Shown one piece after another: positions 1-64,000 of a DNA stretch of 64,000 bases (positions within the stretch are counted from its first letter, which is position 1; each line of letters opens with the position of its first letter). Both the position numbers and the translations under genes were made by a program. The stretch is taken from positions 1-64,000 of the IMG/VR virus record IMGVR_UViG_3300025122_005335. One strand, given 5' to 3'. The stretch is from a virus. Under the pieces are notes generated by a model, which saw only the letters and a list, made by a program, of their open reading frames with translations, had not been told where the DNA came from and made no database searches.

Positions 1-123
1 TCTTGGACTATCCCCTTTTCCAGCAGACCTGTTAACAGGGGTAACATTTTTAGTTTTGGTTGTTGCTTTTTTGCTGGTAACCGCGGTTTTGTTGACTTTT
101 GAATAAGGAATCTTATCGCTCAT
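1..123 (-). CDS. Small basic protein, 5' end only
   Basis: The first 41 codons of a minus-strand gene run off the left edge of the window. The start ATG is at 123 and the visible protein is rich in Lys, Thr and Ser, low in complexity and without hydrophobic segments. A TATAAT box lies 8 nt upstream of the ATG and no Shine-Dalgarno sequence is visible. I do not recognise the family. A disordered, nucleic-acid-binding N-terminus is possible but is inference. Confidence 0.55.
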   Translation of the reverse strand, partial: MSDKIPYSKVNKTAVTSKKATTKTKNVTPVNRSAGKGDSPR

Positions 124-131
124 ATATTGTT

Positions 132-137
132 ATTATA
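132..137 (-). promoter_or_regulatory. Sigma70-like -10 box, 8 nt before the start
   Basis: TATAAT on the minus strand, 8 nt ahead of the ATG at 123. It is part of the genome-wide pattern of -10 boxes touching start codons. Confidence 0.35.
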
Positions 138-227
138 ATATTTTACCCCTAGAATCAAGTGAATACATATAACCCATTAAAAAATAAGAGAGAACTAAGG
201 AGAGAAGCCGCATTTACCTGTATTAAA

Positions 228-304
228 TGGTACTCCAGACTGGACTCGAACCAGTAACCCTCTGCTTAGAAGGCAGATGCTCTATCCAATTGAGCTACTG
301 GAGC
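228..304 (-). tRNA. tRNA-Arg (TCT)
   Basis: The minus strand folds as a full cloverleaf. The acceptor stem GCTCCAG pairs with CTGGAGT (one G-T pair), the anticodon loop is CTTCTAA with anticodon TCT, and the T loop is GGTTCGAGTCC. The 3' CCA is encoded. It reads AGA, a common Arg codon in AT-rich genomes, so it probably supplements host decoding. Confidence 0.95.
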
Positions 305-315
305 TTCATTTAAAA

Positions 316-401
316 TGGTACCGATGGAGGGACTTGAACCCACACTTCCTAACGGAAAAGAGATTTTAAGTCTCTCGTGTCTACCATTCCACCACATCGG
401 C
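316..401 (-). tRNA. tRNA-Leu (TAA)
   Basis: Minus-strand cloverleaf of class II type. The acceptor GCCGATG pairs with CATCGGT, the anticodon stem is GAGAC/TCTC with loop CTTAAAA and anticodon TAA, there is a variable arm, the T loop is GGTTCAAGTCC, and CCA is encoded. It lies 11 nt from the Arg tRNA. It reads TTA, expected to be the most used Leu codon here. Confidence 0.94.
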
Positions 402-406
402 AAATT

Positions 407-637
407 CTAATCGTTTTGATTTTCAAATATATCTGCTTCCCCTATCTCAATGAAGTATAAAAGTCTTAATATTTTTTCGTTTCCAAACTGATTAAACTCC
501 TCCAGGGGGGTTTCTTTGTTGAAATAACTATGCGGTGTAGTTAAAAATTTTTCTACATATTCATCATCGATTACTGAGCAACACTCATTTACCAAATTAG
601 TAAATTGTATAAGATTTTTTTCTTTAATTTTAAGCAT
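407..637 (-). CDS. Hypothetical acidic protein, 76 aa
   Basis: A small acidic protein of unknown family. Its ATG (637) lies inside the end of the upstream sugar kinase gene (8-bp overlap), so it is probably translationally coupled to it and is the last gene of the sugar-kinase/RmlA operon. No motif, signal peptide or membrane segment is visible. It ends just before the tRNA pair. Confidence 0.6.
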   Translation of the reverse strand: MLKIKEKNLIQFTNLVNECCSVIDDEYVEKFLTTPHSYFNKETPLEEFNQFGNEKILRLLYFIEIGEADIFENQND

Positions 638-1430
638 TGATTTTTTTAACTAAATCTTCTATACCTTCTTCATTGGTGCGTGAAAAACAAGCAACTACGC
701 CTCTTTTTTGTACAACCTGACTGGCCATATCATTAGCAAAAAATATTGATTCCATTATACAGCCGGTTTCAAGATAGTGAAACACTAAAGCAGCTAAAAA
801 AGAATCTCCAGCACCACATAAGTCAAACACTTCAACTTGGTCTACTAAATAAACTGCACCTTTCCATCTACACCCATCTTTACCAAGTGTAACAATAAGT
901 TTTTCTTCCCAATCTTTTTCGTTTATTTTACCTTTTAAATCATTATATTCAGGTTCATTTATTTTAATTATTTTTGCTTTTTTGCAAAAATCTCCTAATA
1001 CTTTTTTTGTATCAATGAAAACGTTAGGGTTTTTTTCGCAACAAAATTGAATTAGTTCTTCAGTAACAAACCCTTTACAATAATCTGATATAACAATTGC
1101 ATCCCACTCCCCCGGTTCAAAATCATAGTTTATTACTTCAGGACTAGATCCAAAAGGTTCCGCCTTATCCCCTTCATCTACTCTTAAAAATGTATGGTTG
1201 GTTTGTTCATCAACATATCTAATTTTTGTCATTTCAGTTTCATTGAACATACAGTCGGCATCTAAACCTAATGATTTAAAATTCCTAACTACATTCCCAG
1301 CCATACCACTATCAGTAATTGTTTTGGTAGGGGAAAAAACCGGGGCTGGTACGTCCGGACACAACCGGTTTACTTTCCCGTAAATAAAAACATCCGTACA
1401 ATTATCTCCTATTACTAAAACTCGTTTCAT
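630..1430 (-). CDS. PfkB-family sugar kinase, HldE kinase-domain-like
   Basis: 266 aa. The N-terminus (VLVIGDNCTDVFIYG) and the C-terminal signature DLCGAGDSFLAAL near residue 205 are those of PfkB/ribokinase-fold kinases. The Asp in GAGD is the expected catalytic base. The opening resembles the kinase domain of HldE/RfaE, which phosphorylates D-glycero-D-manno-heptose 7-phosphate at C1. The adenylyltransferase half of HldE is absent. The start overlaps the stop of RmlA (TAATG), so both are co-translated. A role in making an activated sugar is inferred; the actual substrate cannot be read from the sequence. Confidence 0.8.
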   Translation of the reverse strand: MKRVLVIGDNCTDVFIYGKVNRLCPDVPAPVFSPTKTITDSGMAGNVVRNFKSLGLDADCMFNETEMTKIRYVDEQTNHTFLRVDEGDKAEPFGSSPEVINYDFEPGEWDAIVISDYCKGFVTEELIQFCCEKNPNVFIDTKKVLGDFCKKAKIIKINEPEYNDLKGKINEKDWEEKLIVTLGKDGCRWKGAVYLVDQVEVFDLCGAGDSFLAALVFHYLETGCIMESIFFANDMASQVVQKRGVVACFSRTNEEGIEDLVKKINA

Positions 1431-2290
1431 TAAAAATAACTTTGTTTAATTTTTCGTTTATATGAACATTCAGGCATATCGTTAACAATTTTTTCAAATT
1501 GTGGTTGTGTTATATTTCCAGCTTTATAACTTTCATACTCAATACACCCAACCATGCAATTTGTTCTATCTTGTATTGATTTAATAAACATAGTAGCAGC
1601 GAACATTTCATCTGGGTCGCCAGTATCGAACCATGCATATTTACTCTCATGTTCATTAAACCACAAAGTGCCATCGTCCATGTAACTGAGATTTAAATCA
1701 GTTATTTCTAATTCGCCTCTGTCAGATTGTTTCAATGCTAGCGCTCTTTCTCCTGCAGTATTGTCATAAAAATAAATACCAGTTACTGCTAAATTAGAAT
1801 TTGTATGTTTGGGTTTTTCTTCTATAGATATAATTTCGCTAATTTTTGTCAGTTTATTTTCTTCAACACACACTACCCCATATAGATGAGGATCTTTGAC
1901 TTTATAACCTGTTATACATGCTCCATACTCTACCGGCCAAGGGGTCTTTTTTATACCTGTAAATAAGTTGTCTCCTAAAATTAAACAAACGTCATTATCG
2001 CCTTGCCATTCTTCTGCTATAATTAACGCTTCTGCTATACCAGCTGGTTTTTTTTGAATTCTAAATGTAAAATTAATACCCAGATATTCTTTACCCAATA
2101 AATCTAAAATATGATTATATGCTACCCCATTTGTTATAATCATAATTTCTTTAATTCCCAATTTTATTAGGGTTGAAAGAGGATAATAAATTGTAGGTTT
2201 GTCGTAAATTGGGAGAAGTTGTTTAGATACAACTTTTGTGCTTGGATAAACTCTTGTCCCTGAACCCCCAGCTAAAATTATACCTTTCAT
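1430..2290 (-). CDS. rmlA: Glucose-1-phosphate thymidylyltransferase RmlA
   Basis: 286 aa, the usual length for RmlA (RfbA). It makes dTDP-glucose from dTTP and glucose 1-phosphate. The N-terminus has the nucleotide-binding loop LAGGSGTR (residues 6-13), followed by SKQLLPIYDKPTIYYPLS, a near-perfect RmlA signature. LILGDNLF near residue 110 carries the metal-binding Asp. The next two steps are encoded far away at 27488-29439, so together the phage can make dTDP-L-rhamnose. The start overlaps the upstream 67-aa ORF (ATGA). Confidence 0.95.
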   Translation of the reverse strand: MKGIILAGGSGTRVYPSTKVVSKQLLPIYDKPTIYYPLSTLIKLGIKEIMIITNGVAYNHILDLLGKEYLGINFTFRIQKKPAGIAEALIIAEEWQGDNDVCLILGDNLFTGIKKTPWPVEYGACITGYKVKDPHLYGVVCVEENKLTKISEIISIEEKPKHTNSNLAVTGIYFYDNTAGERALALKQSDRGELEITDLNLSYMDDGTLWFNEHESKYAWFDTGDPDEMFAATMFIKSIQDRTNCMVGCIEYESYKAGNITQPQFEKIVNDMPECSYKRKIKQSYF

Positions 2291-2490
2291 TTTTCTTCTT
2301 CTGTTTCTTCTTTAGGTTCTTCTTTATCTCGAGCTTTAATTTTTTCTATGAGAAATTCAACCAATTGTAGTCGAGCTGCTTCTGAGGCAAAATTTATTTG
2401 TGGGTTGTTGTCGTTATATTCTTCTAATATCTTTATTAACGTAGAAGTTGTATCAAACCATTGAGCAAGTTCTTTATTGGTTATTGTCAT
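2287..2490 (-). CDS. Hypothetical protein, 67 aa, acidic tail
   Basis: Small helical-looking protein with a Lys/Glu-rich C-terminus. It is the first gene of the run 2490 to 407 and overlaps the RmlA start. A TATCAT box (2497-2502) lies 6 nt before the ATG. No family recognised. Confidence 0.6.
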   Translation of the reverse strand: MTITNKELAQWFDTTSTLIKILEEYNDNNPQINFASEAARLQLVEFLIEKIKARDKEEPKEETEEEK

Positions 2491-2513
2491 AAAACTATGA
2501 TATGGTTAAAGCC

Positions 2514-2596
2514 AAAAAAAACCATGCAGGCCCACCTATATAATAGCTACAAGTACCACCACATACATCGTAGCCCACCAAACAGCCTGCATGGTT
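2514..2596 (-). terminator. Large-loop hairpin with U tract
   Basis: A perfect 12-bp inverted repeat, AACCATGCAGGC (2520-2531) and GCCTGCATGGTT (2585-2596), encloses 53 nt. On the minus strand it is followed directly by eight T. It ends the glycosyltransferase operon read from the right. The loop is unusually long and may fold further (GCTAC/GTAGC). Confidence 0.6.
2536..2592 (-). CDS. Candidate hydrophobic micropeptide, 18 aa
   Basis: An 18-codon ORF on the minus strand reads MQAVWWATMYVVVLVAII and stops with TAG. It is almost wholly hydrophobic and long enough for one membrane helix. Its ATG lies in one arm of a 12-bp inverted repeat, and a GATAAATA late-box-like sequence sits 9 nt upstream, overlapping the stop of the glycosyltransferase gene. 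It may be chance reading of a terminator hairpin; no comparison was possible. Confidence 0.25.
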   Translation of the reverse strand: MQAVWWATMYVVVLVAII

Positions 2597-2600
2597 AAAG

Positions 2601-3296
2601 TTATTTATCACTGGACCAATTTTTACAATATCTTAAACTAGAAATTTTTTTCTTTTTATATGCAAGATCTTCCCATGTGTATCCGTATTTCCCATAATGC
2701 GTTAATTTTATAGTGCTATCTACATAAATTTCATACCCACATTGTTTCGCATATTTGCAAAAAGAAAAATCTTCTCCGAGATAATAATGTCTATCCCCTT
2801 CTTCCCACACGTTAGGTCTGAACCACGGATAGCTAGGGCAGTCAAAACTAGTATTACAAAGAGGTAGTTTTAATTCATCAACCATACGTGTGTATACGTC
2901 TCTTTTCGTGTATAAAAATCCAGTTGCTACACAATGTACTTCATACACACCCCCACCTTCTCCAAAAATAATTTCTTGGTCGTCGTATAAAGGATCAAAA
3001 GTCAATTCCGGGTGGCCTTTAAACGGGTAAACCCCTGCAATAATGTGTTTTTCACTATTTTGTAATTTTTTTATATCTTCTATTTCGAAATCCACATCAC
3101 CGTCTATCCATATTAATTCTTCAAAGTCTCTTTGATATATAGCGTCATAAGCCATTCTAGATCTACATTGATCAATAGCCGAATATCCGGGTGTTCGCCA
3201 CACTTCGTACCCCATTTTTTCTAATTCTCTGAGTTTGCAGTCAACATTAAAAACAATACCCCCATTACATGGTACTAATATTACTGTCTTACTCAT
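2601..3296 (-). CDS. GT-A type glycosyltransferase-like protein
   Basis: 231 aa from the ATG at 3296. That start is chosen because AAGGAAG precedes it by about 10 nt; an in-frame ATG at 3341 would add 15 residues and overlap the upstream gene. The motif LIWIDGDVDF near residue 85 has the DxD form of metal-dependent GT-A enzymes, and the protein begins with a Rossmann-like strand (VILVPCNGGI). It lies in a row of sugar-transfer genes (2601-4885). Donor and acceptor are unknown. Confidence 0.6.
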   Translation of the reverse strand: MSKTVILVPCNGGIVFNVDCKLRELEKMGYEVWRTPGYSAIDQCRSRMAYDAIYQRDFEELIWIDGDVDFEIEDIKKLQNSEKHIIAGVYPFKGHPELTFDPLYDDQEIIFGEGGGVYEVHCVATGFLYTKRDVYTRMVDELKLPLCNTSFDCPSYPWFRPNVWEEGDRHYYLGEDFSFCKYAKQCGYEIYVDSTIKLTHYGKYGYTWEDLAYKKKKISSLRYCKNWSSDK

Positions 3297-3321
3297 TGTC
3301 TTTTTACTTCCTTTTAGTATA

Positions 3322-4008
3322 TTATGTGGGTATAAGTTCATTTACGTAATGTTTATCATATAGGTAAAAAAATTTTTCTATTTGAATCGGGTGTTCGTAA
3401 TTAAGAAATTTGTTTGGGTTTATTTTAATGCCGCTTTTTTGCAAAATGTTTCCTATAGCGACATCTTCTATAGAGAATTTTTCGTACTTTTCTTTTCCTT
3501 TATAAGAAATTATAGTTTGTATTGATTTTTTACTAAAAATTACACACTCTCCTGAACAATACTGGTTTGGTAATTCACCTTGATATGCTTTTCTAATTTT
3601 ATAATTTTTTAAAGTACAAAATTTATTTCTAATTAACTCTTCATCGGTTATCAAAACCTTATTACCCACATAATCCCCGGAAATTTTGTGTTCTAAAAAG
3701 GTATCCACGTTATATAAAAATGTATCGTCATCTATTTTTAGAGCGTGAGTATAATCTTTGTTTATGATTTTTTTAAAAAAACCAAATAATTTTTTGTGTA
3801 CGTTGGAAATGTTGTCGGGTGTCTTAATATATACATCTGTATAAGATATCCCGTCTCTTTTACAGTGTACCATACGTGAAATGTTCCCACCATAGACGAA
3901 ATAAATATCCATGTTATCGGGAATATGTTTCAAATATGTATCTAAAGCTGCTAGTTTAAATCCTATATTATTTTCAAAGGTTAATATTGCTAAAGCGTAT
4001 TTCGTCAT
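3322..4008 (-). CDS. GT31-like (galactosyltransferase-type) glycosyltransferase
   Basis: 228 aa. ALKIDDDTFLYN near residue 90 is a DDD metal-binding motif. CSGECVIFSKKSI and the later IEDVAIGNIL correspond to the G-x-gY and EDV-x-xG blocks of beta-1,3-galactosyltransferases (GT31). The start lies 35 bp inside the upstream gene, so the three transferases 4885 to 2601 are one transcription unit. The call rests on motifs only; the sugar is unknown. Confidence 0.6.
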   Translation of the reverse strand: MTKYALAILTFENNIGFKLAALDTYLKHIPDNMDIYFVYGGNISRMVHCKRDGISYTDVYIKTPDNISNVHKKLFGFFKKIINKDYTHALKIDDDTFLYNVDTFLEHKISGDYVGNKVLITDEELIRNKFCTLKNYKIRKAYQGELPNQYCSGECVIFSKKSIQTIISYKGKEKYEKFSIEDVAIGNILQKSGIKINPNKFLNYEHPIQIEKFFYLYDKHYVNELIPT

Positions 4009-4885
4009 AGTTAATTTTGTTTTTTAAAAGGTCATATATGCTGCCTTTTTCTTTTGTTGGGTTGAAATTTGCAAACGTAAGTTTGGCAAAATTGAAATAG
4101 ACATTTAAAAATGTAAAAAGTTCTATTTCAGTAAAGATTCTATCATATTCGGATAAATAGTACTTTATTGCACCAATATACATTTGTTTTATTGAATGTG
4201 CCTTTCTTACAGTCAACCCTAACAAACCTGCAGATGCAGACCAATAGTCAATTTTTGTATCCCAAAATTTTTCAATGAATAATTCTGGTTCTATTCCAAC
4301 ATAAGGTAAACCTATCATAAAATTATTGGTTTTTTCGAATAATTTAAAAATATTTTTTCCTAAAGTTGGGTTAAAAATATCATTTTCGTTTTTAGGGTAG
4401 TAGTTATCCCAATTTTGTACTTTTATATCATGCCAAGTACCACCACACTCTTCGGGAATATAAGATTCGTTACTTAACCCGGCATCCATCCAGACAACTC
4501 TTTCGTATTTTAAACTAATAGCATCTAAAATATAAAATAGCTTTGCTGTTGTAAGCATAGGACTCCAACAGTAAACACCAGTTGGGTTTTTATCTATTAT
4601 TTTCTTACTATATTCAAATATTTCGTCGTAAAAGGGGTTAATATCTTTTGAAGTTTTATTAATAAATGTTGGTAAAGACTGTACTTTGTCTTTCAAAGCA
4701 TTAGTTATATCTTCTTCTACAGATTTGTTACAATAAATTAAAAGTTCTTTATCTAAATTTAAAAGACTTTTTATACCAGTAAAATAATGTTCCGGTATAA
4801 AATTTCTTGTTAATTTTGTGTCCTGACCTTCTGGTTGATAATTTTCAACCAATTCGACCGCGGTAACAATACAGTCTTTTAACAT
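3974..4885 (-). CDS. HtrL/YibB-like putative glycosyltransferase, copy 1
   Basis: 303 aa. The block ERVVWMDAGLSN near residue 140 is the hallmark of the HtrL_YibB/WlaTC family, whose studied members act in surface glycan synthesis. The conserved Asp would take the place of the DxD motif. A second family member lies at 52907-53914 with the matching block DNFVWVDSGCTHWG. A TACAAT box lies 6 nt before the ATG. It is the first gene of the three-transferase operon. Confidence 0.6.
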   Translation of the reverse strand: MLKDCIVTAVELVENYQPEGQDTKLTRNFIPEHYFTGIKSLLNLDKELLIYCNKSVEEDITNALKDKVQSLPTFINKTSKDINPFYDEIFEYSKKIIDKNPTGVYCWSPMLTTAKLFYILDAISLKYERVVWMDAGLSNESYIPEECGGTWHDIKVQNWDNYYPKNENDIFNPTLGKNIFKLFEKTNNFMIGLPYVGIEPELFIEKFWDTKIDYWSASAGLLGLTVRKAHSIKQMYIGAIKYYLSEYDRIFTEIELFTFLNVYFNFAKLTFANFNPTKEKGSIYDLLKNKINYDEIRFSNINL

Positions 4886-4910
4886 GAAAATATTGTAATA
4901 TATAATCTGT

Positions 4911-4945
4911 AAAAATCAAGGAAAAGGCGGCCCGTAGGCCGCCTT
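4911..4945 (-). terminator. Rho-independent terminator after hsp20
   Basis: Stem AAGGCGGCC/GGCCGCCTT (4924-4932 and 4937-4945) with loop CGTA, followed on the minus strand by a T-rich tail. It separates hsp20 from the glycosyltransferase operon. Confidence 0.85.
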
Positions 4946-4959
4946 GATAAACCTGATTA

Positions 4960-5379
4960 TTAGTCGACTTTAACGTCTATAACTTTATGTTCCTTCTCTT
5001 CTATTCGAGGAGCAGTTATAGCTAAGACACCATCGGAAAGTTTTGAAACGAATTTGTCTACATCAAAATCCGAAGGGTCCAATCGGAATGACCTTGTATA
5101 TGTTTCTTCTTTTGAACCAGTTTTAGAAGTAATGGTACGCTTAGCTTCAACATATGCAACGTTTGTATCCTCATTGTATGTAACCTTAAGGTCTTTTTTC
5201 TTCACACCCGGAAGATCAATCTCTACATGAAAGTTTTCTTTACTTTCATTGAAACGAATATTATCGTTAGAAAAAGATTCAGGTGTAAGAATGCGATCGA
5301 AATCATTAAAAATTTCGAATAATGGGCTGTACCGTCCCGCCCGTGGACTTGCTGTCAATTTAGTTAATAAGTTATTCAT
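4960..5379 (-). CDS. hsp20: Small heat shock protein Hsp20
   Basis: 139 aa with an alpha-crystallin domain at about residues 42-135. Family signatures are HVEIDLPGVKKKDLKVTYNE and, near the C-terminus, KLSDGVLAITAPR (the G-x-L strand). Such ATP-independent chaperones are common in T4-like cyanophages and marine relatives, where a role in virion assembly has been suggested. It has its own promoters and terminator. A late box (ATTAAATA) lies 8 nt before the ATG and a perfect TATAAATA 95 nt upstream, giving a possible long G-rich leader. Confidence 0.92.
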   Translation of the reverse strand: MNNLLTKLTASPRAGRYSPLFEIFNDFDRILTPESFSNDNIRFNESKENFHVEIDLPGVKKKDLKVTYNEDTNVAYVEAKRTITSKTGSKEETYTRSFRLDPSDFDVDKFVSKLSDGVLAITAPRIEEKEHKVIDVKVD

Positions 5380-5387
5380 GACAACAA

Positions 5388-5395
5388 TATTTAAT
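5388..5395 (-). promoter_or_regulatory. Late promoter box, proximal, hsp20
   Basis: ATTAAATA on the minus strand, 8 nt before the hsp20 ATG. Confidence 0.5.
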
Positions 5396-5411
5396 CACAC
5401 ATCCTCGAGAA

Positions 5412-5446
5412 TTCAAGTGTTTTTCCCGCCAACCCACCTCCTTGAA
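5412..5446 (-). promoter_or_regulatory. G-rich leader element upstream of hsp20
   Basis: On the minus strand GGAGGTGGGTTGGCGGG (5441 to 5425) has five G runs, unusual in this AT-rich genome. It lies between the short complementary arms TTCAAG and CTTGAA. It also contains AAGGAGGT, a perfect Shine-Dalgarno sequence with no ATG at normal distance. It could form a two-layer G-quadruplex or a thermosensor-like structure; neither is shown. Confidence 0.4.
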
Positions 5447-5474
5447 CCTATTGATTTATATCTCCTTCAAAATC

Positions 5475-5482
5475 TATTTATA
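5475..5482 (-). promoter_or_regulatory. Late promoter box, distal, hsp20
   Basis: A perfect TATAAATA on the minus strand, overlapping the end of the GNAT gene. It would give hsp20 a leader of about 90 nt containing the G-rich element. Confidence 0.55.
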
Positions 5483-6047
5483 TAAAATCGTATTTTATAA
5501 ATGTCTTATCTTGTTCATCTAGAAGATTTTCCATTTTATACGATTTACAATGCTTAAGAGTAAAACCCATATCTCTAAAAAGCATAGGTTGTAATACATA
5601 AGCGTAGTTATGTTTATTGTAAGTTAAGCGCACTTGACCATGCTTGTTAATAAACCGGAAACCTAATTTTTTATAAAATGGAATAGCGTCTTTATCACAA
5701 TACATTCTTAAAAATCTTGCAGATGAAAAAGAGTGCCTCCAGGTATGTTCTAATAGATCTTTTGCATGACCTTGTTTTCTATAATCTGTACTAGTAAAAA
5801 GTCTTTTAATGTGAAGATTATCTCCTATTACGTTATACGCGCACCCAGCTACAACATCACCTTTACCAAGATCTGATATTTTCATAATTACGTAGGCTCC
5901 TCGTTCATAATCCCACCATTGATTTTTATCCCAATAATCTAAAATATCATTCTGACAGTAGTCTTTTTCCCACCCAGACATTCTTTGTATTAATTCATTA
6001 AAGACAGTTCTTGTAGAACATAAAACATATTGATGATCTTTATCCAT
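5478..6047 (-). CDS. GNAT-family N-acetyltransferase
   Basis: 189 aa from ATG 6047. A TTG at 6083 would extend it by 12 residues, but a TATAAT box lies 7 nt before the ATG, which favours 6047. The acetyl-CoA loop appears as STDYRKQGHAKDLLEH (the R/Q-x-x-G-x-A/G type), followed by FLRMYCDKDAIPFYKKLGFRF, the final GNAT strand-helix block. The substrate is unknown. It sits between a GT4-type glycosyltransferase and hsp20. Confidence 0.75.
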   Translation of the reverse strand: MDKDHQYVLCSTRTVFNELIQRMSGWEKDYCQNDILDYWDKNQWWDYERGAYVIMKISDLGKGDVVAGCAYNVIGDNLHIKRLFTSTDYRKQGHAKDLLEHTWRHSFSSARFLRMYCDKDAIPFYKKLGFRFINKHGQVRLTYNKHNYAYVLQPMLFRDMGFTLKHCKSYKMENLLDEQDKTFIKYDFI

Positions 6048-6054
6048 TCCGGTT

Positions 6055-6060
6055 ATTATA
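6055..6060 (-). promoter_or_regulatory. TATAAT box, 7 nt before the GNAT start
   Basis: Minus-strand TATAAT inside the upstream gene, close to the ATG at 6047. Confidence 0.35.
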
Positions 6061-6072
6061 AGATAAATCCGT

Positions 6073-7029
6073 TTATAGGTCAAGTAAAAAATTTTTAAAT
6101 GCTGCTCTTCTTTTTTTGTTAATGTGTAGGCAGTATTCGCGTTTTTTCATATCTATCTTGTCTTTTTTATGTTCTTGGATTTTTTCTTTTAATTCCTCTT
6201 CGTCAATAATAAATCCTTTTCTTAGAGGCCAAATGCCGCGCGCGGCTTCATGAAAATAATTAAATCTGTCGTCAAAGTCTACTTCTTTTACGTTTATAAA
6301 ATTTACCATATCAGGATCGATTAATTCTTCCCACATAGGGATTTTAGAGCATAGAATACTTTTTCCACAACTTAAAGATTCATACATATAGTGCCCGTGA
6401 CCTTCGTATAAAGAAGGGCATAAATGTAAATTATATGAATTTAGTATTTCATTAAGGTCCTCATCGCTAACATAATAATTAATATAATTGCATTTGGTCA
6501 AATGTGAAAATCTATTTGTACTATCAAGTACTGTAATATTTGGATTATCTATCAACATTTCTGTTCCTTTTTGAATTGAACAACCAGCAAAATGAAGTGT
6601 TTGGTTTTTTATTTTAGCTGGTCTATATCTGTCAATAGACCAAAAGGGTAAGACTATTACATTTTTAAGGTAAGGTGATAATAATTTTTTAGAATATTTC
6701 GATTTAACAATAACATAGTCATAGTAATTTTTACATTCTTTTAGATCTTCTAAATCGTTTTTACTTAACCATTCTTCATTTAGAATTAATATTTTCTTTT
6801 TTATATTGTCTGGTTTACCATGGACATTATTAAAAATACCTAAGTCTATAGATTCAGGTTGTTTAAAATCATATAAAAATCGCCCATTTTCATATTTTTT
6901 TTCATTAGTGTTTTGGCAATCTTGCATAATAACATCATATTGTTCTTTTATACAGTCAAATAGCAATTCACCATCTTTTGCATCCCCTGATCCGTTATGG
7001 TAGTAAAAGATTTTAGCTAATTTCTTCAC
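6073..7029 (-). CDS. GT4-like (GT-B fold) glycosyltransferase
   Basis: 318 aa, GTG start overlapping the ribonucleotide reductase stop (TAGTG). The C-terminal half shows the donor-binding block LHLCPSLYEGHGHYMYESLS, matching the E-x7-E motif of group 1 transferases, followed by CGKSILCSKIPMWEEL. HFAGCSIQKG begins the C-terminal Rossmann domain. It is shorter than typical GT4 enzymes because the N-terminal domain is compact. Donor and acceptor are unknown. Confidence 0.75.
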   Translation of the reverse strand: MKKLAKIFYYHNGSGDAKDGELLFDCIKEQYDVIMQDCQNTNEKKYENGRFLYDFKQPESIDLGIFNNVHGKPDNIKKKILILNEEWLSKNDLEDLKECKNYYDYVIVKSKYSKKLLSPYLKNVIVLPFWSIDRYRPAKIKNQTLHFAGCSIQKGTEMLIDNPNITVLDSTNRFSHLTKCNYINYYVSDEDLNEILNSYNLHLCPSLYEGHGHYMYESLSCGKSILCSKIPMWEELIDPDMVNFINVKEVDFDDRFNYFHEAARGIWPLRKGFIIDEEELKEKIQEHKKDKIDMKKREYCLHINKKRRAAFKNFLLDL

Positions 7030-8885
7030 TATGAAATCTCACAAGCCCCGCCAGCGCATGCTAATTCACCAGAAAGGACTGTATCATCAACTTTTTCTTT
7101 TACAAGAGTTAAGTCTACATTCTTTAAAGAACTAATTAATGCTTCATAAGTTTCTTTTGAGCAATCTTCAAAGGGGGCTTGTTTATATGATCCCCCTTCA
7201 TATGGTAATACAGATAACCCGTTAAATGAAGCTGTGTTTTCCCACATCCATTCACCCACATCTGTCCATTCGTGTTCTCTAATAGATATCGTTGCTGATA
7301 CATTGTGTTTGTTTGCACCTTTTCTATGACCACTTGATACCCATTCGTCAGTAATTTTTTTAATTCTAGTTAATAATTGTAAAGCTGATTCTGTTCTATA
7401 AATTGCACCGTCTGGTGCTCTTTGAGGTACACCAATGACGGCAGTGTCGTGTGGTCTAAAATATTCATCTTCTACTAGATCTCTATGATTTAGATGAAGG
7501 TAATCATAAAGTGCTTCGTTTTTACCGACACGAATTCTACGAATATAATGATCATTGTGCCATGCATGGATACCGGAAGAAGTACCCAATACTAGTGAAG
7601 TTGTACCTGCAGGTTTAACACAAGTGGTTCTTGCTGCTTCGTTTATTCCTAGAATTTTTGCAAGTCTTGAATTTTCTTTTTTGACTATTTCTGCTGTTGC
7701 TTTTAAATTTAAGCTAAGTACTGCTCCTGAACCTATACCCGTCATACTGACACCCAATAACGCATCTTTTTCTGTGTTTCTTTGCCATATAGGACGAAGA
7801 TAGTGAAAGTCTGTATATGAAGCCTGCAATGTACCGATAAATGCTGCTGCTCGAGCTCGTTCTTCGAGATCTTTTTGATCTTTTATATTACTTGCATTAA
7901 TTTCTGTGAGATTGCAGAATTGGTATGGTCTTAGCCCAATTTCACAACAAGGATTGGTACCCCAATCTTTATCATTTGAGAAATAAAATCCCGGTTCACC
8001 TGATCCAGAAGCTTCTATTCTCTTCCATAAGTTTAAAAAGTAATCTTTAGTAATTTTATGACGCATTAATACAGCTGAATTATTAGCTCTCCCTCTTTGT
8101 GCATTTTTTTCCCACCAATTACCTGCTTTACATGCAATCATTTCATCATCATCAGCAGAGAAGAGGGAAATCATAGCTGCTCTTCTTATACCACCCGCTA
8201 ATACTGCGTCAGCCATATGACACATGACATCATGACATTCAATTGACGTTAGTTTACTATTATCTTCTTTTTGTGATAAAATACCTTCTATTTTGACTAA
8301 ACATTCTCTTAATGGTTGAGGACCGGGAGCTTTACCACCCGATGTTACTAATACTGCTCCTTTAGGTCTAATATCACTATAGTCGAAACGAATTCTAGAT
8401 AACCCTTTGAAATAACATTCTAACAAAGCTTTTACTGCATCTGCCCAACCTTCAATTGAATCACCAATTAGGTACCTTCTTGTTCTTTTATCGTTTGGTT
8501 TGTTTATTTCAGGTAATTGTTCGCAATGATGTGTTTGAACCGAATAACCAACCCCTGTTCCTCCCAATAATAAGAACATTGCTTCACCAAATGAACGATA
8601 ATCGTCACAAGGTAAGTAGGCACAATTGAAAATTTTAGATGGGTTTCTATCAATAGGTGCACCTCCAAATTGAAGAGATCTCATAGAAGGTAATACCTTC
8701 TTGGCTGTCACTAGTTTATACACATCATTTATTTCATCTTTTAATTTAGGATACTTTTTAATGTGCATTTTTTTATTTCTCGAAACAATTTCATTCCATG
8801 TTTCACGTCTTTGGTGTTTTTCTAAATATTTTGCATATTTGTTATGTACTGTTATGTCTGAGAGTATTTTCGTTGAAATATCCAT
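7029..8885 (-). CDS. nrdJ: Adenosylcobalamin-dependent (class II) ribonucleotide reductase NrdJ
   Basis: 618 aa. It converts ribonucleotides to deoxyribonucleotides using vitamin B12. Visible blocks are VLPSMRSLQFGG and CAYLPCDDYRSF with the first redox Cys, LLLGGTGVGYSVQ, the active-site loop GTNPCCEIGLRPYQFCNL with the thiyl Cys and its N-x-C-x-E partners, and the C-terminal shuttle pair CAGGAC three residues from the end. No small subunit or glycyl-radical motif is present, which fits class II. T4 and most cyanomyophages carry class I NrdA/NrdB instead. The host must supply B12. Confidence 0.93.
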   Translation of the reverse strand: MDISTKILSDITVHNKYAKYLEKHQRRETWNEIVSRNKKMHIKKYPKLKDEINDVYKLVTAKKVLPSMRSLQFGGAPIDRNPSKIFNCAYLPCDDYRSFGEAMFLLLGGTGVGYSVQTHHCEQLPEINKPNDKRTRRYLIGDSIEGWADAVKALLECYFKGLSRIRFDYSDIRPKGAVLVTSGGKAPGPQPLRECLVKIEGILSQKEDNSKLTSIECHDVMCHMADAVLAGGIRRAAMISLFSADDDEMIACKAGNWWEKNAQRGRANNSAVLMRHKITKDYFLNLWKRIEASGSGEPGFYFSNDKDWGTNPCCEIGLRPYQFCNLTEINASNIKDQKDLEERARAAAFIGTLQASYTDFHYLRPIWQRNTEKDALLGVSMTGIGSGAVLSLNLKATAEIVKKENSRLAKILGINEAARTTCVKPAGTTSLVLGTSSGIHAWHNDHYIRRIRVGKNEALYDYLHLNHRDLVEDEYFRPHDTAVIGVPQRAPDGAIYRTESALQLLTRIKKITDEWVSSGHRKGANKHNVSATISIREHEWTDVGEWMWENTASFNGLSVLPYEGGSYKQAPFEDCSKETYEALISSLKNVDLTLVKEKVDDTVLSGELACAGGACEIS

Positions 8886-9066
8886 CTTTGTATGTCTTAA
8901 TTTAAGCTAACAACCTTCTTTTCACACCAGGAAACACGATTTTTTTAGGGTTTTTTTGGGTAAAGTAAAGACTACCCTAGGGGTTAGCTAGTTTGAGTTA
9001 ATTTCCCTTTTGAAAATTGTTTCTATTTAATCAAAAGTGAATTTTTTGTATAGTTTTTAATAAATA
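8886..9066. other. Intergenic gap, T/A-rich with one GC patch
   Basis: 181 bp without a gene. It holds poly-T stretches and an imperfect palindrome around CTACCCTAGGGGTTAG (8973-8988). On the minus strand this would lie in the nrdJ leader, but no recognised riboswitch (including the cobalamin class) or clear promoter spacing is visible. Confidence 0.3.
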
Positions 9067-9609
9067 TTATATCTCGTTTATTAAATTAGAAGTGTCACAG
9101 ACTATATAAGATGTTAAACCGGCCATTCTTTGATAAAACGGGACATCTTCATTTGCAAAAAAATCTTCACAATCAAATTTAACATTGTCTGACATATTAG
9201 AAAGACTATCAAAAGGATACAAACCTATTGAATATTTACCATAACTGCTACTAGTGCTAACATTAAACTCAGACATCATATGTCTGTAGTTATCAAAGCT
9301 CATTGTATACTTTTCTTTGTGTGATGCGTAAGCTAATTTTTTAGAAATGATTTTATATATAGCGTTTCCATTACATAACACACCATAAAAATATTTCATT
9401 TTAATACCTTCGTTAGTACGCACTAAATGTGAAAATTTTATTGGTGATATTTTTTTGTTTATAAGGAGCCTAGATTCGTCAAATTTATTTTTTATCTCAA
9501 AACCATAAAACAAAAAAGAGTAGTTTGTAAAAAATTCTGTTGATATACGGTATTTTTCATTATCTATTTTGTGTTCACTTAAGCTCGTTAGTAACGGGTT
9601 CATAGACAT
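9067..9609 (-). CDS. Hypothetical protein, probably structural, 180 aa
   Basis: Unrecognised protein at the distal end of the tail/baseplate gene run, transcribed with it. It is mixed alpha/beta in appearance with many Ser, Asn and aromatic residues and no membrane segment. Its position suggests a tail or baseplate component; this is inference from context only. Confidence 0.55.
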   Translation of the reverse strand: MSMNPLLTSLSEHKIDNEKYRISTEFFTNYSFLFYGFEIKNKFDESRLLINKKISPIKFSHLVRTNEGIKMKYFYGVLCNGNAIYKIISKKLAYASHKEKYTMSFDNYRHMMSEFNVSTSSSYGKYSIGLYPFDSLSNMSDNVKFDCEDFFANEDVPFYQRMAGLTSYIVCDTSNLINEI

Positions 9610-9633
9610 ATATTAAAGTAAAAATTTAATAAG

Positions 9634-9867
9634 TCAAGATGCAGGGAACGACTTTATAATAAGAAGATTGGGTAACTTTAAAACTTTTCCTATTTTTCCT
9701 GTTGGTGTTTCTACTGTAATGGAAACTCTGTCTTTTCCCATCATAACAGGTCCTCTAATAATTTTACCACCTACTTGTCTGATAGTTTTGATAGCACCCG
9801 AATTGGTGTCGATTGTTTTTAAGGTAAACTCGTTATGTAAATCTACAGTAAGAAACTCATCAGACAT
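9634..9867 (-). CDS. Hypothetical small protein, 77 aa, late
   Basis: Beta-rich small protein with an SH3-like look (GGKIIRGPVMMGKDRVSITV). A late box AATAAATA lies 5 nt before the ATG. It sits in the tail/baseplate cluster and is probably a virion or assembly protein. Family unknown. Confidence 0.6.
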   Translation of the reverse strand: MSDEFLTVDLHNEFTLKTIDTNSGAIKTIRQVGGKIIRGPVMMGKDRVSITVETPTGKIGKVLKLPNLLIIKSFPAS

Positions 9868-9872
9868 AAAAG

Positions 9873-9880
9873 TATTTATT
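9873..9880 (-). promoter_or_regulatory. Late promoter box, 5 nt before start 9867
   Basis: AATAAATA on the minus strand. Confidence 0.6.
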
Positions 9881-10115
9881 ACTTTTTAGCTTTTGATGTT
9901 TTTGTTAACTGATCTAAATGCGAAATAACTGTGTCCATTTTACCGGATAGTTCAGAAACAATTTCTTTATAGTTTTCAATAGATTGATTTAAAAAGTTAA
10001 CTGTATTTTGAGCTGTAACCAAATTATTATCAATACTTTGGATTTTTAACTCTTTTTGATCTAATTCTTTGTAAAGATCATTAATCTTCTTAATTTCGTC
10101 GCCTTCAAGTGCCAT
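9879..10115 (-). CDS. Coiled-coil small protein, 78 aa, late
   Basis: Almost entirely heptad-like (KKINDLYKELDQKELKIQSI and following), ending in a Lys tail, so a coiled coil is likely over about residues 5-70. AATAAATG, one base off the late consensus, lies 5 nt before the ATG. It is probably a structural or chaperone-like component of the tail cluster. Confidence 0.6.
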   Translation of the reverse strand: MALEGDEIKKINDLYKELDQKELKIQSIDNNLVTAQNTVNFLNQSIENYKEIVSELSGKMDTVISHLDQLTKTSKAKK

Positions 10116-10120
10116 ACAAT

Positions 10121-10128
10121 CATTTATT
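10121..10128 (-). promoter_or_regulatory. Late promoter-like box, 5 nt before start 10115
   Basis: AATAAATG on the minus strand, one mismatch at the last base. Confidence 0.4.
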
Positions 10129-10141
10129 ATCTATTAACGCC

Positions 10142-11002
10142 TTATCCAGGCTGCATCACAGGTTTTGCTGGTGCGTTGGCTTTTTTCTGTGCATCGTTTT
10201 GTTCTTTTATTTCTTGTGCTAGAGTTTTTATTTGTAATATAGATTCAACAGGGCTCATAAGGTGTAAGAAATCTGATAATGGTATGTTTAGTTTACTACA
10301 ACACAAATATTCATAGTAATACATGTTTTTTAAATCCTCACTAAAACATGCTTTTAAGAAATCAAAATTTTGTTTTGAATTAAATGAAAAATAAAAATCA
10401 ATTTCAGTTCCTTGTTCGTAAGTCCAAGAAAACAGTTTTATTTGTTTGTAGTTAGAATCACTTTTAATAGCTTTCATTATCTTTTTTGCTAATTCGACGG
10501 GTATATAGTTTAAAATTTTATCTCTCATTTCAGGTGAGGTACTATTCATGATAACCCTGTCACCTGCAATAGAGATTGAATATATTTTATCATATAACAA
10601 ATCTTTATTGCTAATTAAGTAAGGGTAACTAATTTCTACTTTTATATTATTTTCTTTATCTTCTATTTCTTTAGTTTCAGGTACATAATTTTCTATTATA
10701 GTTCTTGATACTTTGCTTAATGATATAGTGTTTTGGATATTTTCTTTACCTGCTATGATTATATTTTCACCAATTGATATAATTCTACAAGAGAGTAAAA
10801 TTAAAATTTTATCTATGTAGTTTAATGTGCATTGTGTTTTACAAATGTCTTGTACTAAAAATTCAAAATATTTACAGAGATTTTCGTTATCCTGATTCAA
10901 TGAAAATTTTAAAATATTTTTATATTCGAAGTTAGTTAGTTCTCTACACCGTACTTGTTTGTCGTTTGTAATAGTAACAGGATACATGTAAGTGTTGACC
11001 AT
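10142..11002 (-). CDS. Baseplate hub assembly protein, gp26/gp51-like (tentative)
   Basis: 286 aa. Composition, length and position next to a tube-fold baseplate protein resemble the T4 baseplate hub family (gp26/gp51). The N-terminus has the pattern of short strands followed by KNILKFSLNQDNENLCKYFE, and the C-terminal tail is Pro/Ala-rich and disordered. A TATTAT box lies 6 nt upstream of the ATG. The match is by general pattern; a profile search is needed to confirm it. Confidence 0.4.
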   Translation of the reverse strand: MVNTYMYPVTITNDKQVRCRELTNFEYKNILKFSLNQDNENLCKYFEFLVQDICKTQCTLNYIDKILILLSCRIISIGENIIIAGKENIQNTISLSKVSRTIIENYVPETKEIEDKENNIKVEISYPYLISNKDLLYDKIYSISIAGDRVIMNSTSPEMRDKILNYIPVELAKKIMKAIKSDSNYKQIKLFSWTYEQGTEIDFYFSFNSKQNFDFLKACFSEDLKNMYYYEYLCCSKLNIPLSDFLHLMSPVESILQIKTLAQEIKEQNDAQKKANAPAKPVMQPG

Positions 11003-11040
11003 TTATTAATAATATAATCTAGTTTGAAATAATCAATACT

Positions 11041-11916
11041 CTATTGGAAGGGTGAAATTTTAGGAATTAAGCTTTTCCAACCTTTAGAACTGATTTTGTT
11101 AATAATGTCAGGTAAAGGTAAATATAAATTATTTCTTACAGCGTAATTTGAAAATGCCCATTCTGAGGAATTAATTTCTAAAGATTCTTGATCATATGTT
11201 AAATTTTTATTACTAACTGAAGTAGGCATACAATTATAGAAGGTCCAAATTTTTCTCGGTATTTGTGCTATGTTTTGATACGTTCTAGTAAATTGTAATA
11301 GACTAATTGTAGTACCCACATTTCTTGGATCACTAGGTGGTCTTGCTACCATACCAAAATGTTCAGCTAATATTGTCCAAGGTCGAACAACAAAATCAAC
11401 AAAGCTTGTATTTGTTTCCCTAAATTGTAAAGTTAAATTACCAAATGGTTGTCTACCGGTTGATATAACGCCGGGGATAAACCCTCTCTGTTTGTCTCCA
11501 AAAATTTTATCTCTATTTACTTCTAATTGTTCTAATCCTGGTATATCCGCTCCTTGAGCAAAAATACATCCGGTTACTTTATTCAAAGGATAAGATTTTA
11601 AAATACTCACTGCTTGTGATATATCAAAGTTATGATAATTACCTTCGGTTCTTTCTAAATTTTGTATAACAGATGTTTGCAATAACGTAGGGTAATTTTC
11701 AATTAACAACATCCATTGCGTGCGCATTGGTATGGTGGTGAACCACGATTCCATTTGAGTTAAAAAATAATCTCTTGTGCTTATTAAAGGTACCCCGGGG
11801 ACGGTAAATCCAAATAATGATGTAATAGATGGTTGCGCTAAAGGGTTAGTACCTCTTAATAACGCAGACACATTATCACCAAAACCTCTAATTGCTTCTG
11901 TAAAAGGATTATTCAA
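11041..11916 (-). CDS. Baseplate tail-tube-fold protein, gp48/gp54-like
   Basis: 291 aa with a TTG start. The next Met is 50 residues in, and a late box CTTAAATA lies 7 nt upstream, so TTG is the best start. The C-terminal half has the tube-protein pattern: a RPWTILAEHF helix region, then IWTFYNCMPTSVSNKNLTYD and WAFSNYAVRN, matching the last strands of gp19-type proteins. In T4 such proteins (gp54, gp48) start and cap the tube at the baseplate. Which of the two it matches is unclear. Confidence 0.5.
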   Translation of the reverse strand: MNNPFTEAIRGFGDNVSALLRGTNPLAQPSITSLFGFTVPGVPLISTRDYFLTQMESWFTTIPMRTQWMLLIENYPTLLQTSVIQNLERTEGNYHNFDISQAVSILKSYPLNKVTGCIFAQGADIPGLEQLEVNRDKIFGDKQRGFIPGVISTGRQPFGNLTLQFRETNTSFVDFVVRPWTILAEHFGMVARPPSDPRNVGTTISLLQFTRTYQNIAQIPRKIWTFYNCMPTSVSNKNLTYDQESLEINSSEWAFSNYAVRNNLYLPLPDIINKISSKGWKSLIPKISPFQ

Positions 11917-11922
11917 TTTTAA

Positions 11923-12285
11923 TTATTTAAGTTTGTTATAAAGGGTAAGCGTACCGGAGAAAAAAAATTTTTTACTTTTATATTTTTTACATAACGATAT
12001 CCACACCCGTTGCGCATCTTCGCTTGCTTCAAAATAATCTGTTTTTAATTTACCAAACTTTTTTAATGCTTTTACGTAAAGTAATTTACCAAAACCGTTG
12101 TTTCTATATAGAAGACCTACGTGTGAAGAAATAACAAAATATTTTTTTTCTCGAGCAAAATCTATTTCTAATTTACCTATTTCGGAATTTTTATATCTGT
12201 TTACTTTTATTAGTCTAAAGTGCCAAACCTCTCCTTTGAATTTTGAAGTTACTTTTACCTTAGGTTTATTGTGCTTAACCTTCAC
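11923..12285 (-). CDS. GNAT-like acetyltransferase, phage type
   Basis: 120 aa with a GTG start. The block GLLYRNNGFGKLLYVKALKK is an acetyl-CoA-binding loop (R-x-x-G-x-G), followed by EASEDAQRVWISL, typical of short phage GNAT proteins. The N-terminus is Lys-rich. It is placed between tail tube and baseplate genes, so it may modify a virion protein; the substrate is unknown. Confidence 0.6.
   Translation of the reverse strand: MKVKHNKPKVKVTSKFKGEVWHFRLIKVNRYKNSEIGKLEIDFAREKKYFVISSHVGLLYRNNGFGKLLYVKALKKFGKLKTDYFEASEDAQRVWISLCKKYKSKKFFFSGTLTLYNKLK
11924..11931 (-). promoter_or_regulatory. Late promoter box, 7 nt before TTG start 11916
   Basis: CTTAAATA on the minus strand. It overlaps the end of the GNAT-like gene. 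Confidence 0.5.
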
Positions 12286-12318
12286 AAATACGTTTTAACA
12301 GTATATGTGTTAAATTAA

Positions 12319-12864
12319 TTAGTTTCGCTGCCAGTAATGGTAAGCCATTGTAGCTGTAAAGTTGATTTTTTGACCCGTGCCTTCTGCTATCGAATATTCG
12401 AGCGCCCCTACATTTCTAACAGATGCACCAACTAATTTATAACCTGCCACTTCCTCTAATTGTGTATCTAGTTGGACAAGATTTATAGATGCTGATTGTC
12501 TTGGAGCAAAATAGTTACCTGTGCTTGTTGCATCGTCGAAAATATCTCTTGACATATCTTCAAATTTTTGTCTTATTTGTGAGTTTTGATCACAATAGAA
12601 TGTAAGTGAATATCCTTCACTTCCTGTATATGTCACACTACCGGGGATATTAAACGATAGACCCATATAAGGTACCGCTACGTTAGTTATTGCTCTTTCC
12701 GGTAAGCTTGCTGCGGTGCAATATACTAAGTCATCTTCTTCAAATGTTGTGTCTGTGGCACCACCACCGTCTATTGATAACACTCTGAACTGAAAATCTC
12801 TTGCGAAGTCTCTTTCTGTTGCTACTCTATAAAAATCAGAAATTGTCTGTTGTACATCTGGCAT
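12319..12864 (-). CDS. gp19: Tail tube protein gp19
   Basis: 181 aa. It forms the inner tube of the contractile tail. The start is set to ATG 12864 (MPDVQQTISDFYR), because a late box ATTAAATA ends 5 nt upstream; a TTG 21 nt further out would place the promoter inside the gene. Tube-family blocks are CTAASLPERAITNVAVPYMG (the A-x-x-LP motif), YSLTFYCDQNSQIRQKFEDM and the C-terminal FTATMAYHYW. It follows the sheath gene, the T4 order, after a terminator. Confidence 0.88.
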   Translation of the reverse strand: MPDVQQTISDFYRVATERDFARDFQFRVLSIDGGGATDTTFEEDDLVYCTAASLPERAITNVAVPYMGLSFNIPGSVTYTGSEGYSLTFYCDQNSQIRQKFEDMSRDIFDDATSTGNYFAPRQSASINLVQLDTQLEEVAGYKLVGASVRNVGALEYSIAEGTGQKINFTATMAYHYWQRN

Positions 12865-12869
12865 ACTAA

Positions 12870-12877
12870 TATTTAAT
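12870..12877 (-). promoter_or_regulatory. Late promoter box, 5 nt before gp19
   Basis: ATTAAATA on the minus strand, downstream of the sheath terminator, so gp19 has its own late promoter. Confidence 0.65.
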
Positions 12878-12887
12878 CCAAACAAAC

Positions 12888-12910
12888 AAAAACCCCGAAA
12901 ATTTTCGGGG
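12888..12910 (-). terminator. Terminator after tail sheath gene
   Basis: An 18-nt perfect palindrome CCCCGAAAATTTTCGGGG (12893-12910) followed on the minus strand by TTTTTGTTTG. Confidence 0.85.
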
Positions 12911-12941
12911 CTTGTATAAGTTAGTCAAGTTAGCTTGATTA

Positions 12942-15515
12942 TTAACCAACAATTTCGCTAAAGTCTTGACCGGTTCTGGTTGCATAGAAGTTAACTAATA
13001 TGAACTCAGCTGCTCGAACTGGTTTCAAATAAATGTCAACAACTAACTCATTAGCATCAATAACTTCTGGTGTATTATTACGTTCATCACAAACAATAAG
13101 ATAATCATACAAGCCTTCATTATTTTTTGCATCTTCCATAATAGGATTAAGAACATTAAGAACGTTTGTTCTTGTAAACAACGTATTTGGTTCAAATACG
13201 AAATACTTAACTGTTTCTTTAACTCGTTTTTCGAGATATAAGAACAACCTTCTTACGTTAATTCTATCAAATGCACTTGGTTTAGTTTGTAGTGTCTTTT
13301 GACCATAAATTACAAACCCTTCACTCGGAAAGAATGCAACTGGGTTAGTATTGGTTTGATCATATATAGAATCACGTTGTTTCTGGTTCGGGTAAATTGC
13401 AACATCATTTACTGTGTCTAAAAGACCTCTTGTAAATCCGGCTGGTGCATACCATGGTGCGAAGTTGGCATCCGTTTGTGCATACTTCGCAGCCGCTAAA
13501 CCAGACATTGGTATCCATGTTTGACCAGATACTTGGTTATCAAAAACTTGTGTCCATGTAGCATAAGCTGCTGCATAGTTTGTATTAATAAGAGAATAAC
13601 AATTCTTTAAAGGCTGTAATATGTTTACCGGGAATGTATTTCCTGGTATATTAATAACCTTACTGTTTTCACCTTGAACAAATATCTGTCTAATTGGATC
13701 AGAAACATAAATGAAATCCTTTCTAGTATTTTGAGCAAACGTAATGAATTTGGTTTGAACAGAATTCCAACTAGATCTAATGGCAACTGCAAGCGGAGCA
13801 AGACTTGGTGATGTTGCTGACAACTGATTCATTCCTACTCGACTGGATCCAGGATCACCTAATGCATCTCTATCATCAAAAAACTGTGTACTGAAATTTG
13901 TATTATTTGTTGTATTATCGATCGTAGTTTGAATAGTACCTAACCCGGCTTCTGGGATGATATCAATATCAAATATGTCTTGGTTCGCTAATCTGTCAAA
14001 TACACGATCTAACTTACCTGGTATATTTCCAATAGCTTTTACATTAAGACTCGATGTTGTTGATCTGTCGTTTGTCGAATAAACGGCAGCGGGTAACATT
14101 GTTTGGAACCCCATGCCAAATGTAGTACCATATGTAAAATCTGAAGAATTTATAATATAGTTACCAGAACTAATATCTGCAACGTCTACTTGATTAAAAC
14201 CAACAATTTCTCTGTAAGCTCGAATATTACCATAATCACCTTCAGCATTATTAGTATATGTGCGGTTAATTAAACCATCATTCATTATTCTTACCTTTCT
14301 GAATGGCTCACCTGTATCGGAAAGTGTTGCACCATCATATTTTCCGGAGACGTATGGGTTAATTTTCATTGCAGTATTAACACTCTTGTTTGAGAGCTTT
14401 TGCGGTAAGTAATAACTTACAGGCTGACCTCCATTTTCGTTATTAATTTGTCTAAAGTAATCAATACTTCCAAAGTAACCTTCTTCTAATACAAAGTCTA
14501 ATTTAGTAACTTCAGGTGAAAAGACTGATGTTCTAAATTTATACAACCCATGTACAAGTGTGTCGTCAAATGCAGATGTTGCTACGTTGAATGACGTAAT
14601 TTTTTCAGTAACTTCTGAAATATTATATTCAACTGTTTCTGGCAAAATAGCAGCACTAAGTGCAAAATTTAATCTGTTGGTTGGAACCCTTGTTAGGGTA
14701 TCATATTGTACCGTTGTTAATGTTTCGTTTTTGCTTACATTAACACCACCAAAATCATCATAATTTGTAGTTGGGTATATGTTGGTGTTATCTATTAAAC
14801 CAGAATAATAACCTTCTAATTTACTATTGACTGTTGTTTTGGCGGTATTAAGCAAGATAACAGCAGCACCACCTAGATTGGTTAAATCGGTTGTTAAATT
14901 ACCTGTACTGGTTTGAGGTACACTAAACGAACCTTGCTCACCTATAGGTGAGTCTATCCATGCTATAGCAGAATCATCTAAAATAGCTTGATACTGAGCT
15001 TGAGTTAAAGTCAAGAATGTTGGTTTACCTAAAAAGTAATAAACTGTATTACCAGAAGACGCTGGTGAAAATTGTGAAACTGTTTGACCACCTGCAATGT
15101 CAATGTTGGCAGATAAAGTGTTCCACTCGCTTATGGCTGCACTACTTTCGTTGGCGAGCGCGTTTTCATATGCATCTTTGTTAATTGGTCTACCTGGGTA
15201 TACTGTGGCGAAATATTTGTTGGTGAACCCGTCACCTAAATTTACACCATATGGTAATCTGTTTACCATAATATTAGCTCTACTATTAAATGATTGAGCT
15301 ATTGTGTGGTAAAAATACCGCTCTGCGGAATTTGTAGGTTGCCCGTAAATTGATTCGAATTCTGATAAGCTCGACACCTGTATGATTTCATCACTAGGTC
15401 CTTGAGGAGAGAACCCCGCAACAAAAATTGTTGTCCCGATTTTATCAGCGCTCCTTAGAGATAAATCGACTTCATTAATTTCTACACCCGGACTTTGAAT
15501 AGTTCTTTGCGACAT
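12942..15515 (-). CDS. gp18: Tail sheath protein gp18
   Basis: 857 aa, longer than the 659 aa of T4 gp18, so it carries extra surface domains in the middle. The N-terminus RTIQSPGVEINEVDLS and the block FVAGFSPQGPSDEIIQVSS are typical of phage sheath proteins. The C-terminal domain (INVRRLFLYLEKRVKETVKY through FYATRTGQDFSEIVG) is the conserved contractile core. It has its own late box (5 nt upstream) and terminator, consistent with high expression. Confidence 0.95.
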   Translation of the reverse strand: MSQRTIQSPGVEINEVDLSLRSADKIGTTIFVAGFSPQGPSDEIIQVSSLSEFESIYGQPTNSAERYFYHTIAQSFNSRANIMVNRLPYGVNLGDGFTNKYFATVYPGRPINKDAYENALANESSAAISEWNTLSANIDIAGGQTVSQFSPASSGNTVYYFLGKPTFLTLTQAQYQAILDDSAIAWIDSPIGEQGSFSVPQTSTGNLTTDLTNLGGAAVILLNTAKTTVNSKLEGYYSGLIDNTNIYPTTNYDDFGGVNVSKNETLTTVQYDTLTRVPTNRLNFALSAAILPETVEYNISEVTEKITSFNVATSAFDDTLVHGLYKFRTSVFSPEVTKLDFVLEEGYFGSIDYFRQINNENGGQPVSYYLPQKLSNKSVNTAMKINPYVSGKYDGATLSDTGEPFRKVRIMNDGLINRTYTNNAEGDYGNIRAYREIVGFNQVDVADISSGNYIINSSDFTYGTTFGMGFQTMLPAAVYSTNDRSTTSSLNVKAIGNIPGKLDRVFDRLANQDIFDIDIIPEAGLGTIQTTIDNTTNNTNFSTQFFDDRDALGDPGSSRVGMNQLSATSPSLAPLAVAIRSSWNSVQTKFITFAQNTRKDFIYVSDPIRQIFVQGENSKVINIPGNTFPVNILQPLKNCYSLINTNYAAAYATWTQVFDNQVSGQTWIPMSGLAAAKYAQTDANFAPWYAPAGFTRGLLDTVNDVAIYPNQKQRDSIYDQTNTNPVAFFPSEGFVIYGQKTLQTKPSAFDRINVRRLFLYLEKRVKETVKYFVFEPNTLFTRTNVLNVLNPIMEDAKNNEGLYDYLIVCDERNNTPEVIDANELVVDIYLKPVRAAEFILVNFYATRTGQDFSEIVG

Positions 15516-15520
15516 ATGTA

Positions 15521-15528
15521 TATTTATG
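15521..15528 (-). promoter_or_regulatory. Late promoter box, 5 nt before gp18
   Basis: CATAAATA on the minus strand. Confidence 0.7.
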
Positions 15529-15574
15529 TTTTTTAGAGAAAGAATTTGTAAAACTTAATTTTTAATTAAATAGA

Positions 15575-16156
15575 CTACGGTTGAAGCAGCGTAGTGTAAA
15601 ATTGACTATAAGCAAAACTGAATTGGGTTTCTATTTCCCCCGGGTCTCTGTAAGAGTATTCAATACCACCTAAAAATGTAGGAAATGCCTTGGTATAATC
15701 AAATTGAGCAACTCTTTTATTATATTCATCTAAGGCATATATGGTAAAATCAGCCATATATTCGTTCTCTACAACAGCGCGTTTTTTATATTCTTCATCT
15801 GGGTTAAAATACCCCTTTCTATCGTCTTGCAATTTATCTAGCCACTTGTAAATAAACCAATAATTGTTAAATCTATTATCAATAGTAAATTTAACATTGA
15901 CAGGCGGGTAAACAGGTCTATTATGGCTTGTGACATTCAATGTTTGACCTGAATATCTTGCTTCTACGTTGGGTATAGAAACCGGTGGGACGACACCACC
16001 AAATATTGAAAATTGTATACTATCTGGATCAACTAAAGTGTTTTTTCGAGCTAACTCAGATACGTCTTCTTTTAAGAATTTAGGAGTGGGGATAACTAGA
16101 ATAAATTTATCCTTTCTTTCCTTGTTAAAAGGAGACTGGTTATAGTTCACAGGCAT
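15575..16156 (-). CDS. gp19-like tube-fold structural protein
   Basis: 193 aa. It follows the tube-protein pattern: FILVIPTPKFLK, then a PPVSIPNVEARYSGQTLNV block, VNVKFTIDNRFNNYWFIYKW, and the C-terminal AFPTFLGGIEYSYRDPGEIE leading to a final aromatic strand, similar to the end of T4 gp19. It lies between terminase and sheath, where T4 has no such gene. It could be a tail terminator or a second tube protein. AATAAATA lies 6 nt before its ATG. Confidence 0.5.
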   Translation of the reverse strand: MPVNYNQSPFNKERKDKFILVIPTPKFLKEDVSELARKNTLVDPDSIQFSIFGGVVPPVSIPNVEARYSGQTLNVTSHNRPVYPPVNVKFTIDNRFNNYWFIYKWLDKLQDDRKGYFNPDEEYKKRAVVENEYMADFTIYALDEYNKRVAQFDYTKAFPTFLGGIEYSYRDPGEIETQFSFAYSQFYTTLLQP

Positions 16157-16161
16157 TAATA

Positions 16162-17904
16162 CTATTTATTCAACCCTAAATCACTAATAGGGGCATAAGA
16201 TCTTTGCGTTTGGAAATCACCAGCATTAACCCAACCACGCGATTTCATAACTCCTAGCTCGGCGTTATTTTCCATATCAAATTTTTCATTAAAAACCACT
16301 GTATCCAATTCTGCTTCTTCTATGTTTTCACTTAACCAGTTTTTTTGTAATGGTGTATGGATACCATAATCATATCTTTTTAATTCAGCTGGTCTTCCAT
16401 TATCATCTTGTCGTAATACTTCATAATATCTTTGTACTACTTCGTTGTCTAATACCATTAATGCCCAACCTAAAGCCATTACCCTATCATCTAGCATATT
16501 AATACCCGGTTTGGCGGCCCATTTACCATTTGGATATTTTACGAAGTTTTTAATTTCAATAAGCGTTTCAATCTCTCTAATATTAACCGCTTTTAATTCA
16601 TTTACAAAATATCTCATATTTGTAATACATCTATATTTTGTATTTGTATGTGCTAAAACACCGACTTTATTATTTTTTATTTTTCCTTGATTCACCCCGT
16701 ATGTTACAACATTGGCATAACGTAAATTAAAATATAATTGTTCGACAACTTGAGCACCACAGTTATTTCTTTCTATTAAAGCAGGTGGTGAACCCCATTG
16801 TAATAAAATTTCGTATAATTTTTGTGTGAAATGAAAAGGGTTAATTTCAGTACTATGATATACGGCTACTTGTTCTATATTTGTTAGGTCTTTTAAATCT
16901 AGTATTTGTATAACACTGGCATTTTGTCCTAATCCTTCAGCAATATCAACACCAACAACATATATACCATGGTCATCTGGTTCTCTCCATATTCTGTAAT
17001 GTTCTTCTTCCATGATAATTTTAGGCTTTACACAATTAATTTTTAAAAATTCAAAAATTTCTTCATTAATTGCCATTTCCCCTGTTGATAAAAATTCACA
17101 ACCAAATTCTTGATCGAAAGCTTCTTGGCTTCCAATTGTACGCATTGTTTCAATTTGCCATTTTTCGTCTCTACCGGGGATTTCATTCCATAGAATTCTA
17201 TCAAACCCCCAACCATTAGTTTCTTCTATAGCACCATTCCATATTTTGTAAAAAAGATTATCTGTTCCATTAGCAGTTGATGCTATAAAAACTTTTGATT
17301 TTTTAGAAGAAGAAATTACAGGGTAAACAGATTTCCAAAAAGATTCAACTAAGTGAGGTTCAATAAATGCCAACTCATCAAGAACTAATACGTTAATAGA
17401 TTGACCACGTGCTGCTGTTCCAGTGGTGGTGCTGATACCAATTGTTGTACCATTTGTAAATTTTAAAGATTCTTTACCATATTCACTTACACCGGGTTTT
17501 AACCAGTTTGGTAGCTCTTCGTATGCCATTCTTATTCTAGAAAATATTTCTTTTGCAGTACCTTCTTTATTAGCTACAATTAATATACGTTGATCATTAT
17601 TAAAACAAGCATGCCATAAAGTATAAATTGTCATCATTGTGGTTTTACCAATTTGTCGTGATGCTAATAATATAAAGAAGCGATTATCTCTCATCTTTCT
17701 TAAAGATCGTTTCTGGCATGAGTGTAAACTTATTTTTTCTCGTCCTCTATCTAAGTTTACTATGTAAAAGAAGTTTTCAGCAAAATAAAGCAAATTTTGT
17801 GTTGCTTTTTTGAGCTCTTTTAACATCTTCGGCGTCCATTCGAATTTTGAATTTTCAGTAGGGAGGTTAGGGTTGCCTAGATAGTAATCTCTTTTATTTT
17901 CCAT
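16162..17904 (-). CDS. gp17: Terminase large subunit gp17
   Basis: 580 aa. This is the motor that packages DNA into the head. The ATPase domain has Walker A LASRQIGKTT near residue 82 and Walker B VLVLDELAF near residue 171, followed by the coupling motif IASTANGTDN. The nuclease domain starts with VVGVDIAEGLGQNASV, the RNase H-like first Asp, with later DDRVMALGWAL. T4 gp17 is 610 aa. The last codons overlap the late promoter of the downstream gene. A TTTAAATA late box lies 8 nt before the ATG. Confidence 0.95.
   Translation of the reverse strand: MENKRDYYLGNPNLPTENSKFEWTPKMLKELKKATQNLLYFAENFFYIVNLDRGREKISLHSCQKRSLRKMRDNRFFILLASRQIGKTTMMTIYTLWHACFNNDQRILIVANKEGTAKEIFSRIRMAYEELPNWLKPGVSEYGKESLKFTNGTTIGISTTTGTAARGQSINVLVLDELAFIEPHLVESFWKSVYPVISSSKKSKVFIASTANGTDNLFYKIWNGAIEETNGWGFDRILWNEIPGRDEKWQIETMRTIGSQEAFDQEFGCEFLSTGEMAINEEIFEFLKINCVKPKIIMEEEHYRIWREPDDHGIYVVGVDIAEGLGQNASVIQILDLKDLTNIEQVAVYHSTEINPFHFTQKLYEILLQWGSPPALIERNNCGAQVVEQLYFNLRYANVVTYGVNQGKIKNNKVGVLAHTNTKYRCITNMRYFVNELKAVNIREIETLIEIKNFVKYPNGKWAAKPGINMLDDRVMALGWALMVLDNEVVQRYYEVLRQDDNGRPAELKRYDYGIHTPLQKNWLSENIEEAELDTVVFNEKFDMENNAELGVMKSRGWVNAGDFQTQRSYAPISDLGLNK
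16163..16170 (-). promoter_or_regulatory. Late promoter box, 6 nt before start 16156
   Basis: AATAAATA on the minus strand, inside the last codons of gp17. Confidence 0.6.
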
Positions 17905-17912
17905 TACACCAT

Positions 17913-17920
17913 TATTTAAA
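17913..17920 (-). promoter_or_regulatory. Late promoter box for gp17
   Basis: TTTAAATA on the minus strand, 8 nt before the gp17 ATG and back to back with the plus-strand box at 17930. Confidence 0.5.
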
Positions 17921-17929
17921 CCAGTATCG

Positions 17930-17937
17930 TATAAATA
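17930..17937 (+). promoter_or_regulatory. Late promoter box, 5 nt before start 17943
   Basis: Perfect TATAAATA on the plus strand. Confidence 0.75.
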
Positions 17938-17942
17938 TAAAC

Positions 17943-19226
17943 ATGAACGCAGGGAAAAATCGTAAAAGAGATTTAGAACTTTTAAGTGAGGTGTATTCAG
18001 AAGCTATGGGTTACGCCGGTGGCCGTGGATCTGTTAATACTCAACCAGGTGCGGGTGGTACCGGAGATTACGATGATAGCACAGGGCAGATTACACAACG
18101 TGCTGAAGACCAAAACCCTTTAGAAAATCCGTTTGGAGAGAGTGAGGAGACATACGAAGGTGAAGAAGAGAGCCAACAACGAAGAGCTGCGAGGCAATTG
18201 GAAGACGAGGGTTATACCGGAGGCAGGGCAGACAATAAAGGCAATTTGATATATAATAAAGGCACTTCGCATGCTCGAGTAGATACAGATGGGCAAATTA
18301 ACGGCCAACCAGCGCAAGAGTTTTTTAGAGGAACCGGTACAGAAGATGCAGAAGATTTTGGAAGCCCTAATTCAAATAGATCAGGTTGGGGAAGTGATGC
18401 TTTTTCACACCCGGGTAGCAATGAGACAACTGATGAAGATGAAGGGGGAATAATGGGTATAGATGATTGTGAAGATGAACCAGGTAAAATAGATGTAGTT
18501 ATAAACCCAGCATCAGCGCACGGTATAAGAGATATTCTTAAAAATATTTTTAGTAAGGATGATGAAGATCAAGAAGATGATGATTGGATGGATGAGGAAC
18601 CACCGGGGCTCAAATACGGCGTCGGTTCTGAAGAACCGGAAGGAATGAAGCATTATGATGATGCTGCACAAGCTCATAAAGCAGATGAAAGAGAAAATAG
18701 AAAAAATCTTCGCGCTCAAAATAGAATTGCTAAAAAATATGGTTTTAATCCTGACGAAAATGCTGAAGATACAGACGAATATGATACAAATCTTTTTAAA
18801 CATCTTGATAAACGAAATACAGATGAGGCTGAGAAACAAGGTTTTGATCCAGGTTTAAAGAATGTTCGTCATAGTGATGAAGATGAAGTTGATCGAGAGG
18901 GAAGATATAAAGAACGTTGGGGTAAAGATCTAGACGACGAAAAAGATCGCGAAGGTAGTTCAAACGCTGGTGAATATACAAACGTAGATAAAGACGAATT
19001 TTGTGGACCATCTGGTGGTGCCGCAGATGGGACATACCCTGTTAATACAAGAAAAAGAGCAGAAGCTGCTAAACGGTTAGCGCATAATGCGCCAGACCCA
19101 GATGGAATAAAAAGATGCGCTGATAGAGCATTAGCTAAAGATTCTTATTATTCTTCTAAAGGTGATAGAGCAATGACTCAAATAACTGAATCATATGAGC
19201 AAGTTTTAAAAAATGGCTTACTATAA
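17943..19226 (+). CDS. Acidic late protein with capsid-targeting-like N-terminus
   Basis: 427 aa. It opens with MNAGKNRKRDLELLSEVYSE, nearly the same as the protein at 19706, followed by a Gly/Asp/Glu-rich, apparently disordered body. Near residues 350-400 a more ordered block FCGPSGGAADGTYPVNTRKR with two conserved-looking Cys is seen. The basic start plus L-x-E-x-Y resembles the capsid-targeting peptide and prohead protease site of T4 internal proteins. The last 27 residues repeat the start of the next gene. A virion-internal or scaffold-like role is inferred. Confidence 0.65.
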   Translation: MNAGKNRKRDLELLSEVYSEAMGYAGGRGSVNTQPGAGGTGDYDDSTGQITQRAEDQNPLENPFGESEETYEGEEESQQRRAARQLEDEGYTGGRADNKGNLIYNKGTSHARVDTDGQINGQPAQEFFRGTGTEDAEDFGSPNSNRSGWGSDAFSHPGSNETTDEDEGGIMGIDDCEDEPGKIDVVINPASAHGIRDILKNIFSKDDEDQEDDDWMDEEPPGLKYGVGSEEPEGMKHYDDAAQAHKADERENRKNLRAQNRIAKKYGFNPDENAEDTDEYDTNLFKHLDKRNTDEAEKQGFDPGLKNVRHSDEDEVDREGRYKERWGKDLDDEKDREGSSNAGEYTNVDKDEFCGPSGGAADGTYPVNTRKRAEAAKRLAHNAPDPDGIKRCADRALAKDSYYSSKGDRAMTQITESYEQVLKNGLL

Positions 19227-19278
19227 ATCAAAAGGTGATAGAACAATGACCGACTTATGCGAAGCATATAGTCAAATA
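19146..19278 (+). repeat. Diverged tandem repeat across a gene junction
   Basis: Two 60-bp copies, 19146-19205 and 19219-19278, offset by 73 bp. Both contain AAAGGTGATAGA(A/G)CAATGAC, that is a Shine-Dalgarno sequence and an ATG. The first copy is read as the C-terminus of the 427-aa protein, the second as the start of the 149-aa gene. An ATG at 19173 could also give a 17-aa peptide. Confidence 0.7.
19222..19229 (+). promoter_or_regulatory. Late promoter-like box for start 19246
   Basis: TATAAATC, one mismatch, 16 nt before the ATG with AAAGGTG between. This is one of the few late genes here with a normal leader. Confidence 0.4.
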
Positions 19279-19695
19279 GTCGGTGAGCGAGAAATTGTAA
19301 ACGAAAGAACGATAGCATCTTATGAAGGTGGTACCGAACGTCCGGTAGTTCAAGAAGTTCTTGGTGCTTTAGCTGGTGCTGCTGCTACAGGTGCTGCTTC
19401 AGCTTTAGGTGGTAAGGCCATGGATGCTATTACAGGAAATGAAGACCAAGAAGGCCCAGTGCAAGACTTTGAAGTTGGTTCATTTGTTAAGATTGATGAT
19501 AGTCAAGGCGGTGGTTCAGGTGAGATAGTTGACATTTCAACAACAGAACCGGAGATGTATTGGATAGAAACAGATGACGATTCAACAAATGTTAGAGTAC
19601 ATAGAGATTTTCTAACGATTTCAAAAACAATTGCCGATGAAACGCGTCCAGAAGATGAACCCGGTCAATGGACCGCCGGAAGAACAGGACTATAA
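19246..19695 (+). CDS. Small late protein with glycine-zipper segment
   Basis: 149 aa from ATG 19246, chosen because AAAGGTG lies 9 nt upstream; an ATG at 19213 overlaps the previous gene. The N-terminus MTDLCEAYSQIVGE has the same x-x-E-x-Y form as its neighbours. Residues about 40-60 (VLGALAGAAATGAASALGGK) form a Gly/Ala zipper that could insert in or perturb a membrane. The rest has an SH3-like block (GSFVKIDDSQGGGSGEIVDI). Function unknown; an internal head protein is the best guess. Confidence 0.6.
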   Translation: MTDLCEAYSQIVGEREIVNERTIASYEGGTERPVVQEVLGALAGAAATGAASALGGKAMDAITGNEDQEGPVQDFEVGSFVKIDDSQGGGSGEIVDISTTEPEMYWIETDDDSTNVRVHRDFLTISKTIADETRPEDEPGQWTAGRTGL

Positions 19696-19698
19696 ATA
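19691..19698 (+). promoter_or_regulatory. Late promoter box, 7 nt before start 19706
   Basis: Perfect TATAAATA on the plus strand, overlapping the end of the upstream gene. Confidence 0.7.
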
Positions 19699-19705
19699 AA
19701 ATTTT

Positions 19706-20806
19706 ATGAACGCAGGAAAAAATAGAAAAAGAGACCTAACTCAAATAGAAGAGGCTTATGAGGCTGTTGTAGGTAACCCCCCTGGTAAAGCTGCACACAA
19801 GCAGCAACTTAAGCCGGGTAAACCTATTAACAGAACATATGAACGCGCCGGTAAAAAAGTTAAGGTAAAGGGTGGTAACACTGACATACCTGCTGAAAAA
19901 CCGGATGGTTATCAAGGATTTGTCCATGACAACTCAGGACCTAACGGTGCAGACAATTTTAAAAGCACAGAATTAGATCCCGACAACCCAAAAGTTAAGT
20001 TAGATAACGAGTATGATGTTACAGAGTTATCAGATGAAGGTGCTGATCTTTATTTTAAGTCTGAAAATGAAAAAATTAACAAAGAGAGTATAAATACTAA
20101 TATGGCTAAGAAAAGATCTATTTTTGACCGTTTATACGAAGAAGTTATTGATGATGAGCAGATCGATGCTGTAGAATTAGGTATTGATACAGATGTTGTT
20201 GATGATGTTGACGTTGAAGACGAAGACACAGTTACTATAACAATTCCGAAAGAACTTGCACATCATTTACATGACGCATTAATGGACGTTATGGACGCTG
20301 CTGATGATATCGAAGATGTCGAGGATGACCTCGGTGACGAAGATGATTGGGACGGCGATGAGGATGCAGAAGAAACTGCGAATCAGAAGACCTATGGTGG
20401 TAACAAGGGTGATGATCCACGACACTTTGATCGTAAAACAGGTCGTAAGACCCAAGATAAAGATTACGAGGGTGAAGAGGAAGAAGAAAATTTCAATTAC
20501 TTTGGTGAAGAGATCGAAGCCGAGATTCTTGGAACACCTTTAGTCAATCAGAAGGAAGGTAACCCAACACCAGTAACTGGTAGCGCCAACGTTGTTCACA
20601 CTCAGTATACATCCAAAGTCGGAAGTAAAGAGGGTGACGGCAAAAGCGGTATTAAATTAGATCCTGAAGGTACTGATGAAGGAACACCTTTAGTTAACCA
20701 GAAGAAGGGTAACGCAATGTCAGTAAAAGGAAAATCTAATGTTGTTAAGAGCAAGATTAAGGGTGGCGGTAAAGGCGACCAAGAGTTCTTTCAGAAGAAC
20801 AGCTAA
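19706..20806 (+). CDS. Acidic late protein, long form
   Basis: 366 aa. It opens with MNAGKNRKRDLTQIEEAYEA, a duplicate of the N-terminus of the gene at 17943. The middle is strongly acidic. The C-terminal third has the repeat GTPLVNQKxGN at about residues 276 and 326. An internal perfect late promoter and ATG at 20102 would give a second, shorter product with a targeting-like N-terminus of its own, so the long ORF may be two fused genes. A plus-strand terminator follows. Role in the head is inferred. Confidence 0.65.
   Translation: MNAGKNRKRDLTQIEEAYEAVVGNPPGKAAHKQQLKPGKPINRTYERAGKKVKVKGGNTDIPAEKPDGYQGFVHDNSGPNGADNFKSTELDPDNPKVKLDNEYDVTELSDEGADLYFKSENEKINKESINTNMAKKRSIFDRLYEEVIDDEQIDAVELGIDTDVVDDVDVEDEDTVTITIPKELAHHLHDALMDVMDAADDIEDVEDDLGDEDDWDGDEDAEETANQKTYGGNKGDDPRHFDRKTGRKTQDKDYEGEEEEENFNYFGEEIEAEILGTPLVNQKEGNPTPVTGSANVVHTQYTSKVGSKEGDGKSGIKLDPEGTDEGTPLVNQKKGNAMSVKGKSNVVKSKIKGGGKGDQEFFQKNS
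20089..20096 (+). promoter_or_regulatory. Late promoter box inside ORF, 5 nt before ATG 20102
   Basis: Perfect TATAAATA within the coding sequence of the 366-aa ORF, followed by CTAAT and an in-frame ATG. Confidence 0.65.
20102..20806 (+). CDS. Nested in-frame late gene, short form
   Basis: 234 aa, sharing frame and stop with the 366-aa ORF. Its N-terminus MAKKRSIFDRLYEEVIDDEQ is basic then L-x-E-x, like the other targeting-type starts. It would remove the first 132 residues of the long form. It contains a likely folded helix block (VTITIPKELAHHLHDALMDV) and the GTPLVNQK repeats. This may be the main product, given the perfect promoter 5 nt upstream. Confidence 0.55.
   Translation: MAKKRSIFDRLYEEVIDDEQIDAVELGIDTDVVDDVDVEDEDTVTITIPKELAHHLHDALMDVMDAADDIEDVEDDLGDEDDWDGDEDAEETANQKTYGGNKGDDPRHFDRKTGRKTQDKDYEGEEEEENFNYFGEEIEAEILGTPLVNQKEGNPTPVTGSANVVHTQYTSKVGSKEGDGKSGIKLDPEGTDEGTPLVNQKKGNAMSVKGKSNVVKSKIKGGGKGDQEFFQKNS
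20531..20740 (+). repeat. Internal coding repeat, 150-bp period
   Basis: GGAACACCTTTAGT(C/T)AA(T/C)CAGAAG occurs at 20531 and 20681, each coding GTPLVNQK followed by (K/E)GN and a SANVV/SNVV block. A tandem duplication within the acidic late protein. Confidence 0.6.
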
Positions 20807-20828
20807 TAAAAAATAGATATATTCTAAA

Positions 20829-20851
20829 GCCCCCGAAGGGGGCTTTTTTTT
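20829..20851 (+). terminator. Rho-independent terminator
   Basis: GCCCCC-GAA-GGGGGC followed by eight T on the plus strand. It ends the 17943-20806 transcription unit. Confidence 0.92.
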
Positions 20852-20852
20852 G

Positions 20853-20860
20853 CTTAAATA
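20853..20860 (+). promoter_or_regulatory. Late promoter box, 5 nt before GTG start 20866
   Basis: CTTAAATA on the plus strand, directly after the terminator. Confidence 0.65.
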
Positions 20861-20865
20861 TTAAC

Positions 20866-21282
20866 GTGAGCTTTGTTAAGTTTTTTACTGAAGGTGATGT
20901 TTCGAATTTTTGGTCACGAAAACCTAATACTGTGCGGAAATCCCCGGAGTGGTATCATCGAAATCGATATAATCTTGCTTCTACACAAAGTAGAGAACAG
21001 AAAGACGTGGTAGATGACCCAGCTAATAGAAAACATGCTCGAACAGTACCCGAATACAAGACAGAAAACATGAGTTTACCGGATGCCTATAAAGCTATAA
21101 AGAGTCAAGGTGGTCCAAAATCGATTCCAATAGGGTATTCAAATGTACGTCAATTAATGCAAAGATTTGGTATAAATCCCAGAAAGGTTATGGTTGGTAA
21201 GCCTGTGAGATTAAAAAATACAGGTGTTGCAATTGATTATAGACCAAACAATACGTTTCATTTAGTAAGAACAGGAAGATAA
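20866..21282 (+). CDS. Small basic late protein with targeting-like N-terminus
   Basis: 138 aa with a GTG start, set by the late box 5 nt upstream. The N-terminus (V/M)SFVKFFTEGDVS closely resembles MSFVTYFNEMARP at 23899 and the F-x-E form of T4 capsid-targeting peptides. The body is basic and rich in Arg and Tyr, with a possible helix block PRKVMVGKPVRLKN near the end. It overlaps the next start (TAATG). A head-internal DNA-binding role is inference. Confidence 0.6.
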   Translation: MSFVKFFTEGDVSNFWSRKPNTVRKSPEWYHRNRYNLASTQSREQKDVVDDPANRKHARTVPEYKTENMSLPDAYKAIKSQGGPKSIPIGYSNVRQLMQRFGINPRKVMVGKPVRLKNTGVAIDYRPNNTFHLVRTGR

Positions 21283-22169
21283 TGGCTATTAATATGGACA
21301 GATATAAGGGTATTAACCAAATTATGCCCAAATTTTTGCCTGGTGTACCTACTCCCGATCCTAGTGAGCCGGGTTCTATATACCCGGGTCCAAAACCATA
21401 TAATCAATGTTTTAGATTTACTAATAAAGCAAATAATGCATGTGAAAGAATTGTTATTGACAATTGGTGGGAAGAAATAATTGCATTATTTGGTCAAATT
21501 GTAACGTATTGGCAGAACCCTTATCAGACATTATCTGCTGATGGTCTCCCTAAGGGAGCTATTAACTTAGAGGGTGGTGGCCCTGGTAATATATATGGTG
21601 AAGAACCTACTAAGATCTTTAAAGATCCTAAGAACATAATTATAGCAGTTGAACTAAATGAAAATGCAGTAGTTTTACAAAAATATGGTTTTGATTCTGA
21701 TGATGAATTAACAGCTTATGTACATATTAGTGCATTTTATAATGAATTTGGCTGGTTACAAGAACCTAAAGCAGGTGATGTGTTTGAATTAACAGAATAT
21801 GGAGATGACAGACCTTATCCTCGAACTGGTAAGAAATTTGAAATAACTGAAAGACTGGACGAAGACGTTGCTAGGATAAATCCATTAGCAGGTCATTATG
21901 TGTGGATGATAAAAGCTAAACGTTATGATTATAGTTTTGAGCCTGGGTTGAGTGCTGAAGGTGGTAGCCAACAAGTGTACGATGATAAATTTTCTGGTCG
22001 TTTGGCTGACGGAGAGAACCCAAGATCATCACCTAAGAGTTATGAAGGTGATCTTGAACAACTATCTAAAGCCATATTTGATTATTCTGGTTTCGATTAT
22101 GACGACGTTTATGGGGGATATGGTAATACTGAAAATCCTGAGTCGGGGCCGTTCGGGCCTGGCTCTTAA
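21282..22169 (+). CDS. Neck protein gp14-like
   Basis: 295 aa. The C-terminal half shows KAGDVFELTEYGDD, then GKKFEITERLDE and YVWMIKAKRYDYSFEPG. This matches the conserved R-P-x-x-GD, FEI and FxYSxE-type blocks of T4-like neck protein gp14, which with gp13 joins head to tail. A Shine-Dalgarno AGGAAG lies just before the ATG and overlaps the upstream stop, so it is coupled to the 138-aa gene. The tail is Gly/Asp/Tyr-rich. T4 gp14 is about 256 aa. Confidence 0.55.
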   Translation: MAINMDRYKGINQIMPKFLPGVPTPDPSEPGSIYPGPKPYNQCFRFTNKANNACERIVIDNWWEEIIALFGQIVTYWQNPYQTLSADGLPKGAINLEGGGPGNIYGEEPTKIFKDPKNIIIAVELNENAVVLQKYGFDSDDELTAYVHISAFYNEFGWLQEPKAGDVFELTEYGDDRPYPRTGKKFEITERLDEDVARINPLAGHYVWMIKAKRYDYSFEPGLSAEGGSQQVYDDKFSGRLADGENPRSSPKSYEGDLEQLSKAIFDYSGFDYDDVYGGYGNTENPESGPFGPGS

Positions 22170-22477
22170 CTTCTAGATCGTTCATAGAAACTAGAATAAT
22201 CTGGAAGCGCTTCTCCTTTAATTTTTGCAATAAACTCGTCTGCTTCACGACAACTTTCAAACTCTTCTACTACTATAGAACCATCACTACCTTTAAACGT
22301 GTAATTTACGCTTTTGTCTTGCTTTTTTATAAAAGATAAAGTGTATACCACTTCTTCCATTAACCCCCTAGTTGGGGCTCTTTTAGTCATTACTTGTTTC
22401 CCCGGAATAGTTGGTCCCCCTATTCGGACACCACCAGATCTGGGTATATGTATTACTGTATTAAGAATGTAATGCAT
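22166..22477 (-). CDS. Hypothetical protein, 103 aa
   Basis: Unrecognised. The N-terminal region is Gly/Pro/Arg-rich, followed by an alpha/beta part with EEFESCREADEFIAKIKGEA. It overlaps the neck gene by 4 bp tail to tail and begins inside the end of the next minus-strand gene. It is part of a compact operon of small genes (23506 to 22166). Confidence 0.55.
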   Translation of the reverse strand: MHYILNTVIHIPRSGGVRIGGPTIPGKQVMTKRAPTRGLMEEVVYTLSFIKKQDKSVNYTFKGSDGSIVVEEFESCREADEFIAKIKGEALPDYSSFYERSRS

Positions 22478-22742
22478 CTTCTTGATATATAAATTCTTTA
22501 ACGTTTCTTGCTGGGATTTTTACATCTCCCATTTTGTAATTTAAATATACCGATTCATACATTTCAGATATATAATTTTTAAAAGCTAATGGTTTTATCC
22601 ATGAATTATTCTTATTGACATCCATTCCCAATTTTTCTGCTTTGGCGGAAACATAATTAACTGCGTCAAATAAACATAACCACCTTGAAGTTTCTTCATC
22701 AGACATTTCATCAAGCATTTTTTTCTTTGATAATTGTTGCAT
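22461..22742 (-). CDS. Hypothetical protein, 93 aa
   Basis: Helical, acidic protein of unknown family. It overlaps both neighbours by 17-32 bp, suggesting coupled translation. No motif is seen. Confidence 0.55.
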   Translation of the reverse strand: MQQLSKKKMLDEMSDEETSRWLCLFDAVNYVSAKAEKLGMDVNKNNSWIKPLAFKNYISEMYESVYLNYKMGDVKIPARNVKEFIYQEDALHS

Positions 22743-23097
22743 ACCCTTCTATTATAGATGAAATCCGTCCAGCGTCAAATGTAAAATTACTTAATTTAGT
22801 ATTTTTAATTGCGTTTTCTATTACTTGTATATTTAACTTTAAAATGTTATGGTTGCTTTTTATATTTTTAGAATTTTGTTCCAAAATATCATCAAATATT
22901 GTACGAATTAAATTTTCTAGAATTTTGTCTTTGTTTTTGGCATCAAGAGTTGCTTTGGCTGCCATTATTCCTCTAGTGTAAGAATTCCTATACGGTGTAT
23001 CTTCGTAACGTTCTTTCGTGGTTTCAACTGCTACTGGTGGAATTAGTGTATTAGTTTGTTCGTTATATTCTAGTTTCTCGTTATTCATAGTCTTCAT
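22711..23097 (-). CDS. Hypothetical protein, 128 aa
   Basis: Helix-rich protein with many Asn, Ile and Lys residues. The region from residue 45 to the end looks like one helical domain. Starts at 23097 and 23088 are both possible. It overlaps both neighbours. Family unknown. Confidence 0.55.
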   Translation of the reverse strand: MKTMNNEKLEYNEQTNTLIPPVAVETTKERYEDTPYRNSYTRGIMAAKATLDAKNKDKILENLIRTIFDDILEQNSKNIKSNHNILKLNIQVIENAIKNTKLSNFTFDAGRISSIIEGYATIIKEKNA

Positions 23098-23506
23098 TGG
23101 TTACAAAGTTGTGTTTTTCAAATGGGTCACCTTCTATAGGTGTTGTTTTTAGAAATGTCTTTGTACCTATATATATTTTTATACCAATGTTACATTTAGG
23201 GCATTCATATTCATTATCCTCTGATACAACTATAGGTACAAACGCGGGGGTATTACAAGTTTCCACAGGACAAATTACTTCCAACCCTTGTTTTGTAAAT
23301 TCTTTTATACGTTCGTTCTCTAAAGTTCTAAACTCTACTTCCAATTTTGATTTATTCCATCTAGTAAAAAGATCATATACAATAAACTGCAATAATATGG
23401 ATAAACCAAAAACAGCCCAGAAGTTTAAACCTAAAAAATAGCAGCAACCACCAATAAACGCACTAATAACAAATACTATAGTAAGGGATTTAACAATTTG
23501 TAACAC
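23081..23506 (-). CDS. Membrane-anchored zinc-ribbon-like protein
   Basis: 141 aa with a GTG start. Two hydrophobic segments (about residues 6-26 and 28-47) form an N-terminal membrane hairpin. A helix and a ribbon follow, with Cys pairs ICPVETC and YECPKC that could bind zinc. A TATAAT box lies 6 nt before the GTG. It heads the small operon. A membrane-bound regulatory or scaffold role is possible, but no family is recognised. Confidence 0.55.
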   Translation of the reverse strand: MLQIVKSLTIVFVISAFIGGCCYFLGLNFWAVFGLSILLQFIVYDLFTRWNKSKLEVEFRTLENERIKEFTKQGLEVICPVETCNTPAFVPIVVSEDNEYECPKCNIGIKIYIGTKTFLKTTPIEGDPFEKHNFVTNEDYE

Positions 23507-23512
23507 GTAATT

Positions 23513-23518
23513 ATTATA
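23513..23518 (-). promoter_or_regulatory. TATAAT box, 6 nt before GTG 23506
   Basis: Minus-strand TATAAT at exactly the spacing that would place +1 on the start codon. Confidence 0.45.
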
Positions 23519-23536
23519 TGAAAATAATTCAAGATA

Positions 23537-23899
23537 TCAACTTTGTTGATCAATGTTTCTTGTGTAACCAGCTTCTTTTCCGAGCTTACTTATATACTGT
23601 CTAGACACCCCTAAATCTCTTGCAATATCAGTATATTTTTCACCTGATTCAATTCTTCTCATTATATTCTCGATTTTTTCTGGATTAACTGCACCCGGGC
23701 GTCGACCTCTTGGGTGGGTAACACCCTGGGAATCTGCTATTTTTTTGACAAGCCATGGTGATAAAAAGAAATCATTAGCTATTTTAGCAAATGTATCTCC
23801 ACCAGCAATTCTAACATTAATAGCTTTTATTAAATCAGGTGACAATTTTTTTGAACCTAGCGGTCGTGCCATCTCATTAAAGTAAGTTACAAATGACAT
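23537..23899 (-). CDS. Double helix-turn-helix protein with targeting-like N-terminus
   Basis: 120 aa. It has two HTH-like units, DTFAKIANDFFLSPWLVKKI near residues 35-54 and KYTDIARDLGVSRQYISKLG near residues 88-107, joined by a basic AT-hook-like linker THPRGRRPG. The N-terminus MSFVTYFNEMARP is of the capsid-targeting type seen in other late genes. Its ATG overlaps the stop of the late 159-aa gene (TAATG), so it is expressed late. A DNA-binding protein carried in the head and injected with the genome is the inference. Confidence 0.6.
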   Translation of the reverse strand: MSFVTYFNEMARPLGSKKLSPDLIKAINVRIAGGDTFAKIANDFFLSPWLVKKIADSQGVTHPRGRRPGAVNPEKIENIMRRIESGEKYTDIARDLGVSRQYISKLGKEAGYTRNIDQQS

Positions 23900-24378
23900 T
23901 ACTTAGGTAACTTGTTTATTGCTTGAGAACCACCAGCGTCTGGTGGAGCAGTTGGTGCACCAGTACTATTATCGTCTATTTCGGGACCTTCACTTTGATA
24001 AGGTTTCCTTTGAACTATAACATCTAAATTATTGGTCATAGACTCAATAATATTTTTTATTTTTTTACATTTTTTAATAAACCCATCTAAACTTGCTGCA
24101 GCATTTTCGCTTTCAAAAACAACAGGATTTTGTTTTGTTTGCATTGCTTTTGCTTGCACGTTATCAGCAGCTAGATATAACCCGCCAAGATCTTCAACTA
24201 TATGAGTTAAAGGAAAGGGTAACTGTAAGGGAGCTCTATCATTTTCATTTCTACCAGATGCTTGTAATAAATCTGCTACCGTGACATGAGAGGCTTTTTG
24301 TTCTCGAGTAGCAATACCTCTCACCCACTTATTATACATTTTTATTTGATCTTCTTCTAAAAGTTTTTTACTACCCAT
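23899..24378 (-). CDS. Hypothetical late protein, 159 aa
   Basis: Begins MGSKKLLEEDQIKMYNKWV; the next gene contains a similar GSKKL block. A perfect TATAAATA lies 5 nt before the ATG. The central part is helical (GLYLAADNVQAKAMQTKQ) and the C-terminal tail is Pro/Gly/Ala-rich and disordered. Probably a virion or assembly protein; family unknown. Confidence 0.6.
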   Translation of the reverse strand: MGSKKLLEEDQIKMYNKWVRGIATREQKASHVTVADLLQASGRNENDRAPLQLPFPLTHIVEDLGGLYLAADNVQAKAMQTKQNPVVFESENAAASLDGFIKKCKKIKNIIESMTNNLDVIVQRKPYQSEGPEIDDNSTGAPTAPPDAGGSQAINKLPK

Positions 24379-24383
24379 ATTAA

Positions 24384-24391
24384 TATTTATA
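24384..24391 (-). promoter_or_regulatory. Late promoter box, 5 nt before start 24378
   Basis: Perfect TATAAATA on the minus strand, 6 bp from the divergent box at 24398. Confidence 0.75.
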
Positions 24392-24397
24392 AAAAAG

Positions 24398-24405
24398 CAT
24401 AAATA
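24398..24405 (+). promoter_or_regulatory. Late promoter box, 5 nt before start 24411
   Basis: CATAAATA on the plus strand, back to back with the minus-strand box. Confidence 0.7.
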
Positions 24406-24410
24406 TATAC

Positions 24411-24842
24411 ATGAGCTTTTTCGGTAAACATTTTGTTAGATTGTTAGAACAAGAAGAAATAGAAGATACAGTAACAATTACTGACACAGAAGCTATGGAG
24501 ACACAGTTAGATCCAGGCACAGAAGTAACAGATTATGAAGTGGATGCACCAACTCTAGACGGTGGTGAAATTACAGCACAGAGTAATGCAGCACAAGCCA
24601 GAGAATTAGTAGACATCATTGCCGCTATGGAAGAATTTACTAATTATCTTAATAGTGAAAAAGCTGATTCAGTTCAATCTCTCCTTCATGCAGCTAGTTG
24701 TGATACGCTTTTTAATAAAATTGCAGGTGCTGAAACTAAGAAGATAGCGAGAGTTGCAATGGAGTTAAGTTCACTAATTGAAAATCTTAAAGGGTATCTA
24801 CATACTGTAGAAACAGGTCCAGGTGCCGGGCAAGCGCGTTAA
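24411..24842 (+). CDS. Acidic late protein with targeting-like N-terminus
   Basis: 143 aa. The N-terminus MSFFGKHFVRLLEQEEIEDT is amphipathic and ends in L-x-x-E. An acidic low-complexity stretch follows, and then a predicted helical bundle from about residue 60 (AARELVDIIAAMEEF-like). It has a late box 5 nt upstream. Tail to tail with the primase gene (4-bp overlap). Best read as an internal head protein candidate. Confidence 0.6.
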   Translation: MSFFGKHFVRLLEQEEIEDTVTITDTEAMETQLDPGTEVTDYEVDAPTLDGGEITAQSNAAQARELVDIIAAMEEFTNYLNSEKADSVQSLLHAASCDTLFNKIAGAETKKIARVAMELSSLIENLKGYLHTVETGPGAGQAR

Positions 24843-25876
24843 TTTATTTGAGACATCAGAACTTTACCCTTCAATCCTGAATGCGAGTGTTCGTCAATAA
24901 AGGTTGTAGGGATTTGATTTGTTTTAAGCCCCATTGCAATATCATTAAAATCTTTATATTTTGTACCTAATTTTTTTGGCCAAATGAACACTTTATGTCC
25001 TTGATCTAATAAAATCGAAGTTTTGTTTTTTGCAGCTTGATCTTTCCATTGCGAATCTAACACTATTATTTTTTTGTGTAATGGAAATGCTTTGAGTTGG
25101 TTATGTTGAAGTTTTGTATACAAACTATCACTATTTTCAGTGATACCAGCTACTGCTACACCGTTAGAAACAAAGCATGCATCAATAGGGCCTTCAAAAA
25201 TATAAATTGTGTCTTCTTTATCTGTTACCTGGTTAATATTAAAAATACTTTTTTCGCTTCTTATTTTAGATAGATATTTTGGGCTGTAAGAATGGTCTGT
25301 AAAAATTAATGTTCTTGTTTGATAATGAATTATTTTGTTGTTTGTATCATAGAACGGTACAACTAATCTATTTTTGTGTGTTTTATCTTTTAAAGAAATA
25401 TATAAAGCTTTTGGTTTGTTTATTGCTGTATCTAATTTTCGATTATTGATATAGTGCAATGCTTGCTTTATAATATTATTTCCTTTGTAATATTCGATTT
25501 GATTTTCGTCAAATAAATTAATACTATCTTCAGGTAATTTTTGTTTTAATATTTTTTCTACAAAAGTGTTTATTTGCTGTTCTTGATTAATATCTTTTGG
25601 TAATATATCAAATTCTTTACTTTCTTCTAATAATTTTTCATATGTTTCTCCAGATACCTCAATTATCCAATTTAAAGGACTTGAATGCCACCCACAATTG
25701 TGACAATGAAAATAGTTATCTTTTACTACGTAAAATAATCGTCGTTTTCTTCCCCAAGATTTACCTTCTCTACATACCGGGCAACCACCTTGATAGGTTT
25801 TAGCTAGTCTATTATACTTAGGTCTCCCTGCATATTGATAAAATTTTTGTACTATATATGCCTCTGGTAACACCAT
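24839..25876 (-). CDS. gp61: DNA primase gp61
   Basis: 345 aa, about the T4 gp61 length (342). It makes RNA primers with helicase gp41. The N-terminal zinc ribbon has GGCPVCREG and YFHCHNCGWHS. The TOPRIM domain has IYIFEGPIDACF, with the Glu and Asp expected to bind metal, and a later KIIVLDSQW. TATAAT lies 9 nt before the ATG. The helicase, clamp and gp32 genes are nearby on the same strand. Confidence 0.9.
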   Translation of the reverse strand: MVLPEAYIVQKFYQYAGRPKYNRLAKTYQGGCPVCREGKSWGRKRRLFYVVKDNYFHCHNCGWHSSPLNWIIEVSGETYEKLLEESKEFDILPKDINQEQQINTFVEKILKQKLPEDSINLFDENQIEYYKGNNIIKQALHYINNRKLDTAINKPKALYISLKDKTHKNRLVVPFYDTNNKIIHYQTRTLIFTDHSYSPKYLSKIRSEKSIFNINQVTDKEDTIYIFEGPIDACFVSNGVAVAGITENSDSLYTKLQHNQLKAFPLHKKIIVLDSQWKDQAAKNKTSILLDQGHKVFIWPKKLGTKYKDFNDIAMGLKTNQIPTTFIDEHSHSGLKGKVLMSQIN

Positions 25877-25885
25877 ACCAAAGAT

Positions 25886-25891
25886 ATTATA
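25886..25891 (-). promoter_or_regulatory. TATAAT box upstream of primase
   Basis: Minus strand, 9 nt before the ATG at 25876. Confidence 0.35.
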
Positions 25892-25893
25892 TA

Positions 25894-26100
25894 TTACTTC
25901 TGCACGTCTTCAATGGAAACAATTCCTTTTCTTATAAATGCACCACTTGCTGGGTCAATCCAATGAGCTTCTGTATAAATTTTACCGCCTCTTTCTATTT
26001 TATGAATACGAGGAAAACACGACTCACCAGATATTGGGCTAGCGATTGGAACTGCTCTAACCATTTGCATATTGTTAATGTTGTTATTCTGTTGTAGCAT
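25894..26100 (-). CDS. Hypothetical protein, 68 aa
   Basis: Small protein with an Asn/Gln-rich start and a central block HKIERGGKIYTEAHWIDPAS that looks like a small beta domain. The start overlaps the end of RNase H. Family unknown; placed between RNase H and primase. Confidence 0.5.
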   Translation of the reverse strand: MLQQNNNINNMQMVRAVPIASPISGESCFPRIHKIERGGKIYTEAHWIDPASGAFIRKGIVSIEDVQK

Positions 26101-27025
26101 ATCTGTTGTTTATATATTTATTATTTAATAGATTGACTTTATCTACAAGTTCTTGGATAATATCAGTTGAAAAGAATGAGTTAACCCATTTGTCTCTATT
26201 TGTTACTATACCGTCGATTCCCAATTCACAACACCTATTAAAGAATTTGGTTGAATCTTTTTTTGGCATACCCTGTTGTAATTGTTCCTTGTATGAAATT
26301 TCTTCTTCTTTATAGTATCTCCACCCATATTGTAGATCCATCATGTCATGATTGTGTTCGTAGACTTTAAAGTTTTCTTTTGTTAAAATTTGATCCCAAT
26401 GTGGTGTCTTGTTGTATTTTTCCAATAACTTTATCGCTCTTTTATGACCTATTTTTGGTAATCCTTTTATATTATCACTGTTATCACCAATAATAGATTT
26501 GTAATCTAAAAAGTTTTGAAGAGATACCCCTTTAGTGAAGTTCTCAAAGTTTTCTTTTGTTATTGCTGCTTTTTGGATAGGGTTAAAAACCAGAGTATCC
26601 TGATCGATAAGTTGATACAAATCTTTGTCTACTGTAATAATTTGTTTCTTTCCATGTAACACTTCTGTTAACCAACTTATAACGTCATCAGCTTCTAACC
26701 TATATGGGTATATACTCTTTATTCCTAAGTGATCCATTAATTCTCTCAACGTTTCATCATTTTTGTGAGCTTCTTTAGCTACTTCACCGTCTCTATTGCT
26801 CTTATAGTTTCCTTTTGATGTGGTTTTTCTGAAATTAGATGAAGGATATAGGAGTTTTTTATCCCATGCTGCATATATATGATCAGGTTTAAATTTATCT
26901 ACATAAGATTTGACTGATCTTAAAAACATTAAGGTGGCCATATTAATATTACCGTCTTTTATGTTTTTGTTTACCCAGAAAATTCTATAGAGTAAATTAT
27001 TTGCGTCTAGAATAAGATTTTTCAT
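26084..27025 (-). CDS. rnh: RNase H / 5'-3' FEN-type exonuclease
   Basis: 313 aa, close to T4 RNase H (305). It removes RNA primers on the lagging strand. Metal-binding acidic residues are visible in LILDANNLLYRI, the IYPYRLEADDVISWL block and ITVDKDLYQLID. The helix-hairpin-helix motif is YKSIIGDNSDNIKGLPKIG. The start overlaps the upstream 73-aa gene. Confidence 0.92.
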   Translation of the reverse strand: MKNLILDANNLLYRIFWVNKNIKDGNINMATLMFLRSVKSYVDKFKPDHIYAAWDKKLLYPSSNFRKTTSKGNYKSNRDGEVAKEAHKNDETLRELMDHLGIKSIYPYRLEADDVISWLTEVLHGKKQIITVDKDLYQLIDQDTLVFNPIQKAAITKENFENFTKGVSLQNFLDYKSIIGDNSDNIKGLPKIGHKRAIKLLEKYNKTPHWDQILTKENFKVYEHNHDMMDLQYGWRYYKEEEISYKEQLQQGMPKKDSTKFFNRCCELGIDGIVTNRDKWVNSFFSTDIIQELVDKVNLLNNKYINNRYATTE

Positions 27026-27218
27026 TCTTTTTACCCTTTCTATTATTAGATTTGTTGTTACCCTTATCAGAAAGTATAAAAAGTCTTTCTTTTACCGCTT
27101 TTTTCACCTTAGTTTTAGTGTTCGTAGAAGCAAATTCATACTTCGCAAATTTTTCAACTAATGTATCGATTTCTTTTTCGTTTTTTGCTTTGAGGATCGT
27201 GTCTCTTAACGAATTCAT
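26997..27218 (-). CDS. Hypothetical basic protein, 73 aa
   Basis: Start set to ATG 27218; a TATAAT box lies exactly 6 nt upstream, and the TTG two codons earlier is unlikely. The protein has two helices followed by a very basic Lys/Arg/Asn tail (KGNNKSNNRKGKKNEK), suggesting nucleic-acid binding. It heads the RNase H/primase unit and overlaps the RNase H start. Confidence 0.55.
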   Translation of the reverse strand: MNSLRDTILKAKNEKEIDTLVEKFAKYEFASTNTKTKVKKAVKERLFILSDKGNNKSNNRKGKKNEKSYSRRK

Positions 27219-27224
27219 ACCCAA

Positions 27225-27230
27225 ATTATA
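27225..27230 (-). promoter_or_regulatory. TATAAT box, 6 nt before start 27218
   Basis: Minus strand; likely promoter of the RNase H/primase unit. Confidence 0.45.
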
Positions 27231-27261
27231 GAGTATCTATATAGGATGTCAACTAACTTTG

Positions 27262-27552
27262 TTAATTTGTTGCTTCATATTGAGCTTTAATAACGTTATA
27301 TACAGCTTTGGGTAGAACTTCTACAAAGTCTACTATTCCTTCTTTTAGACCGCTTTCAAAATCGTTTTTAGGTACTTCTATTTTTTGATTATGGGGTATT
27401 GTTAAAAATATATGTTTTTCGGGGGTAGTAAGTATATAAGCGCAAAAATGACCAGCATAATCACCATTTTTTATAGCATATAAATATCTAGGTTTGGGTT
27501 TTTTGGTATTTCTTATAATATTCGATAATTTCATTCCATTCATTCCTATCAT
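27262..27552 (-). CDS. Hypothetical protein, 96 aa
   Basis: Three ATG codons (27552, 27543, 27534) could start it; all lie inside the end of rmlB. The body looks like a small beta domain (GDYAGHFCAYILTTPEKHIF) followed by two helices. Family unknown. Confidence 0.5.
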   Translation of the reverse strand: MIGMNGMKLSNIIRNTKKPKPRYLYAIKNGDYAGHFCAYILTTPEKHIFLTIPHNQKIEVPKNDFESGLKEGIVDFVEVLPKAVYNVIKAQYEATN

Positions 27553-28429
27553 TTATACTTCTTTTTGCAGAAAACCCTAAGTCTTTTATTTTATTAAAAT
27601 TTAATGCATATCTATAATCATGACCAGGTCTATCAGTAATGTATTTAATTTTAGCAGAAGTATCCGTATATTTAGCAATCATTTTTGCTATTTCATTGTT
27701 TGATATTTCTTCTCCTGTCCCGATATTGTAAACTTCTCCTGACTTTCCCTTTTCAGAAACTAATATAATACCTTCAGCATGATCTTCTGCATGTATCCAT
27801 TCACGTACATTATTACCGTCACCGTAAATTGAAATTTCTTTATCGTTTATTGCTGAAAAAATAGATTTTGGTAGTAACTTCTCTGCATGTTGACCTATTC
27901 CAAAATTATTACAACAACGGGTAACTCGAATATCCATTCCATATGTCTTACAAAATGACAATGCAATCAAATCTGAGCTAGCTTTTGAAGCTGAATAGGG
28001 TGAATTTGGTTTTAAAGGTTCATTTTCGTCCCAACTTTCAAGATTACCCGTTAATGCACCGTATACTTCATCGGTGGATACATGAACTACTGGCTTGTTA
28101 TATTGTTTTGCTAAGTTCAATACGTTCATTGTACCTATTATATTGGTATGGGCAAATATATTAGGGTCTGAAATGCTATTATCTACGTGAGATTCAGCTG
28201 CTAAGTGAAATATTTTGTCAAATTTATGAATTCTGAAGACACTTCCTAACATTTTCTCATCTAATATGTCACCCTTTATATTCCAGGTGTTTGGAACTGA
28301 CTTTTTATCTACATACTCACACGCGTATGTTTGTTTGTCATAAACAATTGAATTATATCCTCTTTTTTTGAGGCTTCTTATTAGGTGACCACCAATAAAC
28401 CCATAACCACCTGTAACTAAAACATTCAT
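27488..28429 (-). CDS. rmlB: dTDP-glucose 4,6-dehydratase RmlB
   Basis: 313 aa extended SDR. NAD loop TGGYGFIGGHL (residues 6-16), HLAAESHVDNS, catalytic STDEVYG and YSASKASSD (Y-x3-K) are all RmlB signatures, as is the C-terminal RPGHDYRYALN. It makes dTDP-4-keto-6-deoxyglucose from the RmlA product. It overlaps the upstream epimerase/reductase gene by 4 bp, so the two steps are co-translated. Confidence 0.93.
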   Translation of the reverse strand: MNVLVTGGYGFIGGHLIRSLKKRGYNSIVYDKQTYACEYVDKKSVPNTWNIKGDILDEKMLGSVFRIHKFDKIFHLAAESHVDNSISDPNIFAHTNIIGTMNVLNLAKQYNKPVVHVSTDEVYGALTGNLESWDENEPLKPNSPYSASKASSDLIALSFCKTYGMDIRVTRCCNNFGIGQHAEKLLPKSIFSAINDKEISIYGDGNNVREWIHAEDHAEGIILVSEKGKSGEVYNIGTGEEISNNEIAKMIAKYTDTSAKIKYITDRPGHDYRYALNFNKIKDLGFSAKRSINDRNEWNEIIEYYKKYQKTQT

Positions 28430-29439
28430 ATATCTTTATCACCTAATTGAATAATGCTTTCTTCTTGTCCTTTTTTATCTGCTATGTAACTTTTAACGGT
28501 TTTATCTAAAAATTCTTTATCAACAGTTGTAAATTTGTGTAAGTTCAAATCAGAAGCTATCTTATTTGACAAAATACAATTACTTCTTTTAGCTACTGTA
28601 ATATTTTCTTTATAAAATTGTTCTTCAGAATAAAAAGTAATGTCATGTAACTTCCAATCCTTAGGTAACAGATTATTTTCGATTAATTGTTCTTTATTGT
28701 CATCAAAAACTTCAAATAACTCTTTGGAACTAAAAGTACCGCTACTTACTACGTTGTATATACCAAATGGTGGCGGTTGAATCAACATATTATAGACAAA
28801 ATTGAACAAATCATACAAATATGTTAAACTATTTGGTTCAGTTAAGATTTTTTTATAGCCTAACATTTTTGAAATAACGTTTTTTGGGTGATATATTTCA
28901 CCAAAAGGCATTCTTATACGCAAATTATAACAATTAAAGCTACTTGTTAAGCTTAATTCACCGGCATGTTTTGTTTTACTGTACCAAGATGAATCTGGTT
29001 CAAATAATCCAAAATTTGGTACAACTTCTTCATCATATCCAGATTTATCATCATTATACCCCGTAAAAATACAACCCGAAGAAATATTAACAAATGAAGG
29101 TATATTATTTGCTTGAGCTGCTGAAGCTAACGTTGTAGGTAGTACTGAATTTAAAAGCCACACTAGTTCTTTTTCTTTTTCTGCATCATCAACGTTTTTT
29201 TCTCCTGTATAACCAGAACAATTAATAATAGCATCAAAAGATGTGCCTTCGCTGTTATAATTAGTTAAAAAATCTAAGAATAAATTATAATCTCTATAAT
29301 TTATTTGTTCGCTAGAAATTGCATGTACTTCAAAATTTTCGTCTGCAGCTAAAAAATTACTAAGTTGGGATCCAATAAATCCCTTTCCTACAATTAGTAC
29401 TTTTGTAATCGGTGAATTTAATTCGGAATTTTCGCTCAT
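28426..29439 (-). CDS. NRS/ER-type bifunctional 3,5-epimerase/4-reductase
   Basis: 337 aa. NAD loop VGKGFIGSQL, INCSGYTGEKNVDDAE, NISSGCIFTGY and the catalytic YSKTKHAGE. The later blocks LRIRMPF, PKNVISKMLGYKKI, PNSLTYLYDL, GIYNVVSSG and KRSNCILS follow, in order, the plant NRS/ER (UER1) and giant-virus enzyme rather than bacterial RmlD. That enzyme does the work of RmlC and RmlD together, giving dTDP-L-rhamnose. No rmlC is seen in the window. TAAAAT lies 6 nt before the ATG. Plain RmlD is the alternative. Confidence 0.75.
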   Translation of the reverse strand: MSENSELNSPITKVLIVGKGFIGSQLSNFLAADENFEVHAISSEQINYRDYNLFLDFLTNYNSEGTSFDAIINCSGYTGEKNVDDAEKEKELVWLLNSVLPTTLASAAQANNIPSFVNISSGCIFTGYNDDKSGYDEEVVPNFGLFEPDSSWYSKTKHAGELSLTSSFNCYNLRIRMPFGEIYHPKNVISKMLGYKKILTEPNSLTYLYDLFNFVYNMLIQPPPFGIYNVVSSGTFSSKELFEVFDDNKEQLIENNLLPKDWKLHDITFYSEEQFYKENITVAKRSNCILSNKIASDLNLHKFTTVDKEFLDKTVKSYIADKKGQEESIIQLGDKDI

Positions 29440-29480
29440 AAAGATATTTTAATATTAATCCTATTGAGTTCCACCTGATA

Positions 29481-30239
29481 TTACCAGTATGTGATATTTA
29501 AATGGTTTGCTATACCGTATATTGTAGTATGAACAGGTTTGTCTATTACTTTTCTTATATGTTCTAAGTGAGGAGAGCTAGTTTCTTCACTTGCTACAAT
29601 ATATCCATGTTGGCCTTTAGTAAAAACATTGTCGATATACCATTTTCTTACATTGACGTTTAATTCATCCCAAGCAAAAGCAGAAATTACTAAATCATAT
29701 TTGTCTTTTACTTCATCATCAACAGAAATATTATAATTACCTAGATATTTTTTAACTAATTTAATTACATTTGGGTGATCGTAGTCATAATATGATTTTA
29801 TATCGCAATATTGACTTAATAATAAGAGCAACCCACCGTACCCTCCTCCGATTTCAACAATACTTGTTGGTTTGCAATTTGATAATATGTCACCCACTTG
29901 TTTTAAATAGCGAAGCGTTGATGGATCAATTGAAATCTTTTCATTATTGTTTCTATTAAAAAAATTTCCTTTAAATTTACGAGATGAGCTAATAAATTCA
30001 TCCCCTCCCAGCTTATCATTAATTAGATAACGGTTATCTTTTAATAATTCAGGATAATGTGTTTCTATATGACGTAAATATAAAGAACCCCTTTGTTTAT
30101 CGACGTGACTTAAAATTGTTGTGTATTCACCTGAAATTTTAAATCTAGAAAACACTTTTTCATTTTCTGAAGCTTGTTTACATATGTCGTAATACAGTTT
30201 TGCTTCTCGTTCTTCTACTACCCAAACACGGTTACCCAT
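29481..30239 (-). CDS. Putative sugar O-methyltransferase
   Basis: 252 aa. The SAM-binding loop is SIVEIGGGYGGLL near residue 125, followed by YYDYDHPNVIKL and DLVISAFAWDELN. This is the pattern of putative sugar O-methyltransferases found in surface glycan loci. It lies just upstream of the rhamnose genes on the same strand with its own TATAAT box 6 nt before the ATG. Methylation of a rhamnose-containing glycan is a reasonable but unproven role. Confidence 0.65.
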   Translation of the reverse strand: MGNRVWVVEEREAKLYYDICKQASENEKVFSRFKISGEYTTILSHVDKQRGSLYLRHIETHYPELLKDNRYLINDKLGGDEFISSSRKFKGNFFNRNNNEKISIDPSTLRYLKQVGDILSNCKPTSIVEIGGGYGGLLLLLSQYCDIKSYYDYDHPNVIKLVKKYLGNYNISVDDEVKDKYDLVISAFAWDELNVNVRKWYIDNVFTKGQHGYIVASEETSSPHLEHIRKVIDKPVHTTIYGIANHLNITYW

Positions 30240-30245
30240 AAACGT

Positions 30246-30251
30246 ATTATA
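30246..30251 (-). promoter_or_regulatory. TATAAT box, 6 nt before start 30239
   Basis: Minus strand; likely promoter of the methyltransferase/rhamnose unit. Confidence 0.45.
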
Positions 30252-30253
30252 TA

Positions 30254-30598
30254 TTATTCTAAGCTAGGTCCACCCATGGGACCAAACTGACTCATAACCA
30301 CTTTGTGTAACAAGTTGCATAAAGCATCATGTTGCATGTTATTAGTATGAATCATCTTTACTACACCGTTTCCATTTATATCATAACCAAGCATAATACA
30401 ACAATCCATATATTCTTTTAATATCCTATCGAGTTCTTTGTGATTAGAAAGCTTTCTTTGGTTTTCTGCTGTAAATTTTCTACTTACTAATGTTTCAAAT
30501 GCTTGCTTAATTTCTTTTTCAGAAAGGTCTTCTAGGGCCTTCTGCTTAGGTGCCGGTGTTGGTGACGGTGGCGTACCATTATCTTGTTTTGTGCTCAT
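30254..30598 (-). CDS. Hypothetical protein, 114 aa
   Basis: Pro-rich N-terminus (about residues 8-20) followed by a helical domain with a CC pair (DCCIMLGYDINGNG) that vaguely resembles an EF-hand loop. It overlaps the next upstream gene and is co-transcribed with the clamp. Function unknown. Confidence 0.55.
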   Translation of the reverse strand: MSTKQDNGTPPSPTPAPKQKALEDLSEKEIKQAFETLVSRKFTAENQRKLSNHKELDRILKEYMDCCIMLGYDINGNGVVKMIHTNNMQHDALCNLLHKVVMSQFGPMGGPSLE

Positions 30599-30929
30599 TT
30601 TTCTTTTTATAGTAAGGTGATAACTTGTTATTATTATTTACGCCCCAACTAACAATTAATTGTTCAATTACGGATTCCATCGATGGTGTATATAATTTAA
30701 AATTAGTAGGTATATTAATTCCACCATCGCTAAATTCAAAAACAGTATCAAAATCACTGTCGTAATTACTGTAACACGTACAAAAAATAGATTCTTCTCC
30801 GGGATTTATTAAAATTACCCATCTTCTTTTATCGTTTTTATCAAAATCGTTAAAAACGTCTAGTATGATAAACCCGTTGTCTCTTAATCTTTTTTTAAAG
30901 TAACCACATGTTTTAAGTTTATTTTTCAT
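30579..30929 (-). CDS. Hypothetical protein, 116 aa
   Basis: Alpha/beta protein with a basic start and end. RRWVILINPGEESIFCTCYS suggests a beta sheet. It begins immediately after the clamp gene stop, so it is in the clamp operon. No family recognised. Confidence 0.55.
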   Translation of the reverse strand: MKNKLKTCGYFKKRLRDNGFIILDVFNDFDKNDKRRWVILINPGEESIFCTCYSNYDSDFDTVFEFSDGGINIPTNFKLYTPSMESVIEQLIVSWGVNNNNKLSPYYKKKNEHKTR

Positions 30930-31649
30930 CTATACTTGAAGCCCAGGGACGATATATTTTAACATTACATTATCACTTGACACTTCAAAAGTACTTAGTC
31001 CTTGTTCTGTATTAATCCTTACTATAATTTCATTTTGATTTGTACTAGCTAACAAACGAACAATATCAAAATGTATCGGGAAGCTAAGATTGTCTGCATC
31101 TGTTTCATCACAAACTTTTATTGAATAACTATCGACAGAAGAATTAGACCTGTCTGTAATTTCAGCAAATATTTCTCCGTTGTCAATATTAAAATATAAT
31201 TTTTCCGACTCAGCTACAAAAGCAGCTCCTTTAGCTAGTTCGCTAATTTTAGACGAATTAATTTTAAATTCGATATTAAATGGTAGATTTAAAATCTTTT
31301 GTACACTTAATTTTGGAGCTTGAATAATATTATCATCTAAAAAATGATATTTAAATCGCAATTGCTTATCCTTATATGATATACAATTTTCTTTATATTG
31401 TAATTTTACTTCACTTAGTTCAATAAATGATAAAATCTTTTCTAATTTTCTTACGTTAGGTATATTTAAAATTAAATTGTTTTCTACTTCCAAATTATAT
31501 GATGCATATACTATCAACCCTTGCTCATTGTTTGTAATGCACTCTAGTTTATTGTTTTTACTTTTAATAATAATAGCTTCAGTCAATGCACTTATCGGAC
31601 GCAAATAATCTGTAACAAATTGATTTTTATTTTTGATGTTTATGATCAT
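30930..31649 (-). CDS. gp45: Sliding clamp gp45
   Basis: 239 aa (T4: 228). It is the trimeric clamp for gp43 and, in T4, a needed partner of late transcription. Length, the two-domain repeat pattern and C-terminal LKYIVPGLQV fit gp45. The order gp32, 161-aa protein, clamp is compact. A TATAAT box lies 5 nt before the ATG, with AAAGGAG further upstream. Confidence 0.82.
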   Translation of the reverse strand: MIINIKNKNQFVTDYLRPISALTEAIIIKSKNNKLECITNNEQGLIVYASYNLEVENNLILNIPNVRKLEKILSFIELSEVKLQYKENCISYKDKQLRFKYHFLDDNIIQAPKLSVQKILNLPFNIEFKINSSKISELAKGAAFVAESEKLYFNIDNGEIFAEITDRSNSSVDSYSIKVCDETDADNLSFPIHFDIVRLLASTNQNEIIVRINTEQGLSTFEVSSDNVMLKYIVPGLQV

Positions 31650-31654
31650 ACCTA

Positions 31655-31660
31655 ATTATA
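31655..31660 (-). promoter_or_regulatory. TATAAT box, 5 nt before gp45
   Basis: Minus strand. Confidence 0.4.
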
Positions 31661-31683
31661 GATACTCCTTTAAGAAGAACAAC

Positions 31684-32169
31684 TTACTTTTTTTCTTGCA
31701 AAAGATTTGCAATTTTATTTACTTTAGCTTCTATGTCAGATAATCTGTTAAAAATATCTTGTGCAGTAGCAGAATTATCAAAATTAAATTCAAATTGATT
31801 TGGATCGTGTTGGGTGGTTTCAGCCACGGGTTGAGGTTGGTGTTGTTGGTGGGGTTGACCCATTTGGGGTTGCATTTGAGGATTACCCACCAAGTTTAGA
31901 ATATCTCTATCCATCACCTCTTTGTTTATTTGTTTTGCTTTTAACCCTGAAGACTGTTCAATAATATTTGAGTTTACTTCATTAAGTTCATTATGCATTG
32001 CACCGAACATACCCCTAATGGCCATTGCATCCTCCATAGGATTACCCTGAGAGCTTTCGCTCTCAGGGTTATAATTTGGATCCAACCCAGCGCTATAATT
32101 TACATCTGTACGTTTCGGTTGAGCGTGCGGATCCGGACCTTGTCCTACAGGCTGTTGGGGTTGTTCCAT
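31684..32169 (-). CDS. Gln/Pro-rich hypothetical protein, 161 aa
   Basis: Starts on the gp32 stop (TAATG), so it is coupled to gp32. It has a Gln/Pro/His-rich, disordered N-terminus and centre and a C-terminal coiled-coil helix (NRLSDIEAKVNKIANLLQEK). A strong RNA hairpin followed by GGAGG and an in-frame ATG (32023) lies inside it, so a shorter product is possible. Its place between gp32 and the clamp suggests a replication accessory role. Confidence 0.55.
   Translation of the reverse strand: MEQPQQPVGQGPDPHAQPKRTDVNYSAGLDPNYNPESESSQGNPMEDAMAIRGMFGAMHNELNEVNSNIIEQSSGLKAKQINKEVMDRDILNLVGNPQMQPQMGQPHQQHQPQPVAETTQHDPNQFEFNFDNSATAQDIFNRLSDIEAKVNKIANLLQEKK
32044..32067 (-). promoter_or_regulatory. 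Intragenic GAAA-tetraloop hairpin
   Basis: CCCTGAGAGC-GAAA-GCTCTCAGGG on the mRNA strand, a 10-bp perfect stem with a GNRA-type loop, about 100 nt after the gp32 stop. No U tract follows, so it is more likely an mRNA-stabilising or processing element than a terminator. Confidence 0.45.
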
Positions 32170-33026
32170 TATTCGATATTGTCTAAGCTATTCAACAAAC
32201 TTGCAATATCATCGTCGTCCTCGTCACCGTCATCATCTCCGGTTTTGTCAGCCGGCTTATCGGGTTCTGGTGCCGTCTCAAGAACTTTTGTTGATGTTTG
32301 TTGGGTATTAGCACTTTCATCAGTACTTATACAGAAGAAATGTTCGTTCAACAATTCTTTTAGTTCATCATAGCTCTTTACTGTAAAGACTGTTTCAAGG
32401 TCTGTCATGGCTTCATACAGTTCTTTTGCCTTTTTAGTGTCAACACCTTCAACTGCCTTAGGCATCCCAAATTTAGATGATACATATGTTGGGAAATCAC
32501 CTTGCTTTTCAACTTTGATACGAAAGTCGACACCATTTTTACTTAAATCAAAGATACGAGGACCTAACTCTTCGGCCTCCTCACCTTGCATAGCTTCCAT
32601 GACGACTTTATGTAACTGTCTTCCAAAGCGCAACAACTTAATTGTGCCATTATTGTCAGGGTTAACTGGGTCATTAATGACATAAACGTTAACTAACCAA
32701 TTTTCACGCCGTAAAATTGATTTAGCCTTCTCTTTTTCTTCTAGAGTACCTGTCTTAGTGATGCGATAACGTGTTTCACCAATAGGATCACGTTCACCCC
32801 ACGTTTGAGGACTGATTTGATTAATGTATTGGCCTGTAGCAAATGAAGTCCACCCATGTGTATAGTAATGGAAAAATGTTTTGCTTGGGTCTTTTATGTT
32901 AGGCAACAAACGCACTGTGTACGTATTACCAACTTCTGTACGCAAAAACTGAGAACGATTGGAATTCCCTCCGTCCTTAGTCATTTCGGTTTTTATGCTT
33001 TCAAATAATGATTTAATATCTGTCAT
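32169..33026 (-). CDS. gp32: Single-stranded DNA-binding protein gp32
   Basis: 285 aa (T4: 301). A basic N-terminal cooperative segment is followed by the OB core with FFHYYTHGWTSFATGQYINQ, RRENWLVNVYVINDP and LLRFGRQLHKVVM, and an acidic tail (DDDGDEDDDDIASLL) that contacts partner proteins. The Cys/His zinc site of T4 gp32 is not apparent. It has a 59-nt leader from a TATAAT box, with a hairpin and an A/T-rich run over the start, like the T4 autoregulatory operator. Confidence 0.92.
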   Translation of the reverse strand: MTDIKSLFESIKTEMTKDGGNSNRSQFLRTEVGNTYTVRLLPNIKDPSKTFFHYYTHGWTSFATGQYINQISPQTWGERDPIGETRYRITKTGTLEEKEKAKSILRRENWLVNVYVINDPVNPDNNGTIKLLRFGRQLHKVVMEAMQGEEAEELGPRIFDLSKNGVDFRIKVEKQGDFPTYVSSKFGMPKAVEGVDTKKAKELYEAMTDLETVFTVKSYDELKELLNEHFFCISTDESANTQQTSTKVLETAPEPDKPADKTGDDDGDEDDDDIASLLNSLDNIE

Positions 33027-33085
33027 TTTAATTTTTATTAGTTATTTTTAATTTTTGTTCGTATGGTAACACTGTTACCGTTACT
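33027..33085 (-). promoter_or_regulatory. Candidate gp32 translational operator
   Basis: On the minus strand the leader has a GGTAAC-AGT-GTTACC hairpin (33065-33079) followed by an unstructured A/T run with two ATTAAAA-type repeats up to the ATG. T4 gp32 represses its own mRNA by cooperative binding that nucleates at a leader pseudoknot and spreads over such repeats. Confidence 0.5.
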
Positions 33086-33091
33086 TCCATT

Positions 33092-33097
33092 ATTATA
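33092..33097 (-). promoter_or_regulatory. TATAAT box for gp32
   Basis: Minus strand; the expected +1 is near 33085, giving a leader of about 59 nt. Confidence 0.45.
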
Positions 33098-33099
33098 TA

Positions 33100-33762
33100 T
33101 TATCCGACAATAGAATCAACTTTATTTTTACAGTGATTTACCACTTTTTCAAAAAATAATTTGGTTTCTTTCTTTTTATTGTAGAATTTTACTCGATGCT
33201 GACTAATATCTGCTATAACATCTTTGAGCATGAAATTTAATATATCTTTGTCATGGCTTTTTAGTTGTTTTTCGAAATTCTCGTACATAAACAGTAGATA
33301 TATGGAAACATTTCCGGATTTAAGGTGAGAACAGAATATATTCAGGTTATCTGTGGGGTTTTCCTTATATGAAACGTAATTATGGAACGTAATCTTGTTT
33401 TCTATGCAATATCGGGTTATAAACAATGCGGATTCTTGAAAGAACTGTTTTGTTTCTTGGGAATTTATATCTTGCTTGTTAAGCTTATTGATATAATCGA
33501 AATATAGCTTACATGCCTTTAAAGATGTATAAAATTTTAGATCTAAACTTGGTTTGTCGGTGTATACTTCATAAGGTGCCTTAAAAAACGTCTCTACGTT
33601 TATGTGATTATGCTTATTAAAAAACTGAGCAAGTTTTTTGCAAAACATTTGTTTGTCTTCAGTAAGATTTTCGAAATTGTTCCTAAATTTGTATGGTTTA
33701 TTTTGTATTACTCTAGAAACTTTAAGGTGTATATTGTAAATTAGCTTTTCAAATTCAGTCAC
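33100..33762 (-). CDS. Helicase loader gp59-like
   Basis: 220 aa (T4 gp59: 217) with a GTG start. All-helical and basic. The C-terminus FFEKVVNHCKN matches the F-x-E-x-V-x-x-C-K end of T4 gp59, and the gene lies next to gp32 as in T4. gp59 loads helicase gp41 at forks coated by gp32. A TATAAT box lies exactly 6 nt before the GTG. Overall similarity is weak. Confidence 0.5.
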   Translation of the reverse strand: MTEFEKLIYNIHLKVSRVIQNKPYKFRNNFENLTEDKQMFCKKLAQFFNKHNHINVETFFKAPYEVYTDKPSLDLKFYTSLKACKLYFDYINKLNKQDINSQETKQFFQESALFITRYCIENKITFHNYVSYKENPTDNLNIFCSHLKSGNVSIYLLFMYENFEKQLKSHDKDILNFMLKDVIADISQHRVKFYNKKKETKLFFEKVVNHCKNKVDSIVG

Positions 33763-33768
33763 CTACTC

Positions 33769-33774
33769 ATTATA
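33769..33774 (-). promoter_or_regulatory. TATAAT box, 6 nt before GTG 33762
   Basis: Minus strand, preceded by TG as in an extended -10 element. Confidence 0.5.
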
Positions 33775-33783
33775 ACACATTTC

Positions 33784-34077
33784 TCACATAATCAATTTCT
33801 TTTTGTTGCTGTTTATGTATTTCATAATGTATTTACTTTTATGAAGTGACGGATCATAGTGTAAAAACAGCCGTACCATTTCAAAATCAGTGTCAACGTC
33901 TATTATTTCCTTAAACAACGTACGTAATTTAGAGTCTTTTAATAAAAGAATAAAGATATTGGGTAAATTTACTTTTTTGTTGTTAATTATGGAAATAAAA
34001 GAACAGAACCCCATAAAAGCATGGGCCGTTTCTTTACTTCTTGTCGATTCTACGGGATTGTGGTCTTCGTTTTTCAT
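33784..34077 (-). CDS. Hypothetical protein, 97 aa (gp33 position)
   Basis: Helical protein overlapping the DHH gene by 4 bp. T4 has gene 33, the late-transcription co-activator, beside gene 59, so position suggests gp33. However, the hydrophobic clamp-binding C-terminus of gp33 is not visible; it ends in a Lys-rich tail. Function open. Confidence 0.5.
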   Translation of the reverse strand: MKNEDHNPVESTRSKETAHAFMGFCSFISIINNKKVNLPNIFILLLKDSKLRTLFKEIIDVDTDFEMVRLFLHYDPSLHKSKYIMKYINSNKKKLIM

Positions 34078-34976
34078 AGTCCCGCTGGTTTAAACAGTTT
34101 TGTAAACTTTAAAAGTGTTTCGTTTATTTTTCCTCCTGCTGAGTCGGTATGACCACCACCATTACAAAGCTTTGATGCTAATTTGTTTAAATTTGTTTTT
34201 TCGCCAGGTTTTTTCCTAAAACTGACTGATTTTGATTTACAATTAATGATAAACACAATATCAGCCTTGTGGATTTTCAGTAACCCCGATGCTACTTCGT
34301 TAATATTATGGTCACACATACAAGATATAACCTTTTTCTGGTTTCCATCAATATTTGTTGTTAGTGTAAATACGTCACATTCTTGTAAAAACGATTTTAT
34401 TTTTCGATTTGCAAGAGTAATCATGTTTTTCTGAAACAATGTAAACTCTTTGAACCCTTCTTTAAACTCTTCAACAAACTTCTGCACTCTATTACCTGTA
34501 TAACTCCACAAAACTTGATTAAGCCCAATACTTTCTTTTAAAGCTAACTTATATGAATCGTAATCATTTACTAGCTCAATTAATTTAGCTTTTTGTTTGT
34601 TTAATTTGGAACTTGTACTTTTGTCCTTACAAAGAAGGTGTTTTAATACTAACTTTGTAGTAGAAGGGTAGTTACTATCTAATATTAATTGTGGTTTTCC
34701 AAAGTTAACATAGCTGTCTTTACCATTATGGTGGTCAATAACAATAATATTTTTGTAATTAAGTATGTCACTGTGTTCACTTACATTTAAATCACAAATA
34801 TATATGTTATCGTATTCGGAAATTTTATTATTGGTTAAAAAATTTAGAAAATCTTCTCTAAAGTTTTTGTGTGTAGTTGTCTTATAGGGGGATTCACCTA
34901 ATAACCACCCCAACACCATTAAACTACCCACACCGTCTAAATCCGAATCAGTAAATACGTAATTTTTACTGTTCAT
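34074..34976 (-). CDS. DHH-family phosphoesterase
   Basis: 300 aa. Motif I is TDSDLDGVGS, motif II CDLNVSE, and motif III VIDHH, the signature DHH. The DHHA1 substrate domain ends with LCNGGGHTDSAGGK. The family includes RecJ and oligoribonuclease NrnA. At this length and domain order it is NrnA-like, so degradation of short oligonucleotides is likely. It lies between the helicase gp41 and gp59-like genes. Confidence 0.85.
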   Translation of the reverse strand: MNSKNYVFTDSDLDGVGSLMVLGWLLGESPYKTTTHKNFREDFLNFLTNNKISEYDNIYICDLNVSEHSDILNYKNIIVIDHHNGKDSYVNFGKPQLILDSNYPSTTKLVLKHLLCKDKSTSSKLNKQKAKLIELVNDYDSYKLALKESIGLNQVLWSYTGNRVQKFVEEFKEGFKEFTLFQKNMITLANRKIKSFLQECDVFTLTTNIDGNQKKVISCMCDHNINEVASGLLKIHKADIVFIINCKSKSVSFRKKPGEKTNLNKLASKLCNGGGHTDSAGGKINETLLKFTKLFKPAGL

Positions 34977-35006
34977 TGTTAATAATTAGTAAATTTTTCA
35001 TCATTC

Positions 35007-36338
35007 TCAACTATTTGCTAAGGCTTCTATTGAATTCATTACATCTTGAGTTGAATTGTTTATGTCACCTTGATCACCGTCTGTTATAGTTAGTGTTGGG
35101 TAGTGTATACTTAGTTCGGTGGCACCATAGTTAGCTCCAAACCGGTTTTTCATAACACCAAGCCTAATTTGATCTAACCCCCTATCTTCTTCATCTTGAT
35201 AAATAGAAAATATTGCATCTGCAGTCATGGCGAGCCCCATACTTTCACCTATTGTGTCTAATCCCGGGTCTTGAGTATCATATCCCGACCTATTTAACTG
35301 TGTGGCAGTAATAATAGGGCAGTTATGGGTATAAGATAACGCTCTAACTTGTTCAGTAGCATATTTTACCCTTTCATAACTATTATTACCAATTGGTGAG
35401 TGCATTAGGTTAACATAATCAAGAACAAAAGCATCAATTTTAATTCCTTTCTGTTTTACCTTTTTCATAAATGCTCCCAACTGTGAAGCTGTAATGGTAC
35501 TAGGTGGAAATTCTTTAATCAAAATTTTACCCTTAGGGTTTGATGTAACTTGTTCTTTTAACTTGTTTCTTAGTTCAGGAATTTCTAGTCTTAAGCTGTT
35601 TATTTCAATTCCTGTTAAATTACCAGCTAACCGTCTAGCATACATGAATTCACTCATTTCTAGTGATACTACTAACACCGTTTTTCCTTGTTTTGCTATG
35701 TTTACTGCTATGTTACCCAAAAAAACCGATTTACCGACATTAGTTTCACCTGCGAACACATATATTGCTCTACCATTTTCTAGGAATCCCCCATCTAACT
35801 TATCATCTACCCACCCCCACCCGGAAGATATCGTGGGTTCTTCAATTTGGAGATTATCAATTAACTTTTCGTGGTCTAAAATAAGGTCTAGACCTAAATC
35901 TACTGATAAATTTATACCACAACACTGTTCAAACTTGTCAAATATAATAGTAGGCTCTACTTTACCTTTACTACAGTCATCCGCTACTTCAAGCATTGTA
36001 TGATACACGGCTTTTTCTTTTAGAAACCGTTCTGTATTAGCATACAATTCATCTTCATTATAATTTTTATCTAATTTTTCAATTTTTAGTAGCGTTTCTT
36101 TTAAGTTTACTTTTAGTTCTTGTGTAATACAATAAGAAGCAATTTCTGTAGCAGAAGGAATAGTTTGTCTCTTAATAAAAAACGCTTTTATAATGCTAAT
36201 AATGCTTTTAAAGTGTTTATTAGTAAAATATACTGGTTGAATATGGTCTATTATTGATCCCAAATATCTAGAATCAGTAAAACTTTTATACAATACTACA
36301 TTCTCATAGTAATCTAAATCTAACGATTTGTCCGACAT
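35007..36338 (-). CDS. gp41: Replicative DNA helicase gp41
   Basis: 443 aa (T4: 475). DnaB-type hexameric helicase. Walker A is FAGETNVGKSVFLGN, near residue 195. The following VLVVSLEMSEFMYARRLAGN and Walker B block DAFVLDYVNLMHSP are typical, as is TATQLNRSGYD. The N-terminal helical domain precedes it. A TATACT box lies 7 nt before the ATG. Confidence 0.93.
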   Translation of the reverse strand: MSDKSLDLDYYENVVLYKSFTDSRYLGSIIDHIQPVYFTNKHFKSIISIIKAFFIKRQTIPSATEIASYCITQELKVNLKETLLKIEKLDKNYNEDELYANTERFLKEKAVYHTMLEVADDCSKGKVEPTIIFDKFEQCCGINLSVDLGLDLILDHEKLIDNLQIEEPTISSGWGWVDDKLDGGFLENGRAIYVFAGETNVGKSVFLGNIAVNIAKQGKTVLVVSLEMSEFMYARRLAGNLTGIEINSLRLEIPELRNKLKEQVTSNPKGKILIKEFPPSTITASQLGAFMKKVKQKGIKIDAFVLDYVNLMHSPIGNNSYERVKYATEQVRALSYTHNCPIITATQLNRSGYDTQDPGLDTIGESMGLAMTADAIFSIYQDEEDRGLDQIRLGVMKNRFGANYGATELSIHYPTLTITDGDQGDINNSTQDVMNSIEALANS

Positions 36339-36353
36339 ATAAACCAGTATAGA

Positions 36354-37436
36354 CTATATACTTGAATGATCAACAAGCGATTCTTGGTTGATTTGATCCC
36401 AAATCCAATCGTACGTCTGTTGTATGCCTTTAATAAGAGGATAGTGTGGTGACCAATCGAGTTTTTCTTGAATAAGTTTGTTGTCACTATTTCTGCCTCT
36501 TACTCCTAGTGGCCCTTCAATATATTTTCTACCTAATTTTTTACCGGCTACGGTTTCTGCAGTTTCTACTAATGCGTTAATAGTCACCATTTCATCTGAT
36601 CCTAAATTTACTGGACCTGACCAGTCTGACTCCATCAATTTTCTTATACCATTAATACATTCATCTATATATAGAAAGGAACGTGTTTGTGTACCGTCAC
36701 CCCATATTTCGATATCTTCGCCTTCTTTGGCTAACGCCACTTTTCTGCAAATAGCAGCTGGAGCTTTTTCTCTACCACCTTTCCACGTACCTTTAGGACC
36801 ATAAATGTTATGAAATCTAGCAATACGAACAGGTATATTGTAATTTCGTTCATATGCTAGATAGAGCCTTTCGGAAAATAACTTCTCCCAACCGTATTCG
36901 CTATCAGGTGCAGCAGGGTATGCTGAACTTTCTTCACAATTAGGATTATCAGCATCTAATTGATTGTGTTCAGGGTACATACATGCAGAACTGCTATAAA
37001 AAATCTTAGTTGTTACCTGTTCATATGGCATAACTCGAGAATCATTATACCAGGGGGTTTTAACAAATTGGTTAAGCCGGTTGATTGCATCTAGGATATG
37101 TAAATTAATAGTTGCTGAGTTTCTCATAACGTTTGCATCATGCTCACCGGTAAAAATATACCCGGCACCACCCATATCAGCAGCTAGCTGATATATTTCA
37201 TCAAATTGCCCTTGATATTGTTTCGGTACTGTACCATAATAGCTCCCTGTTCTAATACATCTTTCAACTATATCTTTTTCTGTTAAATCCCCTGTAATAA
37301 ATTCATCGGCTTCTGATTTTCCGTAATCTGGGTGTTTAAGATCTACACCACGTACCCAATAACCTTCTTTTTTAAGCCTACTTACAAGATGGTTACCAAT
37401 AAACCCACCTGCTCCACATACTAAAGCTGTCTTCAT
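36354..37436 (-). CDS. GDP-mannose 3,5-epimerase-like SDR
   Basis: 360 aa. NAD loop CGAGGFIGNHL, QLAADMGGAGYIF, catalytic YSSSACMYPE with YGWEK, and RFHNIYGPKGTWKGGREKAP followed by DGTQTRSFLYIDEC and VNLGSDEMVTIN. These are the plant GME signatures, including the Cys and Lys used for epimerisation. The product would be GDP-L-galactose or GDP-L-gulose. TATAAT lies 6 nt before the ATG. It lies between helicase and methyltransferase genes. Confidence 0.85.
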   Translation of the reverse strand: MKTALVCGAGGFIGNHLVSRLKKEGYWVRGVDLKHPDYGKSEADEFITGDLTEKDIVERCIRTGSYYGTVPKQYQGQFDEIYQLAADMGGAGYIFTGEHDANVMRNSATINLHILDAINRLNQFVKTPWYNDSRVMPYEQVTTKIFYSSSACMYPEHNQLDADNPNCEESSAYPAAPDSEYGWEKLFSERLYLAYERNYNIPVRIARFHNIYGPKGTWKGGREKAPAAICRKVALAKEGEDIEIWGDGTQTRSFLYIDECINGIRKLMESDWSGPVNLGSDEMVTINALVETAETVAGKKLGRKYIEGPLGVRGRNSDNKLIQEKLDWSPHYPLIKGIQQTYDWIWDQINQESLVDHSSI

Positions 37437-37442
37437 ACAACT

Positions 37443-37448
37443 ATTATA
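37443..37448 (-). promoter_or_regulatory. TATAAT box, 6 nt before start 37436
   Basis: Minus strand. Confidence 0.5.
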
Positions 37449-37466
37449 TTATTTTAAATTTAGATA

Positions 37467-38030
37467 TCAACTAAATTTTGTAGAAGCAATCATTACATGA
37501 TCAGGAGTAGCAGTAGATATAAATTCAAATTTATAATCTGGGTTTATATCTTTTAATTTATTTTTAACAAGTGGTATTTCAGAAGCTCGTAGAAATGTTG
37601 GTATATCATCCATAATAATTGTACTTGTTTTATTTTTAAATAACGTTTTTATAAGATCTAATTCTTCATTTAAAGGTATACCACCACCTTCGTCATGTGC
37701 ATCGAGCCAAAAAGTAGCATCGGTATCAATTTTAGGTAGTAATTTTGTTAAAAATTGTACTGAACTACACTTATAAATCTCAACACACTCGGGTTTAACA
37801 ATTTTATCATTATCAACCATTTCACTAATGAGATTGCTACAATAATCTACCCTATATCCAAATATATCACATGAATAAAGTTTTGTATAACCAGCATTAA
37901 TAGCGCTAGTTAAACCAATACCTTTGTGACACCCTGTCTCTATAAAAGTGTTGCTTTCAGATTTATATTTTTTAAAAAAATCAAATTGTTTTTTGTTATT
38001 ATCCTCTAATGTTTCTCTATAATCGTTCAT
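37467..38030 (-). CDS. Methyltransferase-like protein (class I fold)
   Basis: 187 aa from ATG 38030, which lies 1 nt after the upstream stop; an upstream ATG at 38066 overlaps the amidotransferase. FIETGCHKGIGLTSAINAGY is a SAM-loop-like block, and ATFWLDAHDEGGG and STIIMDDIPT fit the later strands. Proteins of this type are frequent in phage and glycan loci. Substrate unknown. Confidence 0.6.
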   Translation of the reverse strand: MNDYRETLEDNNKKQFDFFKKYKSESNTFIETGCHKGIGLTSAINAGYTKLYSCDIFGYRVDYCSNLISEMVDNDKIVKPECVEIYKCSSVQFLTKLLPKIDTDATFWLDAHDEGGGIPLNEELDLIKTLFKNKTSTIIMDDIPTFLRASEIPLVKNKLKDINPDYKFEFISTATPDHVMIASTKFS

Positions 38031-38031
38031 A

Positions 38032-38706
38032 TTAATTAAAAATTGCAAAGGGGTTACTATCTTCAAATTTTACTATTTCAATAACCCCATATCCTGGATT
38101 ATGTTTACTAGCATATCTTTCAAAGAACATTTGATATGCCCACCCATCAAGTAGTGGTTTGCTACCTTCAAATTGTACAGATGAAAATGTGTCTCCTTTT
38201 GTAAATAATGTACTGCCGTTTTTGGTTAAAAAAAGCTTACTATTTTCTTCATCCCATACCCAACATGCATGAGTCCCCTTAAATGCTGAAAATGTTTCAT
38301 AAAATATTTCATGATCTTCTTCAGGTGGAATCGGTAATAGGTCTAATTGTTCCATATATGCTGCTATATATGAACTATCTACTTCTTTGGTATCTGTTGA
38401 TTCTACCACTTCTGTATAATTCGTAAGAACCCCATTGTGAGCAACATACCACCTACCATAATGAAATGGATGTGAAGTATTTTCACTATATTTTCTAACT
38501 GAGTTAGTTGGAGCTTGATCATGTGCAAGATAATAATCCCAATCTTCTTGATATAGTAAGTCTAAATCTACTAATTTGTTTTTAAAAACAAATATATCAT
38601 GATTTTTTATACCGCAAAAGCTGAAAGCAAACCCACCTCGATCTTTATTGAGTTCATATAATTTAATAAATTCTTCTCGAGATGCTGTACCATAAATTGC
38701 GCACAT
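38032..38706 (-). CDS. Class II glutamine amidotransferase-like (Ntn hydrolase)
   Basis: 224 aa. MCAIYG gives Cys2 as the N-terminal nucleophile after Met removal, and RWYVAHNGVLTNYTEV is the conserved class II glutaminase block. YYLAHDQAPTNS is the preceding R/H-bearing strand. No synthase domain follows, so it is a stand-alone glutaminase that would pass ammonia to a partner. TATAAT lies 8 nt upstream. The partner is unknown; NodU and QueC are close by. Confidence 0.75.
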   Translation of the reverse strand: MCAIYGTASREEFIKLYELNKDRGGFAFSFCGIKNHDIFVFKNKLVDLDLLYQEDWDYYLAHDQAPTNSVRKYSENTSHPFHYGRWYVAHNGVLTNYTEVVESTDTKEVDSSYIAAYMEQLDLLPIPPEEDHEIFYETFSAFKGTHACWVWDEENSKLFLTKNGSTLFTKGDTFSSVQFEGSKPLLDGWAYQMFFERYASKHNPGYGVIEIVKFEDSNPFAIFN

Positions 38707-38714
38707 ATGTTTAT

Positions 38715-38720
38715 ATTATA
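38715..38720 (-). promoter_or_regulatory. TATAAT box, 8 nt before start 38706
   Basis: Minus strand, back to back with the late box of the plus-strand gene at 38744. Confidence 0.4.
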
Positions 38721-38728
38721 TAGTATTG

Positions 38729-38736
38729 AATAAATA
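38729..38736 (+). promoter_or_regulatory. Late promoter box, 7 nt before start 38744
   Basis: AATAAATA on the plus strand. Confidence 0.6.
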
Positions 38737-38743
38737 TTTCAAT

Positions 38744-39295
38744 ATGAAAGATCAGGATACCCAATTTCTTTATGAATCTTATCAAAAAACAATAATAGAA
38801 GGTCGGAAAAAACAATTTACAGATAGGGTAAGAAAAACCTTGGTAGATCCGGATACTGGTGAAGAAAGAAAAGAGTCTTATTATGAAATGATGATGAGGA
38901 TAAAGGGTATCCGAGGTGGTGGTGGAGCAAGAAGTAGAGCTACTAGATTCAAAAAAGCAGTATCTAAAGATAAAGTTGCTTTAGGAAAACGTAAATTTAA
39001 GGTTGCAGACAAGGCTTACGAAACACCATTAAAAGGTTTACAAAAAAATGTAGTAAGTTTTGTAGAGATTAGGCCCTCTACTGCAAAAGAAATTTTAGAT
39101 TTTTTATCAAAAATAGAAGATAAAAAAGAAGCAGAGAGAGTTCTAAAAGATATGATCTTAGACGGGTTTTTAGATGAAGTTTTTAAAGATGAAGAAGCCC
39201 CAGAACCTGAAGTGGATCCTGATAAATTAGGTGAAATTGAAGCGTTTCATGATCCTGCTGGCCCTGAAGCCGTTGATGATTTAGAAGATTATTGA
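38744..39295 (+). CDS. Late protein with targeting-like N-terminus
   Basis: 183 aa from ATG 38744; a TTG 18 nt upstream would put the late box inside the gene. The N-terminus MKDQDTQFLYESYQKTIIEG has the L-x-E-S-Y form shared with the 17943 and 19706 proteins. The body is basic (about residues 20-110), then acidic at the end. It is a lone plus-strand gene among minus-strand genes. Internal head protein is the inferred role. Confidence 0.6.
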   Translation: MKDQDTQFLYESYQKTIIEGRKKQFTDRVRKTLVDPDTGEERKESYYEMMMRIKGIRGGGGARSRATRFKKAVSKDKVALGKRKFKVADKAYETPLKGLQKNVVSFVEIRPSTAKEILDFLSKIEDKKEAERVLKDMILDGFLDEVFKDEEAPEPEVDPDKLGEIEAFHDPAGPEAVDDLEDY

Positions 39296-39939
39296 AAAAA
39301 TTCCATATTGTGTTCTTTAGCATCTGGCATATCGTTATATCGGCCTTCATATTCAAAATTACACTCTAAATCAATATTACTTGCAAATAATGTTCCTGGG
39401 TTTATAGTGGGCCAGGTGTCGTAAACAAATTCAAAGTTTTTATTTACAAAATCTAAGAGCCAAGGTTTAAATCTATGCATATGCTCACTATCATGTAATA
39501 TTATACAATCACATCTACCCGCCGATTCTTTAACCCAATTAGCTCTATTATCATAACCACCTGTATCAACAAAAATTAAATCGTAAAAACTTTCTATTTT
39601 TTTATAGTATGGTGTACCTTTAACAAAAATACTTTGAGTTTCTAAAGTAATTTTATAATTTTCATTTTCATATTTTTTCTTCATATTGTCATACCAATAT
39701 GCTGGTGGGCTATTAAAATACTCAATACCCCAAACTTTTGCTTTACCGTTTTTTGTTAGATAACAAAAATAACTACTGCTACCATCACCGGTTCCACATT
39801 CTAAAATATTAAGTTTTTGATTGTTTTTATTTTTATATAAAAATTCTACAATATACTTTAAAAAGGGTATATGAGAAGAATATGCAGTATTGTTTGCATA
39901 ACCGGTTTTTGATAATTCTTCTTTGTTAAAAACATGCAT
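39289..39939 (-). CDS. SAM-dependent methyltransferase-like protein
   Basis: 216 aa. NILECGTGDGSSSYF is a SAM-binding loop, KVWGIEYFNSPP the acidic strand 2, and YDLIFVDTGG and CDCIILHDSE the later strands. It overlaps the QueC stop. Such proteins often accompany glycan genes; the substrate is unknown. Confidence 0.6.
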   Translation of the reverse strand: MHVFNKEELSKTGYANNTAYSSHIPFLKYIVEFLYKNKNNQKLNILECGTGDGSSSYFCYLTKNGKAKVWGIEYFNSPPAYWYDNMKKKYENENYKITLETQSIFVKGTPYYKKIESFYDLIFVDTGGYDNRANWVKESAGRCDCIILHDSEHMHRFKPWLLDFVNKNFEFVYDTWPTINPGTLFASNIDLECNFEYEGRYNDMPDAKEHNMEFFQ

Positions 39940-40733
39940 TAAGGGCCCCTAGTGCCTTCTCTACTTAAAAACACTTCTTCTGGGAAAGGGACACATTTGT
40001 TTTGTTTCCAAAATTCTGTTAAATCTTGGTTATATGGTTGAGGGTCAATATAACCTGCATCGGCAAACCCTTTAATTCTTAAACTACTGCTTGGGGTTGA
40101 TGCATCAGCAATTTCGTCACCACTATAACAGGTGTATGTATATTTGTAATCAACTTTACTTGATGCTCCATACTCTACAATTGCTTTTTTGTCCATTGCT
40201 AAAAGAGGACACATAAGTTTGATTTGTTCTTTTCTATTCAAATCGATTAATGCTTGAAATTGCTCCCTAAATTGTTCACTACCATCCCAATAACCAGCAA
40301 GACTATCTACTTGAGTTGCTCCATGATATACGGTATCGGCACCAATTGATTCAGCATGTGCACATGCAATAGATAAAAATATTTGATTTCTAAATGGAAC
40401 ATAACTTACTGGTTGTGCTTCACCTATCATATCTTTTACATCTGGATTTTCTATTTCTTCATTAGTTAGTGAACTGGTTGTTATTAGTTCTTTCAAAAAG
40501 GTTACATCTATAATTTTATGATATATTTTTGTATCTTCAAAATTATGACTAAAACTTACCAGTTTAGCATGTTCAATTTGAATTTTAGCACATTCTATTT
40601 CACGTTTATGACGTTGGCCATAATCGAAAGTAATGCAATGTAATTCTCCTGAATTAAATTGAGCCATTCTTAGCATTGCAGCACTATCCATACCACCACT
40701 AAAAATCATTACACTTTTGTTTTTGTTAGACAT
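39939..40733 (-). CDS. queC: QueC-like 7-cyano-7-deazaguanine synthase lacking zinc Cys
   Basis: 264 aa. P-loop FSGGMDSAAML, DYGQRH and YVPFRNQIF are QueC signatures; the enzyme turns carboxy-deazaguanine into preQ0. The usual zinc block C-x7-C-G-x-C-x-x-C is changed. The first Cys (YTCYSG) remains, but the other three positions read ASTPSSS before LRIKGF. Either zinc is dispensable or the protein has a changed role. QueD lies at 43923. Phages use this pathway to make deazaguanine-modified DNA. Confidence 0.82.
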   Translation of the reverse strand: MSNKNKSVMIFSGGMDSAAMLRMAQFNSGELHCITFDYGQRHKREIECAKIQIEHAKLVSFSHNFEDTKIYHKIIDVTFLKELITTSSLTNEEIENPDVKDMIGEAQPVSYVPFRNQIFLSIACAHAESIGADTVYHGATQVDSLAGYWDGSEQFREQFQALIDLNRKEQIKLMCPLLAMDKKAIVEYGASSKVDYKYTYTCYSGDEIADASTPSSSLRIKGFADAGYIDPQPYNQDLTEFWKQNKCVPFPEEVFLSREGTRGP

Positions 40734-40751
40734 AACTATATGATATAATAG

Positions 40752-42356
40752 TTACCAATGTTTACCATAATAAAAATCTTCAATTATGAGATAATCCATT
40801 TGCGTTGATTCTAACACTTTAACAGCATCAGAAATTGTATTTAGAATAGGTTTACCGGCAATGTTAAATGAAGTATTCAATAACACCCCATGACCGGCAT
40901 GTTTATTAAATTGAGTTAACAAATCATATAGCCATTCATTTTGTTCTCTTGTTACTGTTTGTACTCTGGCAGTACCATCTATATGTGTGATGGAAGATAA
41001 TTTTTTTCTCCACTCTTTTTTTACTTTAGGACAATAAAGCATGTGTTTGGATTCCTCTTCCCATTCAAAATATTTGGATACATCTTCTAATCTTACAACA
41101 GGTGCAAATGGCCTGTACCATTCTCTATTTTTAACTTTAAAATTTAAAATATCTTTCATTTCAGGAAAAGCCGGGTTACAAAAAATAGATCTGTTACCTA
41201 ATGCTCTTGGCCCGTGTTCACATCTCCCTCTTGCGCAACCAAAAATTTTCCCGTTTGCTAATTCAGATGCTATAATACTAAGATCAACAGGTTTTGCAGA
41301 GTTACTTTCTATCCAAGCTGGGTAAGTGTTTATATCTAATAGTTCAGTACCACCGTAAGTTATATCTATTGGGGTCGCCGGTTTATTAAACCCGGCTAAT
41401 AACCCTAAAGCAATACCACAATCATTAGTATTAGGAGCAACAAAACTTGGTCTTTCAGGAAACATTTCTTTTATTTTTGTAGCAAGTAGAATATTAAGTC
41501 CACACCCACCTGTTATAATAATAGGTAAATCTTTATACTTTTCGATGTAAGGCATAGCTACTTCGAAAAAACAATCTTCGAAAGCTTGTTGTGATGTTGC
41601 TGCTACGTCCCAGCTAATTTCCTTTTCTAAACGTTTATTATCATCAAAAACTAAATTACAATTTTTCCCAATTATATCGGTTAATTTTCTAACGTAGTCT
41701 TCACCGTCTGGTTTTGCATAATAAAATTCTTTAAAATAAGGTAACCAGTCTTTTCTTACTTTACCGTAATTACAAAGACCCATAATTTTACCACTATAAA
41801 CTAAATTACCATCTGATATCCATTCTTGTTTAATATCTGGACAATAGTGAGCAAAACACATATATGGGAAACCGAAATCATGATCATAGTTATGACGGTC
41901 TGCAGGGTTGGTTTTATCTAAATAGCTTACACCGTCTTTTCTATCAGCTGTAAAAATATTAAAAAAGCCATCATTACCACCACCATCAAAACTAAAAATT
42001 ATTGCTTTTGAAAAATTAGATTGATAAAATGACCCACTAGCGTGTGCATGGTGATGCCAGCCTTCTAAAACATTTTTAGCAGGTATAAAATCTTTATAGC
42101 TGTAAGTTATATCATTATGCACACACTCTGTATTGATGTGTAATAGATTATCAAAAGGTGGTTCGTACCCTAATTCTTTTTCAATATATTGCAATATTGC
42201 ATAGACAGCTTCTTCTCTATTTGCTAGAGGTTTATATTGAGCTAACCCAATATTTTTTATGTTAAAAAATCGTTCAAATTCTATAACATAATATTCGCCG
42301 TTATCTTCAAGTACAATTGCTCCGTTATGCGAACCATAAATCGCAATATTAGCCAT
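40752..42356 (-). CDS. NodU/TobZ-type O-carbamoyltransferase
   Basis: 534 aa. The N-terminal ASKHA-like domain has GWHHHAHASGSFY and FSFDGGGNDGFF. The C-terminal YrdC-like region shows RGRCEHGPRALGNRSIFCNP and REWYRPFAPVV, the NodU signature. These enzymes use carbamoyl phosphate and ATP to carbamoylate sugar hydroxyls. In a phage the target could be a glycan or a modified base. It lies between QueC and UvsX. Confidence 0.88.
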   Translation of the reverse strand: MANIAIYGSHNGAIVLEDNGEYYVIEFERFFNIKNIGLAQYKPLANREEAVYAILQYIEKELGYEPPFDNLLHINTECVHNDITYSYKDFIPAKNVLEGWHHHAHASGSFYQSNFSKAIIFSFDGGGNDGFFNIFTADRKDGVSYLDKTNPADRHNYDHDFGFPYMCFAHYCPDIKQEWISDGNLVYSGKIMGLCNYGKVRKDWLPYFKEFYYAKPDGEDYVRKLTDIIGKNCNLVFDDNKRLEKEISWDVAATSQQAFEDCFFEVAMPYIEKYKDLPIIITGGCGLNILLATKIKEMFPERPSFVAPNTNDCGIALGLLAGFNKPATPIDITYGGTELLDINTYPAWIESNSAKPVDLSIIASELANGKIFGCARGRCEHGPRALGNRSIFCNPAFPEMKDILNFKVKNREWYRPFAPVVRLEDVSKYFEWEEESKHMLYCPKVKKEWRKKLSSITHIDGTARVQTVTREQNEWLYDLLTQFNKHAGHGVLLNTSFNIAGKPILNTISDAVKVLESTQMDYLIIEDFYYGKHW

Positions 42357-42363
42357 AATGTTT

Positions 42364-43449
42364 TTATTTACCGTACTTATAGGCAGATTTCAACTTTTTA
42401 TCCAACTCAGGAATAATGAATTTTTCCCAAAGATCTATATCTTTTTTCCAAGTTTTATAGTAACCGATTTTATCTCCCGCTTTGAATTTATCATCCTTAC
42501 TCTCCATACCTATTTGATAGGTACTACCTGTCTGCGTTAGTATCCCATGATTAACAGCCATGTCTCGTAACCCGCTATACCTATCTAAGCCAGTTTTAAA
42601 ATTGAGGTAAATTTCAGCCTGTAAAAATGGTGGTACAAATCGATTTTTTGTGGTTAAAAATCTTAATGTAGCACCCGAGTAGTTGCGAGCTTCTGCTAGA
42701 ATCTCGTCATCTTCATTAGAAGCGTCTTGTCTTTCTTTTTTATTAGCCAATTGTACTAGTACACTAGCCATATACTGTGGGCCGCTTCCACCGGAAGCTG
42801 TTTTTACTAGGGTAGGGTGTAAAGCACCTGGGTTGTCATATGTATGATTACTAAACAAAATTGTCGTACCAGATAGACCAGCTTTATATGTAAGTATTCT
42901 CATCATAGATTTGAGTTGTTTAGCTCTTAGCCCCATATCCATGGCACTTTTATCTTTTGCTGCATCTTCTACTTCTTTTTGTGATGCTAAATTACCTAAA
43001 GAATCAATACTTATAATAAATTTTCCTTGTAACCCCTTTTCAATAATGCTGTCTAATAAAGCCACAACTTGATTTCGGCATTGCTCAACGGTATATACAG
43101 GGACGTATTTTGTTTTAGTTGCATCTAACCCTACCCCTTCTGAGCTTTCTTTATCTACGGCAAATTCGGTATCAAATATAATAGGGTGCAAACCCATTTT
43201 TTGAGCATTACCTAAAATCTTATTAATAATGTATGTTTTGCCAGATTGTGAAGGCCCTGAAAACCCAACCAACCTTCCTTTCGGTACCCCACCTTCACGA
43301 CACGAACCACCAATGATTGCATTCAATGCATAACACCCTGTATCATACCAAGTATCCACATTTGATAGTGCATTTTCACTCAAATATGTCGCTTCAGGAT
43401 TTAATTTATTTAAACTTGCAAATACGCTTTCTATATCATCTTTAGCCAT
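42364..43449 (-). CDS. uvsX: Recombinase UvsX (RecA-like)
   Basis: 361 aa (T4: 391). Strand-exchange protein. Walker A is GFSGPSQSGKTYI near residue 65; Walker B is FIISIDSLGNL. The Gln/His-type sensor block TILFSNHTYDNPG and SGGSGPQYMASVLVQL (loop L2 and following) are conserved. A TATAAT box lies exactly 6 nt before the ATG. Confidence 0.93.
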   Translation of the reverse strand: MAKDDIESVFASLNKLNPEATYLSENALSNVDTWYDTGCYALNAIIGGSCREGGVPKGRLVGFSGPSQSGKTYIINKILGNAQKMGLHPIIFDTEFAVDKESSEGVGLDATKTKYVPVYTVEQCRNQVVALLDSIIEKGLQGKFIISIDSLGNLASQKEVEDAAKDKSAMDMGLRAKQLKSMMRILTYKAGLSGTTILFSNHTYDNPGALHPTLVKTASGGSGPQYMASVLVQLANKKERQDASNEDDEILAEARNYSGATLRFLTTKNRFVPPFLQAEIYLNFKTGLDRYSGLRDMAVNHGILTQTGSTYQIGMESKDDKFKAGDKIGYYKTWKKDIDLWEKFIIPELDKKLKSAYKYGK

Positions 43450-43455
43450 TCACAT

Positions 43456-43461
43456 ATTATA
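43456..43461 (-). promoter_or_regulatory. TATAAT box, 6 nt before uvsX
   Basis: Minus strand. Confidence 0.5.
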
Positions 43462-43485
43462 ATTTATAATACATTATTTTCAAGT

Positions 43486-43511
43486 AAAAAAAAGCGCCCT
43501 TTCGGGCGCTT
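43486..43511 (-). terminator. Terminator with GAAA loop
   Basis: AAGCGCCC-GAAA-GGGCGCTT on the minus strand, followed by a T run. It closes the polymerase/QueD/122-aa unit ahead of uvsX. Confidence 0.9.
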
Positions 43512-43524
43512 ACCAACATTTTAA

Positions 43525-43893
43525 TTAATCATCAAACAATTTTACCACCTCAGGTTCGTCGGGTGTATCCGTATCCACCTGAGCGTCGGGTGCAGTAAGG
43601 GTTGTTATAATCGTATCATATTGGGTTTTTAGTTTACCGTCTAAATGATCAGCACAGTCACTATCCACTATAGTGGCTTTATTGAACGTCCAGGTTGTAC
43701 CGGCATCTCGTCCTTCGGGGGTTAGAAATTCTCTAAAAAACATGGGCACTGTTTGTACTTGAAGTTGACTTTGTTCATTAGGCTGTACAAAAATGGTACA
43801 AGGGTTTTTAATTTTTAAAGCTGTATCTGTGTCTTCCACCACTTCACCGATAATGGTACGCCCGACTGAATCTACAAAAATCTTAAGGTTCAT
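43525..43893 (-). CDS. Small Sm-like hypothetical protein, 122 aa
   Basis: The first half (KIFVDSVGRTIIGEVVEDTD, then ALKIKNP) has the look of an Sm/SH3-type barrel; the C-terminal tail is acidic and disordered. TAAAAT lies 6 nt before the ATG and a strong terminator follows, so it may also be expressed alone. No family is firmly recognised. Confidence 0.55.
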   Translation of the reverse strand: MNLKIFVDSVGRTIIGEVVEDTDTALKIKNPCTIFVQPNEQSQLQVQTVPMFFREFLTPEGRDAGTTWTFNKATIVDSDCADHLDGKLKTQYDTIITTLTAPDAQVDTDTPDEPEVVKLFDD

Positions 43894-43922
43894 AACAATA
43901 TTTTATTTTAATCTAAATTAAA

Positions 43923-44483
43923 TCAACTAGTAATTATTCTGTCGTCATACTCAATAACTCCTTTATCATCACGATACTTCGCAATCTCATTACCACGATA
44001 GTCCCAAAAGTTCTTATGCTCAGCATCAGAAATAGAATCTTTGTAACAGTCTGTAAAACAATTAGGAGTCTCATACAATCTAATATGATCAATCCACAAG
44101 TGCTGATATGGAGCAAACAAAATATTTTGAGCTAGGAACACTTCTTTAACTAAATTCTCTACTGATGGGTTACAATATTCTTCACCACCACTTAGTGACA
44201 TTTTATACAACTTACTATCTACACTAGCAGCGGCATCAATTAAAAGAGTATCTTTAGGATTTAAAATAGCTCCATGATCTAAAATATCATCAATCCATTG
44301 ACAACCTACACGCTTAATCTCTTTAAAATCAATAGCGTAACCAATATCTTCCATCTGACTAAAACCAAATGTTAATTCAAATAGGTACGTATGCCCATGC
44401 ACATTAAAACATTTCATACGCTCATTCATCACTCGATGCATTGAATCAAATGTCCCTTTTCTTGTTATTGTTTGTTTACTCAT
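43923..44483 (-). CDS. queD: QueD-like 6-carboxytetrahydropterin synthase
   Basis: 186 aa. Zinc ligands are seen in FDSMHRV and NVHGHTYLFE; the catalytic Cys is in RMKCFNVHG. AIDFKEIKR, DILDHGAIL and the CNPSVENLVKEVF block are family signatures. It performs the first committed step towards preQ0. It overlaps the DNA polymerase stop by 8 bp, so it is expressed with replication genes. Its partner QueC is at 39939; QueE and FolE are not in the window. Confidence 0.88.
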   Translation of the reverse strand: MSKQTITRKGTFDSMHRVMNERMKCFNVHGHTYLFELTFGFSQMEDIGYAIDFKEIKRVGCQWIDDILDHGAILNPKDTLLIDAAASVDSKLYKMSLSGGEEYCNPSVENLVKEVFLAQNILFAPYQHLWIDHIRLYETPNCFTDCYKDSISDAEHKNFWDYRGNEIAKYRDDKGVIEYDDRIITS

Positions 44484-47070
44484 TTTCTGCTAAAATACTA
44501 AATAAGTCGCACTGTACTGCTTGATTGGGTAAATAACATTTCCAATTTACCGCATTATAAAATCTTTCTAAAGGTGTAAAAATTAATTTTTCGTATATTT
44601 TGTCGTAGTTAGGTTTAAAATATTCATCAAATTCTTTTGGCCATTCATATTTGTATGCTATAGCATCAATATTATACCTATTTGGTTTTTTAATGTAAAA
44701 ATACCTCACTTTATCCCCTGATGCAATGCTTTCATACTTTTTATCAAGCTTATGTAATTTTAGCATTTTATTATAAAAATATGCTGCTTTACAATGTATA
44801 GGCATACCTTTAACTGTTTTCATTCCATCACATTGTCCCGCGTATTTTTCGTATCCTCTAATACCCATAACTGTTGCTATTTCTGTAATAGGTAATGATT
44901 TGAATTTTTCATACACTTCAGCCATAGCTTCATTTGTTTTTTGATAATCTTGCGTTTTAAGCATTATTTGTATGACATTTTTCATATATGGTTTTAATGA
45001 ATTAGGTAATGTTGTTCTAACTACTTCTACCCCCGTATATTTTGTTTTGTTTATTTTTGCACCTTCATCATCCAAAATATTCATCACATATCTTTTTTTC
45101 TGCAAAAACACACCCACTTCTCCAATACATTCTCGTTTAAACAAAAATCTACAATCTTTACTATTAAACGTTTTTTTACCCCACTTTATAATTTCATGAT
45201 TTAGATACTTTACTAACTCAATTTCCATTTTATAAATGTCATCATGAACTTCCCCTTTTTCGTTTTTAAAGTTTAAACCTAAATGTTTAATCAAAAGTTC
45301 AATTGATGCATATGATGAATCTGTATCATTGTAGATAATTGGATCATTTGCTTTCAACTCTTTGTCACTCAACCCAGTTTTGTTTTTAATATAGTTTCTG
45401 ATAATTATATTACTTTGTTTGATTACTGCTTGCCCTGTTAGTGTTACTGATGATGCAATATCATCATCACCAACTGGTGCGTTTTTATTCCCAAAGTAAC
45501 CGTATATTGAGTTAATTAAAATTTTAATTGTAAGTTGTTTTGTACCTAAACGCTGTACATCGACCCCGGTTTCCTCATAGTCCGGATCTCTTTTTTTCAT
45601 TACTGCATGTTTCTTTTTTAGTTCAACATATTCATCTTTTACTACTAACCGTTTACTATAGTAGTAATCTAAAATTTCTGGAATAATTCCCTTTTCTTGT
45701 TGATGAAATACAATATTTGCTTTTGATATTGTTAACTTATAATCTTTTACCATTTTTATGAATTTAGGTATTGTAAATTCCTTTACTTTACCGTTTACCA
45801 TTTCCATCACCACTTGATTGTCAGTTTTTTCTAAAATTTTTCCAACTTTAGTTTCTGGTGATAAGTTTAATGATATCATTACATTTGGGTATAGACTGTT
45901 TGCATCAAATGATAAAATGTAATTTTGAAACCCTTGTTGTGGTTCACTAACATATGCACCCGGGTTCTTACCAGTATCCTGACCTCTGATAAATGTAGGT
46001 ATGATTTGTTGTTTGTGTCTTGCTCGTATACAAAATGCCCCGTTGATTACAGATAGTGCCCCCATTGCTGCATCAAATGTAACACACCCAACATATGCTA
46101 ACATTCGTATTAAACCCAAATATTGTAATTTTATTTCTAATTTTACTAACAAGTTTACATCCTGAATATTATAATCAATAAATTTGTTCCAATCTTTATC
46201 AGATAATGTTGCAAGATCCATTCCTTCAAATTCTACTTTTCGTTCACCTAATTCTTGTTCCCCAATTGCATCTAGTTTATATGATTCTCTCAAAGGTGCA
46301 AATTTTTTGTATATATCCAAATAATCTAACAAAGCAATACCTTCAATATACCACCTTATTTGTTGTCTACCAAAAGCACCTTGAAGACTTCTATAATATA
46401 CATTTTTTACAGGAGATAATCTTTTCATCTGTTCTTCACCCATAATTCTTTCACATCTTTTAACAATATAAGGAATGTCAAAAAATTCAGAGTTCCAGCC
46501 ACTTAAAATATCTGGATAGTCATTTTCTAAATAATCTAAAAATTTACTAAACAATACTCTTTCTGTTTCGCAGTAAGTATATTTTAAATTTTTCCTACCC
46601 TTACCTGTATATTCTTTGGTACCCCAAGTATAAAATTTATTTTTCAAATTATCATAAACCGTTATGACATTTATTGGGTGGTTGGCATTTTCAATATTAG
46701 GAAACCCATCAGGTGAATAAGTTTCAATATCCAATAACAACATTTTTATGGGATGTTTTGTAAATTCATCTGTCTCGTTTACTTGCCAAAAATTATCTAA
46801 CAAAAATTGTTGTTTGATTGGTAAATTTTCAAACAATCTTTTAATTTGATTGTTTCTAATAAATTGTCTTCTTTCTGATTCTCTTTTAAATGTAACCTTT
46901 CTTAGAGGGCTTTTGAATATAGACGTTGCATTTGAATGTCGTTTGTCTTTTGGTTCAATATACAAATATGGGTTATAACTTTGAATTACTTCAATTCTTT
47001 TTCCATCTTCATCCCAAGTAAACAGTCTCATTTGTTCTTGAGAAGGTTCATAAACTACATTCCTATACAT
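44476..47070 (-). CDS. gp43: DNA polymerase gp43, family B
   Basis: 864 aa (T4: 898). The 3'-5' exonuclease has LLLDIETYSPDGFP (Exo I) and SGWNSEFFDIPYI (Exo II). The polymerase domain has LSFDANSLYPNVMISL (motif A), the KILINSIYGYFGNK block (motif B) and IYNDTDSSYAS (motif C, with Asn where Gly is more usual). A TATAAT box lies 8 nt before the ATG. Confidence 0.95.
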   Translation of the reverse strand: MYRNVVYEPSQEQMRLFTWDEDGKRIEVIQSYNPYLYIEPKDKRHSNATSIFKSPLRKVTFKRESERRQFIRNNQIKRLFENLPIKQQFLLDNFWQVNETDEFTKHPIKMLLLDIETYSPDGFPNIENANHPINVITVYDNLKNKFYTWGTKEYTGKGRKNLKYTYCETERVLFSKFLDYLENDYPDILSGWNSEFFDIPYIVKRCERIMGEEQMKRLSPVKNVYYRSLQGAFGRQQIRWYIEGIALLDYLDIYKKFAPLRESYKLDAIGEQELGERKVEFEGMDLATLSDKDWNKFIDYNIQDVNLLVKLEIKLQYLGLIRMLAYVGCVTFDAAMGALSVINGAFCIRARHKQQIIPTFIRGQDTGKNPGAYVSEPQQGFQNYILSFDANSLYPNVMISLNLSPETKVGKILEKTDNQVVMEMVNGKVKEFTIPKFIKMVKDYKLTISKANIVFHQQEKGIIPEILDYYYSKRLVVKDEYVELKKKHAVMKKRDPDYEETGVDVQRLGTKQLTIKILINSIYGYFGNKNAPVGDDDIASSVTLTGQAVIKQSNIIIRNYIKNKTGLSDKELKANDPIIYNDTDSSYASIELLIKHLGLNFKNEKGEVHDDIYKMEIELVKYLNHEIIKWGKKTFNSKDCRFLFKRECIGEVGVFLQKKRYVMNILDDEGAKINKTKYTGVEVVRTTLPNSLKPYMKNVIQIMLKTQDYQKTNEAMAEVYEKFKSLPITEIATVMGIRGYEKYAGQCDGMKTVKGMPIHCKAAYFYNKMLKLHKLDKKYESIASGDKVRYFYIKKPNRYNIDAIAYKYEWPKEFDEYFKPNYDKIYEKLIFTPLERFYNAVNWKCYLPNQAVQCDLFSILAENE

Positions 47071-47078
47071 GTGAGTTA

Positions 47079-47084
47079 ATTATA
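47079..47084 (-). promoter_or_regulatory. TATAAT box, 8 nt before gp43
   Basis: Minus strand, 21 bp from the divergent late box at 47106. Confidence 0.4.
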
Positions 47085-47105
47085 GTTTACTCTTCAAATA
47101 TTTCA

Positions 47106-47113
47106 AGTAAATA
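47106..47113 (+). promoter_or_regulatory. Late promoter box, 5 nt before start 47119
   Basis: AGTAAATA on the plus strand. It implies late expression of a glycosyltransferase. Confidence 0.5.
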
Positions 47114-47118
47114 ATACT

Positions 47119-47988
47119 ATGAATGAAGGTCTGCTAGAAGGATTAAAAGAAATACCCAAAATAATAAACTTTACTTGGAAAGATAAAAATATTAGGGATA
47201 ATAAACACCCGGTTATACAGAATGGGTTAAAAAGGATGATTGAGATAAATCCGGATTGGGATGTTGTAATTAGTGATGACGATGATATAGAAAAGTATCT
47301 AAAAGAAAACTTGTCTTTAAAAAACTATACTGATATTAAAGATAGACACGTTGTTGAAAAAACAGATTTGTGGAGACTTGTAAAGTTATACAATGAAGGA
47401 GGGGTATATCACGATTTGGACAGATATTGTAATATTCCTATGAATTCAATTATTACAAAAAATGTAAAATTTGTTTTACCAACACATGAAGATTATGGGT
47501 TTACTCACTGCTTTATGGCTACATCACCTGAAAATCCTATATTTTTAAAAGCCATTCATGATAATATTAAAAAAAGAAAAGATTTAGGAAGCAAAGAAAT
47601 GGTAAATAAGGTATTGATATTGGGTGCAGTTACTTGGTGTGAAACCGTTTTTAATACTCTTTTTGATTATACAGATTATTCATACTATGAAGAAAATAAT
47701 GGTGTAGATTGGAGGATGATGGAGGATGATATCAGACAACCACTACATGCATGTAAATACACAACAACTTATAGAGAAGTACCCTGGAATTTCACCATGA
47801 CATTTTGTCTTAGTGCTGATAAAGGGTTAAAACCTGCAGGTGCTTTTGAAGTTAGTAAAAAAATTGCAAAGCAAGAAAATGGTGAATTTTTAACTTACGA
47901 TCAACAAGAATTGTTTTATGACTATAGACGTGACTTCTATAATACTTTTAAAATTAAACATTGGGCAAAAGAGAATAAGATCCATTAA
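47119..47988 (+). CDS. GT32-like (DxD) glycosyltransferase
   Basis: 289 aa. IPKIINFTWKDKN opens the fold, and KTDLWRLVKLYNEGGVYHDL is the GT32 donor-site block with its D-x-D. WNFTMTFCLSADKG lies near the C-terminus. It is a plus-strand gene next to the polymerase, with a late box 5 nt upstream, so it may act during virion formation. Donor sugar unknown. Confidence 0.8.
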   Translation: MNEGLLEGLKEIPKIINFTWKDKNIRDNKHPVIQNGLKRMIEINPDWDVVISDDDDIEKYLKENLSLKNYTDIKDRHVVEKTDLWRLVKLYNEGGVYHDLDRYCNIPMNSIITKNVKFVLPTHEDYGFTHCFMATSPENPIFLKAIHDNIKKRKDLGSKEMVNKVLILGAVTWCETVFNTLFDYTDYSYYEENNGVDWRMMEDDIRQPLHACKYTTTYREVPWNFTMTFCLSADKGLKPAGAFEVSKKIAKQENGEFLTYDQQELFYDYRRDFYNTFKIKHWAKENKIH

Positions 47989-49214
47989 ATTTTATTCTCT
48001 TTTAATGAGTTGAGGTGTTTGCGTTCTGGTGCACCATGTGGAAATTTATATGATTCATAGAATTTTCCTATGTTTTGTGGTTTTTCTAAAAATCTAGATT
48101 CAGCAAAGTTTCTACCCTTTACAGATTCTTGAATAAATCTTCTTTCATCTTTCAAAACGAGGTTGATTTGATCGATCATTTCATCACCTGTTTTAAATTT
48201 AATGGGTGCATTTTCATATGTACAAATATCTTGACAAGCAATTGGTAGACCATAGCAACTTGACTCTAAATGTTTTAGATCGCTCTTAGATTTGTTGAAG
48301 TTATTATCAATTAATGGGGCCACCATCATATTACCATTTAAAGTATAAACTTTTTCCGGATAATCGAATAACTCACACCATGGGTGATATTCTATTTTAC
48401 CGGTTTGTACTAAATCTACTAAATTACGCGGTATAGCTCCTAAAAATACCCACTGATAGTCTTTTATTGTCTTTCTAATAACGTCATTAACATGGTGGAA
48501 GTCATCTTTACCTTTTACTCTGTTATCTACATCAATGTGTGCACCCGATCCAGACCAGATAACTCTAGGTTTGTGTTTATTACGTTCATAATCTCTTTCG
48601 ATTTTGTCTCTGTTATAAAAATTACCCATCCAAAATTTAGGAACATAATTCGGTATAACTGTTATCTTAGCATTATCTAACTTAGATGAATAATAGTCTT
48701 TCATAAACTTGCATGTTACTGTCATTTCATCGCAAAGTTCCATAATTTCTTGGATGCCTTCGCGAATTTCGTCGTCTGTAAAAGCAAATTTATATTTGTT
48801 GTAGTCAGGTATATCTTCTCTAAATGCTAAATCGTCGATTTCATAAATTAATCTAAAACCTACTTGAGATGAAATTTCTTTTAGGTACTTTACAAACTTT
48901 CTTTGGTCGGGTGAAGCTTGTCGTTGAACTTTGATTGATTCTGTATTTCTGTAATGTTGTGGGTCGATTGTCATACAGGTAGAGGTGTGTACCATGCATT
49001 TACCGCTTGCATTTAGTAAGTATTCGGGCCATATAATTCTCCAAAAACCACATCCACCGTAATCGGCGACATAATTCATAAAACGAGAAACAGGTGCAGG
49101 TTGATTATCTACAGGTATAGGGTTAGGTTGTTTAGTTTGTAGAGCAAAATTAGATTGATATGGGTTTGATTTTGCAAAAGGTTGACCACCTTGCATAAAT
49201 GGTGATTGAAACAT
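47985..49214 (-). CDS. Glycosyltransferase-like protein (GT-B), late
   Basis: 409 aa. A Gln/Pro-rich N-terminal tail of about 40 residues precedes a GT-B fold: FRLIYEIDDLAFRE, VIPNYVPKFW, PRVIWSGSGAHIDV, then WVFLGAIPRNLVDL and the donor region KSDLKHLESSCYGLPIACQD. AGTAAATA lies 8 nt before the ATG. It overlaps the GT32 gene tail to tail by 4 bp. Late timing suggests glycosylation of virion proteins or progeny DNA. Confidence 0.65.
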   Translation of the reverse strand: MFQSPFMQGGQPFAKSNPYQSNFALQTKQPNPIPVDNQPAPVSRFMNYVADYGGCGFWRIIWPEYLLNASGKCMVHTSTCMTIDPQHYRNTESIKVQRQASPDQRKFVKYLKEISSQVGFRLIYEIDDLAFREDIPDYNKYKFAFTDDEIREGIQEIMELCDEMTVTCKFMKDYYSSKLDNAKITVIPNYVPKFWMGNFYNRDKIERDYERNKHKPRVIWSGSGAHIDVDNRVKGKDDFHHVNDVIRKTIKDYQWVFLGAIPRNLVDLVQTGKIEYHPWCELFDYPEKVYTLNGNMMVAPLIDNNFNKSKSDLKHLESSCYGLPIACQDICTYENAPIKFKTGDEMIDQINLVLKDERRFIQESVKGRNFAESRFLEKPQNIGKFYESYKFPHGAPERKHLNSLKENKI

Positions 49215-49222
49215 GTTTGATT

Positions 49223-49230
49223 TATTTACT
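49223..49230 (-). promoter_or_regulatory. Late promoter-like box, 8 nt before start 49214
   Basis: AGTAAATA on the minus strand. Confidence 0.4.
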
Positions 49231-49236
49231 TACGTG

Positions 49237-51051
49237 TTAGTCTTTATCAATTTCTGTATACTTAACTCTTCGAGTAATTCCATTGCTTTTTTCCAGATAT
49301 ATTACTTCACCTGTAGCAGCTTTAACACTTTCTTTCCTATGACTAATAACATATACACATTCCTTATATTTTTCTACTCTTTCTCTTAAAATAGATGTGA
49401 CTAAATCTACCCCTCTTTCATCTAGACTACTATCAAATAGTTCATCATAGATACTAAAGTTAAACGTTACGTCTCCTTGAAGTCTTCTAATATCCATGAA
49501 AGCAAACAAGCATGCTAAATCGATATTTTTTCTTTCTGCACCCGAAAAATTAAAATAAGAACAGAGTTTATTTTTTTCATTTATAATTTGTTCTTCAAAA
49601 TATTCATTGAAAATACAAATACAATTACTGTCCATCTTTTTTAAATAATAAGCAAGTTTTTGATTGAAGACGTGTAAAATTTGTTTTACAATATATGATT
49701 TCACACCTTCTTCTGATACAATATATTTTACAACATCAAACATGTTAATTTTCTTTTTAACTGTTTCGAGTTTTGATTTTATCTCTTTAACTTTGTTATT
49801 GTAATTGGTAATTATGGTATCTAAATTTGTATCTTCTGAATCTAATTCTTTTATATCAACCTTTAGTTGATCTTGCCAATCGAGAAGTTGCTTTGCTTTT
49901 TGTTTTAGAAGTTTTTGATTGGTTAATTCATCATTACCTCGTTTAATTTTTTTACGAAGTTTGTTAATACCCCTATTCAGTTTGTCTTCGTCAGAAACCA
50001 CCGAATTATAATCTTTAGTAAATGTTTTAATTTCGGATTCAACATCGTCTATACTTTTATTAGTTATTTTTATTTCATTTTTTATATGGTCTTTATCGTC
50101 GTTATCGATTTGACGTAAACAAGTGGGGCATATTTCTTCGTTTGTACCTATTTTTACTAAATTTGATTTTAATTGGTTGCGTGAAGCTTTTAGTTCACTT
50201 ATTTTATCTCTTTTTACGGTTTTTATTTTATCTAAATCTTTTAATTTATGTTCAAACTTGGAAATAAGTTTTTCATTTTCTTCAATTATTATATCTTTTA
50301 TGTTCAATAACTTATTTTTTATTTCTAAAAGTTCGTGTTCATTATTTTTTTGGCGGGTTTTATATTTTTCTTTTTTATTTTTACGTTCTTCTACTATTTG
50401 TATTTTTTGATCTTTAAAATTATCTAAAGAAGTAACATTTTCATCAAACCTAGTTGATTCTATATCAAAATCTTTTTTGGTTTCATTATAATCGTTTCTT
50501 AAATGTGAAATCATGTCACCAAAAATTTGTAAATTGAAAATACCTTCTATAAATTTTCGTTTTTCTACCTTCTTCTTAGCCATAAACGGTATAGTATTGT
50601 TTACAGTCATAATAACACAATTTTGAAAAACATCCTCACTACAATAAATTAGATCTTTAATAAATTCGTTTGTATTAATAATTGAATCTCTTGTTATGTC
50701 TTGTTCATTTTTGTAAATGTAGCATTTTGACGGGGAAAGGGTTCTATTAATGGAATACGAATTGGTTTCCTGTGGGGTAACAACTTTGAAATTTATAAGT
50801 ACCGAACATGTAGTGTTAGTAAGATTGTTAGGTATGAGTTCTTTCTTTAAATCTCTTAAAGTGGAGCCAAATATAACAAAATTAATTGCATCAGCTATTG
50901 TACTTTTACCTACACCGTTTCTTCTGTCTTCTTTATCTTTATTAGAACCCGTAATAATATTAAACCCGCAATTGAACTTTACCTTTACTGGGTCATTACC
51001 TACTGAGAGAAAATTTTGAATAGTAACATCTTCGAAGAAGATTTGCTTCAT
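49237..51051 (-). CDS. gp46: Recombination endonuclease subunit gp46 (Rad50/SbcC-like)
   Basis: 604 aa (T4: 560). SMC-type ATPase that works with nuclease gp47 to resect DNA ends. The N-terminus FLSVGNDPVKV and Walker A ITGSNKDKEDRRNGVGKSTI are followed by a long coiled coil (about residues 180-420) interrupted by the zinc hook CPTCL. The C-terminal signature FSGAERKNIDLACLFAF and Walker B SIYDELFDSSLD are present. TATAAT lies 8 nt upstream. Confidence 0.92.
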   Translation of the reverse strand: MKQIFFEDVTIQNFLSVGNDPVKVKFNCGFNIITGSNKDKEDRRNGVGKSTIADAINFVIFGSTLRDLKKELIPNNLTNTTCSVLINFKVVTPQETNSYSINRTLSPSKCYIYKNEQDITRDSIINTNEFIKDLIYCSEDVFQNCVIMTVNNTIPFMAKKKVEKRKFIEGIFNLQIFGDMISHLRNDYNETKKDFDIESTRFDENVTSLDNFKDQKIQIVEERKNKKEKYKTRQKNNEHELLEIKNKLLNIKDIIIEENEKLISKFEHKLKDLDKIKTVKRDKISELKASRNQLKSNLVKIGTNEEICPTCLRQIDNDDKDHIKNEIKITNKSIDDVESEIKTFTKDYNSVVSDEDKLNRGINKLRKKIKRGNDELTNQKLLKQKAKQLLDWQDQLKVDIKELDSEDTNLDTIITNYNNKVKEIKSKLETVKKKINMFDVVKYIVSEEGVKSYIVKQILHVFNQKLAYYLKKMDSNCICIFNEYFEEQIINEKNKLCSYFNFSGAERKNIDLACLFAFMDIRRLQGDVTFNFSIYDELFDSSLDERGVDLVTSILRERVEKYKECVYVISHRKESVKAATGEVIYLEKSNGITRRVKYTEIDKD

Positions 51052-51059
51052 AAAATATA

Positions 51060-51065
51060 ATTATA
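51060..51065 (-). promoter_or_regulatory. TATAAT box, 8 nt before gp46
   Basis: Minus strand, in the short gap after the glycosyltransferase gene. Confidence 0.4.
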
Positions 51066-51073
51066 CGTATATC

Positions 51074-51832
51074 CTATGAGGATCTACTTTTATTTTTTAG
51101 TTTTTGTATGATATCTTTTTTAGAAAAAACATCAATTAAATCTTTTATTTCACATTTGGTTTTCATATAAAAGACTTTCATACCTCTTAATACTCTCTCT
51201 TCTAGATCGTCTTTATATCTTTCCACGTGATCATGAAATATTATTTTATTTTCTACAGATGTTACGTGTGGAAACCAAAGAAACGGTGTGGATAAGTTTT
51301 TTTGTGATATTCTGTACGATAAATCTGACCACTCCATTGCAGCTCTATACCTTTCATCAAAAAATCCCACTTTCTTAAAAATATCTTTATGTAAATAAAC
51401 TAAATTAGCAGCGGTTCCATAATTTAATGTTAGTGTATTGTCTCCTAAGTCTATAGTTAGTCGTGTATTTTCATCTAACCCTCTTGGATCATCTTCATTA
51501 TCACAAAAATATAAAGCTTTTAACTTTGTTTTATTGGCAACGTCTATGTAATCTTGGAAAACACTGTCATCAATTATTTCTACTGTATCATTTATTATAA
51601 AAACGTGTTCAATAGTTTCATCTTTTAGTAGTTCCCTAATTCCCATATTGTAACAAGCACTTGGGTACTTGGTATACGTGGGACTTATGTATTTTTTTAC
51701 GGACTTGTTAAAATCAGTTTTTTTACCGTCGTTCACAACAACGGTTTTGTCTAAAACCGGTGTGAGCCCCCTTAAACACTTTTTTAATTGAGAACCACCT
51801 AATGTTAAAACAACTATTCCTATTCCTTGCAT
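51074..51832 (-). CDS. GT2-like glycosyltransferase between gp46 and gp47
   Basis: 252 aa. GIVVLTLGGSQLKKCLRGL followed by TVVVNDGK matches the start of family 2 transferases, and HVFIINDTVEIID stands where the DxD lies. VYLHKDIFKKVGFFDERYRA with EWSDLSYRI is the acceptor-side E-D-x-D-type block. It overlaps the gp47 stop by 13 bp, so it is read with the resection genes. Substrate unknown. Confidence 0.7.
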   Translation of the reverse strand: MQGIGIVVLTLGGSQLKKCLRGLTPVLDKTVVVNDGKKTDFNKSVKKYISPTYTKYPSACYNMGIRELLKDETIEHVFIINDTVEIIDDSVFQDYIDVANKTKLKALYFCDNEDDPRGLDENTRLTIDLGDNTLTLNYGTAANLVYLHKDIFKKVGFFDERYRAAMEWSDLSYRISQKNLSTPFLWFPHVTSVENKIIFHDHVERYKDDLEERVLRGMKVFYMKTKCEIKDLIDVFSKKDIIQKLKNKSRSS

Positions 51833-52881
51833 TGTTTATATAAATCTACTGTATATTCTATTACTTCTTTTTTGTTGTTAACGTCTAACATGTTTATAAA
51901 ATTGGTAATTGCTGTTTGATAATCTACACCCGAGTATTCGTACTCTAATTCACCTTCTACAGAAAATTTATTGTAATTAATTTCGTAATCAACAGTAATT
52001 GTGAAGGGTTTTAGGTTGTTTAAACATATCATGATGATATCTAAGTCGTCTGCTTGTACGTTTTTATCAATAACCAACTTTATTATATTGCCCTTTATTA
52101 ATTTTCTTAGTTCAGGGGTTATACCATCGAAGGAAATAAGCTCACTTAGTAATATTTTTTTGTGTTTTGGCGATACCGTGTTTTTATAAAAAACAGGTTC
52201 TTGTATTTTATCAAAATCCAAAATATAGAACCCTTTTTCGCTTTCTGCATCTCCAAAATCCATTTGGAATGGGTTACCTAGGTAAAGAATTTTACCATCT
52301 TTAAATTTACGTTCATCTTTTAAGTGAAAGTGCCCTGTAATTACCATTTTTGATTTTTTTAATAGAGAATGGGGGTTATCTCCACTGTCACATACCTTAA
52401 AATTGTTCATTTTAAAATTTTCTAGCTCAAAATGGCCAAATATAAGATCAGATTTTGGTATTTTTTTAATTTGTTCGCCCCAGGGTACAAAAGTTATTGT
52501 TTTATTGTGAATTTCTTCTGTGTGTAGCTTGTCAATAACGCTTATATTATTCCAACCATTCAATAATGACAGTGAATTAACGCAACTAGTATCTTTATAA
52601 TAGCAGTCGTGGTTACCGGTGATCATTACGATGTTATAATCCTTTAATATATCAAAAAATTGTTTTGCAATTTGTAGACTGTTAACAGCTATTTCATCTC
52701 TGTAGTGAAATAGATCACCACAAATCATAATATCTTTTATTTTTAATTTTTTTAAGTTTTTATCTAACCATTTACCCCAATCAAGCAGAATTTTATGCCA
52801 ATTACTCTTGTTTTGGTGGATTCCTAAATGTATGTCTGATATGCAACAAATTTTTGATTGTTTGAAATTTATAGTAACCAC
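51820..52881 (-). CDS. gp47: Recombination endonuclease subunit gp47 (Mre11/SbcD-like)
   Basis: 353 aa (T4: 339) with a GTG start. Metallophosphoesterase motifs in order: CISDIHLG, ICGDLFHYRD, ITGNHDCYY, and later GHFELENF and ITGHFHLKD. The last part is the capping domain. It pairs with gp46, here separated by a glycosyltransferase gene. Confidence 0.93.
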   Translation of the reverse strand: MVTINFKQSKICCISDIHLGIHQNKSNWHKILLDWGKWLDKNLKKLKIKDIMICGDLFHYRDEIAVNSLQIAKQFFDILKDYNIVMITGNHDCYYKDTSCVNSLSLLNGWNNISVIDKLHTEEIHNKTITFVPWGEQIKKIPKSDLIFGHFELENFKMNNFKVCDSGDNPHSLLKKSKMVITGHFHLKDERKFKDGKILYLGNPFQMDFGDAESEKGFYILDFDKIQEPVFYKNTVSPKHKKILLSELISFDGITPELRKLIKGNIIKLVIDKNVQADDLDIIMICLNNLKPFTITVDYEINYNKFSVEGELEYEYSGVDYQTAITNFINMLDVNNKKEVIEYTVDLYKQCKE

Positions 52882-52906
52882 TTTAAATATAATATATTAA
52901 TTACAA

Positions 52907-53914
52907 ATGAGTACAACCCTTGTTACAGCAATTTATTATGGAGAAAGAGAAGGTGAGTTTGGAGGTCGGTGTTGGCAAGAGCAATACTATTTTTCTTCTT
53001 TTCAAAACATTTATAATTTTAACTTACCCACAGTAGTTTTTTGCGATAAGCGCGGCTATGAGAAAATTTTAAAATATTTTGACTACTTAGATTATATTGG
53101 TATTCCAAATAAATGGACAATCATTGTAAGCGAATTAGGAGACTTTAAATTTAAAGATATTATAGGTTCACATAGAACTAGAGTTATTGAGTGGGAAAAG
53201 AAACAAACAGAAATAAGAAAAAAAGAAAACCCTGACGAACCTGGATTTTTTCATGCTCGTTGTGAAATACTTTGTCACAGAAAACTTTATTTTGTAAAAG
53301 AAGTAGCAGAAAAGAACCCGTTTAATACGGATAATTTTGTATGGGTTGATTCCGGGTGCACCCATTGGGGATTAAACCCACATAGTTTAGGTGGTGTGGA
53401 AATTAATAACTTTTTTAACAAAAAACATTATTACCCATACAATAAAAACAACGTGTTTACACCTGATGTGGGTAAAGGTATAGACAATTTAATTACTAAG
53501 CACAAATTTGTTGAAACCAAACATGGTAATCTTTGGTATAATTTACACCACGTTAAGCTTTTGTCAAAACTATTAGAAACAGATTATGGTTTTGAAGAAT
53601 CAAACAGTCATCTAATACACCAATTAGTTGGTGGTGTGATAGGAATTCACCCTAGTGAGTTTAAACCGTTATTTGATTTCTACGAAAAGGCTTTATTACT
53701 TTTAACTAGTACAGAACCACCTAACACGGACTTTTTTACAGAAGAAATTATTTTATCAGCTTACTATAAAATAAGAAATCAGTTTACGTTAGATTTTGAG
53801 GAATGGAACCATGATGTAAAAAGCGACCCAAGTTGGGTTGATTTCGGTGATGAAGACCGAACACGGGTAAAGTGTTTTTACAAAGTATGGGACGAGTTTA
53901 AACAATTCGCGTAA
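52907..53914 (+). CDS. HtrL/YibB-like putative glycosyltransferase, copy 2
   Basis: 335 aa. DNFVWVDSGCTHWG near residue 145 matches the family hallmark and the paralogue at 3974. The opening STTLVTAIYYGERE is the usual first strand. It is a plus-strand gene between gp47 and gp55. Promoter unclear: TTTAAATA ends 17 nt upstream, and TATTAA 6 nt upstream. Acceptor unknown. Confidence 0.6.
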   Translation: MSTTLVTAIYYGEREGEFGGRCWQEQYYFSSFQNIYNFNLPTVVFCDKRGYEKILKYFDYLDYIGIPNKWTIIVSELGDFKFKDIIGSHRTRVIEWEKKQTEIRKKENPDEPGFFHARCEILCHRKLYFVKEVAEKNPFNTDNFVWVDSGCTHWGLNPHSLGGVEINNFFNKKHYYPYNKNNVFTPDVGKGIDNLITKHKFVETKHGNLWYNLHHVKLLSKLLETDYGFEESNSHLIHQLVGGVIGIHPSEFKPLFDFYEKALLLLTSTEPPNTDFFTEEIILSAYYKIRNQFTLDFEEWNHDVKSDPSWVDFGDEDRTRVKCFYKVWDEFKQFA

Positions 53915-54400
53915 TCAATTATAATAGGCCTCATTTTCGTCCGTGGGTTTAACATAAACTGTTGTTTGTGCGTTTTGGCCATCGTTTAACGACTCTTCGT
54001 AAATTCTTTCTTTATATTCATTAAGAGCTTCATGGTGTCGTTTTTCTTTTTTAATTCGATTAATAAATGCATGAAACGCAATTGTAGTAAAATATGAAAA
54101 AGGATTGTATTTGTTACCATTTGAATCTGTTGCTTCTAAATTGAATTTTTTATTGAAAAGAGCTGTAAACATTTTTACAACTGCATCACCGATCATTTCA
54201 TCTTTGTAGCTATAATTTATAAAATTAGGCGCATAACTTAAACCGTGAGCAATTTTTGTTATCATTTCACCAAGCTCATTTCCACATACGTCGGTTTTAT
54301 AATAAGTTGCAATTGCTTCTTTGAATTCTTTTGAATTAACGTAATGTTCTTTACTTTTAGGTTTAATTTTAACGCCGTTTTTAGGTTTTTTTGCTTGCAT
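53915..54400 (-). CDS. gp55: Late sigma factor gp55
   Basis: 161 aa (T4: 185). Block YNPFSYFTTIAFHAFINRIK is the region-2-like core of T4-type late sigma factors, which recognises TATAAATA. The N-terminus is Lys-rich. The presence of gp55 explains the many late boxes in the window. TATAAT lies 11 nt before the ATG. It ends 1 bp after the plus-strand HtrL-like gene. Confidence 0.88.
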   Translation of the reverse strand: MQAKKPKNGVKIKPKSKEHYVNSKEFKEAIATYYKTDVCGNELGEMITKIAHGLSYAPNFINYSYKDEMIGDAVVKMFTALFNKKFNLEATDSNGNKYNPFSYFTTIAFHAFINRIKKEKRHHEALNEYKERIYEESLNDGQNAQTTVYVKPTDENEAYYN

Positions 54401-54411
54401 GGCTATCTTTA

Positions 54412-54417
54412 ATTATA
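54412..54417 (-). promoter_or_regulatory. TATAAT box upstream of gp55
   Basis: Minus strand, 11 nt before the ATG. Confidence 0.3.
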
Positions 54418-54444
54418 ATATTGTTATGTATAAGTTCAACACTA

Positions 54445-55881
54445 TCATTCGTATAAATCTTTTATTTTTACACATATGTTTTCTTGTGTATATAAATCTA
54501 TTCTTTTATCGGAATGAACTTCACCATACCGCAACTGGTCTGCAATATCAACTATAGTTAATTTGTTTTTGCTTTCGTGCAAACGAAGTCCACGACCGAT
54601 CGACTGTAAGATTTTAATTTTAGCTTTACCGCCACTAGCAAAAACAATGTAATGTAAATTATTGATACTGATACCAGTAGAGAAAATCCTGCTAATAGCA
54701 ATACAAATAATATTATCATCCCGCTCAATAAGTTTTTTAACTTTATCACGCTCTTCAACATCTACTTCTCCTCTTATAAAATATATTTTTTTTTCTTTAT
54801 CGTTATTACTTAGTTCTTTGTAAAGTGCTTCTCCATGTCTTATATAATCTACTAAAATTAGAGAATTGTTTTTTACGCCTGTTGTAAGTTTTTTTATTAT
54901 ATTATTTCGAAATACGTTTTCGAAAAGAAATTCAAATTCTTGTCTATATCTTTCACCTGGGTCTGATATATCGATAGAATACTTGGGTCGTTGTTTGTAA
55001 TGTAATCTCACTACTTGTGCAACAGCATTAGTAACAAAATTTTCTATACGAAGTTCATAACTCTTTTTTTGGTATATAACTGGACCAATTTTACCTATTA
55101 TGTTCCACTGATCTGAATTATTATCTGGTAACGTTCCTGTAAATCCAAACTTATTTTCTGTTCTTATATTTTTTATAATTTTGTTTACTTTATTTGACCT
55201 TCTTACTTTATGACACTCATCAATTACTAATATATCTACGTGTTCTACCCAGTCTAAATTTGTTTTTTCGCTTTGTAAAATACCTAAATTAGCAATAATA
55301 ACATTATTTGTTAGATCAACGGGTGAGTTACCGGTCCATTTACCGACTGAAAATGAAACATTATACTTTTTAAAATCATTGAACGTTTGATTTACTAATC
55401 CTAAATCGGGAACTATAACTAAAACTTTCCACGTGTCTTTATTCACTTCTTGGTAGATTCTTTCCAGCATACTAGCCATGGCTAATGTCTTACCACCAGC
55501 AGTTGCTAACATAACAACACCTCTTCCTTTATCTAAACACTCATTTACAATTTCTTTTTGATAATCTCTTAATTGTAAAGAAAGTTTACCATTACCACCA
55601 TGAAGTATTTGAGGTTTAATAATTTCTTTAATACTATTTTCTAGATGTATTTTATCTGAAGGAAATTCTTTTTTAATAAATTGAATTATATTAGCTGTAA
55701 GACCAACTTCATATTTACCCGCGGGGGTTATAACATAAGTTCTTGCAGGCATATATCTACCATACCTTCTAGCAAATCTAGCACCCTCATTTTCAAAAGA
55801 GAAATGTTCTCTTATTATGTTAAGGTTATCTGTTTTTAGAAAAGCTTGACGTTTTCTTTTATCGTAGTGAAATACTACCAT
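54445..55881 (-). CDS. uvsW: DNA/RNA helicase UvsW
   Basis: 478 aa superfamily 2 helicase. LRDYQKEIV (Q-type motif), Walker A MLATAGGKTLAMA, DECHKV (DEAD/H-type motif II), FTGTLPDN (motif III) and the C-terminal GISINNLHYIVFASGGKAKI with QSIGRGLRLH (motif VI). UvsW unwinds R-loops and branched DNA and moves T4 from origin to recombination replication. A TACAAT box lies 7 nt upstream. Confidence 0.93.
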   Translation of the reverse strand: MVVFHYDKRKRQAFLKTDNLNIIREHFSFENEGARFARRYGRYMPARTYVITPAGKYEVGLTANIIQFIKKEFPSDKIHLENSIKEIIKPQILHGGNGKLSLQLRDYQKEIVNECLDKGRGVVMLATAGGKTLAMASMLERIYQEVNKDTWKVLVIVPDLGLVNQTFNDFKKYNVSFSVGKWTGNSPVDLTNNVIIANLGILQSEKTNLDWVEHVDILVIDECHKVRRSNKVNKIIKNIRTENKFGFTGTLPDNNSDQWNIIGKIGPVIYQKKSYELRIENFVTNAVAQVVRLHYKQRPKYSIDISDPGERYRQEFEFLFENVFRNNIIKKLTTGVKNNSLILVDYIRHGEALYKELSNNDKEKKIYFIRGEVDVEERDKVKKLIERDDNIICIAISRIFSTGISINNLHYIVFASGGKAKIKILQSIGRGLRLHESKNKLTIVDIADQLRYGEVHSDKRIDLYTQENICVKIKDLYE

Positions 55882-55927
55882 TACATTGATTGTAAAATAT
55901 TTACCGTGTTTTTCAAGATAAATATTT

Positions 55928-55959
55928 AAAAAAATACCCCCGTCTACGAATAGACGGGG
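55928..55959 (-). terminator. Rho-independent terminator
   Basis: CCCCGTCTA/TAGACGGGG stem (55938-55946, 55951-55959) with a 4-nt loop and a T7 tract on the minus strand. It ends the membrane-protein gene at 55987. Confidence 0.9.
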
Positions 55960-55986
55960 TGTTTTAGAATTGTTAGAAGATTATAA

Positions 55987-56277
55987 TTATTTAACTTCCC
56001 AACTCAATCCATTTGTCCATTTAAGAACGTGATTAAGTATCCACGCATAAACCCAGCCACCTAACCACCCAGCAATACCAAATCCGACAATACTCGGTAT
56101 AGTACTTGTAACAGTCTCTCCTATTGTATGTACGGCTCCATCGACGTCACCTAATGTACCAGCAGCAAGCAATGCTAACACTGGTAAAACAATGACCTTT
56201 ACAGCTCCGGTGAATGCGCCCAGCAAACCGACTACATTTGCTACGGACAGCACTCCAACTTTAGTTAATTTCTTCAT
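55987..56277 (-). CDS. Small membrane protein, 96 aa, late
   Basis: Two or three hydrophobic segments (about residues 8-42 and 60-82) rich in Gly, Ala and Val, with a basic start (MKKLTK). CTTAAATA lies 7 nt before the ATG and a terminator follows. Size, membrane character and late timing would fit a holin or lysis accessory, but no lysis enzyme is nearby and the family is not recognised. Confidence 0.65.
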   Translation of the reverse strand: MKKLTKVGVLSVANVVGLLGAFTGAVKVIVLPVLALLAAGTLGDVDGAVHTIGETVTSTIPSIVGFGIAGWLGGWVYAWILNHVLKWTNGLSWEVK

Positions 56278-56284
56278 TACCGTT

Positions 56285-56292
56285 TATTTAAG
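56285..56292 (-). promoter_or_regulatory. Late promoter box, 7 nt before start 56277
   Basis: CTTAAATA on the minus strand. Confidence 0.6.
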
Positions 56293-56306
56293 CGAAACCC
56301 CTTCAT

Positions 56307-56549
56307 TTATTTGCTATACCCACCACGTATTTTCTTTAATTCCTTATGGATTTCGAAAATAACCAACAGTAATTCAGCGTAAATGCGACAAACAATAGGA
56401 CCACCTATAGCAATAGCTAACCCCTCGAGTAAACCAGCAGTAAAGGCTGTAAATAACCCAACAATAATAGCAACAACGGCCCCAATATAAGAGATTATCT
56501 TTAAGATCCCGGGAGTGATCATGTATTCGTAATTTAAGAATGCTTTCAT
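56307..56549 (-). CDS. DUF4282-like small membrane protein, 80 aa, late
   Basis: Two hydrophobic helices (about residues 11-38 and 45-66). The second, PIVCRIYAELLLVIFEIHKEL, matches the R-x-x-x-E-x-x-x-V-x-F pattern of DUF4282 membrane proteins. AATAAATA lies 6 nt before the ATG. It is paired with the 96-aa membrane protein downstream. Function unknown. Confidence 0.65.
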   Translation of the reverse strand: MKAFLNYEYMITPGILKIISYIGAVVAIIVGLFTAFTAGLLEGLAIAIGGPIVCRIYAELLLVIFEIHKELKKIRGGYSK

Positions 56550-56555
56550 GAAAAT

Positions 56556-56563
56556 TATTTATT
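56556..56563 (-). promoter_or_regulatory. Late promoter box, 6 nt before start 56549
   Basis: AATAAATA on the minus strand. Confidence 0.65.
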
Positions 56564-56617
56564 GATATGCTCCAAAAATTTATATTAATAATAAGGCTCT
56601 TGGGAGACTCCCAGTAA

Positions 56618-57442
56618 TTATTCAGGTAACTCTTCTTTGGACAAATTACCACCAAATTGTTCATATTCTGGTGTGGTAATATCGATATTGTCTTTTGCTA
56701 ACATTTTTTTAAAATAATCAATGTATAATCTATCAAATAACCCCCATCTCACAAGTTCTACGTATTGAATTAACGGTGAATCAGTTTGATCTTCTTCTCT
56801 AGTTAAAAATGTACCACCTTTACCTTGTCTACAAGCAACGTAATTCCATTTTTTAGAATATTTCCTTAAGTCTTCATCTGTTTCTAATACCCACCCAGAA
56901 AAATCACCCTCTTTACTCTTTAAAAGTTCGATAAATCTATCTTTATTCCATATTGCTGCTTGAAGAGAGTTCCGATATTCGTTATTATTAGATATTCTCC
57001 CAAAATTTGTATTATTAATAGGGCCTTCGGAGACTCCCAATAATGGTAAGTCAGGCCCTGGCATTGATACACAACGCATTTTTGTTATATCGTTCCTTTC
57101 CATGTAGTTTAGTGCATGGTAAAAGTTATTTGATTCTACAGGATTAACTATTATTTGGTCTTCCACCATGAATAACACATATTTTGTTGTAATTTTCTTT
57201 AACCCTTCTAAGACCATGGGCTTAAAATGGGTGGCATTTTCATCCCATTCAACGTTTGTAACAACGCAGTTTACGTTTTTGCTTTTAAAGTTTTGCTTGT
57301 TGCTTATTGTATACACTTCATATGGGCATTTCCAATTTTTCTTGTGGTAAAAGTCCCATATCTTAAGAATAGGTTGGTAAGTATCAGAACTTAATACTAA
57401 AATAGAACAATCAAAGTTGGGTTTCATATAAGCATAGTTCAT
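56618..57442 (-). CDS. Glycosyltransferase-like protein, 274 aa
   Basis: CSILVLSSDTYQPILKIWDF opens like a GT-A fold; KYVLFMVEDQIIVNPVE stands where a DxD would be. RNSLQAAIWNKDRFIELL and SGWVLETDEDLRKY look like acceptor blocks. The start overlaps the end of the nucleotidyltransferase gene, so it is the last gene of the uvsY/kdsC/nucleotidyltransferase operon. Tentative. Confidence 0.55.
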   Translation of the reverse strand: MNYAYMKPNFDCSILVLSSDTYQPILKIWDFYHKKNWKCPYEVYTISNKQNFKSKNVNCVVTNVEWDENATHFKPMVLEGLKKITTKYVLFMVEDQIIVNPVESNNFYHALNYMERNDITKMRCVSMPGPDLPLLGVSEGPINNTNFGRISNNNEYRNSLQAAIWNKDRFIELLKSKEGDFSGWVLETDEDLRKYSKKWNYVACRQGKGGTFLTREEDQTDSPLIQYVELVRWGLFDRLYIDYFKKMLAKDNIDITTPEYEQFGGNLSKEELPE

Positions 57443-58142
57443 CTAGGCTTCCTACAACATGTTGTTTTTCATGTTGTTTAAATTTATAGTCATATATTAT
57501 ATATTGTCTATCTAACAAATCATTATACGTTAAAGATACATATATTTCATCTTCACCCACACTATTTGGCCATGTATATCCTTTTTTTCTTGCATTAATG
57601 AAAGAACTAAAAAATAAATCGGGTGATTTCCAATAATGTGTACCGATGAGACCGTGGTTTGATATAACTTGCTTTTCTGTAAAGTTGGTTGCAATAGATT
57701 GTTGGGTGGTTGCAATGTAACTATAGTGTGGATCACATGTGTTGACTGTTATAACTGCTCCATCCGGGTCTTTTTCTTTTAAAAATTTTAAAAATCTTTC
57801 GGGTTCCCAATCTAATATTTGGTCTACGTTTGTTTGTAGTAGTGGTTTTGAATCATCTATAAATCCTTTTATTTTATATAGTGTTTCTGCAGGGCCACTA
57901 GTTACTTCATCTATAATTTGTATTTTAGCATCGGGACAAAAGTCAGTTATATGGTTATATGCACCGTATTTTTCTTCGTGTTCCTTTAATACAATAAAAT
58001 AATACGTTCCTGGTAACCCAATACTTTCGTAAGCTCTTTGGACCATTGATTTACCTTGTATATCTATAAAAGGTTTGGGGGTATCGATTCCTACTTCTTT
58101 AAAAGCTGAACTTTTACCAGCCATAGGTATAACAATGTTCAT
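57411..58142 (-). CDS. Sugar-phosphate nucleotidyltransferase-like protein
   Basis: 243 aa from ATG 58142, 2 nt after the KdsC stop; an upstream in-frame ATG lies within kdsC and adds an unlikely tail. MNIVIPMAGKSSAFKEVGID and TPKPFIDIQGKSM are the NTP-transferase pyrophosphorylase motifs, and LLQTNVDQILDW holds the metal-binding Asp. It is shorter than RmlA, resembling capsule-locus nucleotidyltransferases. Substrate unknown, possibly the product of the adjacent phosphatase pathway. Confidence 0.7.
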   Translation of the reverse strand: MNIVIPMAGKSSAFKEVGIDTPKPFIDIQGKSMVQRAYESIGLPGTYYFIVLKEHEEKYGAYNHITDFCPDAKIQIIDEVTSGPAETLYKIKGFIDDSKPLLQTNVDQILDWEPERFLKFLKEKDPDGAVITVNTCDPHYSYIATTQQSIATNFTEKQVISNHGLIGTHYWKSPDLFFSSFINARKKGYTWPNSVGEDEIYVSLTYNDLLDRQYIIYDYKFKQHEKQHVVGSLDELCLYETQL

Positions 58143-58143
58143 T

Positions 58144-58626
58144 TTATGATTTAATAGTGTTTTTAATATATTCAAATAGGTGAGCTGCAACACCACCACC
58201 ACCGTTTACAGGTAAGACACAAGAAATTTTTTGTATTTCGGATATCGCATCTTTAGGACAAAAAGCATAACCAACTTCTTTCATAATATCTAAGTCTTGT
58301 ATATCATCTCCTACAAAAGCCACGTCTTGTTTAGGTGTATTATACTCAAAACATATGTCATTGAGTTTGGTTACTTTGTTTTCACCGTTTCTGTGTACAA
58401 CATTAAGCATTTCAAATTTCCTTCTTTTAGCAAATCCTGGATTTATGTCTAAACTTCCTGTAAACAAGGCTACTTTAATTGAAAGTTCATTATAAAAGCG
58501 TCTTAATGCTGTAATATCTTTTTGATTATATCTTTTCCACAGTACTTCTCCTTCTTGGTTATATGCTGCGGTACCATCTGTTAATACCCCATCAATATCA
58601 AATAAAATTAGTCTTAAGTCGTTCAT
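58144..58626 (-). CDS. KdsC-like HAD phosphatase
   Basis: 160 aa, normal for KdsC. Motif I is LFDIDGVLTDGT, motif II FTGS, and motif IV AFVGDDIQDLDIM. The C-terminal NGGGGVAAHLFEYI corresponds to the family's substrate loop. KdsC removes phosphate from KDO 8-phosphate; relatives act on other sugar phosphates. It overlaps the uvsY stop (4 bp) and is followed at once by a nucleotidyltransferase, as in sugar-activation cassettes. Confidence 0.8.
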   Translation of the reverse strand: MNDLRLILFDIDGVLTDGTAAYNQEGEVLWKRYNQKDITALRRFYNELSIKVALFTGSLDINPGFAKRRKFEMLNVVHRNGENKVTKLNDICFEYNTPKQDVAFVGDDIQDLDIMKEVGYAFCPKDAISEIQKISCVLPVNGGGGVAAHLFEYIKNTIKS

Positions 58627-59021
58627 TGAGTTTCTAATTTTTGTATTTCAATAATATTTCTAATATCAAAACCAATTGAACTCAAAATTCTTTCTACTCT
58701 TTCAAGATAATCAATTAAAAGCAGGTTTTCTTCAATTTCTGAATTGATATTTTTTATAAAATCGGAATTTTCAGCAACCTTTTCGGCTGCTGGTGTTGAA
58801 AGCCTAACATTACTTTGTTCTTGTATTTTTTTTGTAACTTCAACTAACCTATCCTTCTTTTTCTTTCTTAAAATATTGACTTCATGTTTATGTCTCATTA
58901 ATCTTCCAACCCATATGTGTCTTCTACCAGGTAATTGTAATTGAACGTCTTTCAAGTTAAATTCATCAATAGATAAATGTTCAACAAGTTCTTTTGAATA
59001 GGTTTCTAATATATCAGACAT
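58623..59021 (-). CDS. uvsY: Recombination mediator UvsY
   Basis: 132 aa (T4: 137). Basic, helical protein that loads UvsX on gp32-coated DNA. LMRHKHEVNILRKKKKDRL matches the central helix, and LLIDYLERVERILSSIGFDI with IRNIIEIQKLE matches the T4 UvsY C-terminus. It heads an operon with sugar genes. TAATAT lies 8 nt before the ATG. Confidence 0.75.
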   Translation of the reverse strand: MSDILETYSKELVEHLSIDEFNLKDVQLQLPGRRHIWVGRLMRHKHEVNILRKKKKDRLVEVTKKIQEQSNVRLSTPAAEKVAENSDFIKNINSEIEENLLLIDYLERVERILSSIGFDIRNIIEIQKLETQ

Positions 59022-59025
59022 TTAA

Positions 59026-59033
59026 TTAAATAT
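59026..59033 (+). promoter_or_regulatory. Late promoter-like box for start 59053
   Basis: ATTAAATA on the plus strand, 19 nt before the ATG, further than usual here. Confidence 0.35.
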
Positions 59034-59052
59034 TATCACATATTTACAATAG

Positions 59053-59613
59053 ATGTCAATATATAAAAACGCATTTTTAAAGGCTTTGTTACTAGATGAT
59101 GGTAATGTGGCTGGTTCTGGTGGTGCTTTAGGTGATTGGACACAATCTCACTTTTCTGGAGACTTTTATGCCCCGGGTGATGCTAGAAGGCCTTTTGGTA
59201 TGGGTGCAATGCAAAGAAGGGCCGGTACTAGTAAGAAGAAAAAAAAGAAAAAGAAAAAGAAGGGTAAGAAGAAAAAGTCTACAATAAAAGAATATAGAAA
59301 TATTGAACCTACGGGTGATGGAGGGCAACCTCAGATTAGCCCCGAAACACAGGAATTACTTACTATAGTAAAAGAAACTAGGACCTCTGCAGAATTTGGT
59401 CTAGCAGAATATAAAGTAGCAGAAATTTGGAACGGGTGGGGTGACGAACTTCAAAAAAAAATTAAACGTGAAATACATGCAATTAATGGACCACATATGG
59501 GAACTTCAGAGGAAGACATTCTTTTATTGCTTATACGTCTAGCTGAAAAAAAATCAGAAGATGATGAAGGGGATATTGATCCAAACGGTGGTTGGGGTGG
59601 TTTGTCCATATAA
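59053..59613 (+). CDS. Late protein with poly-lysine block
   Basis: 186 aa. The N-terminus MSIYKNAFLKALLLDDG is amphipathic, like the other late starts. Residues about 56-74 are almost only Lys (KKKKKKKKKKGKKKK), followed by TIKEYRNIEPTG, which contains an I-x-E site of the T4 prohead protease type. The C-terminal domain is helical with an acidic end. Tight DNA binding inside the head is a plausible role. Confidence 0.6.
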   Translation: MSIYKNAFLKALLLDDGNVAGSGGALGDWTQSHFSGDFYAPGDARRPFGMGAMQRRAGTSKKKKKKKKKKGKKKKSTIKEYRNIEPTGDGGQPQISPETQELLTIVKETRTSAEFGLAEYKVAEIWNGWGDELQKKIKREIHAINGPHMGTSEEDILLLLIRLAEKKSEDDEGDIDPNGGWGGLSI

Positions 59614-59630
59614 ATTAATTAAATTTTTTG

Positions 59631-60041
59631 GTGGATAACTACGGTCACTGGACTTATAATCTCGAAGAGAAAGAGATACCCGACACCTTCTACGGTTTTA
59701 TTTACCAGATAACGAATACAACTAACGACAGGAAATATATTGGTAAAAAACAATCAACTACAATTCTAAAACGACCACCTCTTAAGGGTAGAAAAAACAA
59801 AAGGCATGTGGTTAAGGAAACAGATTGGAAAATATATACTGGTTCATCAGATAAGTTAAATGAAGACATTCAAAAGTTAGGTAAAGACAAGTTTAAGTTT
59901 GAAATACTGAGATTCTGTCAAAGTAAAAGTGAACTTGCGTATTATGAAGCAAAAATGCAATTTGATAAAGATGTCTTATTAAAAGAAGATTATTACAACG
60001 GTATTATTAACTTAAGATTGGGTAAAATAAAAAAAACTTGA
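59631..60041 (+). CDS. GIY-YIG-like endonuclease
   Basis: 136 aa from GTG 59631 (a TTG one codon earlier is also possible). FYGFIYQITNTTNDRKYIGK is a GIY-YIG-type block with FIY and YIG. The following Lys/Arg-rich region and TDWKIYTGSSDKLNEDI fit small phage or homing-type endonucleases, and ELAYYEAKMQF supplies the conserved Glu. No intron is visible. It could act in host DNA breakdown or mobility. Confidence 0.7.
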   Translation: MDNYGHWTYNLEEKEIPDTFYGFIYQITNTTNDRKYIGKKQSTTILKRPPLKGRKNKRHVVKETDWKIYTGSSDKLNEDIQKLGKDKFKFEILRFCQSKSELAYYEAKMQFDKDVLLKEDYYNGIINLRLGKIKKT

Positions 60042-60059
60042 TTTCATACGTAACTATTT

Positions 60060-60065
60060 TAATAT
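60060..60065 (+). promoter_or_regulatory. Possible -10 box, 6 nt before GTG 60072
   Basis: TAATAT on the plus strand, one mismatch to TATAAT-type boxes. Confidence 0.25.
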
Positions 60066-60071
60066 GACTTT

Positions 60072-60641
60072 GTGAGACTTAGCTTACCAGAATACAATAT
60101 TGTATTAATTGACTTCCAAGACATACATAAAAAATATGAAAAGGATTTATTGGATGATATTCACAATTATCAATTGATGGACAGCTTGGTAGAGTCTCAA
60201 TTTATTAATAAAGACATAAAAAAGTTGTTATTTCATCATACCATAAAGAATTGCGTAGAATATATTAATAAAGTTAATTCAAAGAATAAGGTGGTATTAT
60301 ACTTTAACAATACTCAGTTTTATGAAAGCGAAATTTTAAAATATATCGATGAAAGAGATTATTTAAAACTAATTACAAACCTATTACTTAAAATACGTAA
60401 TTTATTACCAATAAAAACAGTAATTTCACATAGAAGTTTGATGTTCTTCAAAGAGTTAATAAAAAAAGATGATGGAAGAGCAAAAGGAACCGTATTAAAA
60501 ATATATTCTACGTTGCAAAAATTTAAAATAGAGAATTTTACATTTGCCAGGGTTAAGAAGTTTGCTAAAAAATATGATTTGACCTTTTTATCGAACGAAT
60601 ATTTTAATAATATTAAAACTAAGCAGCTTCTTTTTAAATGA
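60072..60641 (+). CDS. Hypothetical protein, 189 aa
   Basis: GTG start. Helical, basic and Ile/Leu/Lys-rich. It begins with a strand IVLIDFQD that recalls a PIN/FEN-like or P-loop first strand, but no full motif set is visible. Family unknown. Confidence 0.5.
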   Translation: MRLSLPEYNIVLIDFQDIHKKYEKDLLDDIHNYQLMDSLVESQFINKDIKKLLFHHTIKNCVEYINKVNSKNKVVLYFNNTQFYESEILKYIDERDYLKLITNLLLKIRNLLPIKTVISHRSLMFFKELIKKDDGRAKGTVLKIYSTLQKFKIENFTFARVKKFAKKYDLTFLSNEYFNNIKTKQLLFK

Positions 60642-60644
60642 TAG

Positions 60645-60652
60645 AATAAATA
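60645..60652 (+). promoter_or_regulatory. Late promoter box, 6 nt before start 60659
   Basis: AATAAATA on the plus strand. It drives the four-gene run to the right edge. Confidence 0.7.
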
Positions 60653-60658
60653 TAAGAA

Positions 60659-61078
60659 ATGAAATTTGATCGTGCTATAGCCGAAGGGTTTTCTACATAC
60701 GTAAAAGAGGATAAAGATCGAAAAGGAACCATTTCATTAAAAGATGCTGAAGAAATTAAAGACTTAGCATATGCAATATTGGGTCTTAAAGATGAATTAG
60801 GTTCTGACTATAGAGATCTAACATCAAAAGCAGCTAGAGTTTTGGTTCCTATTGAAATGATGCTAAGATATTCAGGTGAAGAAGATGAAGAGCTGACATC
60901 TCCTGGTGGTGATACAGATAAACAAGAGCAACAAGATTTCGAATCGGTGAATCCGGATGAATTGGCGTCTAAGTTAGCTGAAACTGATCCAGACGTTCAA
61001 CAAGCAATGGATAATCAAAAGAAGGCGGTTATAGATAATATTGATCAACATACAGCTGAAATAAAAAAGGGATTCTAA
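60659..61078 (+). CDS. Late protein with targeting-like N-terminus, 139 aa
   Basis: MKFDRAIAEGFSTYVKED closely follows the T4 capsid-targeting pattern M-K-x-[FY]-x-x-x-I-A-E. A helical domain (about residues 25-80) and an acidic Gln-rich tail follow. First gene of the operon 60659-64000; the next start is 3 nt downstream of its stop. Internal head protein candidate. Confidence 0.6.
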   Translation: MKFDRAIAEGFSTYVKEDKDRKGTISLKDAEEIKDLAYAILGLKDELGSDYRDLTSKAARVLVPIEMMLRYSGEEDEELTSPGGDTDKQEQQDFESVNPDELASKLAETDPDVQQAMDNQKKAVIDNIDQHTAEIKKGF

Positions 61079-61080
61079 TA

Positions 61081-61455
61081 ATGAAGATACATAGTAAATT
61101 TTTCACATTAATAAAAAAGAAACGCGAAGTTTTAAAAGAGCAAATGCCAATGGCACCCCCACCTGCTGCACCTGCTGCGCCCCCCGCACCTGCAGCTCCT
61201 GGTACAGAAACCGTAACTGATACAGAAACTGTTGATATTCAAGAACCGGAACCCGAATTTAAAGAATTAACACCTGAAGGTGAAGTAGAGTTAATTAGAT
61301 TAATTAGAAAAGCATTAGTATTAGAGCCTACTGAAGGTACAATTCCCCCTAAAATTCTAGATGAAGAAATCAATGAAAATAATGGCCGGGTAATGTTAGC
61401 AAGAATGAAAGAATTTTTAAATACATATTCTGATGATCCCGATATTAACTACTAA
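61081..61455 (+). CDS. Late protein with Pro/Ala linker, 124 aa
   Basis: N-terminus MKIHSKFFTLIKKKREVLKE, basic and amphipathic, followed by a Pro/Ala stretch (about residues 21-42), an acidic segment and a helical C-terminal domain (EVELIRLIRKALVLEPTEGT). The stop overlaps the next start (TAATG). Function unknown; probably packaged like its neighbours. Confidence 0.6.
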   Translation: MKIHSKFFTLIKKKREVLKEQMPMAPPPAAPAAPPAPAAPGTETVTDTETVDIQEPEPEFKELTPEGEVELIRLIRKALVLEPTEGTIPPKILDEEINENNGRVMLARMKEFLNTYSDDPDINY

Positions 61456-62987
61456 TGAAAAAAAACAAGAAAAAGTTTAAAACATTAACTGAATTATATG
61501 GTCAGATAAATCAAAAGTTGCCGCCTCTACGGAGACAAGCTATTTTGATGAATGAATGGACAATAACAGCTTCTGACGAGGTAGGTGGGGTGGTTGATTT
61601 AGGGGATGTTGATGAAAAATTTTACAACCGGTTAAGAAAAGATATAATAAACCATCGTGGTGGTGCAAAAGATCTTATAGATAAACTAGTTGCTGGTGGT
61701 AACTGGGCTTCAGGCATGCCTAATCGTGAATACCAATCTAAAATTCTTTTACCGGTACATGAACTTTGCACCGGTAAAGACGATCTAGTTCAAGAGGTTG
61801 ATATTGATGGTTTAAAAAATCTAATAAAGGATAAAAAATCCTTAACTGGGTTTCGTGATGATTTAATAGAAGCAATTGATAAAAATACGGCTTTTAATTT
61901 TAATAGTTCTTTAGAAGAAGCTGCTAGAACAGCATTTATAGGTGATGTGCCCGGATTAGTATCTGAATTATTTGCATTAGATTATCAACAGTCAGGTGTT
62001 TCTGTAGGGAAGGGGGAATTAGTAGCTACATTATTTTCTAATGCTGTAAAAGGAAAAAGTGGTGATTTATATATTGATGGCTTAGGTGATGTTGAGGTAA
62101 AAGGTACTAAAGGTCGTCCCGGTAAGACGGGTGGTACAGCACACAGTGCTATGAAAGAGTTACCACGAATGCTTAAAGATAGAGGGCATGATGTATTTAC
62201 TGGGAAAGAAAAACAAAAATATCTTGTTAATCTTACTAGTGCTATAAATGAATTGCGATCATATATTAAAATTCAAATAGAAAAAAACGAAGCTGAAGTG
62301 GGTAATAATCTTATAGAATTGGCAAACTATATCAAGGAGTTTACCGCCCCAGAAAATCTAGAAAACATAACATATGAAGAGTTATTTAATGGATTTAAAC
62401 TTAATGCAGCAAGCAGTTTAAATTCTTCTGGGCTTACAGGCCAACAACTAAAAGCTTCACATAATAAACTAGGAAAGTTAACTAAGGCATATCAAGATTA
62501 TATAAGATCAAGAGAAACAATATTAACACCTGACCAAGAATCTTATTCATGGGGCGACATAGTTAAACAATATTTCCTCAGCGATTGGGGATTATCAAAA
62601 GATGCCTTGATTGATGGTTTTGTTGTTTTAGCTAATGAAAAAGAAGAATCTTTTAATGTAGGAGAATTAAGAGAAGCTTTAGATGTAATTTTAGATAAAG
62701 ATACTCGAAAGGGTTTATTAGGACCAGCTGGTAAAAAAATTCTTTCAGCTATTATTGGTACTATTCATTCTGTATTATATCAGAACTACGAAGATTTTAA
62801 AGTTATGTTATTGGTAAATTCTACTACACACCAAGCACTACCGTTAACTTATGAAGGGGATAACTTAACAGAAAGAATGATTAATCATTATGATACAATT
62901 TCATCTTTAGTAGATGGTAATCGATTGAGAATTACATTATCTTTAGACTCCAGAAATAAAGGTTTAAGCTTTGAATTTATTGAGTGA
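61455..62987 (+). CDS. PD-(D/E)XK nuclease-like late protein
   Basis: 510 aa. The N-terminus is a basic KKNKKKFKTLTELYGQI, with L-x-E-L-Y like the other late starts. The middle has GKGELVATLF (Glu188), KSGDLYIDGLG (Asp204) and DVEVKGTKGR (Glu214, Lys216, Arg221): the E...D...E-x-K layout of PD-(D/E)XK nucleases. Large helical regions follow. It overlaps both neighbours in a late operon. An injected nuclease acting on host or rival DNA is the inference. Confidence 0.65.
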   Translation: MKKNKKKFKTLTELYGQINQKLPPLRRQAILMNEWTITASDEVGGVVDLGDVDEKFYNRLRKDIINHRGGAKDLIDKLVAGGNWASGMPNREYQSKILLPVHELCTGKDDLVQEVDIDGLKNLIKDKKSLTGFRDDLIEAIDKNTAFNFNSSLEEAARTAFIGDVPGLVSELFALDYQQSGVSVGKGELVATLFSNAVKGKSGDLYIDGLGDVEVKGTKGRPGKTGGTAHSAMKELPRMLKDRGHDVFTGKEKQKYLVNLTSAINELRSYIKIQIEKNEAEVGNNLIELANYIKEFTAPENLENITYEELFNGFKLNAASSLNSSGLTGQQLKASHNKLGKLTKAYQDYIRSRETILTPDQESYSWGDIVKQYFLSDWGLSKDALIDGFVVLANEKEESFNVGELREALDVILDKDTRKGLLGPAGKKILSAIIGTIHSVLYQNYEDFKVMLLVNSTTHQALPLTYEGDNLTERMINHYDTISSLVDGNRLRITLSLDSRNKGLSFEFIE

Positions 62988-64000
62988 TGAAATTTGAACA
63001 CGAATTAATATTTGAAAAATATACTAATAGGGTATTAGTTAATGAAGGTGGTGCTGCCGGCCACATGTTACACCCTTTTGACTTACCTGATGTAACTTCA
63101 GGTGATACGTTGATAGACAAATTTAAAGAAACTGTTCGTATTTTAGATGATGTCGGTGGTTCAATAAAAATAGATGGTACTAACGTAAGCTTTAAATTAG
63201 TAACGGGGGACAATGGCGTTAAACAATTTGCTTTAGACAGAGGTTCCATGTCCGAGTTAGATGTAAATGGTGTAACAATAGAAAAGTTACCAGAGCGTTT
63301 TCTCCCTCAAGGTGGTACACCACATGGCATGGTTGCTGCAGGTAGAACGTTGTTAACTATTATGAACCAGTCATTACCGTATATAAGTGATGAATTAAGA
63401 AAGTTAGGATTATGGGAAGACCCTACAAAGTTTATTAATGCTGAATTTGTACAAGGCACTACTAATGTAGTTGAGTATGATAAAGACTTTTTAGCATTTC
63501 ATGGTATAAATCAATTTTTAGAAAAACACAATCGTCAAGGGGAATTAGTTCGTCCTGGTTTGGAAAGGGAACAAATTGTAGACCCTGTTACAGGTCAAGT
63601 AAAATTAGAAAAGGGGGGCTCTAAAGCTGTACCTTATAGTCAAGAAGCTTTAGATCAATTAGCTGAGCAAGTTAAACCAATAGCAAAAAATTATAATTTT
63701 GAGATTCTTACAAAAGCAACAGTAAAGAAAAAAGGTCACCCCAACTTTAATACCCCTTTAAGTCAAAACGTATCAATAAAAATTTCGGATAAAGAAGAAG
63801 AAACCGACCCTACAACAGGCGAAACAAGAATAATAACGAATGAAGAAGTTATAACCCAGCCTTTAAGAAAGTGGTTAGATAGTGCTGTTAACCCTAGAGA
63901 TTATATGCTTACTACTACAAGTGGTAGAAAAGAAAGAGCAGTAGGTAAGACAAATTATTTAGATGTTATTGATAGTGTTACGACCGGTAAACCACTAAAC
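62987..64000 (+). CDS. KxDG ligase/nucleotidyltransferase-like late protein, partial
   Basis: 338 codons visible; the gene runs off the right edge. The start overlaps the nuclease stop (TGATG). The N-terminus MKFEHELIFEKYTNRVLVNE is of the targeting type. GGSIKIDGTNVSFKLV (Lys61) is ligase motif I (KxDG), with FALDRGS after it, KFINAEFVQG as motif III and LAFHGI as motif IIIa, in the order of Rnl2-type RNA ligases. Whether it joins RNA or DNA, or only binds nucleotide, is unknown. Confidence 0.65.
   Translation, partial: MKFEHELIFEKYTNRVLVNEGGAAGHMLHPFDLPDVTSGDTLIDKFKETVRILDDVGGSIKIDGTNVSFKLVTGDNGVKQFALDRGSMSELDVNGVTIEKLPERFLPQGGTPHGMVAAGRTLLTIMNQSLPYISDELRKLGLWEDPTKFINAEFVQGTTNVVEYDKDFLAFHGINQFLEKHNRQGELVRPGLEREQIVDPVTGQVKLEKGGSKAVPYSQEALDQLAEQVKPIAKNYNFEILTKATVKKKGHPNFNTPLSQNVSIKISDKEEETDPTTGETRIITNEEVITQPLRKWLDSAVNPRDYMLTTTSGRKERAVGKTNYLDVIDSVTTGKPLN

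What the first reader, a model, noticed from the sequence alone, without database searches (positions are those of the whole stretch)
5380..5482. hsp20 leader with a G-quadruplex-like, Shine-Dalgarno-bearing element
In a genome with very little GC, the minus strand has GGAGGTGGGTTGGCGGG between complementary arms TTCAAG/CTTGAA. It includes a perfect AAGGAGGT far (about 60 nt) from the ATG. A perfect distal late box would transcribe it; the proximal box would skip it. A TTG after the SD also opens a 13-codon leader ORF ending near the proximal box. Heat-shock genes are often controlled by RNA thermometers, so a temperature-sensitive structure is possible.
Basis: partly seen in the sequence, partly recalled or inferred. 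Interest (0 to 1): 0.62.

Follow-up and report, generated by a model that had tools for sequence, protein, structure and literature searches.

The report
Conserved G-rich hairpin before phage hsp20
In front of the small heat-shock gene of an uncultured T4-like phage lies a short RNA leader, built as a hairpin tipped with a run of guanines able to form a G-quadruplex, and it is kept in related phages far better than silent sites of the gene, so it is probably a real control element, although not the Shine-Dalgarno site or heat sensor first suggested.

Summary
In detail: the minus strand carries GGAGGTGGGTTGGCGGG between TTCAAG/CTTGAA, downstream of a perfect T4-type late box, upstream of hsp20. 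Five distinct versions of this leader precede hsp20 in IMG/VR phages. A sixth, in another T4-like phage, precedes a fatty-acid desaturase gene. The guanines are invariant (GGnGGnGGGTTGGnGGGAA) and only single-base linkers vary. Flanking arms change but stay complementary in most versions. With quadruplexes allowed, all six fold into a hairpin capped by a two-layer quadruplex, starting where the late transcript should begin. Between the window and L006 the leader is 77% identical while hsp20 four-fold sites are 46%.

AAGGAGGT is not conserved (AAGGCGGT/C), and this phage does not use Shine-Dalgarno sites (3% of genes, background 4%); many of its mRNAs look leaderless. No thermometer signature appears. 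Best explanation: a late-expressed structured 5' leader acting in cis on the hsp20 mRNA (translation and/or 5'-end protection). Artificial hairpin+G4 leaders boost bacterial translation. The main rival is a DNA-level exchange cassette, since recombination junctions fall at the leader. A second, clearer structured RNA (80-nt late sRNA, window 2514-2595) was found nearby.

The parts
5475..5482 (-). Distal T4-type late promoter box TATAAATA, overlapping the stop codon of the upstream acetyltransferase gene
   Evidence: a late-type box is kept in all six versions, 5-9 nt before GAAGGMG. By the T4 rule of a start about one helical turn from the box (PMC2988020) plus general knowledge, +1 falls near 5469
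5462..5468 (-). GAAGGAG, the predicted 5' end of the late transcript; GAAGG(A/C)G in all versions
5452..5456 (-). Outer stem, 5' arm AATCA
   Evidence: Pairs with 5393-5397; relatives have ATAAACC/GGTTTAT, including a U-A to C-G compensatory change
5441..5448 (-). Inner stem, 5' arm GGTTCAAG
5425..5441 (-). Guanine core GGAGGTGGGTTGGCGGG, candidate two-layer RNA G-quadruplex
   Evidence: 12 G and TT invariant, the three single-base linkers vary
5410..5417 (-). Inner stem, 3' arm CTTGAATT (CTTGAACT in L048, turning a G-U pair into G-C)
5393..5397 (-). Outer stem, 3' arm TGATT
5388..5395 (-). Degenerate proximal late box ATTAAATA, 8 nt before the ATG, the same spacing as the intact box of hsp20 genes that lack the element
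   Evidence: CATAAATA/TATAAATA + 8 nt + ATG in other clades
4960..5379 (-). hsp20 (Hsp20/alpha-crystallin family, 139 aa)
   Evidence: Pfam HSP20, E 7.7e-15
5391..5432 (-).
4922..4945 (-). Hairpin plus T-run after hsp20 (AAGGCGGCCTACGGGCCGCCTTTT), likely terminator of the hsp20 transcript
   Evidence: Read; not flagged by the consensus scan

Best explanation
The element is a structured 5' leader of the late hsp20 mRNA. RNA polymerase starting at the distal late box makes an mRNA whose first ~75 nt fold into an imperfect hairpin, with a two-layer G-quadruplex at its tip and its base at or near the 5' end. An AU-rich stretch of 13-26 nt and an AUG without a Shine-Dalgarno follow. The leader acts in cis as a bulky, nuclease-resistant 5' cap that helps this otherwise leaderless-type phage gene to be translated and/or keeps the transcript stable late in infection. 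Shown here: position, conservation of the guanines, complementary arms with some compensatory changes, a second gene context, no Shine-Dalgarno usage. Inferred: transcription from the distal box, quadruplex formation, and the direction of the effect.
For: Five distinct hsp20 leaders plus one desaturase leader share late box, GAAGGMG, arm, GGnGGnGGGTTGGnGGGAA, arm. Folding with quadruplexes allowed gives the same architecture in all six; z against dinucleotide shuffles is -1.8, -0.9, -3.1, -3.5, -3.1, -2.9. The leader is 77% identical between WIN and L006 with 14/17 core identity, all differences in linkers, while hsp20 four-fold sites are 46% identical. A covariance model built from the hsp20 leaders alone ranks the desaturase leader first in its record (E 0.006-0.009). 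Inner-stem pairs differ on both sides between hsp20 leaders (UUCAAG/CUUGAA) and L102 (UUAAUCAG/CUGAUUGA). Precedent: an artificial 5' UTR hairpin plus RNA G-quadruplex raises translation up to 12-fold in a T7 in vitro system, with the same pattern in E. coli (PMC11087576).
Against: No transcript or probing data. With the G-core fixed and flanks shuffled, the folds are only weakly better than chance one by one (p about 0.04-0.08 for four versions, 0.37 and 0.5 for WIN and L041). The L102 copy was found with a pattern that contains the core, so its core match is not independent. The model also gives similar scores (E 0.004-0.05) to a different RNA, the sRNA homologous to window 2514-2595. A near-consensus proximal box could make a leaderless hsp20 mRNA that skips the element. 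In PMC11087576 the effect was not through mRNA stability, and the construct had a Shine-Dalgarno.
Confidence: 0.42

Rival explanations
1. DNA-level exchange cassette: the promoter plus G-rich hairpin is a portable conserved patch at which phage genomes recombine, like the PeSL cassettes of T4-type phages or the transcription-linked G-quadruplex of gonococcal pilE. Conservation then reflects shared homology used for gene shuffling more than an RNA function.
For: Contig 3300030106_007723 is L004-like upstream of and through the leader (87%) but L006-like (96.6%) from near hsp20 codon 11 on. WIN and L004 are 94% identical in Hsp20 but 77% in the leader; WIN and L036 are 91% in the leader (measured on L041, which carries the L036 leader) but 62% in Hsp20. 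The element sits before an unrelated gene in L102. In pilE, transcription through the G-rich strand is needed for recombination (PMC3547852).
Against: In all five hsp20 phages the neighbours on both sides are the same (acetyltransferase, hsp20), so little shuffling is visible. An exchange site does not predict guanine conservation with free linkers, nor compensatory arms. The 3300030106 junction could be an assembly chimera.
Confidence: 0.18
2. Operator: the hairpin with its G-rich tip is the binding site of a phage or host RNA-binding protein that represses or activates hsp20 late in infection, as gp32 and gp43 do on their own leaders in T4.
For: T4 precedents for leader operators upstream of the start codon (PMC3014915). 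Invariant core letters, TT included, suit a recognised motif as well as a quadruplex.
Against: The same element before a desaturase gene fits an autoregulatory Hsp20 operator poorly. No candidate protein is identified. Variation confined to linkers is what a quadruplex predicts.
Confidence: 0.17
3. RNA thermometer of a heat-shock gene: the fold hides the start region in the cold and opens when warm.
For: Gene class; in WIN, L004 and L006 a 9-pair hairpin UUGUUGUCA/UGACAGCAA (UGACAACAA in L006) spans the AUG.
Against: No Shine-Dalgarno to mask. Predicted opening of -12..+6 rises only slightly from 5 to 37 C (0.33-0.46 at most in WIN, 0.49-0.51 in L004). The AUG hairpin is broken in L041 and absent in L102.
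Confidence: 0.05
4. Shine-Dalgarno site or leader peptide: AAGGAGGT drives a 13-codon TTG leader ORF, or serves hsp20 through a split site as in T4 genes 25 and 38.
For: Perfect AAGGAGGT in the window; the TTG frame is open in all versions; T4 genes 25 and 38 bring a distant Shine-Dalgarno close by a hairpin (PMC3014915).
Against: AAGGAGGT is AAGGCGGT/C in relatives and GAAGGAG is GAAGGCG in two of six. The phage shows no Shine-Dalgarno usage. The frame shifts in L006. After the outer stem the distance to AUG varies from 13 to 26 nt.
Confidence: 0.05
5. Short non-coding RNA in its own right: the distal late box makes a separate small RNA that ends before hsp20, while hsp20 is made leaderless from the proximal box.
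For: A clear late-box-driven sRNA with terminator lies 2.8 kb away in the same phages. The proximal box is conserved at the spacing seen in other hsp20 clades.
Against: No terminator after the element. In L102 the proximal region has no late box.
Confidence: 0.1

Closest known systems
Artificial hairpin + RNA G-quadruplex 5' UTRs that enhance translation (PMC11087576)
   Same: G-quadruplex with a helix on its 5' side in a bacterial-type 5' UTR, tens of nucleotides from the start codon
   Different: Natural, two-layer, enclosed inside the hairpin rather than following it, and in a phage without Shine-Dalgarno sites; no activity measured
Split ribosome binding sites of T4 genes 25 and 38 (PMC3014915)
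   Same: T4-type phage leader with a helix between a GGAG-type sequence and the AUG
   Different: The GGAG is not conserved, the genome does not use it, and the distance left after folding is variable
T4 gene 32 and gene 43 leader operators (PMC3014915)
   Same: Structured element tens of nt upstream of the start codon of a T4-type phage mRNA, with an AU-rich stretch after it
   Different: No pseudoknot and no UAAC loop seen; occurs before two unrelated genes
PeSL promoter/stem-loop cassettes of T4-like phages (cited in PMC4503421)
   Same: Promoter plus stem-loop unit between genes, found before different genes
   Different: Late promoter before the stem-loop rather than a terminator combined with an early promoter; G-rich tip; no terminator
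pilE G-quadruplex of Neisseria gonorrhoeae (PMC3547852)
   Same: G-rich non-template strand at a promoter; recombination junctions nearby
   Different: Two layers rather than three, inside a conserved hairpin, between two conserved genes

Membership tests
Intramolecular RNA G-quadruplex | Four or more runs of at least two guanines with short linkers | tested here: met
   GG-n-GG-n-GGG-TT-GG-n-GGG in all six versions
Intramolecular RNA G-quadruplex | Selection keeps guanines, not linkers | tested here: met
   All three variable core columns among the hsp20 leaders are the single-base linkers; only five distinct sequences
Intramolecular RNA G-quadruplex | K+-dependent fold seen experimentally | not testable with these tools
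   Prediction only
Conserved structured RNA | Compensatory changes in helices | tested here: inconclusive
   Outer stem U-A to C-G; inner stem G-U to G-C; several inner pairs differ on both sides in L102; few sequences, and stems taken singly are near chance
Known Rfam RNA family | Match above gathering score | tested here: not met
   None at the leader; only two tRNAs in the window
Shine-Dalgarno ribosome binding site | Conserved purine motif used by the genome's genes | tested here: not met
   2/71 genes against 4% background; motif not conserved
RNA thermometer (ROSE, fourU type) | Start region or SD masked at low and opened at high temperature | tested here: not met
   Prediction only: small change from 5 to 37 C, not shared by homologues
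T4-type late promoter | TATAAATA-like box a helical turn upstream of the start | tested here: met
   Box present in all six versions; start site itself not mapped
PeSL cassette | Terminator stem-loop plus early promoter | tested here: not met
   No terminator in the leader and no sigma-70-like promoter upstream of the element
T4 gene 25/38 split ribosome binding site | Helix brings SD to a fixed short distance from AUG | tested here: not met
   Distance after the outer stem 13-26 nt; SD not conserved

The most novel reading that the evidence does not exclude
A natural, portable RNA G-quadruplex-capped hairpin that T4-like phages place at the 5' end of selected late mRNAs (hsp20, a fatty-acid desaturase) to get leadered mRNAs translated or protected in a gene-expression system that otherwise runs largely on leaderless mRNAs without Shine-Dalgarno sites.
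Probability: 0.27. Interest if true: 0.75.

Novelty: new variant of a known kind. Interest (0 to 1): 0.5.

Why it matters
I found no report of a conserved RNA G-quadruplex leader in a phage mRNA in the papers searched. If real, it is a natural counterpart of the synthetic hairpin+quadruplex translation enhancers, in an AT-rich genome where guanine runs are rare, and it appears in two gene contexts. The phage also seems to work largely with leaderless mRNAs, a setting in which what a structured leader does is an open and testable question.

Tried and rejected
Blastn of the leader and of the sRNA against named phages: no real relatives. Pattern scans for the core: exact matches outside the six versions are GC-rich coding or unrelated sequence (L042, L037, L045, L047, L097-L101, L103-L106). 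A wider scan with late box + GAAGG + looser core added only chance hits, and so did the scan of bacterial genomes. A near-match at 64143 of the full record is antisense coding sequence. Rfam: none at the leader. Relatives of the L102 desaturase for a second conservation series: only itself. Joint MAFFT alignments put L102 and the outer arms out of structural register, so covariation was read by hand and by folding. The R1 hits 2 kb downstream of hsp20 turned out to be a different RNA.

Full report
What is there. The window is part of an 80,050-base IMG/VR virus record of an uncultured T4-like phage: its tail sheath resembles that of Pelagibacter phage HTVC008M and Vibrio T4-like phages at 35-41%, GC 30-37%. 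hsp20 (4960-5379, minus; Pfam HSP20) follows an acetyltransferase gene (5478-6083). The core is the only one of its kind in the window; chance gives 0.5 with three mismatches allowed.

Conservation. A search for relatives of the Hsp20 protein, which does not depend on the leader, returned 34 loci; a wider one 42. Most have no leader: a late box (CATAAATA or TATAAATA) sits 8 nt before the ATG. In the window's own branch the leader is present in five distinct forms (WIN, L041/L036, L004, L048, L006). Four-fold degenerate sites of hsp20 are 46% identical between WIN and L006, near saturation, yet the leader is 77% identical and the 17-base core differs only at its three single-base linkers. The linkers read A/C, T/C, C/T; all twelve guanines and the TT are fixed, which is not the pattern of a translated sequence, where silent third positions would be expected to vary first.

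A second context. The core pattern also hit L102, a 19-kb T4-like contig, in front of a fatty-acid desaturase gene (Pfam FA_desaturase, E 2.7e-36). The surroundings match too: GATAAATA, 6 nt, GAAGGAG, complementary arms, core, arms, and GTCATG. A second scan that asked for a late box and GAAGG upstream of a looser core recovered only these phages plus chance hits. A covariance model made from the hsp20 leaders alone ranks the L102 leader first in its record (E 0.006-0.009), but the same model gives similar scores to a different RNA in these phages, so this is support, not proof.

Structure. Plain folding of WIN and L041/L036 is no better than shuffled sequence. With G-quadruplexes allowed, all six leaders fold alike: nested arms with a two-layer quadruplex GG-n-GG-GUU-GG-n-GG at the tip; z against dinucleotide shuffles -1.8, -0.9, -3.1, -3.5, -3.1 and -2.9. 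Arms change in a paired way: outer stem AAUCA/UGAUU in WIN and L041 against ATAAACC/GGTTTAT in L004, L048 and L006; G-U to G-C in the inner stem of L048; a wholly different 11-12 pair stem in L102. Taken one at a time and with the core held fixed, the folds are only weakly better than shuffled flanks, so the hairpin rests on comparison of few sequences and is less secure than the guanine core.

No Shine-Dalgarno and leaderless mRNAs. Of 71 ORFs of at least 90 aa in the window, 2 have a Shine-Dalgarno-like motif at -18 to -5, 3% against 4% background. Instead 13 have a sigma-70-like promoter whose -10 box ends 5-8 nt before the ATG (1.5 expected) and 8 have a late box there (0.3 expected). With T4 starts a helical turn from the box (PMC2988020), such mRNAs would begin at or just before the AUG. 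AAGGAGGT in this phage is therefore not evidence of a ribosome binding site, and it is not conserved. The hsp20 proximal box ATTAAATA has the same 8-nt spacing as the intact box of the other clades, so it looks like the ancestral promoter, now off consensus in every leader-bearing form, while the distal box is intact or nearly so in all of them.

How it most likely works. By the promoter rule the distal transcript begins at or next to GAAGG, so the hairpin base lies near the 5' end of the mRNA, and 13-26 AU-rich nucleotides separate the outer stem from the AUG. I favour a cis-acting leader that raises hsp20 expression late in infection, by acting as a bulky block that biases ribosomes toward the AUG and/or by shielding the 5' end. 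The direct precedent is artificial: hairpin plus RNA quadruplex in a 5' UTR gives up to 12-fold more translation in vitro, with the same pattern in E. coli; there the effect was not through mRNA lifetime (PMC11087576). Inferred and unshown: use of the distal promoter, quadruplex formation, sign of the effect.

Rivals. Exchange cassette: contig 3300030106_007723 switches from L004-like to L006-like sequence at the leader/hsp20 start, and identity levels on the two sides differ in other pairs, so recombination has probably happened here; but that does not explain guanine conservation with free linkers. Protein operator: possible, no candidate. Thermometer: predicted opening of the start region barely changes from 5 to 37 C. 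Leader peptide and split Shine-Dalgarno: rejected above. Separate sRNA: no terminator.

Verdict.

Noticed in passing
window 2514-2595 (-), late box 2602-2609; L004:2303-2380, L006:5079-5158, L012:2053-2132: About 80-nt structured small RNA: late box, 6 nt, then ACCATGCAGGCTGTTTGGTGGGCTACGATGTATGTGGTGGTACTTGTAGC... closed by a 12-pair stem followed by T8 (intrinsic terminator). MFE -35.2 kcal/mol, z -4.9; 94% mean column identity, one compensatory pair; no Rfam match. Found only in the leader-bearing hsp20 phages. A stronger candidate RNA than the leader itself.
   Followed up: partly
whole window: The phage appears to lack Shine-Dalgarno usage and to make leaderless early and late mRNAs: 13 sigma-70-like and 8 late boxes end 5-8 nt before an ATG (1.5 and 0.3 expected), SD-like motifs at background.
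   Followed up: partly
L048/L012 (IMGVR_UViG_3300030106_007723), around the hsp20 start: Abrupt change of nearest relative at the leader/hsp20 border (87% L004-like upstream, 96.6% L006-like downstream): recombination junction or assembly chimera.
   Followed up: no
window 5388-5348 (-): In WIN, L004 and L006 the hsp20 start codon lies in a predicted 9-pair hairpin UUGUUGUCA/UGACAGCAA (UGACAACAA in L006) with the coding region; broken in L041.
   Followed up: no
L102:2490-2529: The desaturase gene below the element has TTGAAC-N16-TATCAT 6 nt before its ATG, a likely early promoter for a leaderless mRNA inside the leader's 3' part (read).
   Followed up: no
window 12942-15515 (-): Tail sheath protein of 857 aa; only residues about 550-857 match known T4-type sheaths, so roughly 550 N-terminal residues are unusual or highly diverged.
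   Followed up: no
window 1430-4885 (-): Cluster of sugar-nucleotide and glycosyltransferase-like genes next to hsp20 (named by recall from the translations, not by family search).
   Followed up: no
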